NCBI GenBank assembly: GCA_037043015.1
Contig: CM073323.1
Location: forward strand, 8,308,001-8,372,000
Reading direction: 5' to 3'
Source of the DNA: Bryum argenteum
Taxonomy: Eukaryota; Streptophyta; Bryopsida; Bryales; Bryaceae
Length of the DNA stretch: 64,000 bases
Below the pieces are notes generated by a model. It was not told where the DNA came from, did no database searches, and worked only from the letters and a program-made list of their open reading frames with translations. The first letter of the stretch is position 1, and the number at the start of each line of letters is the position of its first letter. Positions 1 to 64,000 of the stretch are shown here, piece after piece. The position numbers were made by a program, and so were the translations under genes.

Positions 1-508
1 GATTCACCGTCAAAGTATGTGTTTCTTATGTCCTCGTATCCTACGTAGTACATTTTTGAAGACTACTTCAATTAAATTATTTTCTGCTATTAACCATCTT
101 AAAACCTTCTAGATGGATGCTTGGTCACCTGATCAAGGCAGCCACGTCTTTTTTTGAAATTTCGGAAGACGTGCATCCATCAGGTGATGGAGTATGTATC
201 CAGTAAGTCTAAGACCACTATGTTGTTTGGTGATCCGTTAGTTATGTTGCTTATTTTCTCGATAATGTTGTTCAAGCAAGTACAAACGTTGCTTTTGAGT
301 AAATGTTGCTCAAGTTTAGCAACGTTTTGGAACTTAAGTGAGCAACGTTCTCAAGAAAATAAACAACGTTTTTAATTAGATTACAAATAATATTGCTTGG
401 TGATCTGATAAAGTTGCTTCTTTTCTTGAGAACATTGCTCAAGCAAGTTCTAAAACGTTACTAACTTTAGCAACATTTGAGAAGAAAACGTTATAAACCC
501 TAGTAGTG
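1..508. mobile_element. Right-terminal part of a CACTA element (left end outside window)
   Basis: The segment ends at 504-508 with TAGTG, the reverse complement of a CACTA terminus, preceded by CCCTAG. From about 230 to 490 it is packed with short repeats of the AACGTTGCT / TTGCTCAAG type in both orientations. Such subterminal arrays bind the transposase in plant CACTA (CMC/En-Spm) elements. Element identity is inferred from the terminus plus the subterminal array. The partner end and target duplication lie outside the window and no transposase is visible. Confidence 0.6.
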
Positions 509-951
509 ACGCTCTCCATCAACAGTAACTTGATAAGTCAACGCCTGCTTGGTGAACAGGAAGTCATAATCTCTCATGGAACTATCATCTGTGGTTGAGT
601 GCTTTAGGAATGTGGCGATGCCCGGTACCCCATGTTCAGTACTCTCGATCTCCATAAAACTCTGACATTGCTTGACATTTCAAGAGGACCAGCGCCCCCT
701 GTGTTGCTCACATGCTTGCTTCTTCACAAAGAGGAAGGCTTTTGGACTTGCTTCATCTGAACACACCAAGCACCAAGCAATGGCGTAGATCAATGGCGGC
801 ACAAAACTCTAGTGTGGTAAATCCAGGTGCTCTACCTTACAAAAGGCGGTGATGAGTAAGTCTCCATTCGTCCGCAATGTGACTCAGAAGCAATTATGTG
901 CTTGAAAATTGGGAGAGAGCATGAGGTCGACTTACAGAGGCGATTGGCAGT
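509..951. other. Short unique spacer between two CACTA elements
   Basis: No gene or repeat recognised. The last three bases (949-951, AGT) are the left target-site duplication of the following element. Confidence 0.5.
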
Positions 952-1518
952 CACTACAAGATTTTGTCATTTTAGCCCCAGGGGCTAAAGTCCAGTTGGG
1001 GGCTAATGTGCCCTATTTTAGACCCTATTTTAGACTTTTAGCCCGGGCAATGTGGGAAATTTTGGGTTTATCATTCATTAAAAGTGGACACTTCACATAT
1101 TGTAGGAGAAGTTTGTAGGTAATACCTACCAAAGTTAATTGTAAGTTTATTTATTATAAGTCATAAGTCTACACCATGTGTAACCTTGAACGTCTTTCGA
1201 AAGGTATTTGATTTTGATGTATTAATAGCTTATTGCTCATTCTATATTATGTATGCCTTTGCTTTTGTAAAGTAACAATACTCGACCTATGGGGACTCGT
1301 AAAATGTGATTTCGAAGTAATGATGTTGTGTAAGTTGCGATTGTTCTTATTTTCTCAAAGATATTTCCTAGCATAGACTTGGTAGAAAGTTGGCTTTAAA
1401 GGATTGGATTGAATTTTTGAAAAGTAAGAATTTTTTAGGTGACTGATCATGTTGCTCATACATTTATAGTTACCTGAGGGTTTCTTATACTTTCTCTCCT
1501 CTAAATATCACACTTTTC

Positions 1519-2452
1519 ATGGGGCTAGGAACCTCTCACACCAGAAACCTTGCAAATATTGTGTTGTTGTGCAGAAAAGGAAGCATGGGGAATGGCGCCA
1601 TGGTGACCGGAGAGGCCATCACCAACAACACGCACGTTTTGCTGGAACGCTTCATCGCTGTGAACTATTCTTTGCAATTCCCAGCTCGAAACTTTTTTTG
1701 CATTCCGTGCATGGAGGGGCCTCTCAGCAGCTCCGAATTCCAGGATGGTCAACCGCATGCTGGCCATCCTTCCTTGCAAGTTCGGAAGCACACGTCTAGG
1801 ACGTCGACGACATAGCCGATCTTATCGACGTCAGCCGTCTGCAGAAATTTCAGACGAATGGTGCATCCGCTATCGCTCCCCGCGCGCGGCATGACGTTGT
1901 GCGGGTACGAGGACCTGCTGCTGACCGGCGCATGTGCGACCGATGCCAGGACAGCATAGCTCGACGGTGACGCTGTGCTCCATCGAGTGCTCGCTGCGCT
2001 CCAATCGTGCACCTGAGGAACCCCGCATTGTTCCATCTCCAAGAAACAATCACGAAGCCGAATCCTCTGCTCGGTAAGTCCGACTCCACAGGCTCAAGAT
2101 AATGTGTTTGACCACTAAGCTGGCCGTGTCGGAAGATTTTTCGTATCGGTAATTAGAATGATCGCTTTAATTCGATCTGCTGTTCTTGTGTGATCGAATT
2201 AGGGTCCGGAGCAAGTCGAAAAAGCCAAGATATGATATAGAACCGCGTACGTCGGAGGAAGGAGGAACGCGTGAACTGGAGCTGGAGCGCGGACTGAATG
2301 CCGCAGATGGAGTTCGTTCGGAGACAGCAGAGCTGAGGTGGAGGATTGCTAGACAAGCAACCATTGCGGCCATGTCCGAGCAGAACCCGAACCTCAACTG
2401 CCACGACCTCGAAAGAATCCGGTACCATGAAACATACAAAGGTTCATGTTAG
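1519..2452 (+). other. GC-rich cargo segment of the CACTA element, possible captured gene fragment
   Basis: Base composition and CpG content rise sharply against the AT-rich flanks. Several overlapping ORFs of 70-100 codons exist on both strands, for example 2186-2452 on +, rich in Arg and Glu. None shows a domain I recognise and no convincing exon chain emerges. A captured and decayed host gene fragment is the simplest reading; coding function is not supported. Confidence 0.3.
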
Positions 2453-3787
2453 CCCTCTTGTCTAAAACCCCGAGGACCACCCTGCACCAGAACACACGGA
2501 AAGCAGCGGTTGGCTGCTACCCAAGATTTTCGTCCATCTAGAGTGTGACAAGTTCTCCTTGGAAGTCCTGTGAGGCATGGACGCATGGTGCGGGGATTTC
2601 AGAAGCATGGTTGTGGCGAGTGATCGTTATTGTTTCAAAGTCTGTTGTTTGGATGAGTTGAATTGATTGCTCAAGACTTCCGTTTAGGTACGTAACAGTG
2701 CCATGGTGTATCGAAGCCTTGTGCTGGTACTGTTGTTCGTTGATGCAAAGTGTTGTTCGAAGAGATAAATTGGACATTTGTGTTAGAGATGTGTTGAAGA
2801 TGTTTAGGTTTTTGAAAGCATGGTGCTCACAGAGTTTTTGTTCTTTTTACAGATTATTATTGATGAAATGTGTATGGAAAATAGTTGAGAACTATGTAAA
2901 AGGTTGTAATACTACCCCGTGTCGATTGATGAACTTCTTGAATTATAGAATGGTTACACAAATCTAAGCATTGGTGATTGTACACCGCACAACAAAGATT
3001 ATTGAAGCTTGTCGCATGGAGGGAGACAATGATATGAGGAGATTAGGGAACAACGTCATCATTGTCATTTTCATTGCAATTTCTTTGTTAGAGGATGGAG
3101 TAATCTTTAAACCCTAAAATCCATCAAATCTTCATAATAGCACTAAGTTGCACCATTATTCTATTTGTTTCAATCAATTGTCAATGGAGTATTAGGAACT
3201 TTTTATACATCAAGGTGGCCTTTAGGGACACAAACTTCGAAATCTTGTTTGTGCTTCTGAAAGGCCACAAACTTCCAAATCTTGTTTGTGCTTCTATTGA
3301 GCTTCAATGTTTGATTGCTCAAGTGAAATACTGAACCTTATGGCAAGCCTCGAGGTCCCAAATAAACCCAACATTGACTTGAATGTATTATTCCACCTTT
3401 ATATCAGGTCAAATGGAAAAAACCTTTGTAGTTTTGAATGCATCTCAATGAAAAATTGAAAAGTTCACCCTTAGTGCTCTCTAAACCCTTCAAAATCACA
3501 TTTGGCATATATGTGTACAAAACATGTTGCTCCTTGAAGCCATAGTTCATACAGGAAAAGCGTAAGTGCCCCTACAATATCCTTAATATGCAAAGGCTAA
3601 CAGTACTTGAAGATTTTAATGGATGATTTACCCCAAATATTTAGCCATGATACTAAAATAATCACCTTACATTGATAACAGGCAATCTTGAGAGTAGAAC
3701 GAAAAATGGAAGCCTCTACCCTTCAGGGATTATGCACGCCATGTCCAGATAGATTTGTCAGTCCACCTTCGGTACCAATGAAGCATC

Positions 3788-4486
3788 ATGCTCGAAACAG
3801 AACGATCCAACGGGAATCGCAAGGCATTCCTGGATCGGAAGTCCAAACTGAACCGTCACTGGAAACTAGACAGCCAAGAGCGTAAATTGCAAGGACGAAC
3901 TTCCATCGCTCCGGATCGAGGTACTAGCGAGTTTGCCGAAGTTTACAAGCGAGCCAGTTTATTAGTAGTACCCACAAACATGACTGACGAAGGCGTCTCA
4001 AGTGGGGCGAGAGCTGAAAGGGATCCGGACCTGCTAAAGTCAATGGCAAGCTTGATCGAGGAATTGCTGGAGTCAGCCGCGGAGCACTGCGAAAAGGCAG
4101 ATCACTCCATAAGTGAAGCCGTCGACACGAAATCAATTGAGCAGGCGACACAAGAAGTTCAAGAGGCGAAAGCGATTCTGACTGGACCTCGACCGGATTC
4201 GTCGCAGATAGCAGCGCGGATGGCTTCACTGGAGATCGACCGGGCGCTTGTGACTCTGAATCAAGCGTATCACGTTTCTAGCTTGGAGATTGCCCGACGG
4301 CAGATCAAGCATGCCAAATGGGCTGTAAAGGAATCAGAAAAGTACGTGAAGCTTTTGATACAGTCGTTGATGTTGCCGCTTCAGCAGGCGCAGGCGCAAG
4401 ATGTTGCCACCACAAGCCTGCAAACTGACGACACCGAGGATGTTGCTACCACAAGCCTGGATACTGACAACACAGAGGCTCAATGA
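3788..4486 (+). CDS. Hypothetical helical protein inside the CACTA element (232 aa)
   Basis: Single-exon ORF of 232 codons. I do not recognise a family. Residues 1-60 are basic (many Arg, Lys). Residues about 85-190 are strongly helical and heptad-like, rich in Glu, Ala, Ile and Leu, suggesting a helical bundle or coiled coil. The C-terminus holds an acidic tandem repeat of about 13-15 residues with the core DVATTSL (twice). No signal peptide or membrane segment is seen. GC content exceeds the surrounding element and third positions look codon-like, supporting real coding history. An upstream ATG in another frame (3688) gives only 65 codons. It lies 290 bp inside the right CACTA terminus, so it is either element cargo captured from the host or an element-encoded accessory protein. 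Confidence 0.45.
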   Translation: MLETERSNGNRKAFLDRKSKLNRHWKLDSQERKLQGRTSIAPDRGTSEFAEVYKRASLLVVPTNMTDEGVSSGARAERDPDLLKSMASLIEELLESAAEHCEKADHSISEAVDTKSIEQATQEVQEAKAILTGPRPDSSQIAARMASLEIDRALVTLNQAYHVSSLEIARRQIKHAKWAVKESEKYVKLLIQSLMLPLQQAQAQDVATTSLQTDDTEDVATTSLDTDNTEAQ

Positions 4487-4858
4487 AAGAGTCCAACAGA
4501 TACAGACCTTGTTGAACAATCTCGGTGCTCTGGTCTCCACGTCTCGATACTAATGTTCCAGTCTTCTTCAGGACTTTCCTTCGACATACGGACAGCTTCT
4601 CTTCATTTTTCTGTGTTACTCTATGATATCACCCGCATGATGTAGTATGATGGCTTTTGGCTGTTACAAGACTTACAAAGAAATCTCCGTTTTTTTGAAT
4701 CCTTTGAAAGGGGGCTAGACTGGGGGGCTAACCTTCAATTAATTAGCCCGGGCTAATGCTACCAAATCTTCTAGTGAGTTCCGTAAGCTTCGCGCTTTTG
4801 AAACTTCGTGAATCTGCCAACGCTGAAGTAGCCACTAGCGTTCCACTCTAATCAATGG

Positions 4859-5110
4859 TTGCGCTCCTTGCCATCGCTCAACCCGCCATCTCCCTTCTCG
4901 CCCGAGTTTGCAGCCCCAGTTTTGCGTAGTCCCCACTCAGAAGGAATGAAAAATCTCCGTCATGGCATGAAAAACCTTCACAGAGGTGTAATGGCCGACG
5001 TGAGTGGCCTTGAGAGTGAGACTAGTCAAGGATTCAAACTCTCGCTTCAAACAGTCCTTACATCTTCTCACATCCTCTTGAATATTTGCCTCTTCATGTC
5101 CCTTATATTT
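4859..5110 (+). other. Possible orphan first exon next to the CACTA insertion
   Basis: An 84-codon open stretch ends at a good splice donor (TTTG-GTAAGTG, about 5110). Its last 25 residues are hydrophobic and could form a membrane segment (LLNICLFMSLIFG). No following exon can be joined with confidence before the simple repeats at 5.4 kb. It may be the start of a gene destroyed by rearrangement, or chance. Confidence 0.2.
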
Positions 5111-5370
5111 GGTAAGTGATTGTTCTTGTCGTAGTTCCTACCTCTTGGTTGGCAAATTTCTCTTCATTCTTTTTGTGATATTTGACCTTTAGTTGTTGTC
5201 GCAATCGAGGCTTTGAGCGGAAATAACTTGTGTTTGTAGAGAGAAGAAGATGAAGGCCCTTTCAGGCCTCTCAATTTATGAGAGGTCCTCTCCTATCAGA
5301 ACATGTGGACGCATTTTCATATCCGGTTCTTTAATGATCGTCAAACCAAAAGGTAACCCACAAGATAGAG

Positions 5371-5437
5371 TCCCTTAAAAACAAAAATAAAATAAAATAA
5401 AATAAGATAAAATAAAATAAATATATATATATATATG
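5371..5437. repeat. (AAAAT)n / (AT)n simple repeat
   Basis: A run of AAAATA-type pentamers passes into a short (AT)n tract. Low-complexity DNA only. Confidence 0.9.
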
Positions 5438-5446
5438 GTCATTCCA

Positions 5447-5534
5447 GGGCAATGTTTTCGAACGGTTGTAAGAGGGCAATGTTTTCGAACGATTGTAAGA
5501 GGCCAATATTTTCGAACGATTATAAAAGGGCAAT
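5447..5534. repeat. 27-bp tandem repeat, about 3.2 copies
   Basis: Unit begins GGGCAATGTTTTCGAACG and repeats at 5447, 5474 and 5501 with a partial fourth. Because 27 is a multiple of three it leaves an open frame with a 9-residue repeat (MFSNDCKRA-like). This is a repeat by-product, not evidence for a protein. Confidence 0.85.
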
Positions 5535-5779
5535 GTTATGTACTAAGATATTATTCATTCACTCTCTAGAACCTTATCTAGAACTTACTTGTATTTACTT
5601 TTCTGTTAATAACATATTTATTACTTCACTTTAGTTAACTCTTGGTTAACTTATTGACACAAATTATTTCATTTTATTCACCGTGTATATTGAAAATAAA
5701 AAAGTGTGATGAAGTGTCCATATCTTGTTTCTGATGCAAATTGCAATAACTATATTAATAGTGAAGTTTTTAAATATCT

Positions 5780-6085
5780 CCTAGGAACAGTTGAGTTGCA
5801 ATATTATAAAAAAAATAATAAAAAAAAAATTTAAAAAAAAATCCCTTTCTTTTGTTTCCTCTGTAATAGCAAAGAAATGCCAAAAATACTCTGCTATTGA
5901 AGGCAAGTAGTTTTTATTTGTTTTGTTATTATGATCTTTGGCACCGCCACTTGGATGAGGGCGCATGAAGTGTAGTTGGAAGTCATATTTTTGTAGAGTT
6001 GGAGAAAATGATCGGATGGCGAAACAAGTCGATGGATTTCGAGATATTGAGTTTTCAAATTACACTGGCCCCAAATCACCAGAAG
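5780..6085 (-). repeat. Dispersed repeat family X, copy 1 (reverse orientation)
   Basis: Reverse-complemented, this segment matches two stretches at about 15.13-15.33 and 15.54-15.76 kb. Shared blocks include a TCAATATCTC-like start, a GACTTGTTTCGCMATCC-like core, and a downstream stretch of AACAAAACAAA type. Nature unknown; probably an old non-coding transposon. Preceded by an A/T-rich tract. Confidence 0.6.
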
Positions 6086-6610
6086 TTACAAAAATGACCT
6101 AATTATACATCTAGCAGAAAAACAGGAGAGAAAAGCAAGAGGACATGATAAAAGTATTCAGTAGGGCATGACAAGTCAACTGACACCGCCGCGAGGACAT
6201 ACTAGTAGTCATTAATGAACAAAGACACGGTACAAAAAATTTGAATACATAAATTGTCATTTGAAACATTTCTTTATCTAAGTCCTGTTAAAAATCTTCA
6301 ACTTCTCTTTTATAACATGTAGTATCATCAACTGCAAAATCTCTGGGAAGACCCTCTTGGAACTTCAAAGAGGGGTCTTCAAGTCCAAGTCTACAAATTT
6401 CGGAGATGTCAAAGACTCAACAATCCAGCCCGCTCATCATCGAGTGTCCCACTCGTTCCCTGCAGGAATACCACTTCGTCACTTGATTTGGTGATCAAAA
6501 ATCATATTTGCAACAACAATCATCAATCTATCCAGCTCTGCAATGATCTCCCATCTCTCGATTCGCCACATTGTTGATTGCAATAAATGTTTCCTCTCCG
6601 CTAATTCGCA
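6086..6610. other. Intergenic, nothing recognised
   Basis: AT-rich to 6.35 kb, then more balanced towards the INTS9 promoter. No gene, repeat or RNA recognised. Confidence 0.5.
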
Positions 6611-6611
6611 T

Positions 6612-6695
6612 ATCCCTCCCCAGAGGAGCTCTTCTCCCATTGCATGACTCGATATCACTCCCCAGAGGAGCTCTTCTCCCATTGCATGACTCGAT
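6612..6695. repeat. Tandem duplication of about 43 bp in the INTS9 upstream region
   Basis: The block CTCCCCAGAGGAGCTCTTCT plus the following CCCATTGCATGACTCGAT occurs twice back to back. It lies just upstream of the larger promoter duplication. Confidence 0.85.
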
Positions 6696-6747
6696 GGCGG
6701 TCGACGCTCAATTTGATCAGAATCATGCGAATTTTTCCATTCTCTCT

Positions 6748-7073
6748 GGAGCCAATTGCCATGATTAGACGCGGAATGAAGTGATCGACGACACTTGCAA
6801 CGGAGTATGCAAGCGATGAAGCTAGTAGACACCCTCTCACCCTTGTTTTTTTGTTACCTAAGGATTTAGGGTTTAGGTTTGACAGGGCCTGATCGAGACG
6901 ATGCGAATGTCGCGATTCGTCAATTGGAGCCAATTGTCATGATTAGACGCAGAATGACGTGATCGGCGATATTTGTAACGGAGTATGCAAGCGATGAAGC
7001 TGGTAAGCAACCTATCATTCTTGCTTTTTTGTAACTTTAGGGTTTAGGGTTTAAGAGGTGCCTGATCGGTTGT
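6748..7073 (+). promoter_or_regulatory. Duplicated INTS9 promoter/5' leader with telo-boxes
   Basis: Two direct copies of about 150-175 bp lie at an offset of 178 bp (starts at 6748 and 6926, both beginning GGAGCCAATTG). Each contains an AACGGAGTATGCAAGCGATG block and ends in a TTTAGGGTTTAGG-like telo-box cluster (about 6865-6877 and 7037-7052). Telo-boxes are known promoter elements of plant housekeeping and growth genes, usually near the transcription start. The second copy abuts the INTS9 start codon. The first may act as an alternative promoter. They are too short and too internal to be a telomere. Confidence 0.6.
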
Positions 7074-10000
7074 ATGCAGACATCGCTAGGGTGTGGCAAG
7101 GACTCCGGCCACGAGGAGGAGTCCGGGCTAGCATGCCACGTACTGGACTTCGAGCAATCTTGTGTCCTCCTCGAGTGTCCGATCGACCTTTCCGCGTTAT
7201 CGCTCTTTCACCCAGCGCCTCTACAATCTGACAATAATGCTCGGAGCTTAATCACAGTCCGCAAGAGGAAAAGGGCTCGTCTGGAGCATAGAGATGTGAC
7301 GAATTCAATTTTCAAAGAAGTGAACGGACAGGTCCTTGCGAAGGGAGAGCCATGGTACAAAACTGCGAATCTGGAGCTTGTGGATGTCGGATTACTGGAT
7401 GCTGTCATCGTTTCAAATCCCTCGGCCATGCTTGGCCTTCCCTTCTTGACAAAGCATCCCGATTTCCGTGCCAAGGCAAGCTCACATTCTTTCACTAATT
7501 CATCCGGTGTAAAATATGGGCCCATCGAAAATCATAGTCATACTTTTTGTAATTTTGTGATTTGTGCAGGTGTATGCCACTAAAGCAACAGCTGAGATCA
7601 GTAGAATGATGATGGAGGAGTTAGTGATTCTCCACTCGGAATTTAGCCATGGAAGGCTAGACCACAGCGAGCAGAAACCACCGTGGTTAGATCCTTCTTT
7701 GCTGTGCACATTGCCAGAGCATGCTCGAAGCTCCTCACTCGGTCGGTGTTTCTCGAATCGGGCAAACTGGCAGCCACTTTACAGGTAAGCATTCCTCGTC
7801 ACTGCTTTTCCCCAATTGTAAGCAGGCTTGTTCTGAAGTAGCCGGTGTTGCAGTGCACAGGATATCCGAGACTGCTTCATTCATGTGCAGAAACTGCGGT
7901 TCGGCGAAGAGGTAAACATAAATGGCAGTTTGAGAGTTTCTCCATCGAGCTCTGGGATGGCAATCGGGGCATCGAATTGGCTCATTTCTGGAGCTAGACA
8001 TAGCGTGGGCTACGTCGCTGCTCCTTCGTCGAGGAAGAATCATGTGATACCATTAGATCTGGCCCCGTTCGCAAAGTGTCGTACTCTCATCATTTCTGAT
8101 GTAGAATGCTCACCCGGTACTTCTGAGATTGGGCAGTGCCCTCAACGGTCTGTAACAAAAGCCACTGGAAGTTCCTCATCGGCTTCTGCCCGGGGTAGTC
8201 TATCAAGTGTAAAGGCGGAGAAAGGAGGGACTGCTGATGTAGTTGAGAGAGAAACTTCTGAAGTGGCTTCAGCTTGCAGAGGAGCAATTGAGGCTCTGAA
8301 AAGAGGAGGTTCTGTTCTGTTTCCACTTTCTCCCTGTGGATTGTTGCTGGAGCTTCTAGAGGAGCTCGGAGTTCAGCTTGGCGCTGTTAATCTGAAGTGA
8401 GTGTCCACCTCACCTTGAAGAAGCGCGATACCAAATATTATCTCGTTCAAGTTTTGCTCAGTACTATTTTTTTGTTTGATGGTCACAGGCACATCCCTAT
8501 TCATTATGTCTCCTCGGCAGCAGAGGAAGTGCTGGCCTACTGTAATACTGTTCCGGAGTGGCTATGCAGCATTCGACAAGAGAAAGTGAGTTTGCAATTT
8601 TATTGAACATGTACGAAGTATTAGAGTTATAACAACCTTGATATTGTCTTTCTTTTCTTGTGTCTTAAATTTTTCATAGTTACGGAGCTAGCAGTACTCT
8701 TGATTGAGCCAGGTAATTCATCGTCTGTGTTCCAGCAACACGAATTGTACTTGTTGATTAGTTTCACGAATTGAACGTGTAGGACAGTTGTATGCAGGGG
8801 AGTCCTTGTTTGGCTATGTAGATCTCGTGCAAGAGGAAAGGTTGCACCATTTGAAGGCCTTTTCATCTCAGACACTAAAGTAAGTTCATATACATTTTCG
8901 TGAGCCTTTTAGGAGAACGAAATTTTGCTTCAAACAGTGATGATGCTCATCCATTTTGTCTGGTTAGTGATGGCTGCTCTTATGGATGTGCAGAAAAGTA
9001 TTGCAGGAGCCTTGTGTTGTATTTGCAGCACACCATAGTCTACGTATGGGATCAGCGGCACACCTTCTGCAATGTTGGCGTCAGAATCCACTTTGCTTAC
9101 TCATTTTGACTGAGGTGGTTATCTTAACCACATAAAACTCTTGTTTCAACTTCCGTCAAACTTCAAGGAGATCGTTCTTACTCTGATCCCAGAATGTCTC
9201 GAGACATAGCATTGCTTTTGATACCACGTCTGTGTTCTTACTAACTCGATGAATAAAACAGGGAGTTTCTGATAAGGACCTGATATTGGCCCCATATATG
9301 CCATTATCAATGCAAGTCCTTGAGATCCCCGCTTCTTCACGACTAAGGTACTGCCAAGTCTCTTCTCTCTCATCCCTATTTAGATATGGAAACATCATTG
9401 ACAGAAAATCACATTCACAGTCCGTTGAGCAACGCATTCAAAGCTCCGTCTGAAACATGTTCTTCCGGCTCTCGGAAGTTGCTACTCTTATCAAATAATC
9501 TTGTATGTGAATGTTCGGTTAACTCATACATGATGCGATCGTAGGTCAAACGAAGTAGCATCATTGCTGGAGAGCATTCGCTCACAAGTTGTCCTGGTGA
9601 GTCCACTGGCTCAGCTTTTGATCGTCACTTACACATGTGAAGTTTTCTTACCACTTCTGGAAGTTCTGTTTCACATATATGGCAGAGTACTGTGTCCTCA
9701 CGAGATATTCCCATGCAGGTTCCTGATTCTGTACAAAGATCAATAGAGGGAGCTGGAAATGCGAAAGTTATACTGGGCTACAAGAATGGGCAATCAGTCC
9801 AAGTTCCAGATCTCGAGACTGAACTGGAGGTGGACATGTCGGCCGAACTAGCAGTACAAGTGCAACCTAAACTAGTGAAGCCGAAGAAAGTTGCAGGTGC
9901 TCCATTCCAAGCAGATTTCTGCTTTCGAGATGGAAAAGTTTCACTTCGAACTTCCGATGTGGTGCTTGAGTATCAGTGTCGGTGGGGCCAAGTGAACGTT

Positions 10001-10207
10001 GGAGCGCTTTCAAAAGCTCTCCAGGAGAGAGGTATAAGCGAGGTCTCTGTCCATGAGGATTCGTCCGCTGCTATAATGGTCGAAATTCGAGCCCCTTCCA
10101 AGGCTTGGATAGAACTTGGTCCTAATAGTAGTCATATTAAGGCTAACGAGTCTTCTTTGCGGCAGCTTCTTGCTGATGCTGTTAACAGCGTACTTCAGGT
10201 GATGTAA
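7074..10207 (+). CDS. INTS9: Integrator complex subunit 9 (INTS9), nine exons
   Basis: Encodes about 709 residues from exons 7074-7475, 7570-7784, 7854-8396, 8489-8585, 8788-8879, 8994-9114, 9262-9347, 9545-9596 and 9686-10207. The lengths sum to 2130 and every junction keeps frame. INTS9 is the catalytically inactive metallo-beta-lactamase/beta-CASP partner of INTS11 in the nuclear Integrator complex, which cleaves snRNA 3' ends and attenuated Pol II transcripts. Family matches in order: the N-terminal CHVLDF..LLECPIDLS block; the VYATKATAEISRMMMEELV block (about 135-153); SPSSSGMAIGASNW; an MBL/beta-CASP segment with GGSVLFPLSPCG; VPEWLC; CVVFAAHHSLRMG; and the C-terminal INTS11-binding domain (VGALSKALQERG to the end). 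As expected for INTS9, the zinc-binding HxHxDH motif is absent. Intron 1 begins GC (AAG-GCAAGC), the only non-GT donor. The exact start of exon 9 (9686 or 9719) is the least certain point. Confidence 0.9.
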
Positions 10208-11209
10208 TCGATATAGAACGATTGTGGTTGTCTTTACAAGTGAACCTCTTTACGCCTGGCTAATATGCTTATTGAAAGAGGTTTCTTTAGAGAGGGCACT
10301 GTGTGTGATCCATCACCTTGGAGGTTACCACCTTGTTGAGTACTCTAACTGGAATCTGTTGACTGGAGGAAAAATACAATTACTATCTTTTTCATACTCA
10401 CTCCCTAATCATTTCCATATTGTGTTCATATCAAGTCCATATTTCCACACTAAAGCTTCCCTTGGTTAATATGTTTGAAGACTAAACATATTAAGTTCAT
10501 GTTTTAAGTTTTAAGTTCATGCTCAGTGCATATGCGTGGCATGAGTTTCTAGGCTTACTCTCAACCATACTCATCAATCATTAACAGTGCTTATATTCAT
10601 TCAACAAGTCTAAGTGGTGTGTTAGAATAGGGGGTTGTTTTCAAAGTTGGAGAATGACTGGAGAATGATTGCGAGGACAAAACGAATATATTTCGCCCAG
10701 ATCTGCAGATCACAGAGTACGGAACCTGCCTGTTGTTTATTAATCAGAAGCTAATAGAGAAAACAATGATTTCCTCATGATTCACTCGCAGCACAGGTGT
10801 GTAAATGCAGCCACAAAGGGTGATCCACAAGGGTGACAACATACAACCCAACCTGCCATTAGAGTATCATGATGAGAGATAGAGGATGCCGGCAAAGTTA
10901 ACAGGGCGTCATAGTAGAAGACGCAACAATCTAATTAGAATAGCTCTTTCTTGAAATTAAAGAATCCTACAGTCCGAATTGGTAGTTACTCTATCGATCG
11001 ACAGTCGATCAAGCATATGTCTGTTTCTTCAAGTAGATGATATGTAGCTCCATACTCAACAACAGAAGACCCGTCTCCAACCTGTAAACAAATCATATAC
11101 AGCCATAGTTACAGCGTCTGCAAAAGAATTGCTACATATTCAAACCTAGGAATTTCACCTACTAAATTTGCATGATCGGCAGAAGATATGTTGCAGAAAA
11201 CACATACGC
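10208..11209. other. Tail-to-tail intergenic region between INTS9 and the ArfGAP gene
   Basis: Holds the 3' UTRs of the two convergent genes. No further gene, repeat or RNA recognised. Confidence 0.5.
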
Positions 11210-13557
11210 TTATCTGATGCGGTCTTGTAAATCTGCAATAAAACTTGAAGCGAAGGTGCCCAACTTCGTCGCAGTGTCACCCGCCATGTTCTTCAATGTT
11301 GAAATATCCTGTGACGCCTGGACAATCATAGCATCGCTTAGCCCACCGAGGTCTTTCAAAGCCCCAATTGTAAAACTTAATGACAGCCGAGGTTTCCTAG
11401 AAACTGGTGACTCATCATAATAGTCTCTTCCAAGCATTGTGTGTGGAGGTGACATTATTTGAACGAACATGTAGGCGCATCTTAATGTTAAAGTTCTAAT
11501 TAAGAAAGCAGTTCTAGTTAGAAAATCAACCCTTTCAGGCATTCAACCAGAGCTACACCTGATACTCATGACATTAAGAAAGCATAGCTTCATGTAATGA
11601 CATGATTTGAGAACTTACCTGGAATGTGAACTTAGACATGAGCTCACTTGCCGTCGCATCGAGAGAAGAACTACCAGGTGAACCACCTTCTTCACGGTCA
11701 AAGTAAGCAGCACTTGATATAGCTGACGAGTTCTACAATAGGCAGTACCCACCACTTCTGATTTAGTCTTTATAGCCCACATAATTGGGGATCATCTAAA
11801 TGCAGAGTCGATATTGTACAGAAATGCCAACTTACAGCGAATTTCTCTAAACGTCCGGCATTTAGCGCGTCGTTAGCTTTCTGGTCGCCAAAATATTGTG
11901 CAGACGATATAGATTTCGCATTGGCAAATTTCTTCTGTGCCTCATGGGTCTCTTCGGGCTGCAGTCAAGAGACTTTCTTCATGAGAAAACGTACATGCAA
12001 AAGATGAAGCACAGCTAGTAGCTACACAGTTCCTGGAAGAGAGACTGGCTTACCGGTGCCTTAGAACGTCCACTGCCGTAAGAGGATTTGACAGGGGCTC
12101 CCCCAAAGTCTGAGAAAAAATCTCTAGTTGAAGATGGTGCGGCGACATGGCTAGAGCTGGAGTTTTCCTGATCAGCGGCGTTGCTTGACGGTATATCATC
12201 CATGTACAGAAAGCGGGAAGATTTAGGAGCCGATTGTATCGTGTCTCCAGCCGCAGGAGCCGGGGCCGCAGGTTCAGGCTGTACCTCAGCTGGCTTTTGA
12301 TCATAAAGATCTTCACTAGGCTGCACAGAAAACAGGAGACCATCAAAACACATATGAACAGAACCTGCAAATGGACTTACATATAGTCATGTCATTATTT
12401 CACGTCGCTGTTTTCAACGTTGCGTACCTTTGTAGTCAGTTTCCTTACACCCAGGCCACCAGATTTGACTGCACCGACTTTCTTCGCACCGAGTGACGAA
12501 GTTGGCTTCCTCGTTATGCTGCTTGGTCGAGCACTAGGCGTGGACAACACAGGGACAGGCCTAGGCGCAGGAGTGGGAGCAGGCGCAGGAAGCGCTTTCA
12601 CTTCAACCTCTTCAGCGAAAAAGTCCTTCTCCTGTGAAGCCTCATTGGCAACTTTCGGAGAGACAACGCTTGTCGCGGCATGCATACTCTTCGCCACTTC
12701 CTTGGCGAGAAGCTGGCGGTACAGATCAGCTGCCCTTGAGGTATACTTGGCCTCAATTCGGCCTCCATCAGTCCACCCATGCTGCTTGAAGAACGTATGT
12801 GCTCGACCGTTGCCTCCCAAGCTCATCAACTTCAATTGATCTTGATTCCAGCTATCCAAAGTAGTTGACCTGCGTAATCCGAACTGAAAGGTCAGCACAA
12901 ATCCAACAATCATAGAACTCAGGCTGGAATATGAGAATGAAGCTTCACCAACAACTATAAAGTCAATAACTACAATATAAAGTGTTTCTTTGATGATATC
13001 CCTGCCAAAGTATCACCTGACAAAGCTGATGTGAACACCGAGACTGCGATGTAAAGCTGAGCAGTCCAGGCATATAAATACTCCATATGTCACAGACGCC
13101 CAGGTAGGGTTCTTCGTATTGCAGTCGAAGCACATCTGCATCCAAAATTCTCTCATCAACATCATTCAGAACCCTCCACTGAAAATCTACGAAAAGTACG
13201 TATTACCTCACTTTTATCGCCTCGTGAACAACTCAAAAACGCAATGTGGCCATAAAAAGTCAGTGATCAGTCCAATTGAACCCTGGAGAGCTGTTTCGAA
13301 GACAAATAAAATTCGTTCACAGCCATTGCAGCTTGTTCACAACCCTACTCACTTATCTCCTTAGGGTTTGGTCCCTCTTCAGCTACAGCGGAAGAAAACC
13401 TACCCGATGAATCGTGAAATGTCCAAAAGTGCCGTCCAAGTACACAGTCGATGAAATCTAAGAATGTGCGCCAAGAACCAAAGCGTACCTTGTTTTCTGA
13501 CTTGACCTTCATTTTTCGAAACAACAAATCGCGATCCAGAGCGTCATCGAACGCCAT
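11210..13557 (-). CDS. ADP-ribosylation factor GTPase-activating protein, AGD8/9/10 (ArfGAP2/3) type
   Basis: Seven exons on the minus strand (13489-13557, 13017-13135, 12428-12869, 12054-12320, 11836-11958, 11619-11732, 11210-11317) sum to 1242 bases, 413 residues. The protein stimulates GTP hydrolysis on Arf1 during COPI coat release at the Golgi. The ArfGAP zinc finger spans exons 1-3: [15 protein letters not shown] gives the C-x2-C-x16-C-x2-C pattern, followed by [13 protein letters not shown] with the catalytic Arg. A Pro/Ala-rich linker follows, then the ArfGAP2/3-specific motifs [11 protein letters not shown] and AISSAAYF, and the C-terminal [19 protein letters not shown] stretch typical of plant AGD8-10. 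Length matches the family (about 400-415). An in-frame ATG 24 bases upstream (13581) would add eight residues; I prefer the inner ATG by homology. Confidence 0.92.
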
Positions 13558-13581
13558 AGCGACGGGCACAGTCGAATTCAA

Positions 13582-15090
13582 TCAGATCCGGTGATATTGA
13601 CCTAGTCTCCTGCCCTAATCCGCACAAACCCTCGCCGGAGCGCTACCAGCAGTCGATTCCACAACTCTGCAATGCAAAAACAAAAAGCGACCACACCTTT
13701 TTTGAGCGAAAAAGGTGTTTGACCTCTCAAAGCGCAACACTCCAAACGAAGAATAAAAGCTCTCGGGCTTCAATAAGAGCTGTAGCAACGGGGGAGAATC
13801 GACGAATATTCTTTCACATGATGGAAATATTCACTACGTAGCCTACGATCGGTAAGGAAACCTGGAGAAAGACGGAAGCGCCAAGAGACGAGATCGATCA
13901 CAAGAACCTCGCGACGAAGCGAGGGCTCGTCTGCACCGACACTGAAGAACGTGTATAAGAACGTGTATAGAAAGTGAAAATGAATGGACGACGAGGCTCA
14001 CAAATAGCACCGTTCACACGAGCATCAACTTCAAATCATGGTTCCAAGGAGCCACTCTTATCCCTAAATCCATCCCAAAGTAGGGTTATACTTTCTTGCC
14101 CCCTAAAATTCTAATAAATTTACCCACTATATGTCAAAATCAAAATGAATGTGGAAGGTCTTTGAAAATTAATAACAAAAAATAAATTACATTCTTTGAT
14201 TGAGCGATGAGTATGGGTAGTTGAAGATACATTTTCCCGTAGAGTCAGACAAAAAGGACAATAAGTGTCTCACCGGTACCTCAAAGTGATGCTACGGACA
14301 GTCAAAAAGATTTCTAAATAAAAATCACCAAAAGTCAAATAACAAAATTAACCAACTACATTCAAATTTGAGTAATCAAGTAGAAATCACTAAAAGGCAT
14401 TAAGTTATGACTTCGCCATTAAATAAGCACCAAATACCTCCAAGTGATGCTTCACACATATAACAAGATTCCTAAATAAAATAACCAAAAGCCAATAACA
14501 AAAGTAACCAACTACATTTAAACTTGATGTAGTCAGAGAGGGATTAAGGTGCTAAGTTTTGACTTTGCCATCACAAAAGAAATTACGAATATTTAAAACT
14601 ATGATTCAAAGCAAAGACTGCTAGGGAGGATTAGAAATTCCAAAGTGTAAGACCTTGTTGGAAACTATAAAATCATATTGTATATTGTGCCAAAAAAATC
14701 CAACAATATGAATCTTGAGATATATTTTTCAAGAGTGTATATGATTTGTGAATAAATTTTATTTGATCTTAGGACATAATGACATTGAGGGGGCCATATT
14801 TTTTATATGTCACCAAAAAAAAACCACTCTATCAAACAAGTATACCACTTCTTTAAAAATTTGGAACAATTGAAATTTGTAGCAAGGCTCCCGGGTCCCA
14901 AATAAACTAAACATCAACCTAAAAATCAAATTGCACATGTTTATCAACTCAATCTATATGGTTATGAATGCATCTTAATTTGGATAATTAAATATTCAAA
15001 CATTGTTCTCTAAACTCTTTCTTTAGTGACAAAAGGATGGCATCTTCCAAAATACAAAATTCTTGTGAGAACTTCCAATCCCATTATATT
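13582..15090. other. ArfGAP 5' flank, then AT-rich intergenic DNA
   Basis: 13.58-14.05 kb is less AT-rich and should hold the ArfGAP promoter and 5' UTR. From 14.1 kb the DNA is about 70% A+T. A weak direct repeat of about 200 bp is visible around 14.28-14.57 kb (blocks CCTCAAAGTGATGCT and CCTCCAAGTGATGCT, each followed by a CATTYAAACTTGA-like block). No gene recognised. Confidence 0.45.
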
Positions 15091-15092
15091 AT

Positions 15093-15902
15093 ACTAGTAT
15101 GTCCCCGTGGCGTTGCCACACTCATACAAATAATTTCCAGTATTTATGGGCCATAAATACTTCAAAATTCAATATCTCATAATTCGTCGACCCATTTTGC
15201 AATTCGATTGTTTTCCACAACTCTAAAAAAGAACCTCCTTCCAATGACACCGCATGCGGCCCGATCCGAGGGGCACTGCCCGAGAACATTATGTCACATC
15301 AAAAACAAAACAAATAAACTACATGCTTTAAAGAATAGAAGAAATCTCATATAGAAAAATACAAATAAAATACGTGCTTTAAATAATAAAAGATATCACA
15401 TCCAGAACAAAATAAATATACTGTTTGTTTTAAACAATAGATGTTGTAGCTCCAAACGATGTGATTCTTATGTCGTTGGGTTCTCTTGTTTTTTCTTCTA
15501 GATTTAAACTTAGGTCATATTCGTAACTTAGGATGATTTTGGGGCCGCAATTACTTGAAAATTTAATATCCCAAGAATCCGTTGACTTGTTTCGCAATCC
15601 AATTGTTTTTTACATTCCTACAATAAAATCAACTTCCAACGACACCTCATGTGCCCCAATGCAATCGGCGATTCCCGAGATCATAGTTTCACTCACTAAA
15701 CAAAACCAAACAAAACAAACTACCTACCTTAAATAGTAGACTATATTTCTAGCAATACCACATATACAACGATGTGCTTTAGTTATTGTTTTCATAACTA
15801 TGAGATAATGCTTAAGCCTCCAACAATCTTATTGTATAACCAACTCGAACTCCTCAGGAAGAGTACAAATGAACCATATATCTTGTAACGGGGACATATT
15901 AT
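15093..15902. mobile_element. Candidate TIR element containing two copies of repeat family X
   Basis: Left edge CTAGTATGTCCCCGTGGCG and, reverse-complemented, right edge ATAATATGTCCCCGTTAC share a TATGTCCCCGT inverted repeat of about 12 bp, spanning roughly 0.8 kb. Inside are two direct, diverged copies of repeat family X (about 15130-15330 and 15535-15760). No transposase and no clear target duplication were found, so superfamily is open. Confidence 0.4.
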
Positions 15903-15985
15903 TGTTATAGAAAAAAAATTGTAATGTGCATAAATGACTTAAGAATCAAGTATGAAAAATAAAATTATTAAGAAAATCTACAGTA

Positions 15986-16235
15986 GATAGAAAGATCCCT
16001 TTCGCCTTGAATGAAGTGTCTGTTCATAATTCTAATATCTCGATGGCCACTGGATAAGGGGCAATTGGAACAATACTACTTCCCCCTTTCGAGGGTGACA
16101 CTATAACTACGCTAGTTTCTAGTTGTTTATTAGTGCCTTGAAGATACATGACATAGTATCCCCAAAGGGCTTTGAGGTACCAGAGAACAAGGTCCAAGGA
16201 CCTCACCTTAATTGGGTGGACTATGGTGGTTCCAG
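15986..16235 (-). mobile_element. 5'-truncated tRNA-derived SINE copy
   Basis: About 250 bp matching the body and tail of the full-length SINE at 44672-45032 but lacking its tRNA-like head. The element is on the minus strand: the TCTA-type tail is at the low coordinate and the truncation point at about 16235. A 7-bp direct repeat TACAGTA flanks it (15979-15985 and 16236-16242). Truncation at the 5' side with a target duplication is what LINE-type reverse transcription produces. Confidence 0.65.
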
Positions 16236-16242
16236 TACAGTA

Positions 16243-17116
16243 ATAATGACTTCAATGGACTCAAAAATTAATATATTAGAAATAGTGCAGTTGCAAAATA
16301 GGGTGGCTTACACTATTGGTACAGTGAGTAGTTGTAAATATCTAAACATGTGGATACGGAAAATAGAGTGAATGCGATGAAGTAGGGCTGACATGGCATC
16401 TCCAGGGTTCTCTCTCTTCCAAGACTAGCTCCCCCAATTCCCAAAGGCACCCAGCAAGTTGCAAATTGAATCCCTTCTCCTTCGTCTCCCTAATAAATCC
16501 CCCAACGTATATGGAGACCTAGCTTGTGTAACACAGCTCTCCAGCGCCATCGCCATCGCCATCCCTTGTCTCTGCAACAAGCTTTTCCTGCTTCCCCTCT
16601 CAGAGTAAGCTTCCATCCCAAGCTTCCATCCTTTACTATTATTGTACGGGAATTGTTAATTTTGGTGAGAAACTCCATCCCGCACTTAGGGTTTGCAAAT
16701 TTTGTTGCTCGAAGGGAGCAATTGAGCTTGTTTTGCTGCTCCTGATTGGAGGTGAGCGAGAGATATTTGGAATTGACATTGATGAATTGAGCTTGATTTT
16801 TGGAGGGGAAGGAGAGGTATTGCTTTTTGGTTCAGGTGTGCTGGTTTGGTTTATAGTATGGAACCTCGATTTCGTAGGAGTGTGTAGGATCTCGGGATTT
16901 AGGTCTGTGGTAGGTATGCCGTGGTAGGTGCTGTTTTATTGTGTAGGTTTGAGAAAGTTCGACTTTGGTGAACGTGACCTTTTGAGTTTCATTTCGGGAT
17001 TTTGATGAATTTTTGCGTACGATGCTTTTGAGAGCTGGGTGGTTGTGATGCGCAGAGTGGATTTTTGTATCTGTTCTTGAGATTTTGTCTTGTTTTGTTG
17101 TGCGCAGGCGTTCGGT
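16243..17116 (+). promoter_or_regulatory. Promoter and 5' UTR (with intron) of the HAPSTR1-like gene
   Basis: Composition becomes less AT-rich from 16.39 kb. A CGCCATCGCCATCGCCATC microrepeat is present near 16545. A splice acceptor TGTGCGCAG ends at 17107, ten bases before the start codon, implying a 5'-UTR intron whose donor lies somewhere in 16.6-17.0 kb. Exact transcription start not determinable. Confidence 0.45.
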
Positions 17117-18210
17117 ATGGCGAAAAAGAGGAAGTCTGAGAATGCAGCTCTCAATGAGGTGGAGAAGACTCTGTATAATTCGTTCAGCACTGCTGCAAAT
17201 TCTATCTCGCAGCTTTACACGCACGCTCAAAACCAGCAGAAGATCGCCTTCCAAGCAGGCGAGAGACATGGAGTGGTAAGCACTGGTCCGAGTTGAAATT
17301 GTTACTTATCATCTGGTAGGGTTTGGTTTCCTACCGTGCGATTCTCTGATTAAGCTCAGGACCCCATCGTAAATATTTGGATGACACTCCTCTGCATCCT
17401 CCAGAGGTCGCTATCATGGTAAGATTAGTGTCGTTGGACTCGGCAGCTACATGGAGACATGAAACTCGTTGTCTTGTTTCTGCTTTCAGTAATTGCTCAT
17501 GTCCCGAACAATGTCTCGACAAATCCTATTCAAATAGATAGTTGAACAGAAACCTCCTCCGTTCGATGGATCTTCGTTACGGCACCATTTTGCCTTCCTT
17601 CTTTAGCATGAATATAGTAGTGTATATAGGAGTCCTCGGTTTTGATATTTTCTTACTGGCCTTTAAGTTATTGAGTTCCGTTAAGATGATCAATGTTGGC
17701 AGCCTTATATATACTTTTTTGCGTTTGTTACAGGAGAAGCTGTACCACTGGTTGTTAAGGGAGCACCAAAATGGTTCCAACATCACCGTAGCACAAATCA
17801 TCCATAATCTCCAGGTAAGGTATCTGATCGTGTAAATCTGGCTTTTTCGACAGAACTGTTCTCAATTAAGATTTCTGAGCTATGTCTGCATCTTTTTGCA
17901 GAGCGAACTTGAGGGTGGCCACAGAGACGAAATGACGATGTCAACAGCTCAACAGAGGGCTGGCACTGTGGGAAGTTCAGGGCGAACAGTAGCAGCAATG
18001 TCGACGCCGACAGACCAGTCGAAAATATCAGTGTTCCAGAGTGCGTTGTCCAGCCCGAACAGGCGGTGTCTTCCTGCATTTGCAACGGCACCAGTCGGCC
18101 ACCAGCAGCACCAACATCAACATGTTCGCGATGGTGCCCATACATTCCACGAAAATGACTCCAGTATGGACATGCATGCGGACGGTGGTGCTGACGACTA
18201 TTACCGCTGA
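17117..18210 (+). CDS. HAPSTR1 / C16orf72-like protein (DUF4588 family)
   Basis: Exons 17117-17275, 17734-17814 and 17902-18210 give 549 bases, 182 residues. The first 80 residues hold the conserved helical core: EVEKTLYNSFSTAANSISQL, then QNQQKIAFQAGERHG and EKLYHWLLREHQNG. The tail is low-complexity with SALSSPNRR and the acidic end NDSSMDMHADGG..DYY, which plant members share. The animal relative HAPSTR1 binds the HUWE1 ubiquitin ligase and modulates stress responses in the nucleus. Plant members are often mislabelled 'holocarboxylase synthetase', for which no biotin-ligase domain exists here. Function in plants is inferred from the family only. All junctions are GT-AG and keep frame. Confidence 0.72.
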
Positions 18211-20061
18211 TATTCTTGGTATTGAACTTTGCTTACAAACAAAACATTGTTTCGCCATTTGTTGCATCGTCAAATGGACTCATTGTTGACATGCTGTACG
18301 TCAGGGGCACTGAAGCCAGGAGAATTGGAAGTAAGCATTGAGATTGTGAAGTGACAATGCGTATGGCCATTTTTTTTTGTTTTTTGTCAAGTCTAAGCCT
18401 TTCCTGGGAGATTTTTATCTAGCAGGTGGACATCAATGAGTTCCACAGAAACATATTGATCATTGATCATCTGGAGGGTAATTAGTAGAATACGTTCGTC
18501 TGTACAGGATTATGTTACACGATAAGGGAACCAAATTGGGTTTCGGTGAAGTGCCAGTTCGGCTTCCACCCACTTGTAATCATCTGCTCTCACATGTCTG
18601 ATGCTTATTGTTTTGTATCATTCAGATACTAGAGACTTTTCAGCTGCCATGTGACTTCTTAAAGTCGATCTCATTTGGCCCTCTGTAATGACGCTCTTTG
18701 GAGATGCACGTTTTCTGCAAATTCTCAGAATTTATCACTTCGTAGATCGTGTGTTTAAGTGATAGTTGGTGTGGATCGAAAGAGTCACGATTCAACTGTG
18801 CATGGTGTATGCTTTGTGCGAGTTCCAGACGTCAAAAAGATCCAGTTTTTTGTTTACTTTGGAATGACTTCTTGTAGTGTCAATCTGTTGATTGAGTTTT
18901 TTGATCAAGAATTTCTTTTTCTCTATTGTTTTGTGTTTTGAATGTACGCTCCTGAATTAGGATCACAGTGCGACTAGCATTGTTATCTATCAAAATTTTA
19001 TCAACTTAACTGCATCGACTATTATTCTCCTAGCCAATCATTGAGAGTGATTGCTTCTTGAGAATGGAAGAAGGTCACGTACTGACTGGTATATTTGGTA
19101 TTTCAAAATTGTGATCCTTCACTCTTTGCTTGCATCTTGAGAATGTGAATGGATCACTTGCTGTACCGAAGAATTTCAAAACTGGAAGAACTGCTGAAAA
19201 TAAGTATTACCCAAATTCATCGAAGTATGTTCACATACAGAAATAGTTGGAGTTAGGTGTTTTCAAATCAAGTGTATAGAGTAGTCAAAATAATGAGACT
19301 AGGTGTGAGTGCTATCACTGCGTTGAAGGTTTTATCTTGAATTTTGACCGTATTTTTCTCTAAAAAAAAACTGTGACAATCTTTAAGTGACAAGTTGATG
19401 ATCATAAAATCCTATCGGTTCTGAGGTGGTAGAGCGTAGGATATTTAGGTATTTATCTGGTGTGCCTTCGTACATAAAGGGATAAATTATAATTCAAACC
19501 AAACTATAATTAGAAAGATACTCAAAATACGAGAGGTTAAGACCAACTATACATTCACTTTATCTTAGATTTAAGTCTTTACTCTTATTTTTTTGATGTT
19601 CACGTAGAATACAAACCCACATGATTTTTTATAATGTGGTTGATTATAAACATCACAATGTATTTGACTCATGTGTACTTGTGCGGATTCATCATTCAAG
19701 TTTGTGCGAATTGGAACTAACTCACATTTATTTTTTTCTCGTCCTTACTGTTCTTAGCCACCAATAGGCTGAAAGTATAACAGTGTTTGTTCCTGCAATT
19801 CCGTGCGTGCAATTTTTTTGCATTACTTTGTTGTAGGGTAGGCTGAGCCGAAAAGAACTATGGTTAGGCTTTATCATCTCATGCTAAAGGATTGATGTCA
19901 CAAGTGGTGAGTTAGTATATTGAACGTCATTATGTTTGTATAAATTCACTACTTGCTTAAAATCTCACAACTTTCGGTCCGGTGCAATTATTTCCGTCCT
20001 CCCTTTGAAAAACGCATATCATAATATTCAACGTTCATGCAGTTGTACGAGCATGATCAAA
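18211..20061. other. 3' UTR and AT-rich intergenic DNA
   Basis: The first 400-700 bp is probably the 3' UTR of the HAPSTR1-like gene. Beyond that no gene, repeat or structural RNA recognised. Confidence 0.5.
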
Positions 20062-20217
20062 CAATAACTCTAACGGGGCTAGTGGAGATGCTTGCTTGGC
20101 TAGTTGTTTGGGTGTATTTTGTGTTGATAGCTCCATGAACAATAATTCTGACGGGGCTAGTGGAGATGCTTGCATGGTGAGTTGTTTGGGTGTATTTTGT
20201 ATCGGTGGTGGCCATCT
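20062..20217. repeat. 78-bp tandem duplication
   Basis: Two copies starting at 20062 and 20140, each with GGGGCTAGTGGAGATGCTTG and GTTGTTTGGGTGTATTTTGT. A few substitutions separate them. The reverse strand is open across both copies only because the unit length is a multiple of three. Confidence 0.85.
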
Positions 20218-21180
20218 TGGTGTTCTTCAATTTGGTGCTTCTTATTAAGACAATGCTCAATCAAGTGCCCATCGTCCCTACATGCAATTTCCCGTCCGCG
20301 CCCTTGATTAACCCGAGCTACTAGCAATCCAAATGAACTTGGCGACTATCCTCGACGACATGAGTTGCTTGCCCATGCTTGAGCAAAGCTAGAACGAATA
20401 CACTTCCTTCATTAAATTGTTATTCCATATGCATCAAGTACAATAGCTTAAAGTTTTGAATATATATAAACTTAAAAACTCATCTAACTCCGTTGATTCT
20501 AAAGATTATTTTGGATAGATGAAATTTCTCAAATAATATTGTATTGGTGATAAGATTTTGGTAGTCCTCCTGCACTTGTACGAAGAATATAGCGAGATTG
20601 ATGTATATTTTATATTGATTGTGTGATGAAGTTTCAAATCAAAATCTCAATCATCAAATACAGTTAAATTCTAATGGTAGATAAAGGAGATACAATTCCT
20701 CAATAAATATGTAATTATTCTCTTGGCTTCTTGCCTCTAATGTAAAGTGACCCTTCTTCAAAAGTAATCAAGCCCAATTCATAATTGGAACGGGCATATT
20801 CAAACACCCGTGCACTTGAGTGACTCAACCATAGACACTTCGAACGCTTTTTGTGTGATTGGATGAAAATCGTCGGGACCAGGCCGCACATTCATCCCAT
20901 ATTCAAATTGCTTGAAAAGGGACCATGTCGATTTCGCGTGGAATTGGGGCGTGCGCGTGTGAAACCGTCGTCGCCCCGTGCTGCCAAGCCAAGACAAGAG
21001 CTGCCCCCCTTCCTAAGGAGAAGAAGCGAAGAAAGGAAGACGAAGGGAGCCGAAGAAGACGAAGAAGGTTGGCCACCACGCTTGTTCGAACGGGGTTGCC
21101 GCAACGGCGGACTTGGGCCCGCCATAGCCAGCCAGACAGCCTCGCAACCCACTCCTCTCACCCACTCTCCCATACTCACT
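20218..21180. other. Intergenic; distal ARL1-like promoter region
   Basis: AT-rich to about 20.85 kb, then purine/GC-rich. No gene recognised; ORFs on both strands around 20.85-21.37 kb are compositional. Confidence 0.45.
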
Positions 21181-21598
21181 TACTCCCGCACTCCAATTTG
21201 CTCTTCCCTCCGCCTTACTTACATCCCAAACCCCTTTGCCACTCCAACACGTAAGCAATCATCTCGCGCTGCTCCTCCCCCCTCTTACCCTCACTGCTCG
21301 ATCCCTGCTTTGCGGGGATCGATCTCCTGCCATTTCCTCTTTCGAATATTTCCCGTCCGACCTATTCTCCTCTGATCTGTCAGTGGTGACAATGTGATAT
21401 AATCCACTCTGAGCAGGAGTTTAAGATTTGTTCGATTTCGTGTGCAGGTTGTGGCGATCTAGGTTGGAGCTTGGTTGCGGAATTTCGGGAAAGATGTTTT
21501 AGAGGATCTTTCTTTAGCTCGAGGAAGGACTCTATGAGAAAGGAATAGGCGGGATTCGGACAAGTTGAGGTGGTAGTAGTGTAAGTGAGTGTGACAGT
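21181..21598 (+). promoter_or_regulatory. 5' UTR region of the ARL1-like gene, pyrimidine-rich, probable leader intron
   Basis: CT-rich leader followed by a donor-like ACACGTAAGC at about 21252 and an acceptor-like GTGTGCAG at about 21448, suggesting a short 5'-UTR intron. Start codon follows at 21599. Confidence 0.4.
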
Positions 21599-24500
21599 AT
21601 GGCTGATACAGGGGGCCAGGAGGCTGGAACTGTAGTGTCGCGCCCTAATGCCGGCCGGCGAGATCCTTATGAAGTTCTTGGTTTGCCGCGTGATGCTACG
21701 GAGCAACAAATTAAGAGCACGTACAGAAAGCTGGCGTTGAAGTAAGTCGCCATTACTTTTTTTTTTTTTTTTTGATAGGTTTTGAAATAAGTTTCTTCAC
21801 AGCTTGCTTGCGGACGTGCTGAATTTTTCTTAACCTAATTTTGAAGTAAGTATGGTCAGATATGGTGCATCGGATGCATTTCATTCTTGACTAAGAGTAT
21901 CACTGCCGTGAGTATCACTCATCTCGGCCTTGAAAATGGTGAGATCTCATGTAGAATTTTGTGCACGAATTTATGGCAACCCTGGGCTCGCTGATTACAG
22001 TAGAATTCACTCATGTGAGCGAACCTGCGCAGGGTCAGAGTACTCATACGATCTAAACCTTTTTGTGTTGAATTTATAACGCTTTTTGTAGATTTCACAA
22101 GCCTAAATCACCTTACTGATTTAATTGATCTATGAACTTTGAGATATGTTGAGTTATGTCAAGTTCAGAGGCAAATGGTGATAAGATTGAGGGAAAACTT
22201 TAAGCAGTGGAAGGTCTCCAGCATATGCTAGCCTTGGTTTTCCTCCGGAACTGCGCCCTTATTCGATTACTGACATAGAATTGCGCACTTATCAGGTATC
22301 ACCCGGACAAGAATACGGGCAATCCAGAAGCTGCAGAGAAGTTCAAGGAAGTGGCATATTCATACGGCATTCTTTCCGATCCTGAGAAGCGAAGGCAGTA
22401 TGATGCTGCTGGGTTTGATGTATGCAACCCCTCGTGATCGCAGTGTGCAATGTAGCTAAAGGAACCTAAATGATGATTTTACATGGTTGTTTTCTGCTCA
22501 TCTTCAGTTCCCTCCTTATATATGTATAATAATGTGGATTCTTTATGCGCTTCTTGATCAGTGGAGATTGATTTTCACTAACCCGGAGGTGGCCTTGCAT
22601 GCTTTCAGGCTGTTGATTTAGAGGGGTTGGACATGGAGCTAGATCTTTCAAATCTTGGAACAGTGAACACAATGTTCGCAGCATTGTTCAGGTAGTGTAC
22701 TTCATTTATTTAAACTGGACAAATCTGCAGGCTTACTTTCAATTTGTGTATTTATAATCTGTGCTCTGACCCTTGGAGGTATCTGTTGCAGCAAGTTGGG
22801 TGTACCAATAAAAACAACAATCTCAGCTACTATTTTGGAAGAGGCACTCAATGGTACAGTAACTATAAGACCACTTCCCTTGGGACGACCTGTAAATGAC
22901 AAGGTAAGCAGGGTCTGTCGAAGTCTGTTGCATCGATTAATCTCCTTTTCTGTTGACTTCACCAAATATCTGTCTTGTCTTGTGGTGGTTTTCTTGAGCA
23001 GAATGTTTTGGTTGTTTAGATTCTGAGTAAGGATACATGAATTATCGCAGCGGAGCTTTGAACTTGCGGTCATTTTTTCTGTGTTCAGGTTGAGAAGCAG
23101 GGGGCACATTTTTTTGGTATTACAATCTCTGAAACCCAAGCAGAAGCAGGTGTCGTGATACGAGTGGTGTCACCTGTACAGAGCAAGTTCAAAGTATGTA
23201 CCTTACAGAGCTCATGGAACTCCTGGTCTCCAGTTGATGGTTTTCTTAGAAAATTTGTAAGACATGCAGCTCTTTTCTAATTTGGACGGATAAGCACGTA
23301 TCACAATCAAAGGATCGCGTTACCATCAGCTAGGTTTCAACTATTGTCGCATGAATGTTGAATGAAAGTAGCAATTGATTTGGGCTTATTGAACTGTGCA
23401 GTTGCTGTATTTTGAGCAAGAAGAAAATGGTGGACTAGGCTTGGCGCTGCAGGTATTGATGATGCAATGTTAGCGCATGAGCACCTGTTTGTGGTGCTGT
23501 ATATTTGAGCATCATTGTAAATTCCATTTCATGCATTCACCACTTTGATCATCTTGAGATCTGCTCCATTGGATTGGAATATATCATGTTCAGCATCCTC
23601 TATTCGGTTCACAATTGTAGCGTTTTAACAGTTAACGTATTGAACATTTAGTGGCGGTAACAGTTCATAAATTGTCCTGATCGTTTGTTTCAAATTGACA
23701 TGTACAGGAAGATAGCGTCAAGACAGGAAAGGTTACGTCTGCCGGCATGTATTTCTTACATTTCCAAGTATATCGATTAGACCCGACATTCAATGCGGTG
23801 AGAATACATATCTCTTGGAATGCCCTTGGTTGTCGATAGAGCTTGAATCATGGTCGAGTCGTTTGTTTTTTTCAAAGTCATTGTTCAGCTAAGAACTGGA
23901 TCGTAAAAATTTACGCTTGTCGAGCATTTGACCTGTTCGTAGACTTTTTAAAGACTTTTTGTTGGTTTCATTCCGTCTTCTTTACAGTTCGAAGATTTTT
24001 TTAACGGTGTTGTTGATTAATCTTTTCTTCTCCTCCGGTTATGTAGAGTGTCTTAGGTTTCTGTACTTCCACACCATTTTAATTACTAGAAACCATCGTC
24101 CACCCTGCTATTGTATCGGGATCGCACGCTAAATCTTGAGGATATCAATCCGCAGATGCAATTTATCTTAAACTTCTTCGTTAAGGTGAAAGAATATATT
24201 ATAAACTTCTTCGGAGAGGTAAAGTCACCTGAAACGGTGACTTTTGCTACTATGCCTATCTCCTATTCCCAAAATTAACAATTATTTGAAACTCCTTGTA
24301 GGCAAGTACGGGAGCATTCCAACGTCTCAAAGAATGTCTTGCTTGAATATATTTATGCAATAGTTATCAAATACTGTATACGAAAGTTATTAAGAGTAAA
24401 ACTCTCATTTGAGAACACTCCGAGTTTCTCATCTACGGTAGCAGTAGATGTTCTGGATCCATCATCTACTACTGAACCAATTTAGGCGTCTCTACCGTAA

Positions 24501-25552
24501 GTTTTGATTATATGTTTCATGCAATTCTTGACCATATCTGTTTTGTACCACCACAGCTTGCTATAGCTAAAGACCCAGATGCAGCATTTTTTAAGAGGTT
24601 GGAAGGCCTGCAACCTTGTGAAATGTCGGAGTTAAAGGCAGGCACTCATATCTTTGCTGTATATGGTGAGTTCTATTTTCACCCCTGTTAATCTATCATC
24701 CTTCTAACAGGATATACTACTTTTTCTATCAAGTTTCACGCAATCACATCATGGTTCAGTATTTTGAGTATATTACTGTTGCTTTGTAGGTGATAACTTC
24801 TTCAAGAGTGCCAGTTATACGATCGAGGCGATCTGTGCCGAGACATATTTGGAGACAGCTGTGAAGTTGAAGGAAATTGAAGCTCAAATTCTTGCAAAGC
24901 GCAACGAGTTAAGACAGTTCGAGACAGAATATCGAGAGGTGAGTTTTTCGATATTCGGAAGCACAGTGTGGGGGAATAGGATTTTTTCCATCATCGTGTC
25001 AATCAATGTCCTCTATTTTAGCAATTTCTCTGGTTGCTAGCAAGTACAAAGATACCTTAACTGAGCATATCAATATGCAGGTGATGACTCGCTTCCAAGC
25101 TGTTACAAACAAGTATCAACAAGAAAAGCAAGCGGTATGTGAAGTCTTAATCCTTTGTTTCCTGGAATGACATAGACTATGATACTCGTCTCATTCTGTC
25201 TTGAGCATCTGGTACACTTGCAACTACTTGTCATTTTATCTATGCTAAAGTTTGTGGACGATGAGGTTTGGAGTTTGAAGTTTTCGTTTCTCTGTCATTT
25301 CAGGTGGACGAATTGCTGAAATCACGTGAAAAGATTCACGAATCCTTTACGTCTGTTCCTGCTCCTAAGAAACCAGCAACAAGCAGCACCAGCAGTAACA
25401 ATGGTAAGGGAGTTGGGGAGGACTCCACTGTGAGCGCAGACGAGAGTGAGTCTCCTACTACAGAGGAGTCGAGTGCTGATAAAGCCAACAAGTCAAAGAA
25501 CAAGTGGTTCAATCTGAACTTCAAAACAAGTATCGGGTCAGCTGGTAAATGA
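21599..25552 (+). CDS. ARL1: ARG1-like DnaJ chaperone (ARL1 / DnaJ16 type), 11 exons
   Basis: Exons 21599-21741, 22296-22419, 22609-22691, 22792-22903, 23089-23193, 23402-23452, 23708-23797, 24557-24665, 24790-24938, 25081-25134 and 25304-25552 sum to 1269 bases, 422 residues. The J domain covers about residues 22-87 with the HPD motif at 50-52, needed to stimulate Hsp70 ATPase. Next come the ARG1-family blocks [45 protein letters not shown] and a C-terminal coiled coil (about 300-360). The tail is Ser/Thr/Glu-rich and ends [11 protein letters not shown], as in Arabidopsis ARL1 (DnaJ16). ARG1 family members are peripheral endomembrane/cytoskeleton proteins acting in root and hypocotyl gravitropism. 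No zinc-finger domain is present, as expected for this class. The 22 extra N-terminal residues are unconserved. Confidence 0.92.
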
Positions 25553-26835
25553 TGATGGGCTTTTCCAAAGTCTTTTCATAGCAAGCAACCTTGGATCTGA
25601 TTCTCTTGCGAGAAAGATCACAGGGCAATTCCGTGTGGTAATAGTTATAATATTCTACTGCTTCTTGTGTCCTCAAGATTTAAAAAGGTTGGATACGATA
25701 TTGGAGGAGTTAGTTTCATCACAAGCACTTTACTTACTCCAACATCTTAGTTGGGAATGCCAGTGGCCTGATCATACTTGGCCTGAATTGTCAGTTGGCA
25801 AGTCGCAGCCAATTAGTGTCTGCTAATTTGATTTGCATTGTTGGTCCCTAGGGGTCAATTTGTTGTCATTGTCGGCTTTGTTTGAAAGCCTTGTAACTAG
25901 TTCCGTTAGATCTTCAAACAAAGGATAGGTCAATTCAAACATGTATCACTGTTGCTCAATCAGTAATTCTGATGCTGCTCTTAGTCTCGTTCATTCATTT
26001 TTAGTTCCTTTTAGATATTTGCCATTTCTCTCATTTCTGGAGTTGGTGCTCATCATGTCTGGTTCCTGTAATAGGGCATCTGAAGTTACTGACAAATAAC
26101 GAAATGGTTCTCTGCAACAGTTTTCTGAAGACCATGTAATGAAGCCAATGGAAAGAAAATGACTTTACGTAACTTACGTTCACTCAAAGAGAAAGTTACA
26201 TGGTAATAAATTGGCAAACTCAAGACTTCGAAATTTGAGGAAAAGTACGAAGAACGAATTTCTCTCATGTGGTTTTTTTCTGTTATAGAACTTTGGTCTG
26301 TCTTAGGTTTGTGTTGTTCATGTGGGAGGTGCAATTATCCACACAAGACTACTGTTAATACAAGCTGCAGGTTGGTGGGTTATCTTTTGTATGTGTAAAT
26401 GTTTCTAATTAGTGTATGTGAACATGAAGTGTATCTTGGAATTGTTTTGAAGTAGAGATGTACCAATTACAATTTGAGCTTAGTGTTGTATGCTTTTTGG
26501 ACATTGTAAATATACCTTCTTGCTTGTATTTGTCCTTAGAATTTTTGCAATTATGAAAGGTGTAAAATAATGATATTGGAATCATTTTTTTTGGAAGTGT
26601 TAATTTGTGTTGAATGAACTATATCATCTTGTTTGTTTGAAATATTTATATCTAGCACTTAGGAATTACGATACACATAAGTTTGCCATTCATAGTAAGA
26701 GATTTAGAAGATCTCCATGATACTGTTACTTTGAGTTAAATTTATGTTTTGAGTTAGTCAGACCATGAACTTTGTAGAAGTATATTCAGTTTAAGTAGCT
26801 ATCTATCTAATGATCTCTATGATGTGTAGTAGATC
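25553..26835. other. 3' UTR and intergenic DNA
   Basis: Likely long 3' UTR to about 26.0 kb, then AT-rich DNA without recognisable genes or repeats. Confidence 0.5.
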
Positions 26836-27056
26836 TTGGGGGGTTGCAACTTTTTCTCTATCTAAATGTTGCTCAAGTGAAGCAACATCTTGGTATTTGC
26901 TCAAGAAACATGTTTTCAGCATATAGAGCAATGCTCTCATAGTTTTGGAGTTAAACGTTGCTAAATCAAGTACCAAACTGTTGGCTTACTTGTGCAACGT
27001 TTATATAAAACATTGCAAGAAAACATTACAAAACCGTCCTTTATAGTAGGCGTGAC
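26836..27056. mobile_element. Degenerate CACTA subterminal region
   Basis: Shares the TGTTGCTCAAGTGAAGCAAC / AAACGTTGCTAAA motif cluster with 230-508 and ends in TATAGTAGGCGTG, a decayed version of the CACTA terminus. A possible opposite-facing terminus, CACTACTAGAATTCGTG, begins at 27197. No pair with target duplication could be established. Confidence 0.4.
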
Positions 27057-27499
27057 AATTGCGATGAAGAGCGTAAGACAATAACAGACAACCATATGAT
27101 TAGACTCGGTTGCAAATGTAGAGGATCAATGAGCAGGTTGCATAGGAAGAGCACACCTTAATGGTTTAACCCCTTATTATATGAGATAATGACTACCACT
27201 ACTAGAATTCGTGTTTATTTGGAGCAAGAACCATTCACTACAATCGGCAACTACAAATGCAATACACTCAAACATGACAAAAAGTACAAGTTTACAAGTT
27301 TACAAGTGCAACGCATTAAAATAAACTAAAGACTTTACAAGAAAAAATAAAGATGGGAATGTCAAAGAAATAATTGTTTTCAATCCCATTTGACCTTTAA
27401 TGGCTAGAAATGATTATTGAGATTTACCATGAACCACAAATATAGATAAGGCAAAGGAAAATATATTCTCGAACCTATCTAAGCTTTCAACGGGCGAGA

Positions 27500-27855
27500 A
27501 TGGTTTCAACACTACTAACATTCTATAGTACGTATGCTATTAACCAAATAGCTCCACTAAGCAGCTACTTCACCGTTGGACTTTTGCAATCCTGATTGTT
27601 AGAGGCTAGGCCCTACAATCATGACTATCTTTATATCGATCACTGGATTATTTACATTTCCCATTACAGGAGACAGTGTCCTAATTCACTCTCACTTCCC
27701 TTGCTTCACCTTTGTGCTATCGAAGCCGAAGCGGATCCTCTTCTACTTTACCTTGGAAATCTCTTGTCGAAGAGGATGTGATGTGCTCTCACCGGCAACT
27801 GAAGCCCAATTTTCCCGTCCAGCTCAGTATACCGTTTCCTTTTCCTTCTAGATTC
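27500..27855 (+). repeat. Partial copy of the Dof-unit 3' repeat block (left of the TTAA insertion)
   Basis: Matches 33480-33835 closely (shared ATTCTATAGTACGTATGCTA, GAGGCTAGGCCCTACAATC and GAAGAGGATGTGATGTGCTC). The block resumes at 28837 after the inserted element, so 27500-27855 plus 28837-29180 form one interrupted copy. Confidence 0.75.
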
Positions 27856-28836
27856 TTAACCCCTAAACGTCCCTAGTGTCGAAAAACGACATTTTGGATG
27901 AAGGGCAGAAACTTTGAAGAGCCATAACTTCTTCATCCCGACTCCGTTTTTGACGAAATCACTTGGGTTGGGTCCCAAATAAAGTCTAGTTTGTGTGGTA
28001 CAAATTGCAGACCCATAAAATAAAGTATGAATTAATGGCATGCATTTTAGTGACAGCAGCTTTTGGTTTTGAGATTTCAAACATTGGGCATGTTTCACCA
28101 TTGCAAGCCAATTATGTGAAATCTAAAATATTTTTTCATGAATTTTTTTTACATAAGTATGATCTTTAGATGTATTCTAACAACTTTCTAGTTGCAAGTT
28201 TTTCGATCCAAATAACTTTGCTAGTGGATTTGCAATGATGTTTCTACAATGAAAAAAGTGAAAAAATGGATGATTTTTGAGGAGCTAGATCTCCTTCATC
28301 CACCGTTAGATTTCGACTTTATTCTTTGGGATAGATTCCAATCATAGTCTATTTTAAGTGGTAGAAACCTTAACCTAATTGAAGATGTATTGAAAATAGG
28401 GCATGGATTTGAGTGCAAAGGGTCTAGTTTTGGACTATTTTTCCTTTGTAAATTTTGAGGCAGTTTTCACCATTGGAAGGCTACTATTTGAGCCAAGATA
28501 TTTTTTTGATGAATTTTTTTGGTACAAAAGTGTTTTTGAGATGAAGATGAACAACTTTCTAGTTGGTGATTTTTTGATTGCAAATTTCATGTTGGTAGTA
28601 TTTTCACTTCAAAGTGGAAATGATGGTATTTTGTAGCCTGTTTTGCGCACTAATATGTTATGATCTCGCAATCTATGAGGTCCCATGAGTCAAGTTTTGG
28701 CCCACATGATCTACTACAAGTCTATTACAAGTTTGTACGGTTAAGATCTGAATAGCTTATCTTTATTTTCATCTATATCACTTTTTTTGAAAATGAGTTT
28801 TTGGCTAAAAATACCCCAAGGACGTTTAGGGGTTAA
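27856..28836. mobile_element. TTAA-flanked piggyBac-like non-autonomous element PB-A (981 bp)
   Basis: Begins TTAACCCCTAAACGTCC and ends with the exact reverse complement, GGACGTTTAGGGGTTAA: 13-bp perfect terminal inverted repeats starting CCC, inside duplicated TTAA. The related repeat copy at 33.83 kb is the unfilled site (TCTAGATTC-GTAATGTTAC), and a second at 57.84 kb reads, on the minus strand, TCTAGATTC-TGAATGTTAC. Thus the filled copy arose by insertion into a single TTAA between GATTC and TGTT. There is no transposase; the interior is AT-rich and non-coding. TTAA specificity and CCC..GGG ends are the hallmarks of the piggyBac superfamily. Confidence 0.8.
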
Positions 28837-29199
28837 TGTTGCTTGCAATTACACGGCTCTCCACACAACAAAGAGCGTTCTGTTGATAATCTAAGTTGTC
28901 GGGACAGGATTTGTAGGCCGCTTGGCACAAATAGGATATAATCGTGAGTGAGGGGGATCTCAAGCAAGCAGATCTTACTATTCAAACGTTCAGGGTAAAT
29001 GTCCCAAACGTCTGGACACAAACATATGTAGAGAAGAAAATATGTGGATGATTAAGATACTAAGCAAACTATCCTCACTAACCAGCGATCTCAAGAATAT
29101 TCCTTTATTGCATTTCAAGTCGAGTAAGGAAGAGGTCGAGTCAGTGTGGTTGCGACGGACTTGCCTCATCATATAGAAACCCACCCTGCCCCTGTAGAC
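28837..29199 (+). repeat. Continuation of the interrupted 3' repeat block
   Basis: Contains the CACGGCTCTCCACACAACAA and ACAAAGAGCGTTCTG blocks and matches 33.83-34.15 kb. No gene. Confidence 0.7.
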
Positions 29200-29881
29200 C
29201 CCCCCTTGCCGAAAATTAATCCGCCCTAGGCCTGCTGCAGAGGATACACGCCCTACTCACAAGCAATTAGCCCTAGGCCAAAGGATACCCGCCCGGACAC
29301 CACCTACACCCGCCCTACCCCTCAGTACCCAACCAGACGCCACGGTTTACTGACAAGTCATATTGTACATGTTTTTATTGCAAAATGTTTTATCTACAAA
29401 GAATTACATGCCCCCTGTAATCAAGGGGGGCTGGCCTGCCCGCCTGCCTGCTAGGTACAACTTGTCCTCTCTCTATGCGCGCCCCACCATCTCAACACGC
29501 CCGACGTGACAACCATGCCCCAACGCTCGCGCTACATCGATCCGAACGCTCGCACCCCACCCTTTTACGGCCTAAGAGCAACCGCGCCCTCGCACAGCGC
29601 TCCGGCATCCGCGGCCCTATGCCACGGTGGATGGACATGTCAAAGTCCAATGAGGTGTTATACTGTAAAATGTTTTACTTTCCAAAAAATTACACGACGT
29701 TTACAATCGAGTGGTCCGTTGTGTGCAAGCCGTTTGGCCCCCATGTCTGTAAAACCCGTTCATTTTGTCTGCCCGATAACCCTTGCTTGTCCGGTGCACA
29801 TGACAACCTTGGTGCCCTTTACCACTCAGTGAATCACAAATTCATAATTAAGTCGTTATTGAGTTCTTCTTTTGACAACTC
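29200..29881. other. GC-rich low-complexity start of the duplicated Dof unit
   Basis: Pyrimidine/GC-rich DNA with CCGCCC and CACCC runs. Part of it (29260-29400) matches the reverse complement of 60310-60450 next to Dof copy D, so it marks the far edge of the ancestral unit. A second, diverged copy of the ACTGTAAAATGTTTTACTTT-like block at about 29670 implies a local tandem duplication of about 290 bp. ORFs here look compositional. Confidence 0.45.
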
Positions 29882-29915
29882 TTAACCCCTAAAGCTTCAA
29901 GACGACCATTTTGAG
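29882..29915. mobile_element. Solo terminus of the TTAA-CCCCTAAA family
   Basis: TTAACCCCTAAAGCTTC matches the terminal sequence of PB-A and PB-C but no partner end facing it was found. Possibly the remnant of a deleted element. Confidence 0.4.
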
Positions 29916-30078
29916 TTAATATGACTTTGGTACCCATCTGATTTGATTTCTGAAGTTTATTGGAAGGACTTGAAACTTTTTGCATTGCAGAGCTTTTCTT
30001 TTTTAAAAAAAATTCATTCGTACATAACTTTTCAAATTTTCTCATACTTAGTTTTTATGCAGGACAAACTATTTTGGT

Positions 30079-30664
30079 TTAACCCCTAAAGATCCAGGAC
30101 CTCCACATCGGCGTTTTGCTATTTTGGGCAGCCTAGATGAATAGGTTAACAGTAATATTTTTGCCTAAATTTTTTAATTGGTACTCCATATTCTGCAAAG
30201 TGTATGTTGTAAAATTTGCAAAGCCAAATTCCAATTTTTGAGTCTTTTACGGCAATTCTTGGTTGGCGAGTCGAACTGGGGCAGTTTAAATTTAGTATTC
30301 TTTTGAGATTTTTTTTTTCGAAATATGTTCATGACCAAATCACTACTTAAGTTCCAAAGGGCCCCAAGTCACAAAAAGTACCAATTTTACAAGGGCAGTC
30401 TCCAAAAGTGTGAAAAATAATCTCAACAATGCCCAAAAAAACTTCGTACACAAACTTTGGATGTTATGATCTCTAAAATGGTAAACATCCAACAGTCAAT
30501 TTTTGAATGAGATAATGAAAATTGGCTTAGGTACAAGATCTTACGGTTGGAAATTAAAGAAAGAATTAAAAATCTGTTTCGCGCCCCTTGAAGGCATAGA
30601 GGCAGAGAATTGGAGTTTTGAGGTTTCAAACTCCCAAAAACACCCAAGAATCTTTAGGGGTTAA
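30079..30664. mobile_element. piggyBac-like element PB-C (586 bp)
   Basis: Ends TTAACCCCTAAAGATCC and, on the right, TCTTTAGGGGTTAA, giving about 11-bp inverted repeats inside TTAA. The equivalent place next to Dof copy D (about 60255-60290, reversed) lacks the element and reads TTTTGGTTTTATTATC, close to the predicted unfilled TTTTGG-TTAA-TATC. No coding capacity. Confidence 0.75.
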
Positions 30665-31361
30665 TATCTTCAAGATAAGTGAACCGGTCATGTCATCTGA
30701 GAGGATTAAGCGACGGAATATTCTATCCAGGAGCATGGATACGCCGGACACTAAATTCAATCCAACTGAAGTTGTCCCTTGGACTTTCCAGAACTGGTGG
30801 GGGCTAATAAAAAGATGCCCCTTATATATTGTGCATTAGCCTTTAAAATTTCATGGAGAGGACCATAGGACAGAATGGGGGCGTAGATCCCAAATTTAAA
30901 AATAAAATAAGAAACCCAAGGGTCAAAATGAAAAAATGAAAAAAATAAGAAATTGGAGCCCATCCATAGAGAACCAGGGATTGCTTGTAAATCAGTGCTA
31001 CGAACATTTCTCGGAGGCAAGGGAGAGGGAGGGGTAAGGAGACCCTAATTTTTTAATACCAAGGAGTAGGTTTATAGAATATTTTTGGACCGCAAGCCTC
31101 ATTTTTGAATTCTAAATTATCAAAAACGGTCGCGGGATCCAAATTGAAAATTCCTGGGATTCTCAAGAAAAAATTCCATGGGCTGATGGGGCTCCGCTGG
31201 TATCATTTTTCCCGCCCGGACTGAATGTTGTGAAAGGCGCGGAAACCCTAAAAGGGAGTGGCAGCTCCGTACCCTTCTATCAGTCTGTTGCTTTCGACCT
31301 GTCGGTAGCATTTTCCCGCGCTTGGAACTGGGAGTGTGGGTTCGGCACCAATCCTTTAATG

Positions 31362-31501
31362 ACACGTGTACAGACTAAGACCCCTGCATTTGACCACCCG
31401 GTCATTTCCATGGACTATAAATTGACTTCAGAATGAGCGTTCCCGCTGTGGCCGGAGCTGCAAGTGTGGAGCTGTGTTACTGAGGAGGCTGCGCCAACAT
31501 C
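31362..31501 (+). promoter_or_regulatory. Conserved promoter of Dof-like copy A
   Basis: A TATAAAT box lies at 31416-31422, about 80 bp before the start codon. An ACACGTGT palindrome (G-box-like, CACGTG core) lies at 31362-31369. Both are kept at equivalent positions in copies B and D, while surrounding bases vary. Confidence 0.6.
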
Positions 31502-32308
31502 ATGGCGGTGGAGCGGGAGGATCTCGTGGGCAAGCCGAAGAAGTGCACTCATTGCAAGTATGAAGACGTAAGGATGCACTTCCGCTTCTTCAACAATAAG
31601 AAGCGATCGCAGCCGCGGTACAAGTGCGGGAAATGCACGAAACTTTTCACCCAGGGTGGTACGCACCGGAAGCCGGGGAAGCAGCGAGTGCGACAGGTTG
31701 AAGTGTCCGGACGCAACACCACCAAGTCCAAGCCGTAAGACCCACCAGGTAGACGGTTTGGAGCCCGCCGACGCCAAAGCCCTCGTATTGCCGCTAGTGC
31801 CGATGAAACGAAGTCCAGTGCCATCTCTACCAAAGACGATGAAGGATCGATGTTCCTCCGTGGGATTTCAGGTATGTGGGTCACAGGTGATGTTGGTGCC
31901 AACCCTGACGGCAATCAGGAGTTCTCGTCTGAAGGCAATCAGGAGTTCTCGTCTGAGGGCAATCAGGAGTTCTCCTCTGTGCGTGAAGATCTAGTGTTGT
32001 TATCAGGTGAAGATGGCCCCTTCCTTGAGTCCGCAGTTTCTAGCGATGACGAAGATGGGTTGATGAGCCCGGACAAGAGTCCAGAGAAGTGCGCTCTAGC
32101 TGCTCTAGCCAAAGGTAGAGCCTGGCTTCAGTGTCCGGTTCGTGGAAGGTACGGAAAAGACGTCGAGTCTACCTCGAGCCTTTTCACAGACGAGGAGGCT
32201 TGTCCTCCCAAGAAACTCCAACGAATCCTTTTCAAGCATGAGAAACTCCAACGAATCCATTTCAAGCATGAGGACTTCTCATTTGTAAGGTGGGGTCGAG
32301 TTTTGTAA
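31502..32308 (+). pseudogene. Dof-like zinc-finger gene, copy A (one in-frame stop)
   Basis: Frame opens at 31502 (MAVEREDLVGKPKKC) and runs to 32308 with a single TAA at 31736-31738, so translation should give only 78 residues. The N-terminus holds a Dof-type finger: CTHC, then 23 residues including FFNNKKRSQPRYK, then CGKC and LFTQGGTHR. Canonical Dof fingers are C-x2-C-x21-C-x2-C with a YYNN..SQPR..C core, so this one has a two-residue longer loop. The rest, if read, is a Ser/Arg linker, MWVTGDVGANP, three tandem GNQEFSSE-type repeats (31912-31977), an acidic stretch and two FKHE repeats. A short Dof-finger-only protein could still bind DNA and act as a competitor; that is inference. Confidence 0.65.
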
Positions 32309-34160
32309 GGGTGTGCTTGTTGAAGAGGTTCATTGTTATTATTGGTGTTTTTCTTTGCATTAGCTTGCAATGAGTGACATTCCAAATTGTAGCAATGTCT
32401 CTCTCAGTAAACTCATGGCGTCTTGCATTTTTTGGCAAAAGCAACCACTTCCATAGTTATATGAAATGTTCTTATGACTTAAGTGTAAGTATTCCAAGTG
32501 TGACATCATTTGTTATGTTTATGCAATATTTGAGAGCACATTTGTGGGACGAGTTTATGTGCATTGTTGAAATTTTGATATAATCTTGTCCTCCCTTGTC
32601 TAACATTTACCCCTTGCACAATGAGGAGCTTGGTTATGAATTGCTCTACATTCTATAGTATGCATGCATTAACCAAATAGCAAGCAATCACTTCACCGCT
32701 GGACACTTACAATCCTGATCGCTAGATGCTAGGCCTTATAATCTTGATTATCTTTATCATTGGATTACATTTCCAATGAAAGGGGACAATGTCCTAATTC
32801 ACTTTGTCTTCCCTTTCTGCTTCACCTTGTGCTATCGAAGCCGATGCGGATCCTCTTCTACCTTAGCTTGGAAATGTCATGTCCAAGAGGATGTGATGTG
32901 CTCTCATCGGCAAGCCCTATTTGCCGGGCTCTCATTGGCAAGCCCTATTTGCCCGTTTCTGTAAAAGCTCACTCTGCCGCTTTCTTTTCTTTCTAGATCG
33001 TGAGTGTTACTTTTGCTTGCAACTACACGGCTCTGCACACAACAAAGAGCGTTCTGGTTGATAATCTAATTTGTCGGGACGGGATTTGTAGGCCGCTTCG
33101 CACAAATAGGATAATCGTGAGTGAGAGGGGGCGTGAAGGGAGCAGATCTTACTTGTCGCTTTTAGATATCAAGGTATCACATGTTATTACCAATATCGTT
33201 CTTTGGTGTCTAGACATTCATAATTGTAGCAATGTTTCTCTTAGTAGATTCATGGTGTTCTGCAAGTTTTTTGGCACAAGCAACCACATCCGTAGTTACA
33301 TGAAATATTCTTATGGCTTAAGTATAAGTATTCCAAGTGTGACATCATTTGTTATGTTTATGCAATGTTTGAGAGCAGATTTGTGTAACGATTGTGTGTG
33401 TATTGTTGAATTTTTGATATAGTCTTGAATGTCCTCTCTTAAGTCTAACGTTTATCCCTTGCACAATGAGGTGCTCGCCGCCTCGCCCATGAATTGTACA
33501 TTCTATAGTACGTATGCTATTAACCAAATAGCTCCACTAAGCATCCACTTCACCGTTGGACAATTGCAATCCCGATCGTTAGAGGCTAGGCCCTACAATC
33601 TTGATTATCTTGATCTTGATCAGTGGATTATTTACATTTCCCATGACAGGGGACAGTGTCCTAATTCACTCTCATTTCCCTTGCTTCACCTTTGTGCTAC
33701 CTAAGCCGATGCGGATCCTCTTCTACTTTACCATGGAAATCTCTTGTCGAAGAGGATGTGATGTGCTCTCACCGGCAAGCTCAATTTTCCCGTTCAGCTC
33801 AGTCTACCATTTCCTTTTCCTTCTAGATTCGTAATGTTACTTCTGCTTGTAATTACACGGCTCTCCACACAACAAAGAGCGTTTTGTTGATAATCTAAGT
33901 TGTCGGGACAGGATTTGTAGGCCGCTTCGCAAAAATATTAGGATATAATCGTGAGTGAGGGGAGAAGTGAAGCAAGCAGATCTTACGATTCAAACGTTCA
34001 GGGTAAATGTCCCAAGCTCCTGGACACAGACATATGTAGAGAAGAAAACATGTAGATGATTAAGATACTAGCAAACTATCGTCACTGAGCAGCGATTTCA
34101 AGAGTATTCATACGAAGCATTTCAAGTCGAGTAAGAAAGAGGTCACTCGAGTCAGTGTGG
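32309..34160 (+). repeat. 3' repeat blocks of copy A (tandem, diverged, 600-850 bp each)
   Basis: Two diverged copies of one block follow each other. Each contains an AGTATTCCAAGTGTGACATC core inside a conserved open stretch ending VEILI or VEFLI (32374-32583 and 33000-33422). Each then has a CATTCTATAGTAYGYATG start, a GATGCGGATCCTCTTCTACY segment and an ACAACAAAGAGCGTTCTG-like end. The same blocks recur at 27.5, 36.9-38.0, 39.7-40.7 (reversed) and 57.8-58.5 kb (reversed). Whether the conserved open stretch is translated cannot be said. Confidence 0.7.
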
Positions 34161-36369
34161 TTGTCTCATACGTGATAGATGCTAACATTCTCATCTCATT
34201 AGTTTTGCAGGGCTCCATGCACCATTGATTGTTCCTCCCATTCGAAATTGCATTAACTGGCTCCATTCGATTGAACCACCCGGACTAGCTCATCTTCAAT
34301 GCTGTTTTTGATTTATTTATTTGACTAAGTTACAATCTCACTATTTTCCAATTACAATGTGCAAATGCATTCTGTGATACATCTAGTTCATATTCAGCCA
34401 TGAGTTGCTATAAATTGCTTCGGAGAATGATGAGGAAGGCATGGCTGTCTAGTGTGCATGGTGTGTGTGGGAGCTCATTAGACAAGAATCCTCCAGTCTC
34501 TAGAACCAGGTCTGCTCAACATGGGCCTCTGTACCTCTGTCAGTCACTATGCTCTGTTGTGGCTTTTTGTCGATATGTTTGTATCTTATTGTTCAATGTT
34601 CATAATAAAAAGAAAAGAGAGTACATGGTGTGTGGAAATGTGGAAATTAAGTAATCAAGTCAGAAAGTTGTCGTATCTTGCTTCCATTATAAAGCCTGGA
34701 AGCTTTTGTCACTAATTCACTATCCGAAGATGGGATATTGTCCGCTCAAGTGACTATGTTAGCACATATATGCTTTGACAAAGGTGAGTTCATTTTGAAA
34801 CAAATAGAAATATTTATTATACATGGGGTTTACAAACTTACCTTTCTTGTGGTTGGCACATAAATTCAAAGCTATTGAGAAGGGTTCACGAATAGAGGAA
34901 CTCTCAACAACCCTTGAGACCTCACCCTAATCATAAGATTAGTAGAGAGGAATTCATTTCTATGATTATAGTTTCTTTTATGAAGGCTCTAAAATGGTCT
35001 TGTAATACTTTGTGTTTGAGATCAGATTTGCAACTATGGCTATCACATCTAGAACTTTGATGGTTTTGGAATGTTTTCTTGCCAAATGTTGCTCACTTGA
35101 GTGGAGAATTGTCCTCGAATTTGCTATAACAAATCAAGTAACGTTATTATTTTGATAAGCGGTTGATGTTTCTAAACCTTAATTCTGTTAAAATGGCGGT
35201 ATTTGGGTCAAATAGGGCGTACTTATGATTTTTAACCTTTGAACGTAGTCAAAGAGCAATGTTCCAATGTTACTTTAACAAAAGACGAATATTATTGAAC
35301 GTCCGTTCAATAACATTGTTGATCTTGAATGGCAGTTCATGAATATTTGCCCTTTGATTTCAAAATTGACAAAAACCAATGTATTTTTTCTTTTTTTAAC
35401 AGCAAGAGCCAGCCATTTCACAAGAATAATGCCATTTCAAATGAATTTTTTATTAAATTTCAGATAGGTTAGGTAAAGAAGTTGGTGAAGCAAGTACAAC
35501 GTTAATTCACTTGAGCTTTGTTTTTACATGACATTGGATATACAATGATATAAACCCTTCCTTGTAATTGTACCTAATTTTACATGAATAAGATAAATCA
35601 AGCAATTATAGTATATCGTGAATCGTAAAAGTACAGTTCTTATCTTTCCACATTCAAGAACTTTTGAATTTCTCTCAAACTTTTACGTTTTGTAGTTGAA
35701 GAGCAAGATATAATTTTAAAATTACAATAAAAACATGTAAATGAAAAGATTAATAACAAATGTGCATCTTATGGAAGAAGTGTTATGCGCATGAATGTGT
35801 ACATGCTGTAAATAAACACAAACTTTTACAATTAGGTTTGTTGTAATATAAAGGAGATCATTAGGCATTTGAAAACACAATACTTAAGAGAAATGGAAAA
35901 TGCGGCACAAAATTAGGTATAACACAGCGTTATAATAAATCTAAAAAAAAAAAAAAAAAAAAAAAACAAAAACAACTTTGTAAGGAGGAGGTGAGGGCGA
36001 TACGTTTATAATAGAGACTTCAAGAGGAAGTTATCGTAAAAGCAATGCCATTCATTGCTTCCATGTTGCATGTGATTCTCAATTATGTGACAAAGATAAG
36101 ACCTCAATTCTTTTTATATCACACACGTCCTCTATAGCAGAAATTGATTTTCATATTATCACCAAAAATTTCACTTTTAATATACTCTTAAAATTAACAT
36201 CACACTTTTATCGTTTTTGACCTTTAAATTGTTGTTTACGAATGGTCATTGAGGTATATTTTGTCATAGTGCAAATATTATGAACGGCCATTAAAGAGAA
36301 TTGTTGAACATTTTTGAATGGCAACTTAAGAATATTTAGTTATTTACCCTTTGATATTTTTTATTTTTT
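34161..36369. other. Inverted-repeat spacer, AT-rich, with old repeat remnants
   Basis: 34360-34560 matches the reverse complement of 57540-57700, marking the far 3' edge of the ancestral Dof unit. 35170-35400 and 36130-36350 are decayed relatives of the TTAA element at 53859-54295 (shared TTCTGTTAAAATGGC). A 24-base poly(A) run lies at about 35943-35966. No gene recognised. Confidence 0.5.
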
Positions 36370-36379
36370 ATTTCAACAA

Positions 36380-36828
36380 TCACAAGCGATCGCAGCCGTG
36401 GTACAAGTGCGGGAGATGCAAGAAACTTTTCACCAGGGCAGTACGCACCGAGAGATGTATCGGAAGCCGGGGCAGCAGCAAGTGCGACAAGCTTGGAGTG
36501 TCCCAACGCAACACCACCAAGTACAACCCAAGTATGTGGGTCACAAGTGATGTTGGTGCCAACCCTGAGGGCAATCACGAGTTCTTGTCCGTGCGTGAAG
36601 ATCTAGTATTGTTTTCAGGTGAAGATGGCCCCTTCCTTGAGTCCCGCAGTTTCCAGCGATGACAAAGATGGGTTGATGATCCCGGACAATAGTCCACAGA
36701 AGTGCGCTCCAGCGGAAGGTAGAGGTTGGCTTCAGTGTCCTGTTCGTGGAAGCTATGGAAAAGACGTCGAGTCTACATGGAGCCTTTTCATAGACGAGGA
36801 GGCTTGTCCTCCCAAGAAACTCCAATGA
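36380..36828 (+). pseudogene. Dof-like copy C, 5'-truncated and frameshifted
   Basis: Starts abruptly within the finger (FNNHKRSQPWYKCGRCKKLF), so the first Cys pair and start codon are missing. A base is lost near the FTQGG equivalent and an extra C at about 36642-36645 shifts the frame again. Relative to copy A, a segment of about 134 bp is missing between AACCCAA and GTATGTGGG (near 36531). Beyond that it matches A to the end of the acidic tail. Non-functional. Confidence 0.8.
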
Positions 36829-38085
36829 ATCCGTTTCAAGCATGAAGTGTTCTCATTTGAAAGGTGGGTAAGGTGGTTAAGGTGAGGTATTTCTCGTTCG
36901 AGTTTTGTAAGGGTGTGCTTGTTGAAGAGGTTCATTGTTATTATTGGTGTTTTTCTTTGCATTAGCTTGCAATGAGTGACATTCCAAATTGTAGCAATGT
37001 CTCTCTCAGTAAACTCATGGCGTCTTGCATTTTTTGGCAAAAGCAACCACTTCCATAGTTATATGAAATGTTCTTATGACTTAAGTGTAAGTATTCCAAG
37101 TGTGGCATCATTTGTTATGTTTATGCAATATTTGAGAGCACATTTGTGTGACGAGTGTATGTGCATTGTTGAAATTTTGATATAATCTTGTCCTCCCTTG
37201 TCTAACATTTACCCCTTGCACAATGAGGAGCTTGGTTATGAATTGCTCTACATTCTATAGTACGCATGCATTAACCAAATAGCTCCATCAAGCAACCACT
37301 TCACCGTTGGACACTTACAATCCTGATCGCTAGATGCTAGGCCTTATAATCTTGATTATCTTTATCATTGGATTACATTTCCAATGAAAGGGGACAGTGT
37401 CCTAATTCACTTTGTCTTCCGTTTCCGCTTCACCTTTGTGCTATCGAAGCCGATGCGGATCCTCTTCTACCTTAGCTTGGAAATGTCATGTCCAAGAGGA
37501 TGTGATGTGCTCTCATCGGCAAGCCCTATTTGCCTGTTTCTGTAAAAGCTCAGTCTGCCGCTTTCTTTTCTTTCTAGATCGTGAGTGTTACTTTTGCTTG
37601 CAATTACACGGCTTTGCACACAACAAAGAGCGTTCTGGTTGATTATCTAAATTGTCGGGACAAGATTTGTAGGTCGCTTCACACAAACAGGATAATCGTG
37701 AGTGAGAGGGGACGTGAAGGGAGCAGATCTTCCTTGTCGCTTTTAGATATCAAGGTATCACATGTTATTACCAATGCCGTTCTTTGCATTACCTTACAAT
37801 GGTGTCGAGACATTCATAATTGTAGCAATATTTCTCTTAGTAGATTCATGGCGTTCTGCAAGTTTTTTGGCACAAGCAACCACATCCATAGTTACATGAA
37901 ATATTCTTATAGCTTAAGTATAAGTATTCCAAGTGTGACATCATTTGTTATGTTTATGCAATGTTTGAGAGGAGATTTGTGTAATGATTGTGTGTGCATT
38001 GTTGAATTTTTGATTTAGTCTTGTCCTCTCTTAAGTCTAACATTTACCCTTTGCACAATGAGAGGCTCGCCCATGAATTGTTGTA
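36829..38085 (+). repeat. 3' repeat blocks of copy C
   Basis: Same two blocks as after copy A (open stretches 36976-37185 and 37581-38018). Similarity to A ends near 38085. Confidence 0.75.
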
Positions 38086-39278
38086 CACGTCCGAGGCCCA
38101 CTCTATGATTCACACATCCCAGTAATTCTTCATGGCAATGGGTGTAGAATTGCGAGTTGCTTTTATTCGTGGTTCAGATTGGTTGCTCTTCAAATGTGAC
38201 GGTCGTAATGACTTGACCGTGATGACACATAGTACATATTTGAATTGTGCTTCTAATGACATCACAATAAATTATCACTTATCCTTAATTTGTTTTCTAA
38301 TCTACTAGGGTATGGTATGCTTCTTACAACAAAAACAAATTCGAAGAAAAAGTGATAAATATCATAATCATTTTATGTTATTAGAAGCACAATTAAAATT
38401 AACACTTTGTGTCATAACGGTCAAGTCATTATGGCGATCACTTTTAGAGCCATTTTCTTCTAGTGACGAGCTCTCAAATGATATCCTTGTCTCGAGGACC
38501 CAAAATTGTTCTCTAGATAGCCGAAAAAGGTTTTTGAGATTTCACAAAAAGCACAAAAAGGAAAACGTCTAGAATAAGTGTGCTTTTTAAGCTCCATGTA
38601 TTGTGCCAATGCGCAGATGAGGGTGTGCAGTTTTGGAGCCGTGTTCATGAGGGTGTGCGGTTCAAATATCATGGCGGTGGAAAAGAAGGATCTCGTAAAT
38701 TTTCAATTGATTTTAATTACCAAAGTAACGTAATCATTGTCCATTTGTGAGTCATGGATAAAGAATATATAAGCTATTATTTATCCAAACTTCAAATTGA
38801 TATATGTCTTTTAATTCTTTGGAGGACATTGTATAAAATATTTGCATGGAGGATACTCACTTTCATTAAAATGAAACCGTTATATGTACAAGAGTAGCAT
38901 ATTTTTGAGGAACCAAAATGTCACATACATGTATGGTTATGTAGTTTAAACCTCAAAACGTTACTCAAATGCAACTGAGGTACATTGGAAGGTCAAAAAT
39001 TGTTGTGGTTTTGATAGATTTTGACCCTCAAATGTTTCTCAATGGTTGTTAAGAAATATTTGAGGGTCAAAGTTGTCGAAAGGTGTAGTATTGAAGAATT
39101 AAAAGTCATAATGAAATTTTTTGAAGAACTGATTAGAAGACAATCCCATCACATGCTAGAATTCATCTGAGTAATTCCAAAAAAAAGCATGACAAACTCG
39201 GCAACAGCGGAGAAGCGCTACATCATCCGAACATGGGGATGATTGGAAGCATGACACCCGTCTGGAGGGTGTCTGGAG
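38086..39278. other. Intergenic spacer before the right inverted-repeat arm
   Basis: AT-rich. Around 38.2-38.46 kb a short inverted repeat (AATGACTTGACCGT... and ACGGTCAAGTCATTATGG) brackets about 200 bp and may be a foldback element. A Dof-gene start fragment lies at 38671-38698. Confidence 0.4.
38671..38698 (+). pseudogene. Isolated start fragment of a Dof-like gene
   Basis: ATCATGGCGGTGGAAAAGAA and the next eight bases encode MAVEKKDLV, matching the first residues of copies A, B and D. It stops before the zinc finger. It lies 2.3 kb downstream of truncated copy C on the same strand, as if the copy had been permuted. Confidence 0.6.
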
Positions 39279-39292
39279 GATAAACGTTAGAC

Positions 39293-39662
39293 TTAACCCT
39301 TAAACGCCCAAGCATGCCCGAGGGGCATGATTCCAACAGAATCTTCCTTGTAGCTCTCACTGTACTCAACATTTCACTCATATTTTGATGTCAAACTGGT
39401 CACCTTCTTCTGATGCATTCAAAAAGTGAAATTTCACAATTCAAATCACAATTTGTATGAATGATTTTGTGCTTTGAAAGGATTGTGGTAGGTAGGTTGG
39501 GGTGGTACATAACCTTGTAGGAGGTTGCAAGCTCATCATTGATTGGCCTATTCATGATGCCCAAGTTCAAAAAGTGCACTATTCATGATGCCCAAGTCCA
39601 AAAGATGCTGTGATCCAATTTTGGGCTGCCCGTTTCAGACCCCATGGGCGTTTAAGGGTTAA
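39293..39662. mobile_element. piggyBac-like element PB-D (370 bp) with a proven empty site
   Basis: Left end TTAACCCTTAAACGCCCA, right end TGGGCGTTTAAGGGTTAA, perfect inverted repeats inside TTAA. The other inverted-repeat arm is the unfilled site: at 33433-33450 it reads CCTCTCTTAAGTCTAACG, while here the two halves (reversed) GTTAGAC and GAGAGG flank the element with TTAA on both sides. This is a precise single-TTAA insertion with TTAA duplication. A close relative, PB-E, sits at 51921-52290. Non-coding. Confidence 0.88.
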
Positions 39663-40796
39663 GAGAGGACATTCAAGACTATATCAAAAATTCAACAATA
39701 CACACACAATCGTTACACAAATCTGCTCTCAAACATTGCATAAACATAACAAATGATGTCACACTTGGAATACTTATACTTAAGCCATAAGAATATTTCA
39801 TGTAACTACGGATGTGGTTGCTTGTGCCAAAAAACTTGCAGAACACCATGAATCTACTAAGAGAAACATTGCTACAATTATGAATGTCTAGACACCAAAG
39901 AACGATATTGGTAATAACATGTGATACCTTGATATCTAAAAGCGACAAGTAAGATCTCGCTCCCTTCACGCCCTCTCACTCACGATTATCCTATTTGTGC
40001 GAAGCGGCCTACAAATCCCGTCCCGACAAATTAGATTATCAACCGTAACGCTCTTTGTTGTGTGTGCAGAGTCGTGTAGTTGCAAGCAAAAGTAACACTC
40101 ACGATCTAGAAAGAAAAGAAAGCGGCAGAGAGAGCTTTACGAAACGGGCAAATAGGGCTTGCCAATGAGAGCCCGGCAAAATAGGGCTTGCCGATGAGAG
40201 CACATCACATCCTCTTGGACATGACATTTCCAAGCTAAGGTAGAAGAGGATCCGCATCGGCCGATGATAGCACAAGGTGAAGCGAAGCGGAAGAAAGACA
40301 AAGTGAATTAGGACATTGTCCCCTTTCATTGGAAATGTAATCCAATGATAAAGATAATCAAGATTATAAGGCCTAGCATCTAGCGATCAGGATTGTAAGT
40401 GTCCAGCGGTGAAGTGATTGCTTGCTATTTGGTTAATGCATGCATACTATAGAATGTAGAGCAATTCATAACCAAGCTCCTCATTGTGCAAGGGGTAAAT
40501 GTTAGACAAGGGAGGACAAGATTATATCAAAATTTCAACAATGCACATACACTCGTCACACAAATGTGCTCTCAAATATTGCATAAACATAACAAATGAT
40601 GCCACACTTGGAATACTTACACTTAAGTCATAAGAACATTTCATATAACTATGGAAGTGGTTGCTTTTGCCAAAAAATGCAAGACGCCATGAGTTTACTG
40701 AGAGAGACATTGCTACAATTTGGAATGTCACTCATTGCAAGCTAATGCAAAGAAAAACACCAATAATAACAATGAACCTCTTCAACAAGCACACCC

Positions 40797-41570
40797 TTAC
40801 AAAACTCGACCCCACCTTACAAATGAGAAGTCCTCATGCTTGAAATGGATTCGTTGGAGTTTCTCATGCTTGAAAAGGATTCGTTGGAGTTTCTTGGGAG
40901 GACAAGCCTCCTCGTCTGCGAAAAGGCTCGAGGTAGACTCGACGTCTTTTCCGTAGCTTCCACGAACCGGGCACTGAAGCCAGACTCTACCTTCAGCCAG
41001 AGCGCACTTCTCTGGACTCTTGTCCGGGATCATCAACCCATCTTCGTCATCGCTAGAAACTGCGGACTCAAGGAAGGGGCCATCTTCACCTGATAACAAC
41101 ACTAGATCTTCACGCACAGAGGAGAACTCCTGATTGCCCTCAGACGAGAACTCCCGATTGCCCTCAGGGTTGGCACCAACATCACCTGTGACCCACATAC
41201 CTGAAATCCCACGGAGGAACATCGATCCCTCATCGTCTTCGGTAGAGATGGCAGTGGACTTCGTTTCATCGGCACTAGCGGCAATACGAGGGCTTTGGCG
41301 TCGGCGGGCTCCAAACCGTCTACCTGGTGGGTCTTACGGCTTGGACTTGGTGGTGTTGCGTCCGGACACTTCAACCTGTCGCACTCGCTGCTTCCCCGGC
41401 TTCCGGTGCGTACCACCCTGGGTGAAAAGTTTCGTGCATTTCCCGCACTTGTACCGCGGCTGCGATCGCTTCTTATTGTTGAAGAAGCGGAAGTGCATCC
41501 TTACGTCTTCATACTTGCAATGAGTGCACTTCTTCGGCTTGCCCACGAGATCCTCCCGCTCCACCGCCAT
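40797..41570 (-). pseudogene. Dof-like zinc-finger gene, copy B (same in-frame stop as A)
   Basis: Mirror copy of A on the minus strand. It starts at 41570 with the same 78-codon finger-containing ORF ending at 41334; the remaining frame (41222 to 40797) stays open in phase. It has two GNQEFSSE-type repeats where A has three. Sharing the TAA with A means the stop pre-dates the inverted duplication, or the arms have been homogenised by gene conversion. Finger residues CTHC..SQPRYKCGKC are intact. Confidence 0.65.
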
Positions 41571-41712
41571 GATGTTGGCGCAGCCTCCTCAGTAACACAG
41601 CTCCACACTTGCAGCTCCGGCCACAGCGGGAACGCTCATTCTGAAGTCAATTTATAGGCCATGGAAATGACCGGGTGGTCGGATGCAGGTTTGTCTTAGT
41701 CTGTACACGTGT
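41571..41712 (-). promoter_or_regulatory. Conserved promoter of Dof-like copy B
   Basis: TATAAAT box (plus-strand 41650-41656) and ACACGTGT (41705-41712), equivalent to copy A. Confidence 0.55.
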
Positions 41713-42399
41713 CATTAAAGGATTGGTACCGAACTCCCACTTCCAGTTCCAAGCGCGGGAAAATGCTACCGACAGGTCGAAAGCAACAGACTGATAGAAG
41801 GGTACCGAGCTGCCACTCCCTTTTAGGGTTTCCGTGGGTTTTCACATCATCCAATCTGGGCGGGAAAAATGCTATCAGCGGAGCCCCTTCAGCCCATGGG
41901 ATTTTTCTTCAGAATCCCAGGAATTTCAATTTGAATCCTGCGGTCGTTTTTGATAACTTAGAATTTAAAAGTGAGGGGACGGTCCCAAAATATTCTAAAA
42001 GTCCACTCCTTGACATTAAAAAATTAGGGGCTCTTTACCCCTCCCTCTCCCTTGCCTCCGAGAAATGTTCGTAGCACTGATTTACAAGCAATCCTGGTTC
42101 TCTATGGATGGGCCCCAATTTCTTGTTTTTTCATTTTGACCCCTTGGATTTTTTATTTTATTTTTAAATTTGGGATCTACGCCCCCATTCTGTCCTATGG
42201 GCCTCACCATGAAATTTTAAAGGCTAATGCACAATATATTAGGGGCATCTTTTTATTAGCCCCCACCATATCTGGAAAGTCCAAGGGACAACTTTAGTTG
42301 GATTGAATTTAGTGTCCGGCGTATCCATGCTCCTAGATAGAATATATTGTCGCTTAATCCTCTCAGATGACATGACCTGTTCACTTATCTTGAAGGATA

Positions 42400-42969
42400 T
42401 TAACCCCTAAAGATCCTTGGGTGTTTTTGGGAGCTTGAAACCTCAAAACTCCTGTTCTCTACCTCTATGCACTTCAAGGGGTGCAAAACAAATTTTTAAT
42501 TCTTTCTTTAATTTCCAACCGTATGATCTTGTACCTAAAAGATTCAAAAATTGACCGTTGGATGTTTACCATTCTAGAGATCATAACATCCAAAGTTTGT
42601 CTACAAAGTTTTTTTGGGCATTGTTGAGATTATTTTTGACACTTTTGGAGGCTGCCCTTGTAAAATTGGTACTTTGTGTGACTTGGGGCCCTTTGGAACT
42701 TAAGTAGTGATTTGGTCATGAACCTATTTCCAAAAAAAAAAAATCAAGAAAATATTAAATTTAAACTGCCCGAATTTGGCTCGCAAACCAAGAATTGTTG
42801 TAGAAGACTCAAAAATTGGAATTTGGCTTTGCAAATTTTACCACATACACTTTGCAGTATAGGGAATACCCATTAAAATTTTAGGCAAAATTATCACTTT
42901 AACCTATTCATCTAGGCTGCCCAAAATAGCAAAACGCCAATTTGGAGGTCTTGGATCTTTAGGGGTTAA
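42400..42969. mobile_element. piggyBac-like element PB-C' (inverted duplicate of PB-C)
   Basis: 570 bp, TTAACCCCTAAAGATCC at one end and GGATCTTTAGGGGTTAA at the other. It is the PB-C insertion carried along by the inverted duplication, not an independent insertion, because both arms share it at the same place. Confidence 0.75.
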
Positions 42970-42990
42970 ACCAAAATTGTTCGGTAGATA

Positions 42991-44329
42991 ATATAGTATT
43001 TATAATGTAGTAGTTGTTGCCTTGGAAACTATTCATTATTACATGCTTAAGTTATACCTATATTAAAAAAAACCTACCTAATATACTTGTGTGTTTCAAC
43101 CAAATCAAATGTTTGTATAAACTCAAACTTAAGAATGAAATATTTATAATTTAGTATTTGGAAGTAACTATTGTCCATAGACATTGAAAGATTATCATCT
43201 TAAAATTCAAAGCTACGTATATGGTAATGATATATTTTTGTGCAAATGATGACATAATGATGCAATTCTCCTATGATTTTTTTTATCATACCATCATTTT
43301 TATAGAGTTATAATTAGCTAGTGCAAGTGTTACAAACTTACAATCACTCCATCTCTCCTATTATCTAATCATTTCCTAATTTTCAAACTTTCAATGATTT
43401 TGAATACTTGCAAGTGAAATCTACCCTATACATCCGCATTTCCTATGAATTCTTTTTATGATTCCATCATTTTCAGAGGATCCTTATCAGCTACTACATG
43501 GTTTAAAATAATTATTTCTCTCCTCTTTTCAATTTTTCCTTCATTTTTTAAAGATCTAGTTACTTTAGCCACTTCTAAGTAAATCGAGAAAAATAGCTTT
43601 GATTTTTTATAATTTTGTGATGATTCCATCATTTTTTTAGGGTCCTCATCACCTAGTTTGAACGTGATAAACTTATTTTATTCTTTTTTCTAGATGTACT
43701 CTAGTAAGCACTCTCCAACCTGATAAATCTAACTAATAAGTCTTTCTTGGAAAATACTTCCATTTCTTCCATGCTTGATTAATGCCTGAGTAGGTTACTT
43801 TACTCGTTGTAAAGCACTCACTGGTGTCAAAATCTCTTAGTGTTGTCCGTTCAAATGAGACAGAGTATTCATCCTTGGCTGGATTACTATTGCCCGGCCA
43901 AATTACGCGTGTAAAGCTCGAGCAAGAGTGAACAACGAACCTCCGGCCTCGGCTTTATGTCTCCGGAATAGGCAACCTGGAGAGGCTGGATTTCTGCCAA
44001 CTTTGTGCTCCGTGATGTGGAGATGAAGAACGTGAGGTGTAATGTAGAACAAGAGACCTGTTTAATTTCACCGTAATGCGCATGACCATGATTGAAGATG
44101 TGAAGAAATGAGGCAAGTAAATTGAGTGCACATGGTGAACATGAAGATGAGAATATGGATGCAGCATAAAATTTACTTGAGTTTACATTGCGCGGAAGAT
44201 CTCCACTTGTAAAAGCGAGAGATGGTTTTACATGATGTAGGTCCTAAGACCGTACAACGCGTACATTGTAGGGCTCTTCATATATATAATGCCCTGCACA
44301 AATACATTCTCATAAAAATGAAGATTTAA
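42991..44329. repeat. AT-rich region with three diverged tandem units of about 170 bp
   Basis: A motif of the TATGATTCCATCATTTT type followed by a TCATCACCTAGT-like stretch recurs near 43280, 43455 and 43620. The remainder up to 44.33 kb shows no gene. Confidence 0.5.
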
Positions 44330-44671
44330 GAATAGGAGTACTATGAAACATGCACCACAAAAAACGTTTTTGGGTAGGGAAAAAGTGAACAATAAGTAAG
44401 TATCTTCACAAATTTGTAAGTTCCACGCAATAAAAAAATTCAAAATTCTCGAAATCATTTTGTTCAAACAAAGTTTGAAAAAAATAACTCAAAATCACTA
44501 CAAACCAGAAATATTGTTTTAGTAATTTTTGGAGGTTGTCTTTTGTAATTTTTGTAAACTTCTTGACTTTAGTTTCTTTGGAATTTGACTAGTAATTTGG
44601 TTGTGGGCTTGCGCTAGGCTATACAAAGTTTTGCAAATATGCGTAGTCGGTACCTAGCAGTCGGATTACAG

Positions 44672-45032
44672 TAGATAGATAGAAACTCCGGTCTCTTTCT
44701 AAGGGGCCGGCGTGAATGAAGTGTCCGTTCGTAATGCTAATATCCCAATGGCCACCGGACAAGGGGAAATTGGAACAATACTACTTTCCCCTCTCGAGGG
44801 TGGACACTATAACTAGGCTAGTTTCTAGCCTAGTTACTAGTGCCTTGAGGATACTTGACATAGTATCACCCCAAAGGACTTTGAGGTACCCATACAACAA
44901 GGTCCAAGGACCCCCCACAATAGTTGGGTGGACTATAGTGGTGAGCACCACGCCGGCATGGGGAATGGAACCCACGGCCTCCTTAATGGGGGCCATGAGC
45001 CCCAACCACCAAGCCAAGGCTTGTCGTGCCTT
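44672..45032 (-). mobile_element. Full-length tRNA-derived SINE (361 bp)
   Basis: Flanked by a perfect 9-bp target duplication GGATTACAG (44663-44671 and 45033-45041). The unfilled site survives in the other arm (reversed, about 53200: GATTATAGCAACAAAAGCTC). Read on the minus strand, the head contains a Pol III A-box-like TGGCTTGGTGG (45006-45016 on +) and a B-box-like GGTTCCATTCC (44962-44972), spaced as in tRNA genes. It ends in a CTATCTATCTA tail. A 5'-truncated relative lies at 15986-16235. Confidence 0.82.
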
Positions 45033-45041
45033 GGATTACAG

Positions 45042-45989
45042 CAACAAAAAACTCAAAGGTTCCGACTGATCCGATTAGTTCGCATTGGGTTACCAATTAT
45101 TACAATATTTACATGATTGGTAGGAATGATTACATGGAATACATTCAAACATTTACTCTAAGAAGGTAAGTGAATGAATTAATAATTATCCAGTGCATTC
45201 CTAATATGTTCTTATGTAGATTTCAAAAATATATACATTTAGAAAAGTGCATATTATTGGGTTCACTATTAAATTTCATCTTATTTATTTGTTCCAATTT
45301 GGTCTAAAACACTTATCGTGGCCATGCTTTTTACTAGAGAGACAACCATAGTGTAGTACTTGAGATGAATTTTTAGCTCATCATGGTTAGAAAATTTGCT
45401 ATCAAAATTTCAAAATTCTGAGATATTCAAAACAACTATGGGTAAGTTTAAGCGTGTGTAAAACTGTAAATAGATTTATGAAGTAGTTACTTTTTTTTAT
45501 ACGCATAATTCAATTTATATCTTTCCTACTTGCAATCTCCACATTACTCCATAATTGCCTCACCAAATTGCATATTTGCATTCACTAGAGCCTTTGGCCT
45601 TTTGGGAGTGAAATTCAAATAAGTGAGACACCGATGAATCTCTTTTTAGTTTGAGACATTACTAAGAAACTCCCATCCTTAGATCAAGAATGCCTCTCCG
45701 ATTTCAAAGAGTCCAAATTTGCTTATATGTGTTATATATAGCCTCAAAAATTAAAAAATAAATTCAACAACATATGCACTATGGATTAATTTATGCACTG
45801 AATGAAATACTATAATTTTTGAAAATTGAAAATTTTTAAATTTAGAAAGTGACATTTCTTAACACTCTATTCTGAAAATGGCTCCTTCAAAAAAATGTAG
45901 AAAGAGCTTATACTGAGAAAATAGGAAATGTCAGATAACTAAACTAATTATCTGCAGGGCCTCGAGACGTGCTGAGAGCTCACACGTGT
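45042..45989. other. Non-coding part of arm L upstream of peptide copy 1
   Basis: AT-rich, matched by 52300-53190 in the other arm. Nothing else recognised. Confidence 0.5.
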
Positions 45990-45990
45990 G

Positions 45991-46327
45991 TATAAAACTC
46001 AAGATGAAGAGCCCTTCTCTCACATTATTTTCCTTCGTTTGCTTTGCTGATCGATCCCAATTAACGCGGTGACCTCCTCTAGTCTAGCCTCTCTTCTCTC
46101 TACCGCTCGAAAGGTAACGTTCAGTCGATTCTTCATTCTTGACTTTTTCATAACTTTCTAATATTTCCGAATTTCCTGCACTAGCTTCATGTTGTATTCA
46201 GTTCAGTTTCATGTCAAAGTCCAACTCTGGTTCTCTATCAAGACCCATCACTACTACAAAATGGTGTTAAACACTATCTAAAACACTATCCGGATAGTGT
46301 TTCAACTGGACTCAATTGCTCTTGCAG
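45991..46327 (+). promoter_or_regulatory. Promoter, leader exon and leader intron of peptide copy 1
   Basis: TATAAAA box at 45991-45997, just after a CACACGTGTG motif. The leader exon ends CTCGAAAG at about 46111 before a GTAACG donor; acceptor CTTGCAG ends at 46327, eight bases before the start codon. The same layout is seen in the other two copies. A fragment CACTACTACAAAATGG at 46249 inside the intron resembles a CACTA terminus and is absent from the other copies. Confidence 0.6.
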
Positions 46328-46334
46328 ATTGACC

Positions 46335-46538
46335 ATGTCTTGGATCCAGTTCCTGCTGGTGTCACTCTTGTGGGCACTTCTGGTGCTGACTCCTCTCACG
46401 GTGGGAGCCGGACGAGGATCACCGACACCATGCTGGGATCATAGACCCCACGAGCCGTGCAACCCTTATGGAGAACCCGATCCCACTCCGGCTTCAACCA
46501 AAGCCCGATCCCACTCCGGCTTCAACCAAAGCCGTTGA
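46335..46538 (+). CDS. Predicted secreted Cys-pair peptide, copy 1 (tail frameshifted)
   Basis: 67 residues. Start chosen because it begins just after the leader-intron acceptor and matches copy 2. The signal peptide has LLVSLLWALLVLTPL as its hydrophobic core, with likely cleavage after TVGA. The mature core GRGSPTPCWDHRPHEPCNP is nearly identical to copy 2. A 28-bp direct duplication (46476-46503 and 46504-46531, starting CCCGATCCCACTCC) shifts the frame after PDPTPASTKA and replaces the usual tail (VDNAQSTPS) with a short novel end. It could still be secreted, as the Cys pair and core lie before the shift. No known peptide family is recognised. Confidence 0.5.
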   Translation: MSWIQFLLVSLLWALLVLTPLTVGAGRGSPTPCWDHRPHEPCNPYGEPDPTPASTKARSHSGFNQSR

Positions 46539-47700
46539 CAATACTCAGTCGACCCCATCCCAAGCTAAGCTTCTTGGTCGTGGCTCTCAGCGATGAGCAT
46601 GGATAGCAGCTCAATCAAGTCTGTGGACCAGAGAATGCTTTCAAAATGTGGAGATTGGAGTTAGTAGTGCAGGGTTGGTCTGACGTAAGTTGCACTGTAG
46701 TATGTTCTTAGATCTGGTGGAAGTAAAGAGCCGTCTTGAGTCGAATTGCCGGTTTCATGATCAGTTGTTGCTTGCATTTTGTAGGATGAGATGAATTGCT
46801 CGAAGTATGAAAGTGCGCCTTGAACGAACTCTTGCACTTGGGTTCTGGAAGGACCGGATTCATCAACGGGTGTGGGTTCAAAAGTTGATGGGTGAATTTC
46901 TCCTTGAGTTTTGAGAAAGTTGATGAAAAGCAAATGAATGTAATTCATACTTATTTCGAAGTCTAGTTGGCTTTTAGTAACTTTCTTAAGGTTGTTGCTG
47001 AGTTGTGGAGAACAAGCGCATGGCCACAAGATGAATAGATTGTGCACAAAATAATGTAGAATTTTGCACAATGAAGTAGATTCCTTGGATTCAAGCCTAC
47101 AGATGTGAAAAATAAAAAGGCCATATGCATATTTCAGTGGAGGATGGGAGATGCTGATCTTTGCTTAGGGTGCTGTAAACCTGTTTTAGATCAAAGGTTT
47201 CGTACAGTTTGGGTCCCAGGAAAGCTATGGTTGGTTGTTGGTCTCTAGTATGTGTTGTGAATTATGGTGTTTTGATGCTTCTATGGACCACGTTCAATGG
47301 ATTGTTAGATGGTGTCTTGACACCAACAGACAAATAGGTCTACTTTCACTATGCAATGAAAAGACATGTCTCTCGGATGTACTATTGAGTATTTACATGA
47401 AAAAAAATTGCAAATTTCATAATTCGAAGACTCAAAAGGAAATGAATTGTTTCATGACTTGATATGCTTCTTGCAAATTTAGTAATATCATGCAATACTC
47501 TTCATTGATTGTTGAGTAATAAGAGTATTGCACTTTTAACGTGTTATTAGTGTAAGTGTTGGATATATTACTTCAAGAATTCTGCCTTGCAGAAGTACAA
47601 AGTATAATGATTTAGAGTAGGAGATTGCAGTTTTAGTAACATGTATGGTAGTTTTTCATATGCAAATTAATACTTCATGTGGATGATAAGCATGTGCAGC
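46539..47700. other. 3' flank of peptide copy 1
   Basis: Matched by 49990-51000 (reversed) and, more weakly, by 48250-49000 after copy 2. This shows that copies 1 and 2 are tandem duplicates of a unit of about 1.7 kb. No further gene. Confidence 0.5.
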
Positions 47701-48021
47701 CAAACACTTGCATATTAAAAGCTCAAGCTGGAGAGCCTTGCTCTCATTTCCATTCTCTGCGCTTTGCTGATCGAGTCACTTCGTCCAGTGAGTCAAGCCC
47801 CTCCTTGTTCTTAGCCACTTGAAAGGTGAGGCCGTGTCGATCGCTCATTCTTTCCTTTTCCACACTTAGTTTGCATCAAATTTTGCATTGCACGAACAAC
47901 GCCCTTCAAAGTTCAGACTGTAACCCTGTTTCCCTATGCGGACCTTTTGAATTTTGACCATGATTTCCTATTCCTGCACACTCATTTCAAACTAGTACAT
48001 TGTTTGCGAATATGGCTTGCA
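47701..48021 (+). promoter_or_regulatory. Promoter, leader exon and leader intron of peptide copy 2
   Basis: A TATTAAAAG box lies near 47714. The leader exon ends CTTGAAAG (about 47825) before GTGAGG, and the acceptor GGCTTGCAG ends at 48022. The promoter and leader exon recur reversed at about 49760-49990 without a coding exon. Confidence 0.55.
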
Positions 48022-48029
48022 GATCGACC

Positions 48030-48236
48030 ATGTCTTGGATCCGGTCCCTGCTGGTGTCGCTCTTGTTGGCACTATTGGTGCTGACTCCACTCACGGTGGA
48101 AGCCAGGCGAGGATCTCCAACACCATGCTGGGATCATAGACCCCCCGAGCCGTGCAACCCTCATGGAGTCGCCGACCCCATTCCTGCTTCAACCAAACCA
48201 TCGACTACCGTTGCGAATGCCCAGTCGACCCCCTAG
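48030..48236 (+). CDS. Predicted secreted Cys-pair peptide, copy 2 (intact)
   Basis: 68 residues: a signal peptide (about residues 1-25, core LLVSLLLALLVLTPLT, cleavage expected after VEA), then a mature peptide of about 43 residues. Its conserved core is RRGSPTPCWDHRPPEPCNPH, with two Cys nine apart, several Pro and a Trp, followed by a Pro/Ser/Thr-rich tail. An upstream in-frame ATG at 48012 lies before the splice acceptor and is probably intronic. An AATAAA polyadenylation signal lies about 160 bp after the stop. Size, signal peptide and small conserved core fit apoplastic signalling or defence peptides, but it does not match CLE, RALF, EPF, PSK, CEP, IDA or RGF motifs I know. Function unknown. 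Confidence 0.6.
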   Translation: MSWIRSLLVSLLLALLVLTPLTVEARRGSPTPCWDHRPPEPCNPHGVADPIPASTKPSTTVANAQSTP

Positions 48237-49253
48237 CAAGCTAAGCCAGTAGACGGTGGCTACCGGCGGTGAACTTCGATATCTGCTTGGACCCGGATGC
48301 TTGGCAAGTATTGAGACGTACTGAAGGTTGCAGTGTGCTTGTAGTTGATGTGTTGTATGTTGCAGTCACCTGCACGATGTTCTTTTTGTGGAAATAAAGA
48401 GTAACTATCTTCAGTTGATCGAAGCGTCGGTTTCAGTTGTTGTTCATACTTCGGAGATGGAGATAAATTGCTCAAAAACATGCAAGTGCTTCATACATGA
48501 ACATTCCTGTTGTCACATATCCTAGTCTGTTAGGGGTGTGGGGTCATAATTAAGTTGTTGGGTGAAATTTTGGTGTGCGATTGCTGGAGTTGGGCCCGTT
48601 ATTGAAAACAATCCTGCTCTCCGCTTCTTGACGATCGCATCTCCACTTTTTGGACGTGCTTTTGTACGCTCATTTTCATACGAAAAAGTGAATGGTGATA
48701 ACTATCCAATGCTGGAAGTAATGCATCGTGCAAAACCATGTCAAATTCTTTAGAATCGAACCTGAATCTTAGGTTCTGTGCATATGTGGGTGGAGGGATA
48801 CCGGATGTTGATCTTTGATCAGGGCGGTGCACGATTGCTTAGCAAGATTTCGTACGTGACAAAGCTACTGATGTATTGCTGTTGGAAATGGACCAACCGG
48901 CCATGGGACGGTTCACTAGTGTGGTTGGTGCTCAACATTGGAGGTGCAAGGGTCAATTTCACTGTTCAATGAAAAGTCATGTCGTCTCTAGGATTGTACT
49001 AACACATGTTTGGTATAATGAGTTGAAGTGTTCACTCTAACTAAACTTGTGAGGGTTTAATGATAAATCAAGTCATTTCTATGGATTTATACTAATACTT
49101 GATTTTCAGAGTTGTTTGAATTGTTTACTACAACTAAAGTTGTTTGTAACATAATGGTAAGTGTTTACACTAATGCATATTTTCTTTTTAGTATATGACA
49201 AGTTTTTGTGAATTCATCAATTTATTGAAATGATCAATTTGCACAATTCCACT
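48237..49253. other. 3' flank of peptide copy 2 / inverted-repeat spacer
   Basis: Diverged duplicate of 46550-47400. No additional gene recognised. Confidence 0.5.
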
Positions 49254-49397
49254 CATCACCTTATTGTAAAGCACAAGTTAGCCACAATAACAAACTAAGA
49301 ACATCACCTTATTGTAAAGCACAAGTTAGCCACAATAACAAACTAAGAACATCACCTTATTGTAAAGCACAAGTTAGCCACAATAACAAACTAAGAA
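49254..49397. repeat. 48-bp tandem repeat, exactly three copies
   Basis: Three identical units beginning CATCACCTTATTGTAAAGCA (49254, 49302, 49350). Identity indicates a very recent expansion. Confidence 0.95.
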
Positions 49398-49664
49398 CTG
49401 AAGATGTTTATGAATCCACTAGATTGAGATTTTTAGGGCCTAAAGTAGAAGAATGCTCCTTTATGTACTTTAGACAATTTTACATTAAGATCTTTAGAGA
49501 ATATATAATTTTAGGAGTAGTATAACATCGAGTTTCTTATGTGACAATGTAAATATGTAGGCTGATTCCTTTAACGTTTGTAAAGTTTCCAAAATAAAAG
49601 ATTTCATTCACTCATACTAATTGCGTACTTTTCAGACCTTGTGTACCAATACAAAAGAAGGATA

Positions 49665-49733
49665 TTAACCCCTGAACTTCCCTGCCATGATCAAAATTCA
49701 ATGCTTCGACATGGGTAAGAGAAATAGGGTTAA
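49665..49733. mobile_element. Possible 69-bp deletion relic of a TTAA-CCCC element
   Basis: TTAACCCCTGAACTTCCC at the left and AATAGGGTTAA at the right. The right end is a poor match, so this may be chance. Confidence 0.25.
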
Positions 49734-51133
49734 TAGAGTCTAACATTTACTGAACTTTGCCATAGGCGCTGTTCATGCAATGCAAAATTTGATGCAAACT
49801 AAGTGTGGAGAAGGAAAGAATGAGCAATCGACACGACACGGCCTCACCTTTCAAGTGGCTAAGAACAAGGAGGGGCTTGACTCACTGGACGAAGTGACTC
49901 AATGAGCAAAGCGCAGAGAATGGAAATGAGAGTAAGGCTCTCCAGATTGAGCTTTTATATGCAAGTGTGTAGCTCCACATGCTTGTCATCCACATGCATA
50001 CCAGCTTACCAAACCTGCAATCACTTTGAATAAATATACTTTACAGTACATCTGCAAGGCAACATTCTTGAAGTAATGCATGCAATAGTTATACTAAAAA
50101 CTCTTGTCTATCAAACATCCTCAAAGTGCAATACTCTTTTTACTTCACAAACAATGAAGAGTATTGGATACTACTACTTAATTTGCAACAAGAATAACTA
50201 TCAAGTCATGAGCGAGTTCAGTTGCTTTTGAGTCTTCAAATTATGAAATTTGCACACTTTTTTTCATCTAAAATACTCAAAAATACTCCCGAGATAGAGA
50301 TAGAAACATGTCCTTTCATTGTATAGTGAAAGTCGACCTCCTTGTCTGTTGGTGTGGTTCATAAAAGCATCAAAACACCATAATACACATCACATACTAG
50401 AGACCTACAACCAACCATAGCTTTCTTGGGACCCAAGTACGAAACCTTTGATCTAAAACAAGTTTACAACACCCTTAGCCATCAGCATCTCCCATCCTCC
50501 ACCCAAATATGCACATGGCCTTTTTACTTTTCAGATCTGCTCGAATCTAGGAGATCTACTTCACACTGCTACATTATTTCATGCACGATCTATTCATCTC
50601 TAGCCATGCACTTGTTCTCCACAACTAAGGGACAACCTTAAGAAAGTTACTAAAAGCCAACCAATCTATAAAAAGCAAATTGGTTTTCACCAACTTTCTC
50701 AACTCAAGCAGAATATCACCCATCAACTTTTGAACCCACACCCCTTTCATGAACCCAGACCTTCCACAACTCAAGTGCAAGAGTGCGGTCAAGGCGCACT
50801 TCCATATTTTGAGTGATTCATCTCATCCTACAAAGTGCAAGCAACATCTGAAACCGGCAATTTGACTCAAGAAGGCTCTTTACTTCCACCAAAAGAACAT
50901 AGTGCAGCTTTCTGCAACTTACATCAGACCAACCCTACACTACTAACTCCAATCTCCACATTTTGAAAGCATTCTCTGGTCCACAGACTGATTGAGCTGC
51001 TATCCATGCTCATCGCCGAGAGCCACGACCTAGAAGCTTAGCTTGGGATGGGGTCGACTGAGCATTGTCAACGGCTTTGGTTGAAGCCGGAGTGGGATCG
51101 GGTTCTCCATGAGGGTTGCACGGCTCGCGGGGT

Positions 51134-51247
51134 CTATGATCCCAGCATGGGGTCGGAGATCCTCGCCCGGCCTCCACAGCAAGTTAGAGGAGTCAGCAGC
51201 AGAAGTGCCCACAAGAGCGACACCAGCAGAGACCGGGCCCAAGACAT
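51134..51247 (-). pseudogene. Predicted secreted peptide, copy 3 (frameshifted)
   Basis: Start codon at 51247 on the minus strand follows the same acceptor (CTCTTGCAG). The signal peptide MSWARSLLVSLLWALLLLTP is intact. About 4 extra bases (near 51176-51186) after LT shift the frame, so the conserved PCWDHRP core, still visible in the DNA down to about 51030, is not read and a stop comes after 37 codons. The TATA region (about 51478-51488) and leader exon are kept. Confidence 0.7.
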
Positions 51248-51537
51248 GATCGATCTGCAAGAGCAATTGGAGGGCCTCTATTTGTTTGAGTAGAACAAAA
51301 AAACCATGATAAAAAAAGCTATGGTCTTGAAAAAGTTAAGAATGAGGAATCGACAGATGGTTACCTTTGGAGCGGTAGAGAGAAGAGAGGCTAGACTGGA
51401 GGAGGTCACCGCCTTGGGATCGATCACCAAAGCAAACGAAGGAACAGAATGTGAGAGAAGGGCTCTTCATCCTGAGTTTTTATATACGAGCTCTCAGCAC
51501 CTCCCGAGGCTCTGCAGATTCAGCACTCTATTATTCC

Positions 51538-51917
51538 ACCCGTAAGCGCCTCATGGGGTCTGAAACGGGCAGCCCAAAATTGGATCACAGAATCTTCTTG
51601 GACTTGGGCATCATGAATATGCACTTTTTGAACTTGGGCATCATAAACAGTGTACTTTTTGACCAGGAGTGAGCCAATCAAGGATGAGCTTGCAACCTCC
51701 TACAAGGTTATGTACAACCCCAACCCACCTACCACAATCCTTTCAAGCACAAAATCACTCATACAAATTCTCTTTTGAATTGTAAAATTTCACTTTTTGA
51801 ATGCATCATGTAAGAAGGTGACCAGTTTGACATCGTAATACAACCGAAAAGTTGTGTACAGAGATTTCCCTGTTAGATAAAAACCCCTCAGCCCTTCCTC
51901 GGGCGTTGAAGGATTAA
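51538..51917 (-). mobile_element. Degenerate piggyBac-like element PB-F
   Basis: Inverted, diverged relative of PB-D/PB-E: CCCATGGGGTCTGAAACGGG-like start, then the same interior in reverse. It ends at TTAA 51914-51917. Its outer terminus has decayed (GTAAGCGCC for TTAAACGCC). Confidence 0.65.
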
Positions 51918-51920
51918 CCC

Positions 51921-52290
51921 TTAACCCTTAAACGCCCAAGGTGACCCGAGGGGTCACCTTCCAACAGAATCTTCTCTGTAGCTCTCACTGTACTCAATTT
52001 TTCACTTATATTTTGATGTCAAACTCGTCACCTTCTTCTAATGCATTCAAAAAGTGAAATTTTACAATTCATATCACAATTTGTATGAGTGATTTTGTGC
52101 TTTGAAAGGATTGTGGTAGCGAGGTTGGGGTTGTACATAACCTTGTAGGAGGTTGCAAGCTCATCATTGATTGGTGCATTCATGATGCCCTTGTTCAAAA
52201 AGTGCACTATTCATGATGCCCAAGTCCAAAAGATGCTGTGATCCAATTTTGGGCTGCCCGTTTCACACCCCATGGGCGTTTAAGGGTTAA
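51921..52290 (+). mobile_element. piggyBac-like element PB-E (370 bp)
   Basis: Same family and length as PB-D: TTAACCCTTAAACGCCCA at the left, TGGGCGTTTAAGGGTTAA at the right, interior highly similar. It abuts PB-F head to head. Arm L lacks both and reads AGATAACTAAACTAATTATC at the matching place (about 45930), consistent with insertion into a TTAA there. Confidence 0.8.
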
Positions 52291-53858
52291 GTTATGTGAA
52301 ATCCTCTATCTTCTGAGTACAAGCTCTTGTACATTTATTTATTTCTTGAAGGAGCCATTTTTCAAATTAGTATTTTAATAGATGTCACTTTTTTAGATAC
52401 TAAAAATTTTAGATCTTCAAAGATTAGAGTATGTCATTCAATGCAGAGATTGATCCTTTAGTTAGTGCATATATGGTGTTGAATTTAATGTGGCCTTAAA
52501 ATTTTTAATTTTAAGGCTAGATATATACGACATATAAGCAGATTTTGACTTTGTGACATCGGAGAGGCATTCTTGATTCAAGGATGGGAGTTTCTTAATA
52601 ATATCTCAAACTAAAAAAGATTCATTGGTGTCTCTCTTATTTGAATTTCACTCCTAAAAGACCAAAGGTGAATGCAATTTGGTGAGATAATTATGGAGTA
52701 ATGTAGAGACCGCAACTGGAAGACATATAAATTGAAATTATGTGTAGAAAAATTAACTACTTTATGAATCTATTTACACTTTTACAGGCGCTTAAAATTA
52801 CCCAAGATTGTTTTAAATACCTCAAAATTTTGAATTTTTGATAGCAGATTTTCTAACCATGAGCTTTAGAAACATTCATCTCAAATTCTACACCATGAAT
52901 GTCTCTTTAGTCTTTAGTAAAAAGAATGGCCATGAGAAGTGTTTTAGACCAAATTGGAACAAATAAATAGGATGAAATTTTACATTGAACCCAATAATAT
53001 ACACATTTCTAAATGTATATATTTTTGATATCCACATAAGAACATAATTATTAGGAATGCAGAGGATAATTATTAATTCATTCACTTACCTTTTTAGAGT
53101 AAAAATTTGTATTCCATGTAATCATTCCTATCAATTATGTACGGTAAAACTTGGTAACCCAACGCAAACCATTGGATCAATTGGAATCTTTGAGCTTTTG
53201 TTGCTATAATCTGACTTTCTAGGTGCGGACTACTCATATTGCAAAAATTTGTATGGGTCTAGCATGTACAAATCCACAACCAAATTACTACTCAAATTCC
53301 AAAAAAACCAAATTCAAAAATTTTACGAAAATTACAATAGACAACCTCCAAAAATTACTAAAACAATCTTTCTAGTTTTTAGTGATTTTGAGTTATTTTG
53401 CGTCAAACTTTGTCTGAACAATAAGATTTTGAAAATTTTGAAATTGTTTATTGCATCATGGGACTTATAAAATTTGTAAAGATACTTACTTAAGTATTGT
53501 TCACTTTATCTCTACCCCAAGAACGTGCTTTGAAGAGTGTGTGTTTTGTAGTATTCCCAAAGTTAAACCTCCTTTTAAATGAAAATGTGGATAAAGGTCT
53601 GAAAAGCGTAACGTTTCTCTAAAGTTTTGCATTAGCATGCTCAACCTACTTAGCTATATGGAAACCAAAATGTTTGGGGTAACAATCTTCAAGTCCCCTT
53701 CTGCACCATGGAGACAATGCCTCCCAAGCAATGTTAAAAACATTGTTTGCACAAACTATGGATATACGATCTTCCAAATGATAAGCATCCAACAGAATTT
53801 TTTTGAAAGAGTGGCTACAGTCAAGTAGGCTTAGGTATAAAATTTAAGTGCTATGTAA

Positions 53859-54295
53859 TTAACCTCAATTCCGTTAAAATGGCACAATTCCTTGTGCCAT
53901 ATTGCCAAAGCCATGTTGTGCCAATTTGGTCGCGTTTCTGAAACGTGCCATTTTACCGGCATATTTTTGAACTCAAAATCTCAAAGATTTATGCTTGCAA
54001 AATGGCACGTTTTTTAATATCACCCACATCTTCCATTATATCAACAAATTTCTGTAATATCATCAAAAATTCCATAATATCACACTATTTGATAAATTTT
54101 GACCTTCAAATTCTGTCGAAGGGCAGTTTTTCTCAACGGCCGCTCAGAAATATCTCTGATTTTGAGCGGCCGCTCAAAAAAATTTGCTCTATTATGTCAA
54201 AAAATGACAAAAACGAGTGTTGTTTTTTTCATTTTTTCCACCTTCAATCGTGCCATTTTACCAGAATATTGCCAAATTAACGGAATTGAGGTTAA
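53859..54295. mobile_element. TTAA-flanked element of a second family (437 bp)
   Basis: Left end TTAACCTCAATTCCGTTAAA and right end TTAACGGAATTGAGGTTAA: 15-bp perfect inverted repeats next to TTAA on both sides. The interior has a second inverted pair (AAATGGCAC near 53880 and GTGCCATTTT near 54250) and a GAGCGGCCGCTC palindrome at about 54165. Decayed relatives are at 35170-35400 and 36130-36350. Non-coding; also resembles a piggyBac-type MITE, with an unrelated terminus. Confidence 0.65.
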
Positions 54296-55070
54296 TTGCA
54301 CTACCGCCAAATTTTGAACTCTGGAACGAATCGAAAAGCCTTCCAGCAAGCCATCAATCAATAGTGCTAATACGAGTACACCGAAGACTGAGGCATCGAT
54401 GTGAATTTCGAGGATGAAATATGTAAATGCTCTGAATTGCACCAAAATGACGGGCATCGATGAATGGTGCTGTCTGTGTAGAAGGGGAATTTGAGGTAGA
54501 CTGGACAGTGGGATAATATGAGCAGGACCCTCGACCTTCGGTGCTTGTGAGGAAGACATTTGCTGCCGAGACAATCGACGGCGAGGAAGACTCCCGAGGC
54601 ATGCACAGCTCGGGTACAAATACATGGACGGGCGAGCAGATTCTCATCATTGTATCATTTCTTATCACCTTGCGACCTCATTTCTAGCTTTTGGCGGCAT
54701 CATTGGTATCTGTTCTAGCAGCATTGATCCCTCCGACTCCAATTCCTCAAGGGGCTCCTCTTGTGAGATATCCATCCTGCTTGTTGTACATTTTGGTTTA
54801 GTTTCAGGGCCACTCCGTGCCTCTCCCAGGCATGTTAGCTTACAAGCCTCATGGGACAATCTTGCTTTTGGTTTCATTGGCTTCTTCTGCTGGTGGTGCA
54901 CCACGAGTACGTGAGCAAACTTAAGGTGCATCGACCGTGCAAGAGACATTGAACAATGCCATCCATACTCCAGGGACTATTGCCTGATTATGCATACATG
55001 TGTAACATCTGAGCTACTACGGTTAATTTCTCAACTTAAGTTCTGAACTTGAAGTTATCGATGTTGACTT
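54296..55070. other. Intergenic, no supported gene
   Basis: Less AT-rich than the flanks, with several mutually overlapping ORFs on both strands. None shows a recognisable domain or exon chain. Confidence 0.4.
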
Positions 55071-55292
55071 GTGGTGATTGTAGAGCACAATGGCATGCAA
55101 ATCGAGACCTGGCCAAATGGAAACCAAAACCTGAGGCCGACCATACGATCCAGATGGAGTGAGCTGCCACAGGAGCTGGTCGAGAAGTGTTTAGGTCACC
55201 TCCCGGTTCTAGAAATCGCGTCCACGCTGAGGGGAGTGAACACTGAACAGAGCAACTACCCTGGGACGTTACCGTTCATAACCACGAAATGA
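55071..55292 (+). pseudogene. F-box protein fragment
   Basis: A 73-codon ORF contains RWSELPQELVEKCLGHLP and VLEIASTLRGVN, matching the first half of an F-box (LPxELxxxxLxxLP..L). Such proteins are substrate receptors of SCF ubiquitin ligases. The second half (the CKxW region) is not found in frame, and no kelch or LRR domain follows. A possible distant piece lies at 56493-56855. Probably a decayed copy; alternatively a first exon with unseen downstream exons. Confidence 0.45.
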
Positions 55293-57539
55293 ACTCGAAC
55301 TCAAGCTTCGGATTCTTGATGTATGGCACGGACCGTTTAACCAACCGATGCGAGTCCATGGCCATAAACCACGAGGCTCTCGAGGAGGTAGAAGCGAGTG
55401 GCTTGGTGGGGATGGCGAGGAATGCAGATTGAAGGGTGCCATTTCAAAAAGCGGAAGCACAAAGCGTGCAACGCCCGAGGAGTTACAAGTGATGAGACTC
55501 TTCTGGATATTAGAAGCCATTTCAAAAAGTGCTCCCTCTTTAATATCACATTCTCAGGTGAGCCATGCATGAATCGTTCATTTCTAAGGAAAAGTTGAAA
55601 GTTGGGTATGAATAGTTCGTATCTCTTGTCCTATTTGAGACTTGTTCATTTCACTAAATTCTCCACATTTTAACTAATTGGAACTTGGGTAAATGGATCT
55701 TATACTCTACAATTTAATGTGTTCTACAGACTCCAAAACTCAAATGCGGCTCTTACTAAACACGTGGTTGATGCACTAGTGTTGCCATGAGTTTAGAGAT
55801 TACAATGTCTTTTAACTTAGGAGCATTTTATTAGCCTTGTATTTTTTGTAATGGTAGTATGTGTTGTCTAGTTATTGCACATCCATAGGATTTCGCCTGC
55901 TAAGAGTTACGATGCTTGATGCGCTCGCCTTACAAGTACATGATGTTAGTAGCCATTTCTCATTTAGAATTGAATTCTGAACTAATAACTTCACGATGCA
56001 ATCCCAAATTTGTTGCTCAAAAATGACTTGAACATTGATATAATCTATAAATACAATTATCTAGTTTCTTCTAGATTGTACCTCTAGAGGGAAGATCTTG
56101 GCAATGAGGGACCCCTATACATCACTTTAGAACATTGATTGCCAATTACTAACTACAGCCTGGCTTCCTCTCCAACCCAGTAAGAGCTCCTCCTATTCAC
56201 TTCAACGACAAGCACACATCGAGCGTCAACGACAAGCACGCAGAGAGCGCTACTACCCAGACGAGATGGCTGACTCTAGAGAAGAAATTTGATTCCGACC
56301 TGCGTTGTTGAGGCATTAGCCATGCCATCAAAGGGCGTAGGCTCCTCCTCTTAGAAACACAGTCACATTTCATTCTCGGATCTTGGCACACTTACAGCTG
56401 ATCTGATTTACAGTAGTGCTAGACATATATAGCGAATTGCATTCTTGTTCGGTTCAGACTCCTAGGATTACTGCACCTGGGGCTTCATCTCTGTGCAATG
56501 GCTCAGTATTCCCCTAGAATCTATGATGAAAGTAACTCATCTCTTTTGGGTCGGAGACATTCGAGGAGAAGTACTAGCACAACAACGATGGAATGTTGTT
56601 AGAAGCCGAGAATTCTGTGATAGTCCGGTGGCAATATGGACTGAGGCCAATCAAGTTGCGAGACCCACAGAGCCCATCTTGGAGCTCTTGGAGTTCGAAA
56701 GAACCGGGAACCTTGTGCAGCTAACAGGCTTCGGAGACGCAATCGGTCATCTAGAGATGTGGTTAGAGAGGAGGATCAAATTAAGGTCCAGGAGAGAGTC
56801 GGTATCCTTATCCGTGCTATCCAGCTCAGCTTTTCAGAAGAAGAGACGACTTTGAGAGAACGTAGCTTTGAGAGAGAGGATGGAGCGGTGATGATGAAAT
56901 GGAATTGGGACCTACAGAGGAGGAAGTAAGGGCGTGGTTGGAGCCTTGTTCTATAGACACCATTGTAGATCAAGCTCCAAGTAACTACTACTGCACCACC
57001 TGTCTTTACTCGTTACTGCTGATCGAGGGTGATTTTCTCAAAACTGACTGTTGATATAAATATCTATTAACAAAGAAAGCGTCTGATGTCAGTGTGATGT
57101 AAGTGGTGCTTTATGCTAGCAAGCAAAGTAAGAACTAAAAGATCTATGCTCGTTTACAGTGGAAGTCACAGCAGGCCAGCACACCTGCCCTCGGAAACCA
57201 TTTGGTATGGAGAGTTTCTGGACCTAATCTACATCATAAGAAAGAGCATGGGCAAAATTGAAACCATTTTGAACTTTCTATATCTAATTTGACATAAAAC
57301 TCAATTTAGAAGTAAGGTTGTAATGACAGCAATGCTGACATTCCTATACATGCCGATTGCAAGCTTTCACGAATGGTCCATTTCTGTAAGATTAACAGAA
57401 GTGTTAAGCATTTTACATTCTCTTTCTACTTCAATAAAAATGTCCTCCGATTGGGTGAGCCAATGTGGAATGACAGCACTTGTAGCTAGTTTCGAAGCTT
57501 GAAGCACAAGCTACGGTAGAAGCAACCATTTAAGAAATA
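55293..57539. other. Intergenic with one unexplained 120-codon ORF
   Basis: 56493-56855 (+) encodes 120 residues including WTEANQVARPTEPILELLEF and an Arg/Ser-rich end. The composition looks coding but I recognise no family. It might be a downstream piece of the F-box gene. The rest shows no gene or repeat. Confidence 0.3.
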
Positions 57540-58546
57540 GTAACTGACAGAGGTAAAGAGGCCCATGTCGAGCAGACCTGGTTCTAGAGACCGGAGGATT
57601 CACGTCTAATTAGCTCCCACATACACCCTACACCCTAGACAGCCATGCCTTCCTCATCGTTCTCCGAAGCAACTCATGGTTGAAGATTAACCAGATGTAT
57701 CACAGAAAGCACAGAAAGCATTTGCAGTGTAATTGGAAAACAGTGAGATTGTAACTTAGTCAAGTAAATCAATTGTAGACAGCCAGTCAGAATGCTCTTT
57801 GTTGTGTGGAGAGACATGCAATTGCAAGCAAAAGTAACATTCAGAATCTAGAAGGAAAAGGAATCGGCAAACTGAGCTCGACATAAACCGGCAAATTGGG
57901 CTTGCCCATGAGAGCACATCACATCCTCTTTGACAAGAGTTTTCCAAGCTAAGGTAGTCTAAGAGGATCCCCATCGGCTGCGATATCACAAAGCTGAAGC
58001 GGAGAGGGAAGAGAAAGTGAATAAGGACACTAAGTATCTCCTCTCATTGGGAATGTAATCCAGTGATAAAGATAATCAAGATTGTCGGGCCTAGCATATA
58101 ACGATCAACATTGCAATTGTTCTACAGTGAAGTGGCTACTTGATGGAGCTATTTGGTTAATGCATGCCTACTATAGACTGTAGAGCAATTCATGGGCAAG
58201 CTTCTCATTGTGCAAGGAGCACATGTTAAACAAAGAGGGACAAGACTATATAAAAAATTCAACAATGCACACACACTTGTCACACAAATTTGCTCTCAAA
58301 TATTATATAAACATAACAATTGATGTCACACTTGGAATACTTATATTTAAGCCATAAGAACATTCCATGTAACTAAGGATGTGGTTGCTTGTGCCAAAAA
58401 ATGCACATGCCATGAGTCTACTAAGAGAAACATTGCTACAATTTTGATAATCCCTCATTGTAAGCTAATACAACAAAAAACATCAGCAATAACAATGAAC
58501 CTCTTCAACAAGCACATCTTTAATAGACTCGAACCCACGTTACAAA

Positions 58547-59344
58547 TCAGTAGTCCTCATGCTTGAAACAAATTGGTTGGAGTTTCTTTACAAATGAGTA
58601 GTCCTCATGCTTGAAACTGATTCGTTGGAGTTTCCTGGGAGGACAAGCCTCCTCGTCGGTGAAAAGGCTCGAGGTAGACTCGACGTCTTTTCCGTAGCCT
58701 CCACGAACCGGAAACTGAAGCCAGGCTCTATCTTCAGCTGAAGCGCACTTCTCTGGACTCTTCTCCAGGATCATCAGCCCATCTTCGTCATCGCTGGAAA
58801 CTGCGGACTCAAGGAAGGGGCCATCTTCACCTGAAAACAACACTAGATCTTCACGCACAGAAGAGAACTCCTGATTGCCCTCAGGGTTGGCACCAACGTC
58901 ACCTGTGACCCACATACCTGGAATCCCACGGAGGAACATCGATCCTTCATCGTCATCGGTAGAGATGCCAATAGACTTCGTTTCATTGGCACTAGCCGCA
59001 GTACGAGGGCTTCGGCTCGCTCCCAACAATCCACCTCGTCGGTCTCCGGGCTTGGACTTGGTGGTGTTGCGTCCGGACACTCCAAGCTGTCGCACTCCGG
59101 GGTTGGACTTGGTGGTGTTGCGTCCGGACACTCCAAGCTGTCGCACTCGCTGCTGCCGCCGCTTCCGATACTTCTCTCGGTGCGCACCACCCTGGGTAAA
59201 AAGATTCTTGCATTTCCCGCACTTGTACCGCGGCTGCGATAGCTTTCCATTGTTGAAGAAGCGGAACTGCATCTTTACGTCTTCATAATCGCAATGAACG
59301 CACCTCTTCGGCTTGCCCACGAGATCCTCCCGCTCCACCGCCAT
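58547..59344 (-). CDS. Divergent Dof-type zinc-finger protein, copy D (265 aa, intact)
   Basis: Uninterrupted 265-codon single exon. Residues about 14-44 form a Dof-type finger: CVHC, a 23-residue loop with FFNNGKLSQPRYK, CGKC, then LFTQGG. Dof proteins are plant-specific DNA-binding regulators recognising AAAG; the usual loop is 21 residues, so this is a variant finger. A basic stretch (KYRKRRQQRVR) follows and may serve as nuclear signal. Then come a 19-residue tandem duplication with the core RQLGVSGRNTTKS (two copies), an invariant MWVTGDVGANPEGNQEFSS block, an acidic Ser/Asp/Glu region that could activate transcription, and two FKHEDY repeats at the end. It is the only copy without the premature stop. 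Promoter: TATAAAT at 59428-59434 and ACACGTGT at 59483-59490. Confidence 0.65.
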   Translation of the reverse strand: MAVEREDLVGKPKRCVHCDYEDVKMQFRFFNNGKLSQPRYKCGKCKNLFTQGGAHREKYRKRRQQRVRQLGVSGRNTTKSNPGVRQLGVSGRNTTKSKPGDRRGGLLGASRSPRTAASANETKSIGISTDDDEGSMFLRGIPGMWVTGDVGANPEGNQEFSSVREDLVLFSGEDGPFLESAVSSDDEDGLMILEKSPEKCASAEDRAWLQFPVRGGYGKDVESTSSLFTDEEACPPRKLQRISFKHEDYSFVKKLQPICFKHEDY

Positions 59345-59490
59345 GATGATGGCGCAGCCTCCTCAGTAACAGGGCTCCACACTTGCAGCTCCGGCCACAG
59401 CCGGAACGCTCATTCCTACTGAAGTCAATTTATAGGCCATGGATCTGGCCTGGTGGTCGGATGCAGGTTTGTTTGAGTCTGTACACGTGT
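59345..59490 (-). promoter_or_regulatory. Promoter of Dof-like copy D
   Basis: TATAAAT box (59428-59434 on +, reversed) and ACACGTGT (59483-59490), conserved with copies A and B. Confidence 0.55.
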
Positions 59491-60452
59491 CATTAACGGA
59501 TTGGTACCGAACTCCCACTCCCAGTTCCAAGCGGGCGGGGGGAAATGCTACCGACAGGTTAAAAGCAACAGACTGATAGAAGGGTGCGGAGCTGCCATTC
59601 CCTTTTAGGGTTTCCGTGGCTGTTCACAACATTCAATCTGGGGGGGAAAAATGCTACCAGCGGAGCCCCTTCAGCCCATGGGAGTTTTCTTCAGAATTCC
59701 AGGAATTTTCAATTTGGATCCAAATTGAAAATTCCGCCCGTTTTTTATAATTTTCAATTTGAATTTTCAGTTTTCTTCAGAATCCCAGGGATTTTCAATT
59801 TGAATTTTCATTTTTTATAATTTAGAATTCAAAAATGAGGCCTGCGGTCCGAAAATATTCTAAAAACCTACTCCTTGGCATTAAAATATTAGGGGGCTCT
59901 TTACCCCTCCCCCTCCCTTGCCCGTGAGAAATGCTCGTAGCACTCATTTACAGCGATCCCTTGCTCTCCAGGGGTGGGCCCCAATTTTTTGGTTTTTTAC
60001 TTTGACCCCTCGGGTTTTTTATTTTCTTTTTAAAATTTGGGATCTACACCCCCATTCTGTCCTGTGGGCCTCTCCATAAAATTTTGAGGGCTAATACACA
60101 AAAAATTAGGGGCACCTCCTTATTAGCTCCCACCATGTCTGGAAAGTCCAGGGGACAACCTGGATTGAAGTTAGTGTCCGGCGTATCCATGCTCCTGGAT
60201 AGAATATAGTGTCGCTTAATCCTCACAGATGACATGACCGGTTCACTTATCTTGAAGGATGATAATAAAACCAAAATTGTCCGTATAGTATGAGAAAATT
60301 TGAAACTGTACGAATGGATTTCAAATTCGTGCGTAAAACATTTTGCAAAAAAATTATGTAGAATATGACGTGTCAATCCACCGTGGAGACGGGTTGGGTG
60401 CGGAGGGGTAGAGCGGGTGCGGGTGGTGTCGGGGCGGGTATCCTTTGGGCTA

Positions 60453-60607
60453 GGAACACGTAATTCATTATAATGGTATTATTCAGTGATTTTGAGAAAT
60501 GTGGGTTTAGGTGGAGTCGAGCTAAATGTACCCACACAGTACATTTGGCTCAACTCAAGCTCAATTTGATAATCTGAATATTCCCATTATAACGAATTAT
60601 GTGTTTA
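60453..60607. mobile_element. 155-bp foldback MITE
   Basis: The two halves are almost fully complementary: left GGAACACGTAATTCATTATA, right (reversed) TAAACACATAATTCGTTATA, continuing through ATATTCAG-like and CAAATGTAC-like blocks. GGGCTA flanks both sides (60447-60452 and 60608-60613). The homologous site at about 29270 (reversed: TTTGGCCTAGGGCTAATT) lacks the element. Target duplication could be TA or longer, so superfamily (Tc1/mariner-like or other) is open. Confidence 0.75.
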
Positions 60608-60613
60608 GGGCTA

Positions 60614-61249
60614 ATTCCTTGTCAGGAGGGCGGGTACCCTTTGGAGCAGGGCGGATTGATGATAAGCGGGGAGGGGAGGGGGTTTTGGAGGGGCAAGGCG
60701 GGTTACTGTGTGGCAAGGTGGGTTCCTATGTCACAGGGCGAGTGCAGCAAGGCAGGTGCGGGTAGGTGGGTGTCTCGGGGGAGAGGTGAAGGGAAGAGAG
60801 GAGAGTGCTCAGACTCTCCCTTCTTCGTGAACTTAGATTTGTTCTAAAAGAATAAGGGCCCTCAGTTTAGCAAGTGAAAATCCAAACATTCTCTCACGAT
60901 ATCTGGGTAATCAAAATCCTTGTTTTTGTAAAAGAATGTTTGGATTTGCCTACTTTAAAAAAACCCAACCTTTTTTCAAATAAAGAGAAGGGCGGAAGAG
61001 ATAAAGAAATCCTTGGCAAACCTCTTGCAAAGGCTCTTGGGAGGGTAAGAGCGGGTGTCATGGCGAAGGGTTCACTTGGTCCCTAGGGCAAGTTTCTTGT
61101 GAAAAGGCCGGTTCTCTACGGTGAGTGTCTCGGAGGGCAGGGCCAGTGCCCTAGGCACGGCGGGTTTCCAGGGCAGGTTTTCCATGGCAGGGAGGGTCCC
61201 TTTTCGATAAAATCCAAGGAGAGTGGCGACCCAAATCTTCCCAATTTCA
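60614..61249. other. G-rich low-complexity DNA
   Basis: GGCGGGT/GGGGAGG-type runs, similar in composition to 29.2-29.6 kb. ORFs are compositional. Around 60.89-60.95 kb a short inverted repeat (CCAAACATTCT and AGAATGTTTGGATTTG) is present. Confidence 0.4.
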
Positions 61250-61410
61250 ATACCCCTCTCATTGAAATTTGAGCTACCACACTCCAATCCCCCCCCCCTC
61301 TCTTATTCAAACTTTGTGCTACCACATTCCAAATTCCAATTCCCTTGTTATTCAAAATTAAAGCTACCACACTCAAAACCCCCTCTATCCCTCTTATTCA
61401 ATTTTGAAAT
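61250..61410. repeat. About 55-bp tandem repeat, three diverged units
   Basis: Units share TTATTCAAA or similar, then GCTACCACA(C/T)TC and a C-rich run. Starts near 61270, 61312 and 61365. Confidence 0.65.
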
Positions 61411-62246
61411 ATGAAAGCTTAGAAGAGTACATTAACAATGATTTAAAAATACCTTTGTTCCTCCCATGCTTAAGAAACACATCTCGTAATTGCAAGTGTA
61501 GCCCAATTTTTGTTTCTTGCACAACCTTGAAACAATAAGAAGAATTTTAATGTACCTCGCGTCAAGAAATTGACAAAAGAATATAAAATGATAAGACTAC
61601 TTTTAATTTGGTTCACACTTAACACGCAATTAAGCAATTATGCACCCGGCTATTTAAAAGTGCACTTCGGTACTACGATGGCTATTGCTTGCAAAAATGG
61701 AATTTTTTATTTTTAAACTTGATTTTTTCTGGAAAAAAAGGTGTTTAGCAAAGAATATTGTGTATTGTCAGAAGTGGTAATATAAAAAGACTTCTAATGG
61801 CATTGTGAACATATTTTTGGTATAAATCCATGTGAATAATACAAATATTTTTGTCCAGGGATATTTGAAATGCTTAGTATATGCTACAAATTGTGTAGAT
61901 TATAGTTAATATATTTTTGGTGAAAGAAAATGACGCGAGCACCAAACTCATTAATAAAAGTAGGCACCAAATTGTTCCAATGGACATTTAATAAAAATAT
62001 ACTCTATATTGTGCTTTGTATATATGTGGTAGAAAAGTATCTAAATACACGTATTCTAAACGTATACCAAGTTATGTATATAATCGATAATACAACTAAA
62101 TTCAACCCATATGTCCATCGCAACAACACGCCCGAAAATAATCCTTGCAATCTTGTACTATCTAGTACGTATATACACTTAGAAACACCATGTGTACACA
62201 AAAACACATGGACTACGTACTAATATCTAATGCGGCTTGCAACCGG
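61411..62246. other. AT-rich intergenic, nothing recognised
   Basis: No gene, RNA or repeat recognised. Immediately downstream (3') of the transposase remnant. Confidence 0.5.
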
Positions 62247-63914
62247 TCATCGTCGATAGCTTGGGTTTGCATTGCGATATATTCTAATATGTGGGCCTTC
62301 GCAGATTGGATAATGCAAATGTTGCTTGGAACCCGCACTCCAAAGACATTGCGGTTTCTCCCTGTTTCTATGGCCGGACATGATTCTTTCTCGTTCGTCC
62401 GCCCATGAAAAAATACATGCCTCTTTCTCTATCCAATCGTGATTCTCCCCGATAGCTCCCACAATGAATCCAAACAACAGCATACCGTTGTAAAGAGGAT
62501 CTCGGTCCGTCAACAACTCCCCTCGTATGATTGGCCAATGCCAACAAACTTTCATCTTGATTTTATTCCGGCCTTTTCCGTCTTCAATCACCTTCCCTAA
62601 ATAAAATGGAACACCTCGTCTACTTACATTTATCAACACCGAGGGCTACAAATTGTCCGAAAAGGATATCGGATTGAGGATCAAATGGGGAAAAGGATCG
62701 TCGGTATCTTCCGATACCGCTTTTTCTTCTTGTTCCATCAAAGATGTGATCACGAGCCGTTCTTTGTGCCCTCTGACCGCTTGGTTAGGTGGCCTCTCTC
62801 TTCAATGACCAAAGTATCCTCTAGCCTCAGAATTTGGAAGCATCGCCACTATTTGGTCCACAATAGTAATCTCGTGGTTTGATTCATTTCGATCGTCAAT
62901 AACATCTATTGATGCATCTATAGTAGGTGATGTCTCTAATACCTCTGAAGGCCAAAGTCACAAGAACTATGCTCGTTGCTACGATCTTTGCTTGGAAATT
63001 CGGCTAGGTATAGTTTCAAATGTTCGGCCTCTCTTTTCGCTTCACCATTTTTTTTCCGATGTTGGAATCTTTGAATGCACCTTTCTTTGTATGCAATAAA
63101 GTCATCCAATGCCTTCAACTCCCTTTCATCAGCTGCAAAGACCTTTGCAAACGATGGTCGTTCTTCTTTATTTGGTAGCGACTGCAACGTCTTTGTCCCT
63201 AACTCAGGTCCCCATTTATCCTTGCTATAATGTTTGTGTTGTACTCGAACCTTACCGACCCCCTCTCGATTGTCCATATAGAATCGCATGTGCGGAAAAG
63301 GTTATGCCAACCAAAGAGTCCCCACCCGTCAGTAAGTGAGGGGTTATGAAGGACTTCCAGTCCCACACATTTTCTAAGAGTCTGGCGCTAACAAACGCCT
63401 CTGTTATGGATGTACCTTGTTCTATTAGACTAAGCATTTCTTTCAATGAGTCGATGTCCGACCTCTTCAACACATTAGATATACAACTAAAGCGTTGGTC
63501 GATATCTTCGTGTGTATGGCCCACTATAAGGAAAGAGAGCTCCACCTCTTGAAAAAAACCCAATCCCACCAATGAAACACATAGAGCAAACATGTAAATG
63601 TTTTTATTCTCTCGTGTGCGAGCTTATCCGCTTGATACGTAATGTTGGAGGCAAAAAGCGTTTTCTCCTCTTCACATCTCCTATCACGCGCAACAATGCG
63701 CTCACCACCTGGTTGCTATCACGTTTGTGGTGCGCGCCGAACCACACATCGCAAAGATAAACCAATCCCATGTACGAGGGCTCCACACAAATGGGTCTTC
63801 ACAAACCGATACTCGATGTTCTTCACGGTTTGACGATTCTCGGTACCATGGTAGTGTTTTGATCCATGCCATCAACGATGATGCATATGTACAAACTCCG
63901 GGTTGATATAGCAC
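62247..63914 (-). pseudogene. DUF7869-type transposase remnant, runs off the window end
   Basis: Minus-strand coding pieces read in order: 63914-63604, then 63593-63252 with FFQEVELSFLIVGHTHEDID followed by QRFS, then 63289-62936, then 62639-62247 with GVPFYLGKVIEDGKG and VCWHWP. The GHTHxDxDQxFS motif, preceded by a RENKN block, typifies the C-terminal RNase-H-like domain (DUF7869) of a large transposon-encoded protein found in algae, early plants and animals. The last piece resembles the small BAH/chromo-like domain that often follows it. At least two frame changes break it: one within the ...ADKLA/RENKN block near 63615-63625, one near 63285. The 5' part lies beyond 64000. Confidence 0.65.
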
Positions 63915-64000
63915 GACCTCTTAAATATCCAATAATCCCTCCGTTCCTCCATCCGAATACGCAGATGCATCATAAACAACTCTTTTATTTTGATCCGAGC

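Follow-up and report, generated by a model that had tools for sequence, protein, structure and literature searches.

Positions 39293-39662 of the window, by which we mean the whole 64,000-nucleotide stretch of DNA analyzed here, hold an element that we call PB-D and annotate, from its sequence and from comparison between copies, as a non-autonomous piggyBac element (MITE). PB-D lies on the + strand, opens with TTAA followed by CCCTTAAACGCCCA and closes with TGGGCGTTTAAGGG followed by TTAA; it measures 370 bp with both TTAA copies and has an interior of 334 bp. The terminal inverted repeats are an exact 14-mer, CCCTTAAACGCCCA, at 39297-39310 (+ strand) and the identical 14 bp reversed at the other end (39645-39658, – strand), confirming the perfect inverted repeats with TTAA on each side that were described in the initial annotation. 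Just within one end lies a subterminal palindrome, CATGCCC-GAG-GGGCATG (39313-39329, + strand), whose arms appear to covary among copies. The 14-mer occurs exactly four times in the window, and all four occurrences are ends of PB-D or of a second PB-D-type element at 51921-52290 (+ strand), which differs from PB-D at 28 of 362 bases. A degenerate end-like sequence sits directly outside this second element at 51900-51913, with three mismatches, a level that is also expected by chance.

TTAA begins at 0.47% of window positions. We searched the window for inverted end pairs flanked by TTAA, with at least 12 of 16 bases matching and the ends less than 7 kb apart. Eight pairs were recovered, compared with none in each of 20 simulated windows built with the window's dinucleotide frequencies. 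Two of the eight are alternative pairings, and the other six correspond to PB-D, 51921-52290, and four elements at 27856-28836, 42400-42969, 30079-30664 and 53859-54295. The 27856-28836 element is 981 bp long and has TTAA on both sides and ends CCCCTAAACGTCC, and a similar end pair is found in L058, another locus. The element at 42400-42969 (570 bp, ends CCCCTAAAGATCC) is likewise flanked by TTAA on both sides, and 30079-30664 is its counterpart in the opposite arm of an inverted repeat. The 437-bp element at 53859-54295 also lies between TTAAs, and its ends (CCTCAATTCCGTTAA) differ from those of PB-D.

Two sites in the window are read as the state of the PB-D target before insertion. One arm of the inverted repeat, at 33144-33442, is the complement of 39659-39957 at 299 of 299 bases, TTAA included, and ends in an empty paralogous TTAA at 33439-33442. 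To the left of the TTAA, this arm and the PB-D flank agree for 15 bases and then part at an unrelated junction near 39277. The initial annotation had presented this as a filled and empty pair with the same flanks; the pair is real and carries one TTAA at 33439-33442, but the match is lopsided, with 299 bp on the right and 15 bp on the left. A third paralogous copy with closely similar flanks holds a second empty TTAA site, TCTCTTAAGTCTAACATTTACCC, at 38031-38034, which strengthens the case. The duplications around PB-D and the two empty sites together demonstrate insertion at TTAA with duplication of the target, so the proposal that TTAA choice and a 4-bp duplication are directly visible here is borne out. 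The surrounding inverted duplication is large (30067-33442 and 39659-42981), with blocks that are 78-100% complementary, and the third, partial copy spans about 36565-38032. Some of the reading frames of the duplication resemble, by eye, the window frame at 58547-59362, which encodes a Dof zinc-finger domain (E 6.1e-10). Another window frame, at 63252-63623, matches DUF7869 (E 3.4e-29) and is possibly a piece of a different mobile element.

The genome that we searched, in which the window lies, comprises 258.8 Mb in 25 contigs, of which C1 to C4 measure 44.1, 34.6, 30.6 and 28.7 Mb. The LEAFY SAM domain gave one strong match, on C5, and the DNA-binding exon beside it is identical at 102 of 107 residues to PDB 4bhk, FLORICAULA/LEAFY HOMOLOG 1; other LEAFY chains score far lower against this exon. 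We take 4bhk to be LFY1 of the moss Physcomitrium patens. A land-plant host, as originally supposed, is borne out by this match, and the host is a moss. Four weaker SAM-domain matches fall on C9, C10 and C3, and 5 kb separates two of those on C9.

The 14-bp end of PB-D occurs exactly 3098 times in this genome, and TTAA directly precedes 2733 of these occurrences (88.2%), leaving 365 without it. Reversed-pattern controls gave no matches for either the 14-mer or TTAA plus the 14-mer. A search with the PB-D interior returned 3038 candidate matches, and the 40 that were scored are all 99-100% identical; scores of 94% and 88% were obtained for two additional matches nearby. The 16 best-matching copies, PB-D among them, differ pairwise at a mean of 1.26 of 362 bases (range 0-3). 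Fifteen of these are bordered by TTAA at each end and the remaining one by TTAT at each end, and their printed 20-bp flanks are all mutually different. Because the 16 copies were picked as the best matches to PB-D, their similarity dates a burst of one subfamily and not the age of the family.

TTAT precedes 29 of the 3098 exact ends. Among five such loci, L056 and L070 carry TTAT on both sides, L068 and L071 have TTAA opposite, and at L069 the partner end was not seen. We read the mixed pairs at L068 and L071 as decay or mismatch. The idea that TTAT is solely decayed TTAA was partly rejected, since L056, L070 and a copy of a second family on C8 all carry it on both sides. Copies on C1 flanked by TTTT and TTAA were considered as an odd target and rejected, since the three examined are a single insertion within a larger repeat. 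Adjacent or head-to-tail piggyBac pairs sharing one TTAA, in which one element sits inserted at the TTAA adjoining a second piggyBac end, were seen at C2:2293749-2294476, C2:1907221-1918618 and L032:224-492; the last adjoins an element that starts at L032 position 489.

A genome-wide profile search with PF13843 (DDE_Tnp_1_7) found 775 candidate places, and the 116 that were scored all lie above the curated cut-off. We fetched 30 of these loci in pieces of about 4.1 kb. A PB-D-like end, with at most four mismatches to the 18-mer, was visible within the piece at nine loci and at none of the other 21. Four of the nine (L009, L010, L018 and L032) were extended, and in all four the transposase lies between two TTAA-bordered ends that depart from the PB-D 18-mer at 0-3 bases, in elements of about 4.9-5.4 kb. 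Elements with PB-D-type ends therefore carry PF13843 transposases, and the autonomous piggyBac partner with shared termini that had been predicted was found at four of four extended loci. The TTAA borders hold genome-wide and the partner transposase is of the piggyBac type, the two points on which the proposal had been left to stand or fall.

L010 contains an intact 886-residue frame with a DDE_Tnp_1_7 core at residues 415-788 (E 1.3e-82) and an in-frame C-terminal tail, CVVC..CPTC..C..C..H, with the pattern of a cysteine-rich zinc-binding domain. The frames of L009, L018 and L032 are broken. L032 has exactly the ends of PB-D at both sides and a frame in two pieces, and L010 has an intact frame and ends that differ at base 14; none of the four extended elements combines an intact full frame with the exact ends of PB-D, and the exact master copy of PB-D was not found among them. 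Among the 30 loci fetched, eight, L010 included, have a single open frame of 886-984 residues. Aligned with L009 and L010, PB-D matches both tips of these elements, the first 106 bp at 66-68% and the last 40 bp or so at 83-84%, in the right order and orientation; shuffled PB-D gave no such two-tip match in 50 trials. Ends that start with CCC or CCY are characteristic of the piggyBac superfamily. Both ends of the elements with CCCTTAAACGCCCA and of the second family with CCCCTAAAGGCCCA start in this way, as does one end, CCCCTCAAGGCCCA, of L016 and L023.

The AlphaFold2 model of the L010 protein has a mean pLDDT of 55.4; values stay under 50 for residues 1-368 and rise well beyond that over most of the core. 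The low values in residues 1-368 may reflect disorder or only too few sequences. We considered whether this long N-terminus might hold a captured domain, and no Pfam domain was detected outside the core at E up to 0.01. The best PDB fold matches are piggyBac (6x67, E 3.9e-25, TM 0.69) and piggyBat (9c0f, E 5.1e-25, TM 0.68), with TM values normalized to the target and an rmsd of about 13 Å in these alignments; the next match is Tn5 (E 7.9e-06, TM 0.40). In the model, the core thus has a fold like that of the solved piggyBac transposases, and piggyBac and piggyBat are also the closest solved relatives of the PF13843 transposases by sequence.

The piggyBac element of Trichoplusia ni (T. ni) targets TTAA, has ends starting with CCC and uses a DDD triad, with catalytic aspartates D268, D346 and D447. 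The moss transposase shares the core family and fold of the T. ni protein (PDB 6x67/6x68) but differs in its moss host, in elements of about 5 kb, and in sequence, with 22% identity in the fold alignment of L010. The match starts at residue 406 of L010 and at residue 121 of the piggyBac chain, and the moss N-terminus is therefore longer. T. ni piggyBac is likewise palindromic inside its ends, as described in PMC11707139, though the palindrome sequence differs from that of the moss. The piggyBat element of Myotis lucifugus (PDB 9c0f) has the same core fold as L010 and, like the moss elements, a palindrome near its end; the moss elements differ from it in host, N-terminal length, end sequence and the variation of the palindrome arms from copy to copy. 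MITEs of two coral genomes are discussed alongside piggyBac and TTAA in PMC2872659, and by this description may be comparable to PB-D. As for viral relatives, 15 stretches in viral_contigs matched a pattern and none was confirmed as a relative.

Six PF13843 matches among the 116 scored tie at 258.4 bits, and three of these equal-score loci, on C4, C8 and C9, were fetched as representatives of a second family. Over 5.7 kb, the copy on C8 shares 99.84% identity with that on C4 and 99.79% with that on C9. These elements end in CCCCTAAAGGCCCA, their printed flanks differ, and the targets, the same on both sides of each copy, are TTAA (C4), TTAT (C8) and TTAA (C9). The second-family end preceded by TTAA occurs 533 times genome-wide. 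By hand count among the matches listed, which cover C1 and C2 up to 22.6 Mb, at least 14 forward-reverse end pairs lie about 5.7 kb apart and at least 26 about 270 bp apart; judging from these spacings, the pairs are copies of full-length size and small derivatives. In all three fetched copies, an 824-residue frame holds nearly the whole DDE_Tnp_1_7 core (positions 3-347 of 349). In the C8 copy (L046 with L065), the sole one examined in this respect, cysteine-rich zinc-finger pieces lie downstream and out of frame with the 824-residue core, an arrangement that splicing or trans-mobilization of a defective copy could explain.

We divided the 30 fetched loci by tblastn into nine of the PB-D clade, whose best stretches are at least 63% identical to L010 (the N-terminal half of L032 excepted), 12 of the second-family clade (at least 50% identical to L046), and nine residual loci that are 30-43% identical to both L010 and L046 and are grouped by tblastn identity alone. 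This division points to at least three coexisting transposase lineages. We aligned 19 transposases picked for open frames from 33 that were fetched, and D560, D639, D752 and W771 are invariant in all of them. The three aspartates, which form a DDD triad, are matched by aspartates in the aligned piggyBac chain. dN/dS was estimated for 12 transposase pairs and is 0.10-0.20 in six and 0.32-0.54 in three, the remaining three being saturated synonymously; dS exceeds 1.4 in four of the six low pairs, so those values are rough.

The subterminal palindrome varies between copies. Among 100 listed of 747 matching ends, drawn from C1 and a portion of C2, the arms are CAAGCCC/GGGCTTG in 52 and CAAGCCC/GGGCATG, with one pair broken, in 27. 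The rest comprise ten with GGTGACCC/GGGTCACC, two with the PB-D form CATGCCC/GGGCATG, and nine single variants. Across 13 arm variants, a mean of 3.31 of the four variable stem positions is paired, compared with 1.90 after arms are swapped between variants. This covariation of the arms is no more than suggestive, given that the copies are related to one another and that the inner CC-GAG-GGG was set by the search pattern. Alternatively, imperfect palindromes could be corrected by template switching, without selection. Among the changes seen, the arms are swapped completely in GGTGACCC/GGGTCACC, and an intermediate with one mismatch is common. In both piggyBac and piggyBat, paired cysteine-rich domains bind such a near-end palindrome, and in piggyBat two of these domains bind close to the end (PMC11707139). 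By analogy, we infer that the cysteine-rich domain of the moss transposase binds the subterminal palindrome.

We are highly confident that PB-D is an internally deleted, non-autonomous moss piggyBac element that inserted at TTAA, has relatives of about 5 kb with a DDD transposase and belongs to a subfamily that spread very recently. PB-D would have arisen as an internal-deletion derivative of the L010-type clade. A transposase of this clade would act on PB-D in trans, as suggested by the ends common to L010-type elements and PB-D. In this mechanism, the C-terminal cysteine-rich domain would recognize and bind the palindrome next to the end, cleavage by the DDD core would fall where the element borders TTAA, and a 4-base TTAA overhang would join a new TTAA. 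The copies support recent jumping by a cut-and-paste piggyBac family in the moss, and the suggestion of recent activity is upheld by the 16 best PB-D copies, which are 0-3 of 362 bases apart, and by the three 5.7-kb relatives on three chromosomes, which are about 99.8% identical.

Short inverted ends and TTAA by themselves name no superfamily, and PB-D could in principle belong to another group that targets TTA or TTAA, such as PIF/Harbinger, and resemble piggyBac by convergence. PIF/Harbinger elements make a 3-bp TWA duplication and encode a different transposase. Here, the duplications are 4-bp TTAA or TTAT, and PF13843 transposases, whose nearest solved relatives in both fold and sequence are piggyBac and piggyBat, are carried by large elements that share the PB-D ends and resemble PB-D in subterminal sequence. 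The linked PF13843 transposase contradicts convergence of the PIF/Harbinger type, which we regard as very improbable, and the identification as piggyBac stands. It is equally hard to credit that PB-D copies multiplied mainly within larger repeats or segmental duplications and not by their own transposition. Such passive copying does occur, as with the three C1 loci that share a single insertion within a larger repeat and the element present in both inverted-repeat arms of the window (42400-42969 and 30079-30664), but the 16 near-identical copies all have different flanks, each with its matching 4-bp duplication, and two empty sites (33439 and 38031) lie within the window.

Whether the family still moves is a more finely balanced matter. 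It may have been active recently and now be dead, with the complete expressed transposase gone; the broken frames of L009, L018 and L032 and the out-of-frame zinc-finger region of the second-family C8 copy are consistent with this reading. Against it stand the single open frames of 886-984 residues in eight of the 30 loci, L010 among them, and the near-zero divergence of the best-matching copies of both PB-D and the 5.7-kb family. We consider extinction a serious possibility that falls clearly short of an even chance. We also advance, tentatively and at slightly less than even probability, that the moss hosts a living piggyBac radiation of at least three lineages, at least one of them transposing today, in which a CRD-type palindrome has been repeatedly rewritten and has yet stayed palindromic. 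If true, this would be the first piggyBac system well documented as naturally active in a land plant.

PiggyBac is in wide use for genome engineering, and the members that have been studied well come from animals. Judged by its copies, the moss family is a genuine, recent and large expansion of a known kind of element, notable for its host, scale and recency. PiggyBac-like elements are reported in general terms from fungi, plants and animals in PMC10813416, PMC8086355 and PMC10140906. For the fern Ceratopteris, the PiggyBac row of a repeat table (PMC6890710) gives 1230 and 122417, which we take as copies and bases. Our literature search, of partial coverage, found no study of piggyBac in mosses, and the word piggyBac is absent from the main text of three moss genome papers (PMC11228847, PMC13120521 and PMC9946827). 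In another, PMC10619864, one of two occurrences of the word is 'piggybacking' and does not refer to the transposon. The statement that such elements are little described in land plants fits this literature within that coverage. A recent, high-copy expansion of several families in a moss indicates that the piggyBac superfamily can thrive in land-plant nuclei. The moss elements offer candidate plant-adapted transposases, and their near-identical copies and empty sites provide material with which excision, the choice of TTAA and the recognition of ends can be studied in plants.

The elements are unevenly distributed between contigs. C1, the largest contig seen at 44.1 Mb, is strongly depleted, with 44 of the 2733 matches to TTAA plus the PB-D end by hand count, or 1.0 per Mb compared with 12.5 per Mb elsewhere. 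Its share of the other sets is nine of the 533 second-family ends and five of the 116 best-scored transposase matches. C1 may be a sex chromosome, by analogy with Niphotrichum, in which the largest chromosome is gene-poor (PMC10619864).
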